Below are positions 1 to 33,506 of a DNA stretch of 33,506 nucleotides, in pieces (within the stretch, counting starts at the first letter, position 1; each line of letters starts with the position of its first letter). The notes under the pieces were generated by a model. The model saw only the letters and a program-made list of their open reading frames with translations. It was not told the origin of the DNA and did not search any database. The position numbers and the translations under genes were made by a program. The stretch lies in assembly GCA_035454605.1 (NCBI GenBank), contig DATIGQ010000173.1, positions 1 to 33,506 of the forward strand, in the 5' to 3' direction. Origin of the DNA: Terriglobales bacterium (GTDB lineage: Bacteria; Acidobacteriota; Terriglobia; Terriglobales; Acidobacteriaceae).

Positions 1-560
1 TACCGTCCCTTGCGGAAGCTCTTCACATGGGGCCGGCCGCCCGGCCGGGGTGCGCCGGGTTGGTAGTCCTTGGGGAAGATCACCACGTAGCGGCGCCCGC
101 CTTCGCCCTGGCTCTCGCTGCGCAGGTCGGGATAATCGCGCACGGCCAGGTGCAGCACCCGGCGCTCGCGCGCGGTCATGGGGCTGAATTCGTAGGGCAT
201 GCCCGTCTTGCGCACCTTCTCCGCGGCTACCGAAGCGGTCATCCTCAGCTCTTCCAACCGCAACGCCTTGTAGTTCTGGCAGTCGAAACTGAGCTTGTCG
301 TGCTCCTCGGGCTCCAAGCGCAACGCCTTGAGGGCGATGTGCTCCATGGCGCGTAGCAGGTCGGCGCCGCGCTCCAGCACCAGCGGGCTGTCCGGTCCGG
401 AGAGCTCCACCAGGATCTCAGGCGTTTCCCAATCGCGGTCTGCGGGCACCGGCGGATCCACCACGATGCGGTAGCGCAGGCGGAAGCCGCCGTCGGTGAC
501 CAGTATCTTCAGGAGCTGCTCGATCTTGCGCGCTGCGGTGACCTTGTCGGCAATGGGCAT
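1..560 (-). CDS. jag: Jag/KhpB-like RNA-binding protein (KH-R3H), 3' end at window edge
   Basis: My translation from the ATG at 560 begins MPIADKVTAARKIEQLL and stays open to base 1 (186 codons). The C-terminal half has the R3H signature: TGMPYEFSPMTARERRVLH (RxxxH) followed by a SxGEGGRRYVVIFP strand, typical of SpoIIIJ-associated Jag/KhpB. A KH-like region precedes it, but its GxxG loop is degenerate (LVLERGADLL). The last codons read KSFRKGR and then TA, so the next base could complete a stop; the gene may end at the window edge or run on. A TAA lies in frame just upstream of the ATG with no other start codon between, so this start is secure. It lies 47 bp after yidC in the same direction, its usual position. 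Known homologues bind RNA and affect envelope and cell-division gene expression; that role here is inferred. Confidence 0.85.
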   Translation of the reverse strand, partial: MPIADKVTAARKIEQLLKILVTDGGFRLRYRIVVDPPVPADRDWETPEILVELSGPDSPLVLERGADLLRAMEHIALKALRLEPEEHDKLSFDCQNYKALRLEELRMTASVAAEKVRKTGMPYEFSPMTARERRVLHLAVRDYPDLRSESQGEGGRRYVVIFPKDYQPGAPRPGGRPHVKSFRKGR

Positions 561-607
561 GGCGGTGGGTTCGGAGAACCTCGATTATAAAAGCTGCTTC
601 ACGTCTT

Positions 608-2365
608 TCACTTCTTGCGCTTCTGCTGCCTCTTTTCGATTTCCGCGCGCATCTCGCGCCCAAAACCTGAGCGATTGACCAGGATCTGCTGCACGAAGCT
701 GATGACGTTGCCGGCCGACCAGTACAGGCCCAACCCGGCCGAGAGATTGACGCTGATCACGCCCAGCATGATCGGCATCATCACGCTCATCATCTTCTGC
801 TGCATGGGGTCCATGCCCGCCTGCGGCGTGATGCGCTGTACCAGGAACATGCTCACCACGATGCCGATGGGCAGCAGGTAATACGGGTCGGGCGCGGCCA
901 GGTCCCGGATCCAGAGCCAGGGGGCGTGCCGCAACTCGATGGCCACGGTCAGCATGGTGTAGAACGCGATCAGGAACGGAAACTGCAGCAGCATGGGAAT
1001 GCAGCCGCCAGCGGGGTTGATCTTCTCTCGCTTGTAGAGCGCGGCGATCTCCGCATTCATCTCCTGTTTCTTGGGATCGTTGAACTTGTACTTCTTGTAC
1101 TTTTCCTGCACCGCCTTGATCTGCGGCGCCACCTTCTGCATCTTGAGCGCCGACTTCATGCTGGAGAGTCGCAGCGGCAGCAGGGCGACGTTGATGATCA
1201 CGGTGAGGATCAGGATGGACCAGCCCCAGTTCGCCACCCAGTGGTCGTGCGTCCACTTCAGCCACAGGAACAGGGGGCGCGCGATGAAGCTGAAAAAGCC
1301 GAAGTCCACCAGTCCCTTGAGGTCGGGTGACCAGCCCTGGTCGGTGGCCAGCGAAGTGGCATGCACCGAGCCCAGCACGTCCAGGCTCTTGGGTCCGACG
1401 AAGACGCGGGTGCTGGTGTGGCCGCGCGGGTCGCCCGTGGCCGCTCCCAGGATGTCCACCGGCTTCTTGTCGCCTTCGGGCTTGGCCGGGTCGGCCGGTA
1501 CTTCCAAACCTTCGTGCAGCGTGACCAGGGCCGAGTCATCGGGGTCATCGGGCAGGAAGACTACGCCGAAATACTGGCCCTCGACTCCGGCCCAGTGCAG
1601 CGGACCGGGAACGGTGTTGCCGCCACTCACTTTCTTGGCTTCCAGGCGTTCGATCTTGCCGCCGTTCTGCCACACGACCCTCGAGTGCGCGAACTCCGCG
1701 GGAGTGTGCTGGTCGCCGAAGGCCGAGGGCCACGCCGGATAGGCTGGCTGCGCTACCCCCTTGTGCGTGACCGAGGTCTCCACTTGCACCACGTACGAGT
1801 GGTCGAAGTGGAAGACCTTGCGGACGCTGGTTTCGCCTTCCGCATACTCGAAGGTGATGTCCGCCGGAGCGCTGAGCGTGCCGCTCGCCGGGGTTACATA
1901 CAGCGCCTCGTTGAGCTTCTTGCGCAGGGCGGCGTCATAGGTCCACAGCGAGAGCGGATATCCGTACTTCTCCGCCGAGAGCGCGTGCACCAGTTCGAGC
2001 GGTTGTCCTCGGGGCTTGTCCTGGAACTGCTTCAGGACCCAGGATTTCACCTGCGCGCCGCGGTTGGTGAACGTGATGCGGTAAAGGTCGTTTTCGATGA
2101 CGACTTCCGACTCGGCCTGAGCCTGTACGGTCGCGACAGCCGTTTCTGCAGCCGGGCCCGGCGGCGCTTCGGCGGGAGCCGATGCGACAACCGGCGTTGG
2201 AGCCTCCGTCGTGGCTTCGGGCGCCGCCGGCGGCGGCGGCTGTTTCTGCACGTAGCGCGAAACCAGCGGCTGCATGACCATCAGCACCAGGAACGTGAGC
2301 GCGAAGGCCAGCAGCAGGCGCTTCTCCGTGCCGGGATCTTGCTGGGGATTCTGGAACTCGCTCAA
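608..2365 (-). CDS. yidC: Membrane protein insertase YidC
   Basis: 585 aa, the length of a Gram-negative YidC. It inserts membrane proteins with or without the Sec translocon in the inner membrane. The N-terminus has one membrane segment ([16 protein letters not shown], about residues 17-32), then a Pro/Ala-rich linker and a large periplasmic beta domain (about 75-340). The C-terminal 60 kDa-inner-membrane-protein core has the usual segments: [53 protein letters not shown] and [17 protein letters not shown], ending in a basic tail (QQKRKK). The position I align with the conserved groove arginine (E. coli Arg366) reads Asn392, with Arg399 nearby. The start overlaps the yidD stop by four bases, indicating translational coupling. 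Confidence 0.97.
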
Positions 2366-2610
2366 ATCGTGTCCGCCTTAAGTGGGCTGGGGGACTCCGG
2401 GGCGGGGACGGGATCGTAGCCACCGCGCGCCAAGGGATGGCAGCGCAGCAGGCGCCACACGGCGAGCGCCGATCCCCGCAACGCGCCGTGCCTCTCCACC
2501 GCCTCCAGAGCGTACTCCGAGCAGGTCGGGGTGTAGCGGCAGGCCGGCGGCAGCAGCGGCGAGAGCAGCCGCTTGTACACGCGCAAAAACAGTGTCAGCA
2601 CGAACTTCAT
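2362..2610 (-). CDS. yidD: Membrane protein insertion efficiency factor YidD
   Basis: 82 aa. It has the YidD family pattern: an amphipathic N-terminus ([20 protein letters not shown]), then the cysteine-containing core [22 protein letters not shown], and the conserved [17 protein letters not shown] near the C-terminus. YidD is a small inner-membrane-associated protein thought to assist YidC. The gene overlaps rnpA upstream (ATG at 2610 inside the rnpA stop) and yidC downstream, each by four bases, so rnpA-yidD-yidC looks translationally coupled. This gene order is conserved across bacteria. Confidence 0.96.
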
Positions 2611-2999
2611 CTCTCGATCGGCTGCCTCACCAGCTTGCGGATGGCGGCGAATGCGCCTTCCGTCTCCGCTACCAGCAGCGCGAATTCCAGGTCCAGCGCC
2701 GAGCGCTTGGGATGGATCACCACGTCCACGGGTGCATCCAGCAACGTCAGCCGGCGGCGCACCGCCTCGCGCAGGCGCCGGCGCAGGCGGTTGCGCATCA
2801 CCGCGCCGCCCAGCACCTTGCCCACGGTGAGCCCCACGCGCGGGCCTCCGTCCGGCTCACGACGGCGAAAGAACACGGTCATGTGCCCGGTGAAGTGCTT
2901 GCGTCCCCGGCGATACACCTGGTCGAAATCGCCCCGGCGCAACAGGCGCACCGACCGCGGGAACCGTTGCGAGATCGCCGAATCTGGCTCGTGGACCAC
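2607..2999 (-). CDS. rnpA: Ribonuclease P protein component
   Basis: The protein subunit of RNase P, which trims the 5' leader of pre-tRNA. Family hallmarks are visible: [20 protein letters not shown] at the N-terminus, the RNR-type motif as [19 protein letters not shown], and a [15 protein letters not shown] strand near the end. The frame is open far upstream, through rpmH. I chose GTG at 2999 because it is the nearest start before the conserved FPRS block and lies 17 bp after the rpmH stop; this gives 130 aa, a normal size. GTG within the FPRSV motif would remove conserved residues. No clear Shine-Dalgarno precedes GTG 2999, so the exact start is uncertain. Cotranscription with rpmH is expected. 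Confidence 0.9.
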
Positions 3000-3016
3000 A
3001 ACCGGAGGACGCGTGC

Positions 3017-3172
3017 CTACTCGCGGAAGCCGGGCCGCACCGAGACGCGCTTGCGCCCCCGGGCTCGACGCCGCGACAGCACTTTGCGCCCGCCCTGGGT
3101 CCTCATGCGCTTGCGGAAACCGTGCGTCTTCGACCGCCGCCGGCGGTTGGGCTGAAACGTACGCTTGGGCAT
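3017..3172 (-). CDS. rpmH: 50S ribosomal protein L34
   Basis: A 51-aa, very basic protein. The translation begins [19 protein letters not shown] and ends [12 protein letters not shown]; MKRTFQPxxRRRxKTHGFRxRM and GRxVLxRRRxKGRxxL are the L34 hallmarks, so the identity is secure. L34 is a late-assembling protein of the large ribosomal subunit. It is the first gene of the minus-strand cassette, followed by rnpA. An AGGAG sits 11 bases before the ATG. The rnpA frame is open through the whole gene, as in Thermus where rnpA and rpmH overlap, but no usable rnpA start is seen near the rpmH start. Confidence 0.97.
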
Positions 3173-3219
3173 GGATGATTGCGCTCCTGCTCAGATCTAC
3201 GCTGTGTGAACGAACGCTC

Positions 3220-3249
3220 AGTATAAAGGATGGCGCGCGCAGCCCGCAA
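3220..3249 (-). promoter_or_regulatory. Predicted sigma70-type promoter of the rpmH-rnpA-yidD-yidC-jag operon
   Basis: On the minus strand, TATACT at 3225-3220 matches a -10 element (5 of 6). TTGCGG at 3249-3244 is a weak -35 (3 of 6) with an 18-bp spacer. Transcription would start near 3213, about 40 bases before the rpmH ATG. It is divergent from the arsC gene. Confidence 0.5.
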
Positions 3250-3286
3250 ACCTCCCGGGTGTAATCCTTTTGTAACACTCGCGGTC

Positions 3287-3292
3287 TACAAT
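3287..3292 (+). promoter_or_regulatory. Predicted -10 element of arsC (leaderless arrangement)
   Basis: TACAAT (5 of 6 to TATAAT) ends seven bases before the arsC ATG, so transcription would begin at or next to the start codon. No good -35 is visible at 16-18 bp, and there is no Shine-Dalgarno between the element and the ATG. Confidence 0.45.
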
Positions 3293-3299
3293 CTGGCCG

Positions 3300-3719
3300 A
3301 TGTCCAAGCCCCGCGTTCTCTTCCTTTGCACCGGCAACTCGGCCCGCAGCCAGATGGCCGAGGGCCTGCTGCGCCAACTGGCGGGCGAGCGCTTCGAAGT
3401 GTTCAGCGCGGGTACGCATCCGGTGGGATTGAATCCGCTGGCGGTCGAGGCCATGCGCGAACTGGGTGTGGACATCTCTGCGCAGCGATCCAAGAACGTG
3501 CGCGAGTTCGTGGGCCAGCCCATGCACTACGTCATCACCGTGTGCGACCACGCGCGCGAACACTGCCCCGTGTTTCCCGGCGCGTACAAGGTGCTGCATT
3601 GGGGACTCGAGGATCCGGCCGCCGTCACCGGCTCGCAGGACGAGAAGCTCGTCGTGTTTCGCCGCGTGCGCGATGAAGTGGCGGAGCGAATTCGAGCGGA
3701 ACTTCTTTCTCCACGCTGA
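3300..3719 (+). CDS. arsC: Arsenate reductase, thioredoxin-dependent (low-molecular-weight phosphatase fold)
   Basis: 139 aa. The N-terminal P-loop CTGNSARS (CX5R) starts at Cys10, with a second pair at Cys82 and Cys89 (VCDHAREHC). These are the same positions as the three redox cysteines of S. aureus pI258 ArsC. This supports reduction of arsenate to arsenite with electrons from thioredoxin, rather than a plain tyrosine phosphatase. The Asp of the phosphatase-fold general-acid loop appears in GLEDPAA. It lies alone between the rpmH operon and dnaA, without arsB, acr3 or arsR nearby. The start is the first ATG and directly follows a -10-like box, suggesting a leaderless mRNA. A housekeeping protein phosphatase role remains possible but is less likely given the cysteine triad. 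Confidence 0.92.
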   Translation: MSKPRVLFLCTGNSARSQMAEGLLRQLAGERFEVFSAGTHPVGLNPLAVEAMRELGVDISAQRSKNVREFVGQPMHYVITVCDHAREHCPVFPGAYKVLHWGLEDPAAVTGSQDEKLVVFRRVRDEVAERIRAELLSPR

Positions 3720-3744
3720 CGCGGCAGATTGTAGAGAACACTTG

Positions 3745-3790
3745 GTCTACCGTTCGTAGTTCACAGTTCATCGTTCGCACTTCACCATTC
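3745..3790 (+). repeat. Degenerate dispersed repeat (GTTC-rich, A-module)
   Basis: A run of short GTTC/ACTTC units (GTTCGTAGTTCACAGTTC and similar) resembling the better-preserved copies at 22826 and 24784. It lies just after arsC, upstream of the dnaA promoter region. The rest of the 293-bp arsC-dnaA gap holds the two predicted dnaA promoters; I see no DnaA boxes there. Confidence 0.45.
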
Positions 3791-3868
3791 CCGTATCGCA
3801 GATCGCATCTCACCAGTCCTACATGCACCACTCAGGCACCACTCTCGCGCTATTAACCCATTAGGGAC

Positions 3869-3896
3869 TTGACGAATTCCTGTCCGCGCGTTCAAT
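3869..3896 (+). promoter_or_regulatory. Predicted dnaA promoter P1
   Basis: TTGACG (5 of 6 to the -35 consensus) at 3869-3874, a 16-bp spacer, and TTCAAT (4 of 6 to the -10) at 3891-3896. Transcription would start near 3903, giving dnaA a leader of about 110 bases. Confidence 0.5.
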
Positions 3897-3953
3897 AGAG
3901 GCGACACTGACGATCGCTTCTGCGCTCGCGTCCCTCCAAGAAAAAAGTTTTCG

Positions 3954-3962
3954 TGCTAGGAT
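3954..3962 (+). promoter_or_regulatory. Predicted dnaA promoter P2 (extended -10, CGTGCTAG type)
   Basis: TGCTAGGAT is an extended -10 (TGnTAnnnT), preceded by an A/T run (AAAAAAGTTTTC) that could act as an UP-like element. The surrounding TTTCGTGCTAG string recurs upstream of gyrA at 29728-29738, and CGTGCTAG recurs upstream of the last gene of the window. Confidence 0.4.
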
Positions 3963-4012
3963 GCAGCGCGGTCTGAATTCATCCATCATCGGAAAGTTCC
4001 TTAGGCTCGCAC

Positions 4013-5386
4013 ATGTCTCTTTCGTCCGCCGCAGCAGCTGCCGCCAATCCGTGGGCGCGAATCCTGGATCGGCTGCAGCAGAAAGTCACGCGGCACTCCT
4101 ACGACACCTGGCTGCGGCCCACGCGCTTCAGCCACACCCGCGGCAAGATCCTTGTAGTCCGCGTGCCCACGCCCGAGTTCGCCCACCTGGGCGACAAGTA
4201 CGGCGACGTCATTCACGAAGCCATCGAGCTGCTGGGCATGGACTTCGAGGACGTGGAATTCGTCACCCCCGACCAGGATCCGGCGGCGCCCCCGCTGCGC
4301 CAGGATGGCGGCTTCGCGGCCGTCGGCACCAGCGGACGCGTGGTGCAGGGACGCTTCGACTGGGATGGCGCCGCGCAGCTCAACCCGCGCTACACCTTCG
4401 ACGCTTTCGTCATCGGCGCCGGCAACCAGTTCGCGCACGCCGCGGCGCTGGCCGTGGCGGAGCGTCCCTCGCGCGCCTACAACCCGCTGTTCCTGTACGG
4501 CGGCGTGGGCATGGGCAAGACCCACCTGATGCAGGCCATCGGGCACGAGATCAAGCGCCGCGAGCCGCAGCGCTCCATCTGCTACCTGTCGAGCGAGAAG
4601 TTCACCAACGAGGTCATCCACTCGCTGCGCTACGACAAGATGTCCAGCTTCCGCGACCGCTTCCGCAACATGGATGTGCTGCTCATCGATGACATCCAGT
4701 TCCTGGCGCAGAAAGAGCGGACCCAGGAAGAGTTCTTCCACACCTTCAACGCGCTGCATGAGGCGCAGAAGCAGATCGTGATCGCCAGCGACCGCCCGCC
4801 CAAGGAACTGGCGGAGATCGAGGACCGCCTGCGCTCGCGCTTCGAGTGGGGACTGATTGCGGATATCCAGCCGCCCGACCTCGAAACCAAGGTCGCCATT
4901 CTGCAGAAGAAGGCCGAGGGGGAGCGCGTTCCGCTGCCCACCGACGTGGCCCTCTACATCGCCTCCAACATCCGCTCCAACGTGCGCGAACTGGAAGGGG
5001 CGCTCATCCGCCTGATTGCCTATTCCTCGCTCACCGCCACGCCGCTGAATTTGCAGACGGCGCAGCAGGTGCTGAAGAACATCATCGACTCGCAGACCCG
5101 CAAGGTGACCATCGATTCCATCCAGAAGGCGGTAGCGGAACAGTTCGGCATGCGGGTAGCGGAGATCAAGGCGCGCAACAACTCACGCGCGGTGGTCTAT
5201 CCGCGGCAGATCGCCATGTACCTGTCCAAGCATCTGACCGACTGCTCGCTGCCGGAGATCGGCCGCCAGTTCGGCGGCAAGCACCACACCACCGTCATGC
5301 ATTCGGTGGACAAGATCGAGCACGTTCGCAAGACCGACAAAGATTTGAACAGGCTGCTCAACAAGCTGACCGAGACCCTGACCTGA
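4013..5386 (+). CDS. dnaA: Chromosomal replication initiator protein DnaA
   Basis: 457 aa, typical length. Domain I (about residues 10-85) contains the SYDTWLRPT segment. A linker follows, then the AAA+ domain from about residue 130: [14 protein letters not shown], Walker [10 protein letters not shown] (about 163-171), Walker [10 protein letters not shown] (about 223-231), and the sensor II region with [11 protein letters not shown]. Domain IV ends with the DNA-binding signature [16 protein letters not shown] (about 423). DnaA-ATP binds oriC and opens the duplex. ATG 4013 gives a normal N-terminus, although the upstream Shine-Dalgarno is weak. It is divergent from the rpmH operon with arsC between, and is followed 296 bp later by dnaN. 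Confidence 0.98.
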
Positions 5387-5682
5387 TGTCCTGTGGTCTG
5401 AACGCCGTTTTCCACCCGTTTCGAGCCGCCACCGCTGTGGAATACCTGTGGAAGGCCAAGCATAGCCGAGCCGTCATCCGGGATGGCGCCAAGCCTTCCA
5501 GAGTTTTGGGGCTCCTGCGGCCGCGTTCGACACAGGCGGTCGAACGGATTACGGTCTTGTGAACGAACAGCTTGGCGCTGATTCCCACATTTCTTCAGCG
5601 CCTGCTGCTACGGCTTTATGGGTCTATGATTTTGATGTAACGTAACGGAAGCAGTCCTAACCGCCCAAGGACAAACTGGACT
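5387..5682 (+). other. dnaA-dnaN intergenic region, candidate oriC
   Basis: Three sites carry the TCCACA/TGTGGA core of DnaA boxes or close to it: TTTTCCACC at 5408-5416, and TGTGGAATA (5436-5444) and TGTGGAAGG (5447-5455) in the opposite direction, 11 bp apart. None is a perfect TTATCCACA. A more AT-rich stretch (5611-5650, with TTTATG, TATGAT and TTTGATGTAA) could serve as the unwinding element and also holds a -10-like TATGAT (5625-5630) for dnaN. The position between dnaA and dnaN, with genes diverging around it, fits a bacterial origin. Cumulative GC skew and a DnaA footprint would test it. Confidence 0.5.
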
Positions 5683-6801
5683 ATGGAGATATCCGTCAGC
5701 CGGTCGGATCTTCTGAAAGAACTTGCCACCACCCAGGGTGTGGTGGAACGCAAGGCCACCATTCCCATCCTGTCAAACCTGCTGCTGGAAGCCGAGGGTG
5801 ACAAGCTTTCCATCACAGCGACAGACCTGGACCTGAGCCTGCGCGTATCCTGTGCCGCGAAAGTCAAGAAAGACGGAGCCTGCACGGTGCCGGCGCGCAA
5901 GTTTCATGACTACGTGAAGCTGCTGCCGGACGGCGACTTGTCGCTCAAGCTTCTGGAAAACCACTGGGTCCAGCTCCGGCTGGGACGCTCCAACACCAAG
6001 ATGGTGGGCATGGCGCGCAGCAACTTCCCCAGCATGCCGCCGTTCCCTGCTGCCGGCACCATCAAGCTTCCGGCCAAGGTCCTGCAGATGCTGATCAGCA
6101 AGACCATCTTCGCTATCTCCAACGAGGAATCGCGTTACACGTTGAATGGCGCGCTAATGGTGCTGAAGCCCGAGTCCATCACCATGGTGGCCACTGACGG
6201 CCATCGCCTGGCGCACATCGAGAACACCGCGGCCAAGCCCGAGGGTTTGACCGGCGGCGAGATGCGAACGCTCATCCCTCGCAAGGCCATGAGCGAACTC
6301 AACACTCTGCTCGCGGATACGGACGCCGAATCCGTCGAGTTCGCGCGCGACGAATCCACGCTGCACTTCCGCGTTGGCGGGCGCCTGCTGGCCTCGCGCC
6401 AGCTCACCGGCCAGTTCCCCAACTTCGAAGCCGTGCTGCCCAAGGACAACACCAAGGTGGTGCGCGTGGCCTGCGACGAAATCTCCGGCGCCATCCAGCG
6501 CGTGGCCCAGTTCGCCGACGAGCGCTCCGGCGCCATCCGCCTGCGTTTGGAGAAAAACGAGCTCAAAGTATCGTCGTCGTCCATGGAGACCGGCGAATCC
6601 GAGGATTCGCTCGAAACCAGCTACGCCGCCGAGCCCATCACCATCGGCTTTAATTCGCATTACCTGCTGGACTTTCTCAAGGCCGTGGGCTCAGGCGACG
6701 TGGCCTTCGAGTTCAAGGACGAGCAGTCCGCCGGCCAGCTCCGCCCCGCTGACGGCGATCCGTACAAGTACCGCTACATCGTGATGCCCATGCGGATTTG
6801 A
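5683..6801 (+). CDS. dnaN: DNA polymerase III beta subunit (sliding clamp)
   Basis: 372 aa, family length, with the three beta-clamp domains in sequence. Recognisable blocks: TTQGVVERKATIPILSNLL near the N-terminus, RYTLNGALM and ATDGHRLA in domain 2, and the C-terminal YRYIVMPMRI, which contributes to the hydrophobic cleft that binds clamp partners. The homodimer rings DNA and tethers the polymerase. AAGGA lies upstream of the ATG. The downstream VWFA-related gene follows almost without a gap. Confidence 0.98.
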   Translation: MEISVSRSDLLKELATTQGVVERKATIPILSNLLLEAEGDKLSITATDLDLSLRVSCAAKVKKDGACTVPARKFHDYVKLLPDGDLSLKLLENHWVQLRLGRSNTKMVGMARSNFPSMPPFPAAGTIKLPAKVLQMLISKTIFAISNEESRYTLNGALMVLKPESITMVATDGHRLAHIENTAAKPEGLTGGEMRTLIPRKAMSELNTLLADTDAESVEFARDESTLHFRVGGRLLASRQLTGQFPNFEAVLPKDNTKVVRVACDEISGAIQRVAQFADERSGAIRLRLEKNELKVSSSSMETGESEDSLETSYAAEPITIGFNSHYLLDFLKAVGSGDVAFEFKDEQSAGQLRPADGDPYKYRYIVMPMRI

Positions 6802-6818
6802 GTTGCGACGAGAACGCG

Positions 6819-7754
6819 ATGCTTTCCCAATCGACGCGTCTTTGGGCCCCGGTTCTTGGGGCCCTTCTGGTTTCGGGGCTCGCCACCGCGGGCCAGCAAA
6901 GCCCAGCAGCGACATCGCCGACTAACGCTGCGCCATCCGCTCAGACCGGCTCAGTCTTTTTGGTTCTAAAGGATCGCCAGGGACACCCCGCGCAGGAAGC
7001 CTCGATGGCAAAGCAGGATTTTCAGGTAGAGGTTGGCGGCAAACCAACTGAAGTGTTGGAGATTCGGCCGGCGGACAGCATTCCTCTTCGTTTTGCGCTA
7101 CTGCTCGACCTTAGCAGGTCGAATGCGGAATTTCGCAAGAGCTACACGCGATTTGCCCTGAGTGTCGTTGGGCTCTTGCGGCAGACGATACGGGCGGGAG
7201 TTGACAGGGCACTGGTCATCGGGTTTCGGGACCAAGTCTCCACCGCGATGCCATTCGAACCGGATAGGCTTTCCACGCAGCTGCAGAAGGCGGATTTCAG
7301 CGGTGGTACGGCGCTATACGATGCCATTGTTTTCGCTTGTGCGGATTTGAGTAGCACCGGCCACGCGGATACGCGCCAGGTCATCCTGCTTGTCACGGAT
7401 GGCCTAGATAACTCTAGCAAACACACTCTGGAAGAGGCGAAGCAGGCAGCTTTGCGCGCCGGGGTTGTAGTCTACTCATTGAATCTGGCTTGGGATCGTA
7501 CACGACACGGACCGAGAGTCCTCAAGGAGTTGTCCCGGATCACCGGCGGCCGGGCTTTCGAACCTTATCACGCCGACGACTTGGAACATGCTGTGGATGA
7601 GCTTGGAGGAGACTTACGCAGTCAATACATGCTCGCTTTTCGGCCGATGAATACGATGGAAAAGCATAAGGTGCGCAAGCTAAAGATCAGGCTGTCGAAG
7701 GAGAGTAAGCTGCGTGTGCTGGCTCCAGAGGCGTATTTCGCGGCACCGAACTAG
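6819..7754 (+). CDS. Secreted VWFA-related-domain protein
   Basis: 311 aa from ATG 6819. The first residues (MLSQSTRLWAPVLGALLVSGLATAGQ) look like a signal peptide. A TTG at 6798 overlapping the dnaN stop would add seven polar residues and is less likely. The mature part starts with a beta-rich segment (VFLVLKDRQGHPAQEASMAKQDFQVEVGGKP), then a von Willebrand A fold with the MIDAS pattern DLSRS and TDGLDNSS. This arrangement matches the VWFA-related Acidobacterial domain family (TIGR03436), which is strongly expanded in this phylum and of unknown function. Probably periplasmic or secreted, mediating protein contacts through the metal site. Base composition looks less GC-rich than the flanking dnaN and yfiT-like genes. 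Confidence 0.8.
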   Translation: MLSQSTRLWAPVLGALLVSGLATAGQQSPAATSPTNAAPSAQTGSVFLVLKDRQGHPAQEASMAKQDFQVEVGGKPTEVLEIRPADSIPLRFALLLDLSRSNAEFRKSYTRFALSVVGLLRQTIRAGVDRALVIGFRDQVSTAMPFEPDRLSTQLQKADFSGGTALYDAIVFACADLSSTGHADTRQVILLVTDGLDNSSKHTLEEAKQAALRAGVVVYSLNLAWDRTRHGPRVLKELSRITGGRAFEPYHADDLEHAVDELGGDLRSQYMLAFRPMNTMEKHKVRKLKIRLSKESKLRVLAPEAYFAAPN

Positions 7755-7768
7755 AAGCTAGGAACTCC

Positions 7769-8296
7769 ATGGACCTTCGCTACCCCATCGGTCCCTTTGA
7801 TTGGAAAGGCTCCGCGACCGCAGACGATCGCCGCCGCTCCATCGAAGCCATTGAGCGCGCGCCGGCAGCGTTACGCGCGGCGCTTGCCGGCCTCTCCGCC
7901 GAGCAGCTCGACACTCCCTATCGTCCCGGCGGATGGACCGTGCGCCAGGTGGCCCACCACGTTCCGGAGAGCCACATGAACGCCTACATCCGCTTCAAAC
8001 TGGCGCTCACCGAAGACCAGCCCACCATCAAGCCCTACAACGAGAGCCTGTGGGCGCAGACGGCCGACGTCGGCCTAACGCCCATCGAGACCTCCCTCGC
8101 CATCCTGGACGCGCTGCATCAGCGCTGGGTGATCCTGCTGCGCTCGCTGGCGCCCTCGGACTTCGCCCGCACTTTCACCCATCCCGAGTACGGCAAGACT
8201 TACCCGCTGGACTGGGCGCTCGCCATGTACGCCTGGCACGGCGCGCACCACACGGCTCATATCACCTCGCTGCGTGAGCTTATGGGGTGGAAATGA
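7769..8296 (+). CDS. YfiT/DinB-like putative metal-dependent hydrolase (bacillithiol-transferase family)
   Basis: 175 aa. It shows the DinB four-helix fold pattern with YfiT-specific blocks: LRYPIGPFDW at the N-terminus, LDTPYRPGGWTVRQVAHHV, SHMNAYIRFKLAL, and AWHGAHHTAHI at the C-terminus. The histidines of these blocks are the probable metal ligands. B. subtilis relatives (YfiT/BstA) are nickel- or zinc-binding, and some transfer bacillithiol; whether this organism makes bacillithiol cannot be told from the window. The end overlaps the next gene by four bases (ATGA), so the two may be coupled. It is cytoplasmic, with no signal peptide. Confidence 0.85.
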   Translation: MDLRYPIGPFDWKGSATADDRRRSIEAIERAPAALRAALAGLSAEQLDTPYRPGGWTVRQVAHHVPESHMNAYIRFKLALTEDQPTIKPYNESLWAQTADVGLTPIETSLAILDALHQRWVILLRSLAPSDFARTFTHPEYGKTYPLDWALAMYAWHGAHHTAHITSLRELMGWK

Positions 8297-9510
8297 TGCG
8301 CGCTTCCCGTCATGGGTCGCTCCTGCTGGCGTTGCTGCTGCTATTGTCGCGAGCATGGGCCGACGAAACCTCGAGAGGGCCCAACTCTCCGCCTGCGAGC
8401 GGACCACCGGTAACCATCGAGTACGCAAACGCCCGGCCCGAGGTGATAAAGGCCAGGCTGGAGCGGGTCTCGTATGGCAATGCAAGGCGCAAGGCTGCGT
8501 TGCGAGCGCTGTTTGAAGAGTCGGGTTGCTCCGCCCGGATCGCTGAGCAAGAGGTCGAGAAGTCGTCTCTTCCTAACGTGATCTGCACGTTGGGAGGCGC
8601 CAATGACTTGATGATCGTCGTAGGTGCCCATTATGACGTCGTTGAGATCGGCAAAGGGGTGGTGGACAACTGGAGCGGCGCGTCTCTGCTGCCGACGCTC
8701 TACGAGAGTCTGCGCCACCGTCCTCGCCGACACACGTTCGTATTCATCGGCTTCACCGACGAAGAAAAGGGTCTGGTGGGATCGAAGTTCTATGTGAGCA
8801 GGCTTTCTGCAGAGGAAAAGAGGAAGGTCTTGGCCATGATCAATCTCGACACTCTGGGCCTCTCACCCACAAAAATTTGGCTCAGCCACGGGGACAAGGC
8901 ACTGGCTGGCGCGCTGAACCTTGTGGCCCGCGCAACCGAGCTTCCGCTGGCGGTGGTCAATGTCGACAACGTAGGCTCGACTGATTCCGAATCCTTCGCG
9001 GGCCACGGTATCCGTGCCCTCACTATTCATTCCTTGACACAAGAGACGCTGCCCATACTGCATAGCCCGCAGGACCAGATGTCGGCCCTGCGCTTCGAGG
9101 ACTACTACGATAGCTATCGACTCGTGGCGGCGTATCTTGCCTTCCTGGACGCGCAGTTGGGTTCGGCGGCCAGCGACACGCCCGCCCATCCCCCAGCGAG
9201 CCAAGCGATCGCGCCATCACAACCCGGGAGGGTTACGCTGTCCGCAGACGCGGCGCAAAGCAATGCGCTCGACCAGCCGCCCCCGCAGTATCCGGAGCTG
9301 GCCCGGATCGCTCGCATCCAGGGGGCAGTGGTAGTGAGCATGTTGATCGGTACAGATGGGAAGGTGAAGGAAACAAAACTCGTAACCGGCCACCCAACGC
9401 TAGCACCTGCAGCGCTGAGTGCGGTACGCAACTGGCGGTACCGTCCATATCAGGTGAATGGCACGCCGGTTGAAGTTGAAACCCAGGTCACCGTGGAATT
9501 CCAGCCGTAG
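8293..9510 (+). CDS. M28-family peptidase fused to a TonB C-terminal domain
   Basis: 405 aa from ATG 8293. An N-terminal signal peptide (SLLLALLLLLSRAWA) exports it. Residues about 50-290 form an M28 zinc aminopeptidase domain with all expected ligands and catalytic residues: GAHYD (His113), VVDNWSG, TDEEKGLVGS, NLDTLG and HSPQD. Residues about 325-405 form a TonB C-terminal fold: PPQYPELARIARIQGAV, TDGKVKETKLVTGHP, and AALSAVRNWRYRPYQVNG. A Pro/Ala/Ser linker joins them. The start overlaps the upstream stop as ATGA; a second ATG at 8296 and a GTG at 8287 are alternatives. The fusion suggests a periplasmic aminopeptidase tethered to an envelope partner, but the partner is unknown. Confidence 0.85.
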   Translation: MMRASRHGSLLLALLLLLSRAWADETSRGPNSPPASGPPVTIEYANARPEVIKARLERVSYGNARRKAALRALFEESGCSARIAEQEVEKSSLPNVICTLGGANDLMIVVGAHYDVVEIGKGVVDNWSGASLLPTLYESLRHRPRRHTFVFIGFTDEEKGLVGSKFYVSRLSAEEKRKVLAMINLDTLGLSPTKIWLSHGDKALAGALNLVARATELPLAVVNVDNVGSTDSESFAGHGIRALTIHSLTQETLPILHSPQDQMSALRFEDYYDSYRLVAAYLAFLDAQLGSAASDTPAHPPASQAIAPSQPGRVTLSADAAQSNALDQPPPQYPELARIARIQGAVVVSMLIGTDGKVKETKLVTGHPTLAPAALSAVRNWRYRPYQVNGTPVEVETQVTVEFQP

Positions 9511-9592
9511 CTGGTGCCGGGGAAGTCCCAAGAAGCGCTTCGTATTCCCCTGAAAACACACCGTTTCCGGGCCCCGAAAATCGGCCTCCCTG

Positions 9593-9601
9593 TGGTAAAA
9601 T
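9593..9601 (+). promoter_or_regulatory. Predicted gyrB promoter (extended -10)
   Basis: TGGTAAAAT fits an extended -10 (TGn plus TAAAAT, 5 of 6). No convincing -35 is seen. It would give gyrB a leader of about 110 bases. The gap from 9511 also holds GGGGAA and TTCCCC arms (9518-9523 and 9545-9550), a weak possible stem after the peptidase gene. Confidence 0.4.
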
Positions 9602-9704
9602 ATCCTTGGCTCGGGCGATTACTAAGTTACTGAAATATCAATAGTTTGTGCCTGCTTGCGCGACTCCGGAAACGAGCCGCGCGCGGGCCCGCCCCGCGAC
9701 CTGA

Positions 9705-12356
<2,652 letters not shown>

Positions 12357-12386
12357 CTCACCGCTTCACGCGGTGTAGCGCCGATC

Positions 12387-12418
12387 AGGCCCGGCTGGTT
12401 CGCCGGGCTTTCTTTTTC
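12387..12418 (+). terminator. Rho-independent terminator of gyrB
   Basis: GCCCGGC (12389-12395) pairs perfectly with GCCGGGC (12402-12408) around the loop TGGTTC, extended by two weaker pairs, and is followed by TTTCTTTTT. It lies 30 bp after the gyrB stop. Confidence 0.9.
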
Positions 12419-12433
12419 ACCACGGGACACACA
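12416..12433 (+). repeat. Partial dispersed repeat (B-module, reverse arm)
   Basis: TTCACCACGGGACACAC resembles the complement of the (T)GTGTCCnTnGTGGTGAA units seen at 19634, 21831, 24810 and 29685. It directly follows the gyrB terminator and is short, so it could be coincidental. The rest of the gap to 12566 holds only the Shine-Dalgarno of the next gene. Confidence 0.35.
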
Positions 12434-12565
12434 TGAGGTTGGTCGGCCTCCGAACACACCCGTTCCAAGCTCCCTACCCTCACTGACACCGCTGTGATTG
12501 TTTCTGTTTCTGGAACACGCCAGCCACCATCTCGGTCTAATCCCAGCAGCAACGGAGGTACCTTG

Positions 12566-13555
12566 ATGCTGGCGAAGATGCTCACAACCTGGAAGGAACA
12601 GAAATACTGGTATGCCGTCGGGTTCTTGGTTTCGACCTTCTTGTTCGCGCTGTTGGTCCTCGTGAGCTGGCACAACTCGCGTCGCAATCTTGCGGAGCAA
12701 AGGGCCACCGGTTTGGCCGCCATCGCACAAGATCCCTTCGCTTCCGTCCTCGGGCAGGGAGTCATAGGCGGAGTGGCGGGAGGCGTCTCACGCAACCGGT
12801 TGGCAACCATGGCGCTGTCTGTCGAGGCGGCGAGCGAGCGACAAGTGGTCAAGCGAGCTTCGATGGAGGTCGCCGTCACGACGCCCAACCAGACAGCGGA
12901 ACGGGTCGGTGAGTTGGTCGAACGCCTCGGCGGTTACGTAGTGAGCCTTACTCGAACGGAAACCGAGAATCGGATCCAGGCCGCCGAGGTAGTTCTCCGT
13001 GTTCCCGCAGGGCGGTTCGATGAAGCCCGGTCGGAAATTCGCAAGCTCGCCAACCGTATCGAAAGCGAGAAAGTCGAGTCGGAGGACATCACGAGTTCCT
13101 ATACCGACAAGACCAGCCGCCTAAGCGCCCGCCGCGCCGTGGAGGCGCAATACCTTGAGGTCCTTCGCCGAGCATCCTCCGTGAAGGATATCCTCGAGGT
13201 GCACGAGAAGCTGGGCGAGATCCGCGAAGAGATTGAGACTGCCGAGGGAGCGCTCAAATTGATGTCACATCAGGTGGCGATGGCGGCCGTTTCCGTGCGG
13301 CTCACCGCCGAGGGCCCGCCGCTTGCATTTGGCATCCGGTGGAAGCCGAAGGACGCCTTCAAGCGCGCCGCCAACAACGCACTGCAGGCCTTGGCTGACT
13401 ACGCGGAAGCAATGGTCGAGCTGGCGCTGCTTGTACCCGTGATTCTGCTATGGACCTTCAGCATCGGTGTTTTCGTTGGCTGCGCTTGGAGGCTTCTGCG
13501 TTGGCTCTGGAGATTCTTTATCAACCGGCCCACAGCTCCAGCTGCAGTGGCTTAA
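12566..13555 (+). CDS. DUF4349-domain membrane protein
   Basis: 329 aa. I placed the start at ATG 12566 because GGAGG (12554-12558) lies seven bases before it; the frame is open to 12494 without an equal site. One N-terminal membrane segment (WYAVGFLVSTFLFALLVLVSW) is followed by an extracytoplasmic region with the DUF4349 core: RQVVKRASMEVAV, ERVGELVERLGGYVVS, AEVVLRVPAGRFDEA, a SYTDKTSRLSARRAVE stretch and a coiled-coil helix (ILEVHEKLGEIREEIETAEG). A second membrane segment closes the protein (LLVPVILLWTFSIGVFVGCAW). The family occurs in many bacterial envelopes; its function is unknown. Unusually, the coiled-coil domain sits between two membrane anchors. Confidence 0.85.
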   Translation: MLAKMLTTWKEQKYWYAVGFLVSTFLFALLVLVSWHNSRRNLAEQRATGLAAIAQDPFASVLGQGVIGGVAGGVSRNRLATMALSVEAASERQVVKRASMEVAVTTPNQTAERVGELVERLGGYVVSLTRTETENRIQAAEVVLRVPAGRFDEARSEIRKLANRIESEKVESEDITSSYTDKTSRLSARRAVEAQYLEVLRRASSVKDILEVHEKLGEIREEIETAEGALKLMSHQVAMAAVSVRLTAEGPPLAFGIRWKPKDAFKRAANNALQALADYAEAMVELALLVPVILLWTFSIGVFVGCAWRLLRWLWRFFINRPTAPAAVA

Positions 13556-13565
13556 CTCCCTAGGC

Positions 13566-13583
13566 TTGGAGGTTCGCCTCCGG
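13566..13583 (+). terminator. Small hairpin after the DUF4349 gene
   Basis: GGAGG (13568-13572), loop TTCG, CCTCC (13577-13581), with two flanking G-U pairs, starting 11 bp after the stop codon. No T-run follows, so it may be an mRNA 3'-end stabiliser rather than a terminator. Confidence 0.3.
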
Positions 13584-13623
13584 CACTGAGCTGCGTTTAC
13601 CATTGTCCCGCCGGAAACACCTC

Positions 13624-14982
13624 ATGCTGGAGAAGGACACGCTCAAGATCCTCCACGACGCCCTCGCCCGCCTCGACGCGGGCTTCGCCAAGCTGCCCGG
13701 CGCCGAGTCCTCCATTCCTGGCCGCGAGCGCTTGGTAGAAGTCCTGGCCGCCACCGCCGACCGCCTGCACGACAACTTCCCTTACTTTCATCCGCTCTAT
13801 GCCGGGCAGATGCTGAAGCCGCCGCATCCGGTGGCGCGGCTAGCCTACGCGCTGGCCATGTGGATCAATCCCAACAACCACGCCCTCGATGGCGGCCGCG
13901 CCAGCTCCGCCATGGAGCAAGAGGCCGTCGCCGAGATTGCCGCCATGTACGAATGGAAGACCTTCCTCGGCCATCTATGCGGCGGCGGGACCATGGCCAA
14001 TCTCGAAGCGCTGTGGGTCGCCGGGCAACTGTATCCCGGCAAGACCATCGTCGCTTCCGAGCAGGCGCATTACACCCACAGCCGCATCTCCAGTGTCCTG
14101 CAGCTCAAGTTCGACCAGGTGGCCTGCGACGCGCTTGGCCGCATGAACGTGGCGGCGCTGGAGCAGCGGCTCGCGCGCGGCGACGTGGGCACGGTCGTGG
14201 TCACCATGGGCACCACGCCCACGGGCGCCGTCGATCCGCTGCCGCAAATCCTCGCGCTGCGCGACAAGCACGCGTTCCGCGTGCACGCCGATGCCGCCTA
14301 TGGCGGCTACTTCACCCTCGCTGCCAACTTGGCCGCGCCTGCGCGCCAAGCCTTCGACCGCATCGGCGAGTGCGATTCCATCGTCGTCGATCCCCACAAG
14401 CACGGGCTGCAGCCCTACGGCTGCGGTTGCGTGCTGTTTCGCGACCCGGGCGTCGTCCGCTTCTACAAGCACGAGTCGGGTGTTACCTACTTCAGCTCGG
14501 CGGAACTGCACCTGGGCGAGATCAGCCTGGAGTGCTCGCGCCCCGGGGCTTCGGCCGTGGCGCTGTGGGCGACGCAGCGCCTGCTGCCTCTGGTGAAAGG
14601 AGGCGAGTTCGCCGCCGGCCTCGCGCGCTGCCGCCAGGCCGCGCTCGCGCTCCATCGCAAGCTGCAGGCGGATGCTCGCTGGATCGCGGCCTTCGAGCCC
14701 GAACTCGACATCGTCATCTATGCCCCGCGTGCTGCGAGCGCCAGTGCGATCTCGCAGCTCTCGCAGTGGACGTTCGAGGAAGCCGCCCGCCGCGGCCTGC
14801 ACCTGGCGAAGGCGGAAGTGCCCGCGAAGTTCTTCCAGTCGTCGGCTCCGGACGTGACGTGGGACCGCGAGCGCGTCACCTGCCTGCGCTCCGTGCTGAT
14901 GAAGCCCGAGCATCTCGATTGGCTCGACCGCATCTGGGCCATCCTCTCCGCCACCGCGGAGGCGCGCCCCGCCGCTCTCTAG
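13624..14982 (+). CDS. Group II PLP-dependent decarboxylase
   Basis: 452 aa from ATG 13624. A TTG at 13603 is also in frame, but it overlaps a -10-like TACCAT (13598-13603), so the ATG is preferred. Fold-type I, group II decarboxylase features: HPLYAGQMLKPPHPVARLAY, the cofactor-stacking region CGGGTMANLEALWVA, HADAAYGGYF with the pyridine-binding Asp, and DPHKHGLQPYG with Lys259 as the probable Schiff-base lysine. The family includes glutamate, aspartate, diaminobutyrate, tyrosine and sulfinoalanine decarboxylases. The substrate cannot be assigned from these motifs. Cytoplasmic. No neighbouring gene suggests a pathway. Confidence 0.85.
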   Translation: MLEKDTLKILHDALARLDAGFAKLPGAESSIPGRERLVEVLAATADRLHDNFPYFHPLYAGQMLKPPHPVARLAYALAMWINPNNHALDGGRASSAMEQEAVAEIAAMYEWKTFLGHLCGGGTMANLEALWVAGQLYPGKTIVASEQAHYTHSRISSVLQLKFDQVACDALGRMNVAALEQRLARGDVGTVVVTMGTTPTGAVDPLPQILALRDKHAFRVHADAAYGGYFTLAANLAAPARQAFDRIGECDSIVVDPHKHGLQPYGCGCVLFRDPGVVRFYKHESGVTYFSSAELHLGEISLECSRPGASAVALWATQRLLPLVKGGEFAAGLARCRQAALALHRKLQADARWIAAFEPELDIVIYAPRAASASAISQLSQWTFEEAARRGLHLAKAEVPAKFFQSSAPDVTWDRERVTCLRSVLMKPEHLDWLDRIWAILSATAEARPAAL

Positions 14983-14994
14983 GGGTCGCCGCGC

Positions 14995-15000
14995 TACACT
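14995..15000 (+). promoter_or_regulatory. Predicted -10 element of the methyltransferase gene (leaderless arrangement)
   Basis: TACACT (4 of 6 to TATAAT) ends six bases before the ATG at 15007, with no Shine-Dalgarno between. Transcription would start at the initiation codon. Confidence 0.35.
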
Positions 15001-15006
15001 GCTGCC

Positions 15007-15816
15007 ATGTCTGGGACGGAGCGGCGCGCGTGTCCGTTGTGCGGGCGCGACAACTCCGCCGGCGCTCGCCTGCCCTACGCCCCCGATCCCTGGGTGCTGC
15101 GGCGGTGCGCCGCCTGCGGCCTGGTCTATCTGGAGAACCCGCCGCCCTACGAGGCGCTGGAAACCGATCTCGCCTGGGAGAAAACCTGGGCCGCCGAGCA
15201 CGAACGCCGGTTGTCCGAGGAGCCGGTGTTCGGCCGCGTGGCCGCGGCCATCAACTGGATGCGCGCGCACGTGCTGCGCCGCGACAAGCTCTCAACACTC
15301 ATCCTGCGTTACGTGACACCCGGTCCCGTGCTCGACGTCGGCTGTGCCGATGGCCGTGCGCTCGACCGGCTGCCTTCGGGCTACATTCCTTTCGGCATCG
15401 AAGTCTCGCGCGAGCTGCACGCGCTGGCCGACGCCCGCTTCACCCGCCGCGGCGGGCGCGCTCTCCGCGCCGACGCTCTTTCCGGCATGCAGCAGCTCAG
15501 CCACGCGTTCTTCGAAGGCATCGTCATGTGCTCGTTCCTGGAGCACGAGCGCCAGCCGCGCCAGGCGCTGCAGTGCGCCGCACGACTGCTCAAGCCGGGC
15601 GCGCGCCTCATCCTCAAGGTCCCGAACTACGCCTGCTGGAACCGCGCCGTCCGCGGCGCCCGCTGGTGCGGTTTCCGCTCCCCCGACCACGTCAACTACT
15701 TCGCGCCCACCTTGCTGGAACGCCTCCTTGTCGAATGTGGGCTCAAGGTGCGCCGCTTCGGCCTTCACGACCGCCTCCCCACCAGCGACAACATGTGGCT
15801 GGTGGCGGAAAAGTGA
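15007..15816 (+). CDS. Class I SAM-dependent methyltransferase with N-terminal zinc ribbon
   Basis: 269 aa. The N-terminus has two CxxC knuckles (CPLCGRDN and CAACGLVY, about residues 9 and 37), a zinc ribbon common in methyltransferases that act on sugars or cell-surface glycans. The Rossmann domain has motif I VLDVGCADGRAL (about 108), an acidic residue at the end of strand 2 (FGIEVS), and a motif IV-like FFEGIVMCSFLEH followed by LLKPGARLILKVPN. The late block RSPDHVNYFAPTLLERLL is typical of this subgroup. The substrate is unknown. It is probably transcribed from its own promoter, just 24 bp after the decarboxylase stop. Confidence 0.85.
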   Translation: MSGTERRACPLCGRDNSAGARLPYAPDPWVLRRCAACGLVYLENPPPYEALETDLAWEKTWAAEHERRLSEEPVFGRVAAAINWMRAHVLRRDKLSTLILRYVTPGPVLDVGCADGRALDRLPSGYIPFGIEVSRELHALADARFTRRGGRALRADALSGMQQLSHAFFEGIVMCSFLEHERQPRQALQCAARLLKPGARLILKVPNYACWNRAVRGARWCGFRSPDHVNYFAPTLLERLLVECGLKVRRFGLHDRLPTSDNMWLVAEK

Positions 15817-15948
15817 CGAACGGTGCCTCCGCGTATAGGAACGGTTTGTACGTGATGACCGTTGCTGCTCACCGCAACCCGCCTGGCCCGTCCATTTTCT
15901 ACCCGGCAACAATCTTCGTTTGCCGCCCAGCTCGATGAAGAGGACACG

Positions 15949-17034
15949 ATGAATCTTCCAAAGGCTCTTGTGTGCGTCGTCTTGTCGGTCGCCATGCCGC
16001 TGAGCTTGAACGCCCAGCCCACGTCGAAACAGGACTTCCAGACCGTGCCGGTGGCCGAGGGCATCTACGCCTTCATAGCCTCCGAGTCCGATAGTGGAGT
16101 GGTGCAGGGCAACGTGATTCTCATCGTGGGAGATGAGAGCGCGCTTGTAGTGGACTCCGGCCAGTTACCGCCCCTCACCCGCCGCATGGTGGCCGAGATT
16201 CGCAAGCTCACTTCCAAGCCGGTGCGCCTGCTGGTGAACACCCACTGGCACGGCGACCACCTCTTGACCGACCACATCTTCCGCGATGCCTTCCCCGGCC
16301 TCAGCCTCGTCGCGCACTCCGAGACCCGCCGCTTGGGCGAAAAGAACTATGCCACTTGGCCGGAGCGCGTGAAGGAATTTCCCAAGATGGTTGCGACCTT
16401 GCGCGAGCGCCTGAACTCGGGCAAGAAGAAGGACGGCACTCCCCTGACCGACGAAGAAAAGCTCGGCTATGAGGCAGACGCCAGCGCGCTCGAAGCCGTC
16501 CTGCCTGACCTCGGCGACACGCGCTACACGCCTGCCGACATCACGTTCACCCAGGAGATCACGTTTTACCTCGGCAAGCGCGAAGTGAAGGTGATGAACC
16601 TGGGCCGCGGCAACACGCCCGGTGACGCCGTCCTCTGGGTGCCGGACGCCAAGGTGCTCATCACCGGCGACACCGTGGTCTTTCCCACTCCCTACTCCTT
16701 CGGTTCATTCCACAGCGAATGGATTGAGGTGCTCAACAAGATGGTCGGCATGAACGCCGCCCACATCATTCCAGGCCACGGGCCGGTCATGCATGACGCC
16801 GCCTACCTGAAGACCCTGGTCGCGTTGCTGGAGGACACACGCCAGCAGGTCCGTACCGCCGTAAACGACGGCCTTTCGCTCGAAGACACGCGCAAGCGCG
16901 TCACGCTCGCCAAATGGAAGGACCAGCTTGCCGGCGACGACCGCTACCGCCGCCGTGCCTTTACCGACTTCTACTTGCAGCCCGGCATCGAGCGCGCTTA
17001 CAAGGAGGCCAAAGGCGAGCCGCTGGCGGAGTGA
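15949..17034 (+). CDS. Secreted metallo-beta-lactamase-fold hydrolase
   Basis: 361 aa from ATG 15949, chosen because AGAGGA lies just upstream and a signal peptide (MNLPKALVCVVLSVAMPLSLNAQ) follows directly. The MBL fold is clear: SALVVDSG, the zinc motif NTHWHGDHLL (HxHxDH), GNTPGDAVLWVP, LITGDTVV with the bridging Asp, and HIIPGHGPV with the last His ligand. An insert with a charged helix (RLNSGKKKDGTPLTDEEKL) lies between the two halves. The family covers beta-lactamases, lactonases, thioesterases and oxidoreductase-linked hydrolases; the substrate cannot be set from these motifs. Probably periplasmic. Confidence 0.88.
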   Translation: MNLPKALVCVVLSVAMPLSLNAQPTSKQDFQTVPVAEGIYAFIASESDSGVVQGNVILIVGDESALVVDSGQLPPLTRRMVAEIRKLTSKPVRLLVNTHWHGDHLLTDHIFRDAFPGLSLVAHSETRRLGEKNYATWPERVKEFPKMVATLRERLNSGKKKDGTPLTDEEKLGYEADASALEAVLPDLGDTRYTPADITFTQEITFYLGKREVKVMNLGRGNTPGDAVLWVPDAKVLITGDTVVFPTPYSFGSFHSEWIEVLNKMVGMNAAHIIPGHGPVMHDAAYLKTLVALLEDTRQQVRTAVNDGLSLEDTRKRVTLAKWKDQLAGDDRYRRRAFTDFYLQPGIERAYKEAKGEPLAE

Positions 17035-17078
17035 CTTCCCGCGGCGCGGTTACCAAAGATTCCCTGCAAGCCCCGCTC

Positions 17079-17107
17079 CCTCCCCCGTTCTTCCCATGTA
17101 CGGGAGG
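17079..17107 (+). promoter_or_regulatory. Possible hairpin masking the Shine-Dalgarno of the VIT/VWA gene
   Basis: CCTCCC (17079-17084) is complementary to GGGAGG (17102-17107), the Shine-Dalgarno for ATG 17113. GT (17087-17088) can add two pairs with AC (17100-17101), leaving an 11-base loop. A shifted pairing of similar strength is also possible. Confidence 0.35.
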
Positions 17108-17112
17108 AACGT

Positions 17113-19563
17113 ATGCGTCGCACGCTATTGGCTCATCTGCTGATTCTGCTGGCTCTTACCGCCGGCGCCCTGGCCGGCAACCCGCCGGTTACCGAAGGCT
17201 CGCTCCGCATCATGGGCAAGGAGGGAGTTACCGGCTTCTGCCCGCTCAAGCACACCGATGTGAAGACCGAAATCTCCGGTTTCCTGGCGCGGGTCGAAGT
17301 CACGCAGGAGTTCTGGAACCCTTCGAAGGAAAAGATCGAGGCGGTGTACGTCTTCCCGCTTTCGCAGCGCTCGGCCGTGGACGACATGACGCTCCAGGTC
17401 GGCGACCGCATCGTGCGCGGCATCATCAAGCGCCGCGAAGAAGCCCAGGCCATCTACCAAGCCGCGCGCGCCGCCGGCCACGTCGCCGCGTTGCTCGACC
17501 AGGAGCGGCCCAACATATTCACGCAGTCGGTGGCCAACATCATGCCCGGCGAGACGGTGAAGGTGACCATCTCCTACGTCGAATTCCTCAAGTACGAAGA
17601 CGGCGCCTACGAGTTCTCTTTCCCCATGGTCGTCGGACCGCGCTACATCCCCGGCTCGATGGCGATCGGGAAACAGGGCGGCGGCTGGGCGCCGGACACC
17701 GACCAGGTCCCTGACGCCTCGCGCATCACGCCGCCGGTGGCCGGCGTCCACACTCCCGGCACGCGTGCCGGTCATGACGTCTCGCTCGAAGTCACGCTCG
17801 ACGCCGGCGTCCCCATTCAGGATTTCCGCTCCACCTCGCACGCCATCCTCGCCGACCGCACCAGCGCCTCGAGCGCCGCCATCCGTTTGAAGCAGCAGGC
17901 GGTGATCCCCAACAAGGACTTCATCCTGCGCTACGACGTTGCCGGCGGCCGCATCGAGGACGCCGTGCTCACCCACAAGACTCCGGCGGGCAAGAACAGC
18001 CTGCGCTCCACCGGCTTCTTCACTCTCATCCTGCAGCCGCCCGATCGCATCCCGGAATCCGAGATCACGCCCAAAGAGATCGTGTTCGTGCTCGATACTT
18101 CCGGCTCCATGTCCGGCTTCCCCATCGAGAAAGCGAAAGAAGCCATGAAGCTGGCGCTCGACGGCCTGCACCCGAGCGACACCTTCAACCTCATCACCTT
18201 CGCCGGCGACACCAGGGTCCTGTTTCCGGAACCGGTTCCGGCCACGCCCAAGAACCTGGCTCTGGCGCAGGAATTCCTCGCCGGCCGTTCGGGCTCGGGC
18301 GGCACCGAGATGATGAAGGCCATCCGCGCCGCGCTCGATCCCTCGGACTCCCAGGAGCACCTGCGCGTGGTCTGCTTCATGACCGACGGCTACGTCGGCA
18401 ACGACATGGAGATCGTCGCCGAGGTGCAGAAGCATCCCAACGCACGCGTGTTCAGCTTCGGCATCGGCCAGAGCGTGAACCGCTTCCTGCTGGACAAGAT
18501 GGCGGAAGTGAGCCGCGGTGAAGTGGAATACGTCGCACTCAACGACGATGGTTCCGCCGCCGCGCGCCGCTTCCACGAGCGCGTGCGCACGCCCCTGCTC
18601 ACCGATCTCTCCATCGACTGGAACGGCCTGCCCGTGGCCGATGTCTATCCCGCGCGCCTGCCCGACCTGTTCAGCGCCAAGCCGGTCATCGTCACCGGCC
18701 GCTACGGCGTGCCCTCGAGCGGCGTCATCCGCCTGCGCGGCAAGCGCGCCGGCGAGGACTTCGTCCGCGAGATCAAGGTGAGCCTTCCCGCTTCCGAAGA
18801 CCGCCACGACGTGCTCGCCTCTCTCTGGGCGCGCCAGAAGATCGACGACCTCATGGCCCGCGACTACGCCGGCATCCAGCAAGGCGCGGCGCGCAAGGAC
18901 GTAAAGGAAGAGATCACCCAGCTCGGCCTCGATTTCCATCTCATGACCCAGTTCACCTCCTTCGTCGCCGTTGAGGAAATGACCGTCACCGAAGACGGCC
19001 AGCCGCGGCTCATCCAGGTGCCGGTCGAGATGCCGGAAGGCGTCAGCCCTGAAGGCGTGTTCGGGAAGCCCGGCGAGATGCAATACGCTCCTGCCTCCGC
19101 CCCTGTGACCGCCAACAAAGCCATGCGGCAGTCGGGTGCGGGAATCGGCGGCGGACTCAGAAGCCAGGTTTCAACCAACGGTCGCGTCGTGCGTGAGATG
19201 AAAGACGAGGAAGCCGACCGCATCGCCGATGTCCGCGTCGATCGCCCGGCCACCTGGGAAGCGCGCCTCGATCCCGGCCTGCTGCGCGTGGCCAAGTGCC
19301 ACGAAGCTGAAGTCCTGCAGCCCCTGCGCCGCGGCCAGTGCAAGCTTTCCGCCGCGAGCAAGCTCGAGGTCGCGGTCTGGCTCACCGAAAAAAGCGACGC
19401 CAGCCTGGCTAAGCTGCGCGCTCTGGGCTTTGAGGTCAGGTTTGACCCCAAGACCTCCAAGCTCATCATCGGCCGTGTCACCGTGGCCAAGCTCGCGCAG
19501 CTCGCCCGGCTTGATGTAGTGCGCTACATCACCCCGCATGGGGCGCAAGCGTCAGCCAAATGA
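17113..19563 (+). CDS. Secreted VIT and VWA domain protein
   Basis: 816 aa with a strong GGGAGG Shine-Dalgarno five bases before the ATG. Signal peptide at residues 1-21 (LLILLALTAGALA). VIT domain at about 35-165: VEVTQEFWNPSKEKIEAVYVFPL, then IVRGIIKRREEAQAIYQAA and NIMPGETVKVTISYVE. VWA domain at about 320-500 with MIDAS DTSGSMSG (Asp328) and the TDG motif (MTDGYVGND). No LPxTG or C-terminal membrane anchor is seen. The last 90 residues (from about 725) form an extra alpha/beta unit ending AKLAQLARLDVVRYITPHG, which resembles protease propeptide (I9-like) folds. Inter-alpha-trypsin-inhibitor-like proteins of this kind are envelope or secreted, with unknown roles. Confidence 0.88.
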   Translation: MRRTLLAHLLILLALTAGALAGNPPVTEGSLRIMGKEGVTGFCPLKHTDVKTEISGFLARVEVTQEFWNPSKEKIEAVYVFPLSQRSAVDDMTLQVGDRIVRGIIKRREEAQAIYQAARAAGHVAALLDQERPNIFTQSVANIMPGETVKVTISYVEFLKYEDGAYEFSFPMVVGPRYIPGSMAIGKQGGGWAPDTDQVPDASRITPPVAGVHTPGTRAGHDVSLEVTLDAGVPIQDFRSTSHAILADRTSASSAAIRLKQQAVIPNKDFILRYDVAGGRIEDAVLTHKTPAGKNSLRSTGFFTLILQPPDRIPESEITPKEIVFVLDTSGSMSGFPIEKAKEAMKLALDGLHPSDTFNLITFAGDTRVLFPEPVPATPKNLALAQEFLAGRSGSGGTEMMKAIRAALDPSDSQEHLRVVCFMTDGYVGNDMEIVAEVQKHPNARVFSFGIGQSVNRFLLDKMAEVSRGEVEYVALNDDGSAAARRFHERVRTPLLTDLSIDWNGLPVADVYPARLPDLFSAKPVIVTGRYGVPSSGVIRLRGKRAGEDFVREIKVSLPASEDRHDVLASLWARQKIDDLMARDYAGIQQGAARKDVKEEITQLGLDFHLMTQFTSFVAVEEMTVTEDGQPRLIQVPVEMPEGVSPEGVFGKPGEMQYAPASAPVTANKAMRQSGAGIGGGLRSQVSTNGRVVREMKDEEADRIADVRVDRPATWEARLDPGLLRVAKCHEAEVLQPLRRGQCKLSAASKLEVAVWLTEKSDASLAKLRALGFEVRFDPKTSKLIIGRVTVAKLAQLARLDVVRYITPHGAQASAK

Positions 19564-19584
19564 GACGCTCGCCAGGGATGAAAC

Positions 19585-19618
19585 AGGGGCACGGAGAGAT
19601 CCGTGCCTCTTCTTCCTT
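19585..19618 (+). terminator. Terminator after the VIT/VWA gene, built from a repeat unit
   Basis: GGCACGGA (19588-19595) and TCCGTGCC (19600-19607) pair perfectly around a GAGA tetraloop (GNRA type). Three more pairs extend it outward, and TCTTCTTCCTT follows. It starts 22 bp after the stop. The arms match the dispersed CACGGAGG-type units found elsewhere in the window. Confidence 0.75.
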
Positions 19619-19633
19619 GGTGCCGAAGCCGAC

Positions 19634-19660
19634 GTGTTCCTTCGTGTCCTTTGTGGTGAA
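19634..19660 (+). repeat. Dispersed repeat copy (B-module)
   Basis: GTGTTCCTTCGTGTCC followed by TTTGTGGTGAA. Close relatives occur at 21831, 24810 and 29685, in the same orientation and always between genes. Confidence 0.6.
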
Positions 19661-19709
19661 AGTCTTTCTTGCAAGTTCTTCTTCGGCCCCCGTTCTAGGA
19701 ATGAACGCA

Positions 19710-19762
19710 AGCCCGGGCCGGGAAAATTCAACCGTGCCTGCACACTCATTCCCGGCCGGGCT
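19710..19762 (+). promoter_or_regulatory. Large inverted repeat in the leader of the DUF4139 gene
   Basis: AGCCCGGGCCGGGAA (19710-19724) pairs with TTCCCGGCCGGGCT (19749-19762), 14 bp with one bulged G, around a 24-base loop. It ends 27 bp before the ATG at 19790. No T-run follows, so it is not a plain terminator. It could be a leader structure or a protein-binding palindrome. Confidence 0.5.
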
Positions 19763-19789
19763 AACATGGAAGCTTTCGAGAGGAGCCTT

Positions 19790-21304
19790 ATGCGACGCCT
19801 GTTCCTTGTGCTGTTGGCCATCTTCGCCTTCGTGCCCGCCGCGCTGGCAGCCGAACCCGCGCTCACCATTTACAACCAGAATTTCGCCGTCGTGCGCCAG
19901 ACGTTCCCGCTCGACCTGCGGGCCGGCGTGAACCAGGTCCGCTATACGGAAACCACGGCCTTCCTGGAGCCCGATTCCGTCATCCTGCGCGACCCCTCCG
20001 GGCACGTCCGCCTGCAGATCCTGGAGCAGAACTACCGTAACGATCCGGTCTCCCAGGAGCTGCTGCTCTCCCTCTACGAAGGCAAGACCATCGACTTCCT
20101 CATCCGCGAACAGAATGCCGAGCGGATCGTGCAGGGCAAGATCATCCGTTCCGGCTACGTGCCCCACCGCGCGGCTTGGCAGCAGTATGGCCAGCCTTAT
20201 TACCAGGCACAGATGGCGATGATGCAGGGCGGCGCTTCACAACCCATCATCGAGGTGGAAGGCAAGCTGCGCTTCGGCCTGCCCGGCCAGCCGCTGTTTC
20301 CAGCCCTCGCCGATGACAACATCCTGAAGCCCGCGCTCGACTGGCGCATCGAGACCGATCGCGAGAGCCGCTTCGACGCCGAACTCTCCTACCTCACCGG
20401 CGGCATGCGCTGGGAGGCCGACTACAACCTGGTCGCGCCCGAAAAGGGCGACGTCCTCGACCTGGTTGGCTGGGTCACCATCGACAACCAGACCGGAAAG
20501 ACTTTCGAGAACGCCAAGATCAAGCTCATCGCTGGCGATGTCTCCAAGCTCCAGCCCGCCCAGGCCATGGAGGCGTACGACGTGGTCACGTCCCGCGCGG
20601 AAGTGGCCGGCGGCATGCGTCCGGTGGTCACCGAAAAGTCGTTCGACGAATATCACCTCTACTCGCTGCTGCGCCCCACCACCCTGCGCGACCGCGAGAC
20701 CAAGCAGGTGGAGTTTGTGCGCTCGGCGGGCGTGAAGGCCGAGCGCCTTTACGTCTATGACGGCGCCTGGATCGATCCCAACCGCTACCGCGGCTGGAAC
20801 ATGGAGAACATCCGCCAGGACCGCGACTACGGCACCCGGTCCAATCCCAAGGTGTGGGTCATGCAGGAGTTCAAGAACACCGAGGCCAACGGCCTCGGCA
20901 TTCCGCTGCCCAAGGGCCGCCTGCGCTTCTACCGCCGCGACGATGACGGCCGCCTGGAGTTCACCGGCGAGAACGTCATCGATCACACTCCCAAGGACGA
21001 GAAGGTCCGCGTCTACACCGGCAACGCGTTCGATATCGTCGGCGAGCGCTCGCGCACCAACTTCCGCCTGGACTCCGTCAAGAACGAGTGGATGGACGAG
21101 AGCTTCGAGATCAAGGTCCGCAACCACAAGAAGGAACCGGTCGAAGTCCGCGTGGTCGAGCACCTCTACCGCTGGACCAACTGGGAGGTCCGCCTGGCTT
21201 CACACAAGTGGATCAAGACCGACGCTCAGACCGTAGAGTTCCGCGTTACCCTCCCGCCCGACGGCGAGCAGGTCATCACCTACACCGCGCACTACTGGTG
21301 GTAA
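19790..21304 (+). CDS. DUF4139-domain secreted protein
   Basis: 504 aa. I chose ATG 19790 because AGGAG lies four bases upstream and a signal peptide (MRRLFLVLLAIFAFVPAALA) follows; the open frame reaches back to 19538 without support. The mature protein begins with the ALTIYNQNFAVVRQTFPLDL block typical of DUF4139 proteins. Later blocks of the family are visible: YLTGGMRWEADYNLV, LVGWVTIDNQTGKTFENAKIKLIAGD and WEVRLASHKWIKTDAQTVEFRVTLPPDGE. The fold is beta-rich and extracytoplasmic; the function is unknown. It may act in the envelope together with the upstream VIT/VWA protein, but a terminator-like hairpin separates them. Confidence 0.88.
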   Translation: MRRLFLVLLAIFAFVPAALAAEPALTIYNQNFAVVRQTFPLDLRAGVNQVRYTETTAFLEPDSVILRDPSGHVRLQILEQNYRNDPVSQELLLSLYEGKTIDFLIREQNAERIVQGKIIRSGYVPHRAAWQQYGQPYYQAQMAMMQGGASQPIIEVEGKLRFGLPGQPLFPALADDNILKPALDWRIETDRESRFDAELSYLTGGMRWEADYNLVAPEKGDVLDLVGWVTIDNQTGKTFENAKIKLIAGDVSKLQPAQAMEAYDVVTSRAEVAGGMRPVVTEKSFDEYHLYSLLRPTTLRDRETKQVEFVRSAGVKAERLYVYDGAWIDPNRYRGWNMENIRQDRDYGTRSNPKVWVMQEFKNTEANGLGIPLPKGRLRFYRRDDDGRLEFTGENVIDHTPKDEKVRVYTGNAFDIVGERSRTNFRLDSVKNEWMDESFEIKVRNHKKEPVEVRVVEHLYRWTNWEVRLASHKWIKTDAQTVEFRVTLPPDGEQVITYTAHYWW

Positions 21305-21316
21305 GAAGCTTGGAAC

Positions 21317-21378
21317 CACGGAGGCCACAGGGGAACACGGAGACAAGAAATTCTCTGTGAACCTCTGTGACCTCTGTG
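21317..21378 (+). repeat. Triple-unit palindromic repeat hairpin
   Basis: Three 8-bp units, CACGGAGG (21317), CACAGGGG (21326) and CACGGAGA (21336), are mirrored by TCTCTGTG (21352), CCTCTGTG (21362) and CCTCTGTG (21371). Spacers of one or two bases match on both sides and the loop is eight bases. The result is a 24-bp stem with only G-U wobbles. It starts 12 bp after the DUF4139 stop. No T-run follows. Confidence 0.8.
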
Positions 21379-21445
21379 CTGAAAGGTGTGAATCGCGAGT
21401 CCAACCTCACACCGCCCGCATCTCTTGCAGAACGGGAGGTGCCCC

Positions 21446-21793
21446 TTGGACCCTGTCATCATCCGCCGCTTCGAAAAGCCCGATGAGGTCGTTCACTTCG
21501 AGAAGGGCAAGTTCGAGACCGTCCGCATCGGCTCTCTCACCGTGGGCCGGGCCACCTACGAGCCCGGCTGGAAATGGTCCCAGCACGCCAAGGGCTCCAC
21601 GCCCACCTGCCAGCTCGAGCACGTGGTCCTGATCGTCTCCGGCCGCACCGCCATCGCCATGGATAACGGCCAGCATTTCGAACTTGGCCCCGGCGACCTC
21701 GCCTATGTCGCCCCCGGCCATGACGCCTGGGTCCTGGGCGACGAACCCTACGTCTCCCTCCACTTCCTCGGCGCCGAGCAGTACGGCAAGTAG
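21446..21793 (+). CDS. Small cupin-fold protein with a TTG start
   Basis: 115 aa. TTG at 21446 is preferred because GGAGG (21435-21439) lies six bases before it; the frame runs upstream to another TTG at 21425, which lacks such a site. Single-domain cupin: YEPGWKWSQHAKGS and CQLEHVVLIVSGRTAIAMDNG form the first conserved motif, and LGPGDLAYVAPGHDAWVLGD the second. His residues in QHAKG, LEH and PGHD are possible metal ligands. The substrate is unknown; many such proteins are isomerases, dioxygenases or binding proteins. It follows the DUF4139 gene after the palindromic repeat and faces the next gene tail to tail. Confidence 0.85.
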   Translation: MDPVIIRRFEKPDEVVHFEKGKFETVRIGSLTVGRATYEPGWKWSQHAKGSTPTCQLEHVVLIVSGRTAIAMDNGQHFELGPGDLAYVAPGHDAWVLGDEPYVSLHFLGAEQYGK

Positions 21794-21810
21794 CGACCGG
21801 ACGTGTCGGT

Positions 21811-21854
21811 TAGTTCCTAGTTCGCAGATTCCTCCGTGTTCCTCGGTGGTTGAG
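21811..21854 (+). repeat. Composite dispersed repeat (A plus B modules)
   Basis: An A-module (TAGTTCCTAGTTCGCAGATT) runs directly into a B-module (CCTCCGTGTTCC, then TCGGTGGTTGAG). It fills the gap between two convergent genes. The same A-to-B order occurs at 24784-24842. Confidence 0.6.
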
Positions 21855-21863
21855 TTTCTTGAC

Positions 21864-22805
21864 TCACGCCGCTTCCAGCGCCTTGCGGTCCCATCCTCCC
21901 AAGTTCGCTCCGGCCTCGTAGGTGCTCTGGCAGAATTCCAGCAGCGCCTTGCGCGGGTCCGCCGACTGCCGCACATCGTCGTACATCAGCAGGAACTCTT
22001 TCATCCCGGGGTCGTAGAACGCCTGCGCTGGCTTCACCTTCTGCTCGGCAAAGCCCGGCGGCTCCGGGGCCGCGTAAGCGTAGAAGGCCGGTCCCTTGTA
22101 ACCGGCGCCCGGCCAGAAGCCCACACTGATCACTTCGTGCGAGTACGCCTCGCGCGTGATGGCGTCCGCCCCCGGGCGCTCCGGCGCTCGCCGTCCCGAA
22201 AACCGCGTCACCGCCAGGTCGAAGCTTCCCCAGAAGAAATGCACTGGGCTCGACTTGCCCAGGAATCCCGAGCGGAACTCCTGGAACACCGCATCCACCG
22301 ACGCCAGGATGCGCCAGAAGCGCTGCGCGTAAGGGGCGTCGTAGGAGGCATGCACGGTGTCTTCCGCGAACGGAATGGGGTCGGGTACTTCATCCGGCCT
22401 GGCGTTGATACGCAGCTCCACGCCAAATTCCTTCAGCGTGGACATCACCTCGCGGTAGAAGTCGGCCACGGTACGCGGCTCCAGCTTCACGGGCCGCGTC
22501 TGCCCGTCGCTGGTGTCGATTACCAGCCGGTGGTCCAGGAAGTCGAAGCGCATCTCCACCAGCCGCGCTCCTTGCCGCATCGTCGAGGTAGTGAGCCCGC
22601 GCGGCGTCACGTACAGGGTCACATGCCAGAAGTGATTCACCGCAGGCGTAAGCGCCATGCGGACTTTGCCTACGATCTGCGTCCACATGTGCAGCGTCGC
22701 GTAGGTGTCCTTCCACGCCTCCAGCGGCAGCGCCGGCCAGGGCTCCAACGGTACTTTGGAAACTGCGCTCATGCGGATGGCTCCCGGTTCCGAAGTGCGG
22801 ACCAT
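21864..22805 (-). CDS. DUF5996 family protein
   Basis: 313 aa. The sequence resembles DUF5996: LPLEAWKDTYATLHMWTQIVGKVRMALTP at the N-terminus, NHFWHVTLYVTPRGLTTS, RFDFLDHRLVI, HFFWGSFDLAVTRFSGRRAP and GFWPGAGYKGPAFYAYAAPEP. Function unknown; cytoplasmic, rich in aromatic residues, with conserved His residues. Start choice: ATG 22805 lies five bases after a perfect TATAAT and would be leaderless; ATG 22772, 11 codons later, has GGGAG eight bases upstream and gives MSAVSKVPLEPW. Both are plausible. It is transcribed against the direction of replication and faces the cupin gene. Confidence 0.8.
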   Translation of the reverse strand: MVRTSEPGAIRMSAVSKVPLEPWPALPLEAWKDTYATLHMWTQIVGKVRMALTPAVNHFWHVTLYVTPRGLTTSTMRQGARLVEMRFDFLDHRLVIDTSDGQTRPVKLEPRTVADFYREVMSTLKEFGVELRINARPDEVPDPIPFAEDTVHASYDAPYAQRFWRILASVDAVFQEFRSGFLGKSSPVHFFWGSFDLAVTRFSGRRAPERPGADAITREAYSHEVISVGFWPGAGYKGPAFYAYAAPEPPGFAEQKVKPAQAFYDPGMKEFLLMYDDVRQSADPRKALLEFCQSTYEAGANLGGWDRKALEAA

Positions 22806-22810
22806 GGCGG

Positions 22811-22816
22811 ATTATA
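22811..22816 (-). promoter_or_regulatory. Predicted -10 element of the DUF5996 gene
   Basis: On the minus strand the hexamer reads TATAAT, a perfect match. Transcription would start near 22805, which is the A of an in-frame ATG, implying a leaderless mRNA. Confidence 0.55.
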
Positions 22817-22825
22817 GACGGCATC

Positions 22826-22865
22826 CAGTTCGCAGTTCACAGATCACAGTTCGCAAATGCCTCTG
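22826..22865 (+). repeat. Dispersed repeat copy (A-module)
   Basis: Tandem GTTC units (CAGTTCGCAGTTCACAG, then ATCACAGTTCGCAAATG) followed by CCTCTG. It is very similar to 24784-24810 and lies between two minus-strand genes. Confidence 0.65.
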
Positions 22866-22960
22866 CGCCGTAGCCCAGGTGGATGCCTGCGGATCTTCCA
22901 CAGCTCCGTGGAGATGCCTCGGCAAGGACGCCTGGCAACTTTCTGGAGCGGGCGCGAGCC

Positions 22961-24631
22961 CTAACGCTTTCGTGCTGGTATGAGCGGTCGATCGCCTGGA
23001 ATCGGATCTGGGGTAACGGTTGGCAAATACGCGACGCCATCAAAGTCACTTGCAAGCATGAATGGCCGGAACGCTTCCGCAGCGTCGGTCCCTGGCTTGA
23101 ACAGACCACCCACCCAATGCATCCGCCGCGGGATGGCAAACCACTCGGGCAGCTGCTGGGGCTGGCACCCCCACGCTGCCAAAGCAGCTTCTGGTCGCCG
23201 CGAAAACAGTGCTTCAATCGCACCTTTCGGTGCCGGCGGAAGTGTCGAAACCGCCAGCCTGTCCTCAGCGTCGTTAGGAATCTGCGCGACAAATCCTCCT
23301 TGCCCGAATGTCACTGCGATGGCCGAGTATCCGCACCCCAGCACGTCGCGCAGCAGTCCGCCTGCCGTTGCAGTCGATCCGCTCGGATGAACGACATGAG
23401 CGTTGTGCGCCCAATACACCGCTCGGGATTCAGGTCCAGCCTCCTGCAAGGCGCGCAGGATCCGATTCGCCATATACCAGTCCCGTGAGTGATGGATCGT
23501 GCCATCGTCTCCGCTGGAATTGAAGTCGGCAAATTCCACGAGCGTCTCCGTCGCCTGCTGAGCTGCCTCAAACTCGGTTCCGAACCGCGCCCGGAGAAGC
23601 GGACCATCCACATCCAACATCGCCTTCACCTCCAACAGGAATTGCCTCGCGGCGGAATTCACTCCCGAGTCCCCGAAGACCTGCGTCTGCTCGTCGGCCG
23701 CGTTCAGTTCTGCCGCGACCTCTTTCCAGCGCTTTACAGCGTTCTCACCGTAGGCTTTCTCAATGAGCCGGCCGAGGATCTCCCGAGAATCCTCGTTGTC
23801 CTGTGCGTCGATTCCCACGATTTGCACCTGATCCATGGGATGCTTGATGTTCCATGACCGGACCCACTCAACAAGATCTGCCTGGCTGCGCCTTCCGATC
23901 CACCCGACCTCGATGCGCTTCGTTATTTCATCGCTTTTCGGCACTTCGCCACTGACATAGGGGGCAAGGTATCGGAAGCGGCTCTCGCTGCCTTCGATGG
24001 CGACGATGCGATACCCATTGCGTTCAATGAGGCGCCTCGTGAGCGAAAGGCGAAAGTCGCCGAACTCACGGCTTCCATGCGTCGCTTCCCCAATTCCGAG
24101 GACCCGTGTTTCGCGCAGCAGTCCCTCAAGGGTCGGCAGACTCGAACTCTCTGGGATGATCCCTGATACCGGGATAGAGCGGCTGTTCTCAAGTAACCAC
24201 TCTTGCGCCTGCTCGATCACCTTGGCGGTCTGCTCGGCGTTGCGCACGGACGAGAACTCCAGCCGGTACTGTCCGCTCGGCTCCTTTTCGTCGAAAGGAC
24301 GCACTCGGATGGTGTAGTCGGCAGAGTCGCTCGCTTCGAATTCGATGATCTCGTCTCCGTTTCGGCCGGTGGGACTGTCAAAGGAGCCAACGACGTTTCC
24401 GCTCGGAGCGATTACATCGACGACTACATCCACCCCAACCTGCCGCACAACAAGCAGCGCTGTGTCGCCGCGCTCGAGTTTCATGGAATACGCGTGGCTG
24501 TGTCCCGGCGCTAGCGTGACGGTGAAAGACGAGCCAGGATGAATTGCGGATTCAGGTTGTTTCTGTCCTGCAGAAAACAGGGCCGTGCGTGCGACAAGGG
24601 ATAACATCACTAGAAGAGGCCACATGACCAT
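22961..24631 (-). CDS. Erythromycin-esterase-family protein, exported
   Basis: 556 aa from ATG 24631 (AGGTG four bases upstream). A GTG at 24685 and an ATG at 24625 are alternatives. The N-terminus is a signal peptide (MWPLLVMLSLVARTALFSAG). Residues about 30-120 look like a bacterial pre-peptidase (PPC-like) beta domain. The rest matches the erythromycin esterase / succinoglycan-biosynthesis family: VLGIGEATHGSREFGDFR with the putative catalytic His and Glu, IVAIEGSESRF, IVGIDAQDN, and AVYWAHNAHV. Resistance members (EreA, EreB) hydrolyse macrolide rings, but most family members have other, unknown substrates, and the extra N-terminal domain and export argue for caution. It is read against replication. 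Codon use looks less GC-biased than its neighbours. Confidence 0.82.
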   Translation of the reverse strand: MVMWPLLVMLSLVARTALFSAGQKQPESAIHPGSSFTVTLAPGHSHAYSMKLERGDTALLVVRQVGVDVVVDVIAPSGNVVGSFDSPTGRNGDEIIEFEASDSADYTIRVRPFDEKEPSGQYRLEFSSVRNAEQTAKVIEQAQEWLLENSRSIPVSGIIPESSSLPTLEGLLRETRVLGIGEATHGSREFGDFRLSLTRRLIERNGYRIVAIEGSESRFRYLAPYVSGEVPKSDEITKRIEVGWIGRRSQADLVEWVRSWNIKHPMDQVQIVGIDAQDNEDSREILGRLIEKAYGENAVKRWKEVAAELNAADEQTQVFGDSGVNSAARQFLLEVKAMLDVDGPLLRARFGTEFEAAQQATETLVEFADFNSSGDDGTIHHSRDWYMANRILRALQEAGPESRAVYWAHNAHVVHPSGSTATAGGLLRDVLGCGYSAIAVTFGQGGFVAQIPNDAEDRLAVSTLPPAPKGAIEALFSRRPEAALAAWGCQPQQLPEWFAIPRRMHWVGGLFKPGTDAAEAFRPFMLASDFDGVAYLPTVTPDPIPGDRPLIPARKR

Positions 24632-24783
24632 TCGACACCTGCGGACAGCGATTGCTCGGGACGAGGAACTCGCCGGCAAGGACACGTACCGAGGGCAGCC
24701 AGCCCGGCTCTTGCCTCAAGCGAGGTGTTAGACGCGCACCAGGAATCAACGTCATCGTCGAATAGGCGTTTCGCCCCACGCCT

Positions 24784-24842
24784 GATTCGCAGATCACAGT
24801 TCACAAATGTCTCTGTGCTCCTCCGCGCCCTCTGTGGTTAAC
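24784..24842 (+). repeat. Composite dispersed repeat (A plus B modules)
   Basis: An A-module (ATTCGCAGATCACAG, then TTCACAAATG) runs into a B-module (TCTCTGTGCTCC, then CCCTCTGTGGTTAA). It ends 11 bp before the start of the membrane protein gene and so lies in its leader. The remainder of the gap (24632-24783) shows no clear promoter. Confidence 0.65.
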
Positions 24843-24853
24843 TCTTTCCCTTC

Positions 24854-25909
24854 ATGACTCGGCCCCGCCTCATCGCCCTGTGCTTCCTGTTTCTCTTCCT
24901 GGCGCAGGCTTTCTGGATGGCCGACGGGCGCCGGGTAGACGAGGAAGAACTCGCCGCCGGGAACGCCTCCAGCTCGCCCATCGTGCGCCTTGCCGCCCAC
25001 CCCGGCTTTTGGCTTGAACTGACCCTTTGGAAGGCTGACCCCCGGCTGCCGCGGCTGTCCTTCATCGTCTTCGGCCTGCTGCTCGGCGGATCGCTCTGGT
25101 ACGTCGCCCATCGCCTCTACGGCAATCGCGGCGGATACATCGCGCTCGCGCTCTACTGCTTCTCGCCGCTCTCCATCCTGGCCGCGGCCCGCATCGGCCC
25201 CGATGCCCCCGCGGCCTGGGGCTTTTACGGCACCGTCTTCTACGCTATCGCGCTCTCACACACGCTCGACGCTTCTGCGCGCGACCGCCTGCTCCGCGCC
25301 GCGCTCTTCGGCCTCTCGCTCGGCCTGGCTGCTGCGGCGCTCTATCCCGCCGCGCTCGGCCTGCTGCCCGCCCTGGCCTTCCTGTTCTACCTCGCGCCCC
25401 ACCGCCGGGCTGCCGCGCTCGTCTGGGCCGCCTTGAGTGTTGCGATTGCCGGCGGCCTCTTTGGTGGCGTGCATCTCTGGGCAGGGATGGATCTTGTGGC
25501 CTCGCTGCGTGTCGGCTATTTCCTTGCTTTTCGTCCGCGCGTCGCCTCGGGCGGCATACCTTGGCCGGCCGTGGTGCCGCTGTTCCTTGCCTGTCTCCCC
25601 GCCTTGCTCCTCTTCGGCCTCGCGCTTCTTACCGTCTTCCGCTCGCGCCGCTCCCGCTACTTCGGCAACCTCGCGCCTTTGGCGATAGGACTGCCTTTGG
25701 CACTGCTGGCCCTGGCCACACCTTTCTACCTCAGCGTCCGCAACCTGGTGCTCGCCTTGCCCTTCCTGTGCCTGTTCGTCGCCGGCGTCTTCGCCGATCT
25801 GCTGGAAGAAGAGTTCGAAGGCCCGCCCTCGCGCTTGGCCCGCGCCGTCCTGCTCGTAACCCTCGCGCTCAACGCCCTCGCCTGCCTCTGGCTCCTGCCT
25901 CGGTTCTAA
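24854..25909 (+). CDS. Polytopic membrane protein, glycosyltransferase-39-like
   Basis: 351 aa, strongly hydrophobic with about nine membrane segments: for example LIALCFLFLFLAQAFWM, LSFIVFGLLLGGSLWYV, GGYIALALYCFSPLSILAAA, LGLLPALAFLFYLAP, LFLACLPALLLFGLALLTVF and LVLALPFLCLFVAGVFADLL. The order (first helix, an acidic periplasmic loop with VDEEELAAGN, then a PRLPRLSFIVFGLLL block) recalls ArnT/GT39 glycosyltransferases. It is shorter than most, and the canonical N-terminal Asp-Glu motif is replaced by a run of acids (DEEE). The identity is uncertain; a truncated or minimal family member is possible. The B-module repeat is immediately upstream, and I see no Shine-Dalgarno. Confidence 0.7.
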   Translation: MTRPRLIALCFLFLFLAQAFWMADGRRVDEEELAAGNASSSPIVRLAAHPGFWLELTLWKADPRLPRLSFIVFGLLLGGSLWYVAHRLYGNRGGYIALALYCFSPLSILAAARIGPDAPAAWGFYGTVFYAIALSHTLDASARDRLLRAALFGLSLGLAAAALYPAALGLLPALAFLFYLAPHRRAAALVWAALSVAIAGGLFGGVHLWAGMDLVASLRVGYFLAFRPRVASGGIPWPAVVPLFLACLPALLLFGLALLTVFRSRRSRYFGNLAPLAIGLPLALLALATPFYLSVRNLVLALPFLCLFVAGVFADLLEEEFEGPPSRLARAVLLVTLALNALACLWLLPRF

Positions 25910-25989
25910 GAGCCTGCAACAACGAGCCTCCCCCGGAATCGCAGCGGCCAAATATCCGCGAGGCCCGTTATACGTCCAAGTGTCGGGGC

Positions 25990-25995
25990 TATAAT
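25990..25995 (+). promoter_or_regulatory. Predicted -10 element of the Ser/Thr kinase gene
   Basis: A perfect TATAAT lies 11 bases before the ATG at 26007, giving a leader of only about four bases. No good -35 is seen; TTATAC lies 16 bp upstream. Confidence 0.5.
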
Positions 25996-26006
25996 GCGCG
26001 CCAGCG

Positions 26007-28721
26007 ATGGGGCTCGCTACTGGCACAAAGCTCGGTCCGTATGAGATCCAATCTCCTCTCGGCGCGGGCGGCATGGGCGAGGTGTATCGCGCCCGCGATA
26101 CAAGGTTAGAGCGGACGGTCGCCATCAAGGTACTGCCACAGCATCTATCCTCGGATCCGGAACGCAAGCAGCGTTTCGAGCGTGAAGCCAGGGCCATTTC
26201 CAGCCTGAATCATCCCCACATTTGTACGTTGCACGACGTCGGCAGCCAGGGCGGCGTGGACTTTCTCGTGATGGAGCACCTGGAAGGGGAAACCCTGGCA
26301 CAGAAGCTGTTCCGGGGCGCATTGCCGACCCAGCAACTGTTGAAGATCGGGATGGAGATTGCCGACGCTCTGGACAAGGCGCACCGGCAGGGCGTCGTGC
26401 ACCGCGATCTGAAGCCGGGGAACGTGATGCTGACCAAGTCCGGGGCAAAGCTGCTGGACTTCGGGCTGGCCAAGCCGACAGGTGCGGCGGCACCGTCGAG
26501 CGCAGCGGGGGCGACGGCCATCACAGCACCCGACCCGGTGAGTCCTGTCACTCCGCTGACGCAGCAGGGCATGGTGGTGGGAACGTTCCAGTACATGTCG
26601 CCGGAGCAGATCGAGGGCAAGGAAGCGGACGCGCGTACGGACATCTTTGCGCTGGGCGCAGTGCTCTACGAGATGGCGACGGGGAGGCGGGCGTTCGATG
26701 GCAAGAGCCAGATCAGCGTGGCCAGCGCGATTCTGGAGAAAGAGCCAGAGCCCATCTCGAAGGCGCAGCCGATGACGCCGCCGGCGCTGGAGCACGTGGT
26801 GAAGACCTGCCTGGCCAAGGACCCGGAGGAGCGCTGGCAGAGTGCCAGCGACATCGTACGCGAGCTGAAGTGGATTGCCGAAGCACCCGTCGCAATTGCG
26901 CCGTTAATCCCGGCAGCGCCGCGGAAGCACTGGCGCGAGTGGGGGTTGGCGCTGCTTGTCGGCGCGGCGATGGTCGGCGCGTCCTGGTGGATCAGTGCCC
27001 GCTCTTCCGACCGGAAGCAGGCGCCGATGCATTTGCGTATTGCGTCGGCGCCTGGAGCCATACCCGGCGCGGGATTTCACACCCAAACGTTTGCCATCTC
27101 ACCGGACGGCAACTGGATTATTTACGTCGTGTCGCGGGGTGGGAGGCAGCATCTGTTTCTGCGCGAACTTCGGGAGTCTGAGGGGAAACTGATCAACGGC
27201 ACGGAGGATGCCGAGTACCCGTTCTTTTCTCCCGACAGCCTATGGATTGGCTTCAATTCAGGTAACACATTGAAAAAGGTACCGGTCAGTGGCGGCTCCC
27301 CGGTCGCCATCTGTACTCTGCCGGGGGCATTCGCCGGAGGGGGGACAGGATTCATCGGTGGCGCTTGGGGCCCGGATAACACCATCGTCTTCATACCCCA
27401 GTTCAATGCCGGCATCTGGACTGTGTCCGCAGGTGGAGGTACACCGCGGCTTCTGCTGAAGACCGATGCACAAAAGGACCGCATTGCGTACCTCTTCCCA
27501 CAGATCCTGCCTGACAACAAGGGCATTCTGTTTACCTCGGCCCCAGCCCGCGCCATGAAAGCGGACGAAGAGGACATCGCCGTGCTGGAGCCGGGCGCGG
27601 CAGAACCACGGATTCTGATCCGCGGCGGGAACAATGGGCGATACGTTCGTACAGGACATCTCCTCTATGCTCGGGGTGGCGCGCTGCTGGCCGTTCCATT
27701 CGATCTTTCCCGGCTCGCCGTGACCGGAACGCCGGTTTCCGTCACCGGTGGTTTGGAGACGGACGCGGTCGGCCACTCCATGTACTCCGTATCAGCGGAT
27801 GGGATGCTGGTCTACGAGCCCAGATCGGGTCTGAAAGGCGGGCCCAGGTTGGCGATGGTGGATCGCAAAGGTGAGGTTCGGCTGATTACGGACGGTAGCG
27901 ATCATCCGCTGGAGTTTTCTCTCTCCCCCGACGGCCGGTCTGTCGTTGCGGCGGTGATTGCAGTCAACAACGATCTTTGGACCTACGACGTCGCCCATGG
28001 AACGCCGCTTCGCCTGACTTTCAAGCCTGGAGACGAGATCTTCCCGCAATGGACCCCGGATGGGACTCGGGTCGCGTTCGGCACACGGGTTGGCAAGATC
28101 TTTTGGAAATCGGCAGACGGCAGCGGAGAACCGAAGGAGATCTCGGCTGGCGAGTACCCACGGTATCCGGGGTCCTTTTCACCGGACGGCAAGACGCTGG
28201 CATTCGTGGAAATTCATCCTTCCCGGCAGCGGGACATCTGGCTGATGCCGCTCGACGGCGACCGAAAGGCACAACCCTTTCAAACTACGGACGCCGATGA
28301 ATGGGCGCCGAAATTCTCACCCGATGGACGCTGGCTCGCCTACGTTTCCAACGAAACCGGCCGGGATGAAGTCTATGTCCGCCCAGTTGGCTCACCCGGC
28401 GGAAGAAAGCGGATTTCGACCGAGGGCGGTACGTGGCCGGCTTGGGCCCGCAACGGGCGGGAACTTTTCTTCCTGAAGGGCGACAAACTCGCCGCAGTCA
28501 CCCTGGACGTGCAAGGCAGCCCGGTTGGCCGGGAGCATGTGGTCTTGGATGCGCCGAAGTTTGGCGATCTGCAGTTTCAGGCAGACCCTCCCTTTTATGA
28601 CGTCATGCCGGACGGAGAACATTTCGTGATGCTGCTGAATCCGCAATATCCATCACCCACGCACTACAACATCGTTGTCCATTGGTTTGAAGAGCTCAAG
28701 CAATTGGTTCCGACCCGTTAG
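26007..28721 (+). CDS. Receptor-like Ser/Thr protein kinase with C-terminal PD40/WD40-like propeller
   Basis: 904 aa. Hanks-type kinase domain at about 10-290: Gly-loop GAGGMGEVY, VAIKVL (Lys41), HRDLKPGNVM (Asp134), DFGLAKP (Asp151), and the activation-segment end GTFQYMSPEQIEG. One membrane segment (WGLALLVGAAMVGASWW, about 312-328) separates it from an extracytoplasmic beta-propeller with TolB/PD40-type repeats: AISPDGNWIIYVVSRGG, FFSPDSLWIGF, SLSPDGRSVVAAV, SFSPDGKTLAFVE and KFSPDGRWLAYVSN. This architecture is widespread in Acidobacteriota. It probably senses an extracellular or periplasmic ligand and phosphorylates unknown cytoplasmic targets. It starts near its own TATAAT box. Confidence 0.93.
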   Translation: MGLATGTKLGPYEIQSPLGAGGMGEVYRARDTRLERTVAIKVLPQHLSSDPERKQRFEREARAISSLNHPHICTLHDVGSQGGVDFLVMEHLEGETLAQKLFRGALPTQQLLKIGMEIADALDKAHRQGVVHRDLKPGNVMLTKSGAKLLDFGLAKPTGAAAPSSAAGATAITAPDPVSPVTPLTQQGMVVGTFQYMSPEQIEGKEADARTDIFALGAVLYEMATGRRAFDGKSQISVASAILEKEPEPISKAQPMTPPALEHVVKTCLAKDPEERWQSASDIVRELKWIAEAPVAIAPLIPAAPRKHWREWGLALLVGAAMVGASWWISARSSDRKQAPMHLRIASAPGAIPGAGFHTQTFAISPDGNWIIYVVSRGGRQHLFLRELRESEGKLINGTEDAEYPFFSPDSLWIGFNSGNTLKKVPVSGGSPVAICTLPGAFAGGGTGFIGGAWGPDNTIVFIPQFNAGIWTVSAGGGTPRLLLKTDAQKDRIAYLFPQILPDNKGILFTSAPARAMKADEEDIAVLEPGAAEPRILIRGGNNGRYVRTGHLLYARGGALLAVPFDLSRLAVTGTPVSVTGGLETDAVGHSMYSVSADGMLVYEPRSGLKGGPRLAMVDRKGEVRLITDGSDHPLEFSLSPDGRSVVAAVIAVNNDLWTYDVAHGTPLRLTFKPGDEIFPQWTPDGTRVAFGTRVGKIFWKSADGSGEPKEISAGEYPRYPGSFSPDGKTLAFVEIHPSRQRDIWLMPLDGDRKAQPFQTTDADEWAPKFSPDGRWLAYVSNETGRDEVYVRPVGSPGGRKRISTEGGTWPAWARNGRELFFLKGDKLAAVTLDVQGSPVGREHVVLDAPKFGDLQFQADPPFYDVMPDGEHFVMLLNPQYPSPTHYNIVVHWFEELKQLVPTR

Positions 28722-28804
28722 GCGGCCCGCCACGGCGCACCGGCCGGCGGCGTTTCGGCCCCGGCATCGTCGTTCCGCGCCTGTATTGACGCGGCCGAGC
28801 GGAG

Positions 28805-28810
28805 TATGAT
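28805..28810 (+). promoter_or_regulatory. Predicted -10 element of the small secreted protein gene (leaderless)
   Basis: TATGAT (5 of 6) ends six bases before the ATG at 28817. GGAG also falls between them, so the same short stretch could serve as a Shine-Dalgarno. Confidence 0.4.
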
Positions 28811-28816
28811 GGAGCC

Positions 28817-29572
28817 ATGCGCCGCTGGTTCGGGGCCGTTTTGATGGCTGGTCTGGTCGCTGCGACCGCCGCCGCCCAGATCCACGGCGTGCCGCCCTCG
28901 GTAACCTCCATCGGTACTGGCCCGACGCCCCTCACTCCCGGCGTTCCCGCCAGCGTCACTTCACTCGGCCCTGCCGGCTTCACCGGTGCCCGCATCACGC
29001 AGTCGGCGCCCCAGATGCCGCACGATCGCATCCCGCGCTTCGTGACTCCGGTGTTCTTCCCCTGGTACAGCAATTACACGCCCGCGCCGCAGCCGGTCGT
29101 GGTCGTGGTGGAACAACCGGCGCCCGTCGTCGTCATGCCGGAGCGCGAGAGCGAAGACCGTCCGCCGGAACTGATCATCCTGGAGCGCGAGGGCGATCGC
29201 TACGTGCGCCGCAACTACTCGCGCCTCGAGCCCGCCCGAAATGAAGACGAAGGTGGGCAAGACTCGCGCCGCTCTCGCCGCGCCGATTCCGATCGTCCCG
29301 CTGACCGCCGCCAGCGCGCTGTGCAGGAGGACGAAGAGCGCCCCCGCGAACTCCCGCCCGCCGTCCTGGTCTTCCTCGACGGCAAGCGCAGCGAGGTGAC
29401 GAATTTCGCCATCGTGGGCCCGGTGCTCTACGACCTCTCCGACCGCCGCTCCCGCAAGATCCAGCTCGCTGAACTCGATCTCCCCGCCACTATCGCCGCC
29501 AACGACGAGCGCGGCATCGCCTTCCGCTTGCCTCCCGCCTCCTCGCCCAATCAGGTCATCACCCGCCCGTAG
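28817..29572 (+). CDS. Secreted protein of unknown function, Pro-rich with a charged linker
   Basis: 251 aa; I do not recognise the family. A signal peptide (MRRWFGAVLMAGLVAATAAA) is followed by a Pro/Gly/Thr-rich stretch with two PPSVTSIG / PASVTSLG repeats (about residues 26-51). Next are VVVVEQPAPVVVM and an Arg/Asp/Glu-rich low-complexity segment (about 130-175). The C-terminus is an ordered beta-like block: PPAVLVFLDGKRSEVTNFAI and ARGIAFRLPP-type sequence (ERGIAFRLPP). The last block resembles short domains found at the ends of secreted acidobacterial proteins (LDGxxxEVxxYAI...LYD). It lies between the kinase and gyrA on the same strand. Confidence 0.7.
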   Translation: MRRWFGAVLMAGLVAATAAAQIHGVPPSVTSIGTGPTPLTPGVPASVTSLGPAGFTGARITQSAPQMPHDRIPRFVTPVFFPWYSNYTPAPQPVVVVVEQPAPVVVMPERESEDRPPELIILEREGDRYVRRNYSRLEPARNEDEGGQDSRRSRRADSDRPADRRQRAVQEDEERPRELPPAVLVFLDGKRSEVTNFAIVGPVLYDLSDRRSRKIQLAELDLPATIAANDERGIAFRLPPASSPNQVITRP

Positions 29573-29684
29573 CATCAGGCTTAAGCACAGACGCACCAAG
29601 GGACATGAGGTGCCGCCGCTTCTTCTGCGGTCACACTTTCTTTGGGCTCGACGGGGCAAGCGAGTCCACCGAACCCACCCGAAA

Positions 29685-29720
29685 CTTCGTGTTCCTTCGT
29701 GCCCTTTGTGGTTAAGAAAA
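29685..29720 (+). repeat. Dispersed repeat copy (B-module)
   Basis: CTTCGTGTTCCTTCGTG followed by CCCTTTGTGGTTAAGAAAA, nearly the same as 19634-19660. Confidence 0.65.
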
Positions 29721-29732
29721 GGCCCCGTTTCG

Positions 29733-29741
29733 TGCTAGAAT
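29733..29741 (+). promoter_or_regulatory. Predicted gyrA promoter (extended -10, CGTGCTAG type)
   Basis: TGCTAGAAT fits TGnTAnnnT. The context GTTTCGTGCTAGAATG is almost identical to the dnaA upstream element at 3948-3963. No strong -35 is visible. Confidence 0.45.
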
Positions 29742-29850
29742 GTAGTCGGCTCATCTGGCGGTTAACATCCAGTAAATGCAAGCAGTTACGGTACATCGCG
29801 GCGCTTCCCCAACCGGCCGCTCCCGGCCTTTCTCCGCCTTGATTCTGGCT

Positions 29851-29911
29851 GTTCACTGGGTACTAGGTACTGGGCACTGGCAACTGACTGAGAACCGAGA
29901 ACTGAGAACTC
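29851..29911 (+). repeat. Tandem-like short repeat abutting the gyrA start codon
   Basis: Units such as ACTGGGTACTAGGTACTGGG and GAGAACCGAGAACTGAGAAC run to three bases before the gyrA ATG. The sequence reads like a third dispersed module (GGTACTGG/AGAACTGAG). No Shine-Dalgarno of normal form remains; GAG lies at 29904-29906. Confidence 0.55.
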
Positions 29912-29914
29912 ATC

Positions 29915-32581
29915 ATGGCTGACGAGCAGAACCCCGTTCTTCCCTTCGATCCCGAGGGCGGCCAACCGCCCGCCACCGGCGGTCCCGGCGGACCTACCGG
30001 TCCCGGCGCCGCCAATCTCCTCCCCATCAACATCGAGGAGGAGATGCGCCGCTCGTATCTCGACTATTCCATGTCGGTCATCATCGGGCGGGCGCTGCCC
30101 GATGTGTACGACGGCCTGAAGCCCGTGCATCGTCGCGTGCTCTACGCCATGTATCAGGAGGGACTGCTCCACAACAAGCGCTACTCCAAGTGCGCCGGCG
30201 TGGTGGGCGAGACGCTGAAGCGCTACCACCCGCACAATCCGGAAGCGCTCTACGACGCGCTGGTCCGCATGGCGCAGGATTTCACCATGCGCTATCCGCT
30301 GGTGGACGGCCAGGGAAACTTCGGCTCGGTCGATGGCGACCCGCCCGCGGCCATGCGATACACCGAGTGCCGCATGACCCGCATCGCCGAGGAGCTGCTC
30401 GCCGATATCGACAAGGACACCGTCGATATGGCGCCCAACTACGACAACTCGACGGTCGAGCCCACCGTGCTCCCCACCAAAGTTCCCAACCTGCTGGTCA
30501 ACGGGGCCAGCGGCATCGCCGTCGGCATGGCCACCAATATCCCGCCACACAATCTCACGGAGATCGTGGACGCCACCATCCTGCTGGTGAACAAGCCGGA
30601 TGCGGGCCTGGGCGAAGTGCTGAAGATCGTGCAGGGGCCGGACTTCCCCACCGCCGGATTCATCCACGGGCGCAGCGGCATCCAGGAGGCCTACAAGACC
30701 GGGCGCGGGCGCTTCATGATGCGCGCCAAGTCGGGCATCGAGCGCATGGGCAAGGAGCGCGAGGCCATCGTGGTCACCGAGATCCCGTACCAGATCAACA
30801 AGTCGAAGCTCATCGAGCGCATCGCGCAGTTGGTGAATGACAAAGTCGTGGACGACGTTTCGGACATTCGTGACGAGAGCGACCGCGACGGCATGCGCAT
30901 CGTCATCGAGCTGAAGCGCGGCGCCGAGGCCCAGATCATCCTGAACCAGCTCTACAAGCACACCCAGATGCAGGAGTCGTTCTCGATGATCTTCCTGGCC
31001 GTGGTCAACGGCCAGCCCAAAGAGATGGGGCTGGTGGAGGCCATCCAGCACTTCATCGACCACCGCGTGGACGTAGTGCGCCGGCGCACCGTGTTCCTGC
31101 TCATGCGGGCGCGCGAGCGCGAGCACATCCTCGAAGGCTACAAGATCGCGCTCGACAACCTGGACCAGATCATCAAGCTGATCCGCGGCAGCGCCTCGCG
31201 CCAGGAAGCCAAGCAGGCCCTGCTCGAGGCCAAGCTCAAGATCACCGACAAGGAGATCCTGGAGCACAGCGGGCGCGGCGGCTCGCTCACGCCGCGGCAG
31301 GCGGACGCCATCCTCGAACTGCAGCTCTACCGCCTCACCAGGCTCTCCACCGACGAGATCCTCGCCGAACTCAAGGAAGTGCGCGAGCGCATCGCCGAGT
31401 ACGAATCCATCCTCGCCTCGGAGAAGAAGCTGCGCGGCGTGATCGTGAAAGAGCTGGAAGAGGTGAAGAAGAACTACGGCGACGCGCGCCGCACCGTCAT
31501 CCAGGACGAGACCGCGGAGATCACCATCGAAGACCTCATCGCCGACGAGCAGGTGGCGGTGACGGTGTCGCACTCCGGGTACCTGAAGCGCACGCCCATC
31601 TCCACCTACCGGCAGCAGAAGCGCGGCGGCACCGGACGCATCGGCATGCGCACCCGCGACGAGGACTTCGTCGAGCAGCTCATCATCGCCTCCACGCACG
31701 CGTACCTGCTGGTGTTCACCAACACCGGGCGCGTCTACTGGCTGAAAGTGTACGAAGTGCCCGACGTGGGGCCCGCGGGCAAGGGCAAGGCCATCGCCAG
31801 CCTGGTTTCATTGCAGCCCGGCGAGAGCGTGCGCGCCATCCTGAACGTCCGCGACCTGGAAGAAGAAGGCCGGTACGTATTCTTCGCCACCCGCAACGGC
31901 ACGGTGAAGAAGAGCGAGCTGAAGGATTTCTCCAACGTGATGTCGCGCGGCATCATCGCCATCGGCATCGACAAGGGCGATGAACTGGTGGCGGCGCGGC
32001 TCACCGACGGCAACCAGATCGTCTTCCTGGCCTCGCACGAAGGCATGGCGATCCGCTTCGAAGAGAGCGACGTGCGCCCCATGGGCCGCCCCGCCTACGG
32101 CGTCCGCGGCATGGACATGGGCAAGGGCGACTACATCGTGGGCATGGCCGTGACTCCGAAAGAAGAGCCTGCGCCGGCCGGAAAGAAGAACGGCAAGGCC
32201 AAGGCTGAAGGTGAAGCCGAGGGCGCCGCTGAGATCGAAGAACACTACACCATGATCCTCTCGGTGACCGAGAACGGCTACGGCAAGCGCACCGACGTGG
32301 GCGAGTACCGGCTGCAGTCGCGCGGCGGCAAGGGCGTGATCAACGTCAAGACCACGGCGCGCAACGGCAAGGTCTCGGCCATCATGCTGGTGAGCGCGAC
32401 CTCCGAGTGCATGGTCATCAGCCAGTTCGGCAAGATCATCCGGGTGCAGACCAAGGAGATCCGCGAGGCCGGCCGCTCCACCCAGGGCGTCCGCCTGCTG
32501 CAACTGGAACCCGGCGACAAGGTGGCGGCGGCAGTGGTCATCCCGCCAGAGGAGCGGAACGGGAACGGAACGGTTCAGTAG
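29915..32581 (+). CDS. gyrA: DNA gyrase subunit A
   Basis: 888 aa. Breakage-reunion domain: [31 protein letters not shown], the QRDR, then [20 protein letters not shown] with catalytic Tyr149, and [20 protein letters not shown]. The C-terminal beta-pinwheel has a GyrA-box-like [10 protein letters not shown] and later repeats ([12 protein letters not shown]). The QRDR reads [10 protein letters not shown] instead of HPHGDSAVYD, so E. coli Gly81, Asp82 and Ser83 positions are Asn108, Pro109 and Glu110; Asp87 is kept (Asp114). A Lys/Glu/Ala insert lies at about residues 747-777. The N-terminus is Gly/Pro-rich. It forms the A2B2 gyrase with GyrB. ParC is less likely given the GyrA-type C-terminal box and the oriC location. 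Confidence 0.97.
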
Positions 32582-32634
32582 CAGCGGCTAGCGGCTGGCA
32601 GGCTAAAAAAGCAAGATCCACCACTGAGGCACGG

Positions 32635-32668
32635 AGGCACAGAGAAAGTTCTGTGCCTTTTGTTTTCT
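32635..32668 (+). terminator. Rho-independent terminator of gyrA, built from a repeat unit
   Basis: AGGCACAGA (32635-32643) pairs perfectly with TCTGTGCCT (32650-32658) around the loop GAAAGT, followed by TTTGTTTTC. The left arm belongs to a B-module in reverse orientation (CCACTGAGGCACGGAGGC, from 32621). Confidence 0.9.
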
Positions 32669-32763
32669 TGCTGCGGATGAACGCGGATTTCTATGGCAGG
32701 CCCTCAGCAATCAGCAGGATTCCGAACAAGATTGAAGTCATTGCCCGACGCGGCATGAATCCG

Positions 32764-32772
32764 TGCTAGGGT
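32764..32772 (+). promoter_or_regulatory. Predicted promoter of the last gene (extended -10, CGTGCTAG type)
   Basis: TGCTAGGGT within CCGTGCTAGGGTAG is the third CGTGCTAG element in the window. It lies 14 bases before the ATG at 32787, so the leader would be about eight bases. The hexamer itself (TAGGGT) is a poor -10. Confidence 0.35.
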
Positions 32773-32786
32773 AGCCGACCGATACG

Positions 32787-33506
32787 ATGGCGACACCGGC
32801 TCCAGTTTCCGGCTACAAGGACCGCAGCACATGGCTGGTGGTGTTCGGGATTCTGCAGGGCTTGTTAGGCCTGGCCATCCTGGGCATGATCCCGCTGCTG
32901 CTGCTCAGCCTGACGATAGCGCCCAAGGCGCAGGCGGGCTCGGCGCGCGCGGACCTCATCCAGATTTCGATGACTTACCTGGGCATGGCAGCCATTGCGT
33001 TCGTGCTGGCGGGAGGCTCGATATGGCCGCAACGCTGGGCACGGGCACTTACTGTGGCCTACTGCTGGATGTGGCTGTCAGCGGGGTTGATAACGATTCC
33101 GCTTTTCGCCTTCCTCTTGCCCCGCATGACGCGGCAGATGCCAAACAGCCCGCCGCCGGGAGCCGAAGGCGCGCAGATGTTCGCCATCGGCTTTGCGGTG
33201 TTCTTCCTGACCATGCTGTTCGTCGTGACGCCCGGAACCATTCTGCTGTTCTATTCGAGCGGCAACGTCAAGGCTACGGTGGAGGCGCGCGACCCTCATC
33301 CGCGCTGGACGGACCGCTGCCCCACGCCGGTTCTGGTGCTGGGGGTGTTCAACATGTTAGGCGCTCTGAGCCTGATCGCCGCAGTCTTCGGCAGGCTGGC
33401 GGCATTTCCTCTATTCGGCCTGGTAGTAAGCGGCTTCGCCGCCCGAGCCGCCTACTTGGTCTCGGCGCTCGTCTGGGCAATGGTGGCCTGGGGAGTGCTT
33501 ACCATG
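32787..33506 (+). CDS. Polytopic membrane protein of unknown function, 3' end beyond window
   Basis: The frame from ATG 32787 is open to the last base (240 codons). My translation begins MATPAPVSGYKDRSTWLVV and contains at least five membrane segments: LVVFGILQGLLGLAILGM, MTYLGMAAIAFVLAGGS, WMWLSAGLITIPLFAFLL, FAIGFAVFFLTMLFVVTPG and VLVLGVFNMLGALSLIAA. A cytoplasmic or periplasmic loop has CPTPVLVLG and DPHPRWTDRCP. I do not recognise the family; it resembles loosely defined acidobacterial membrane proteins. A short-leader promoter motif precedes it, and the gyrA terminator separates it from gyrA. Confidence 0.7.
   Translation, partial: MATPAPVSGYKDRSTWLVVFGILQGLLGLAILGMIPLLLLSLTIAPKAQAGSARADLIQISMTYLGMAAIAFVLAGGSIWPQRWARALTVAYCWMWLSAGLITIPLFAFLLPRMTRQMPNSPPPGAEGAQMFAIGFAVFFLTMLFVVTPGTILLFYSSGNVKATVEARDPHPRWTDRCPTPVLVLGVFNMLGALSLIAAVFGRLAAFPLFGLVVSGFAARAAYLVSALVWAMVAWGVLTM

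Follow-up and report, generated by a model that had tools for sequence, protein, structure and literature searches.

In its textbook form, TonB is anchored in the inner membrane and transduces force. In the Fus system of Pectobacterium, a TonB-like protein, FusB, and a protease, FusC, act on imported ferredoxin, and FusC is dispensable for the import itself, according to the accessible portions of the published account (PMC7593965). As far as the same portions go, the two are separate proteins serving one receptor, FusB residing in the inner membrane and FusC being a periplasmic protease of the M16 family, and their genes lie in an operon with that of the receptor. TonB C-terminal domains (TonB_C) are also found on a protein that is not a TonB, MxcH.

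Here, we describe a gene of a Terriglobales bacterium (Acidobacteriota) in which an M28 peptidase and a TonB_C domain form a single chain. As in the Fus system, a TonB-type domain is combined with an exported protease, and a fold search with the window domain also finds FusB; in contrast, the peptidase is of the M28 family and belongs to the same polypeptide. Both domains are well known; their fusion, our searches indicate, is real and very rare. The window, the whole stretch of 33,506 nucleotides that was analysed, lies on contig C173 of a 3.29 Mb draft assembly (222 contigs, 98% complete). Genomes, contigs and loci are cited by our own G, C and L labels, and the features discussed are the following:

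6798 to 7754, + strand: exported VWA protein of the acidobacterial TIGR03436 type (Pfam, NCBIfam), given as context
7769 to 8296, + strand: yfiT-type bacillithiol transferase with a DinB fold (Pfam, NCBIfam), the upstream neighbour, its stop overlapping the fusion start
8284 to 8290, + strand: GGGGTGG, seen in the sequence, a putative Shine-Dalgarno-like element
8293 to 9510, + strand: fusion gene, 405 aa plus stop, in the order signal peptide, M28, linker, TonB_C (open frame, Pfam, NCBIfam)
8293 to 8361, + strand: Sec-type signal peptide, aa 1-23, ending in AWA before DE (by eye; helix 6-26 in the AlphaFold2 model)
8575 to 9129, + strand: Peptidase_M28 domain, Pfam stretch (Pfam, alignments, Foldseek), with ligands H113, D125, E158, D186 and H257 and base E157 in the 405-aa numbering
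9157 to 9276, + strand: Pro/Ala/Ser-rich linker, roughly 40 aa long, for the most part disordered in the AlphaFold2 model (pLDDT)
9277 to 9504, + strand: TonB_C domain (Pfam, NCBIfam, AlphaFold2, Foldseek)
9717 to 12356, + strand: gyrB, the downstream neighbour (own sequence and a 97% identical counterpart in G001), its leader conserved in the sister species

Results

Two complete domains in one reading frame

The gene order is dnaA, dnaN, VWA, yfiT, M28-TonB_C, gyrB. The open frame on the + strand spans 8287-9510. Translation more likely starts at the ATG at 8293, which shares ATGA (8293-8296) with the yfiT stop and follows closely on GGGGTGG; the limits of 8293 and 9510 given for the gene in an earlier, sequence-only reading of this DNA are correct. 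The Pro-rich linker which that reading placed between peptidase and TonB domain is likewise present. In the full-length AlphaFold2 model (mean pLDDT 83.2), pLDDT drops under 50 over much of this linker (aa 293-309 and 322-342, the latter reaching into the start of TonB_C). The two domains were modelled from separate alignments; a joint MAFFT alignment dragged the M28 tails onto the TonB domain. Chance is excluded as the source of the two-domain observation.

The peptidase half belongs to the M28 family, with 87.2 bits (1.5e-24) for Pfam PF04389 Peptidase_M28 against a cut-off of 21.3. Aligned with solved M28 aminopeptidases, it has all five zinc ligands (H113, D125, E158, D186 and H257) and the general base E157, these six residues presumably playing the roles assigned to them in the M28 literature, so that the claim of a complete zinc peptidase with every ligand holds. 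Among the Foldseek matches of the full-length model, ranks 1-35 are M28 aminopeptidases or aminopeptidase-type entries (best E 1.7e-15; the autotransporter AaaA stands at rank 17), and M28-type glutaminyl cyclases rank lower, from rank 36 (3.5e-11); by this comparison, the predicted model has the two-zinc aminopeptidase fold. The fold and all metal ligands are common to the window enzyme and the M28 aminopeptidases of Streptomyces griseus, Legionella (LapA) and Aneurinibacillus (2ek8), but it is only 15-26% identical to them in fold alignments and the stretches matched carry no TonB domain. A 19-row alignment of the M28 subfamily mostly retains the metal site, the exceptions being L029, which is without both glutamates, and L025 and L027, which have Glu at D186. 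Judged by sequence and model, the window enzyme is a complete two-zinc M28 peptidase, presumably active as such.

The tail scores 71.9 bits (6.1e-20) with Pfam PF03544 TonB_C, cut-off 24.6, and 45.8 bits with NCBIfam TIGR01352 tonB_Cterm, cut-off 27.1. An AlphaFold2 model of the domain, built from a 26-sequence alignment, has a mean pLDDT of 89.9, and its 13 PDB matches at E <= 0.001 are all TonB or FusB C-terminal domains, among them TonB complexed with FoxA, BtuB and FhuA. This bears out the full TonB-type C-terminal fold proposed earlier; a missing fold, which was to count against the proposal, is not what the prediction shows. In the 26-sequence alignment, the window domain has the consensus residue wherever a column is near-invariant (seven columns; at the 12 invariant ones this holds by definition), and with about 50-55% identity to its best-scoring relatives it appears to have diverged without visible decay. 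The N-terminal part of the MxcH model, NCBIfam NF038079, also matches the window domain weakly (27.7 bits), but this model describes a receptor and the score is far under its cut-off of 925.

The fusion protein is not a TonB energy transducer

The window protein shares the family and fold of the C-terminal domain with TonB energy transducers, but an enzyme replaces the N-terminal half. Its N-terminus consists of 12 charge-free residues followed by an Ala-Trp-Ala cleavage motif (site placed by eye) and reads as a signal peptide rather than an anchor. In a simple scan, no stretch of 17 residues in the window protein passed the hydrophobicity threshold; such a segment is present in 8 of the 10 TonB_C proteins of the genome, including those of C73 and C46, whose likely signal peptides pass this crude scan. 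SHLS, named as the motor-binding motif of TonB in the accessible text of PMC12204202, is also absent from the window protein. This absence is not decisive in this phylum, since the operon TonB at C85 (L134:4506-7116, G000:C85) does not have the SHLS histidine either, showing Gln by eye; the TonBs of the same genome at C56 and C144 fit the motif if Thr counts as Ser. In addition, the linker is not a long one, and its roughly 40 aa could not let the protein span the periplasm. Without membrane anchor, motor-binding motif and long linker, the window protein is not a TonB.

TonB_C is a recurrent C-terminal module in Acidobacteriota

The sequence-only reading had contrasted the lone signal peptide of the window protein with the anchor usual for TonB. 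The signal peptide without an anchor stands, but its exceptional status does not: 13 of 81 TonB_C proteins look signal-peptide-only by eye (the window's, C73 and C46 of the same genome, L055, L064, L069, L146, L153, L216, L217, L226, L234 and L237), in a non-random sample of frames, long ones preferred, that comprises all 10 of this genome and 71 from relatives. On these sequences, TonB_C without an anchor is not exceptional in Acidobacteriota. The number of TonB_C matches ranges from 4 to 29 per genome across 21 genomes (own plus 20 relatives). A second known domain was found in 6 of the 16 TonB_C proteins scanned by Pfam, the window's excluded, namely GAF (L057), PilZ with GAF (L150), AAA_22 (L144, L228), M56 (L063) and DUF6600 (L153), and the other 10 have TonB_C alone or with TolA below the cut-off. 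By sequence, L058, L060, L143 and L145 look receiver-like, the Pfam scan of L058 giving no second domain. In the M56 (BlaR1-type) case a peptidase family is also fused to TonB_C, but M56 is a membrane peptidase and the window enzyme is exported.

The association of TonB_C with GAF, PilZ, AAA and DUF6600 proteins, which have no evident transport link, suggests another or a broader role of the domain, and the window fusion seems to belong to a wider tendency of the phylum to reuse the TonB C-terminal domain on many different proteins. Neither a survey of TonB_C fusions in Acidobacteriota nor an M28-TonB_C fusion was found in the literature, as represented by titles and the beginnings of abstracts, mostly of papers outside subscription. 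Over the loci L055-L072, L142-L153 and L212-L251, TonB_C appears as a promiscuous C-terminal module that also stands behind several unknown exported domains. A separate observation concerns L137:4650-5069 (G000:C81), a 140-aa TonB_C frame without the N-terminal helix of its likely G001 counterpart, L215; its 5' part is perhaps broken or mis-sequenced.

The M28-TonB_C pair is found at a single place

The domain pair is unusual: our search of sampled genomes gave no second case. With the best four candidates per genome scored, 84 of the 399 genomes of a class sample had a match at 1e-25. The M28 part was matched at 69 places in 66 genomes including our own, that is, in 65 others (hand count), the other M28-part matches being 32-56% identical, and at the remaining places the match was to the TonB domain alone. 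Fragments occur among the 69 (G187, G263, G269), and the G028 place is joined to a VWA-type part. M28 and TonB_C were in frame with each other at the own place only. Similarly, 21 of the 396 genomes of a phylum sample matched at 1e-30, and among the best four candidates per genome only our own spans both domains. The two samples overlap and weaker copies can be missed; the searches reach across Acidobacteriota and would not catch a fusion whose peptidase belongs to a distant M28 family.

Eight places chosen for long frames or for alignment past residue 300 (G163, G158, G140, G276, G649, G321, G149 and G011) were rejected as second fusions, as all eight frames end after M28 without a TonB domain. 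The alignment of G163 runs to residue 377, passing through five stop codons.

None of 18 Acidobacteriota loci with M28 relatives had a TonB_C match at 1e-4; these relatives all come from metagenome-assembled genomes (Acidobacteria, Acidobacteriaceae, Terriglobia, Bryobacteraceae, Bryobacterales and two Candidatus genera). Among 96 loci with an M28-type match at 1e-5, which include overlapping or repeated places and count the own place as four overlapping loci, TonB_C lies within 1.5 kb on the same strand at the window's own place only. In a genus sample of two, the sister species G001 has no close member of the window M28 subfamily, its best M28-type match being 30%. The genome itself holds 14 M28 and 10 TonB_C matches, and the two occur in one gene only at the window locus.

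Origin of the tail and of the locus

A tblastn search of the tail against 86 loci gave its best scores with short-frame genes of the C85 kind, at 49-55% identity over 90-96 columns; within the subset of these matches that was read (L134, L212, L230, which is the gene of L037, L229, L222 and L233), the N-termini are anchored. Higher identity occurs over shorter alignments, as with the signal-peptide-only L064 (59% over 73 columns). The similarity begins about 22 residues before the conserved Tyr-Pro, inside the linker. The nearest TonB_C of the same genome is the C85 TonB (50% identity), whose gene order is tonB-exbB-exbD-exbD (MotA_ExbB, ExbD, ExbD), and this neighbourhood indirectly favours a window domain that still recognises receptors. 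Since M28-subfamily relatives without a TonB domain are widespread, the domain was most likely added in the window lineage. Derivation of the tail from the gene between dnaN and yfiT of the sister species was rejected, the identity being 41-47% as against 98% for DnaN.

G001 keeps dnaN, yfiT, gyrB and the gyrB leader, and is without the fusion gene. Of 20 loci, comprising the M28 relatives and the G001 counterpart, dnaN or gyrB is present in one, that of G001, which is without M28. One sister genome leaves two histories: arrival or assembly of the fusion gene at this site within the window lineage, or its loss from G001. When 320 neighbouring frames from 34 loci of the M28 subfamily are clustered, no partner recurs in more than 7 of the loci; these loci are not all independent, L084 and L102 apparently being one contig. 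Six of the 34 have a VWA-type protein at a distance of up to about 5 kb.

Other features of this region were seen in passing. The gene after dnaN shares 37 identical bases with G001 in its signal-peptide coding part (window 6841-6877, L069:2237-2273, G001:C27:251236-251272), a stretch that is single-copy in each sister genome with up to three mismatches allowed. The mature proteins behind it are unrelated, VWA in the window and TonB_C with an unknown domain in G001, and it looks as if the signal peptide had been kept and the body swapped between the sister species. In L184-L211, the interval 3' of dnaN varies strongly between genera by eye, with mscL-like, exported PsbP-like, VWA and other genes, and gyrB lies within 1.5 kb in one of these 28 loci (L189), contig ends shortening five of them. 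By eye, L073:78-3464 (G028) and L074:2068-4029 (G036) have an M28-like N-terminus with an apparently degraded metal site and a VWA-type C-terminus; M28 and VWA are also near neighbours in the window.

Discussion

The interpretation that we place first, tentatively and with somewhat less than even confidence, is a lineage-specific fusion in which the TonB domain docks a free periplasmic peptidase at outer-membrane transporters, where it trims incoming peptides. The protein would be free in the periplasm and unable to transmit force. Its TonB domain, going by the predicted fold, may still bind the TonB boxes of outer-membrane transporters; the peptidase would thereby be held at the entry point of peptides or peptide-bearing ligands and could trim peptides on arrival. 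By analogy, one chain would do what the separate FusB and FusC do for ferredoxin in Pectobacterium. Complexes of soluble TonB fragments with FhuA, and with the TonB box of BtuB, have been studied, as the accessible part of PMC11658791 describes, and thus the missing anchor alone does not prevent docking. The TonB-dependent receptors that were expected to co-occur are present in the genome, with 11 Plug domains (3 strong and 8 weaker), but none is found on the window contig C173. The locus therefore has no same-operon receptor of the FusB-FusC kind, and no dedicated partner is indicated. We count this absence against docking, together with the single occurrence of the fusion, the presence of TonB_C on proteins without an evident transport role and the lower-ranked glutaminyl cyclase matches.

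Foremost among the alternatives, though unlikely, is a recent neutral fusion: the tail would itself contribute little or nothing, and the enzyme would behave as its standalone relatives do. Those relatives manage without a tail, the fusion occurs in one genome only in our samples (best four candidates per genome), and the dnaN-gyrB interval is variable. What speaks against it is the consensus kept at the seven near-invariant columns in spite of the divergence of the domain from its best relatives.

It is also conceivable, but in our view doubtful, that the TonB domain serves cell-wall or general periplasmic retention, holding the peptidase at peptidoglycan and perhaps letting it act on wall peptides. 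A peptidoglycan-binding domain is the usual C-terminus of ExeA/GspA-like proteins, and the AAA_22 proteins of relatives (L144, L228) carry TonB_C behind a membrane helix. Against retention, the nearest TonB of the genome adjoins exbB-exbD-exbD, and all 13 fold matches are TonB-type, an argument that is weak on this point. Moreover, a 2024 paper, in its accessible text, calls the nature of the Ton-system peptidoglycan interaction elusive and reports the interaction for ExbD (PMC10771500).

We consider it very unlikely that the fusion is a soluble competitor that takes up TonB boxes with its unanchored domain and thereby lowers the import driven by TonB: the fold is the same and the ligand presumably so, but the attached peptidase would be left unexplained and the locus gives no hint of regulation. 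An assembly artefact joining two genes is highly improbable; the gene is known from a single draft genome of 222 contigs, but its 405 codons are continuous in frame, and yfiT on one side and the gyrB leader on the other are colinear with the sister genome, which makes a chimeric assembly unlikely. Least credible is reverse use of a receptor, the TonB domain targeting the peptidase for secretion through an Oar-like protein as PopC of Myxococcus needs Oar, since the accessible text on PopC (PMC6434023) mentions no TonB domain on it and the window contig carries no Plug-domain receptor.

Should the tail do nothing, this would be an ordinary neutral fusion. Under the docking interpretation, an enzyme free in the periplasm would carry a TonB domain that is intact, which would show that this domain can work as a handle for localisation; the phylum has many TonB_C copies that are unanchored or fused to sensors, and with them this idea can be tested directly. 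The general reuse of TonB_C in the phylum is of more interest than the single M28 gene. We could speculate, as an extension that we hold to be improbable on present grounds, that TonB_C of Acidobacteriota is a portable tag, docking exported enzymes and other proteins as well as inner-membrane sensors (GAF, PilZ, receiver-like, AAA) on receptors or other bearers of TonB boxes. If this were true, receptors would be scaffolds for periplasmic enzymes and signalling, and the M28 fusion would be a catalytic example.
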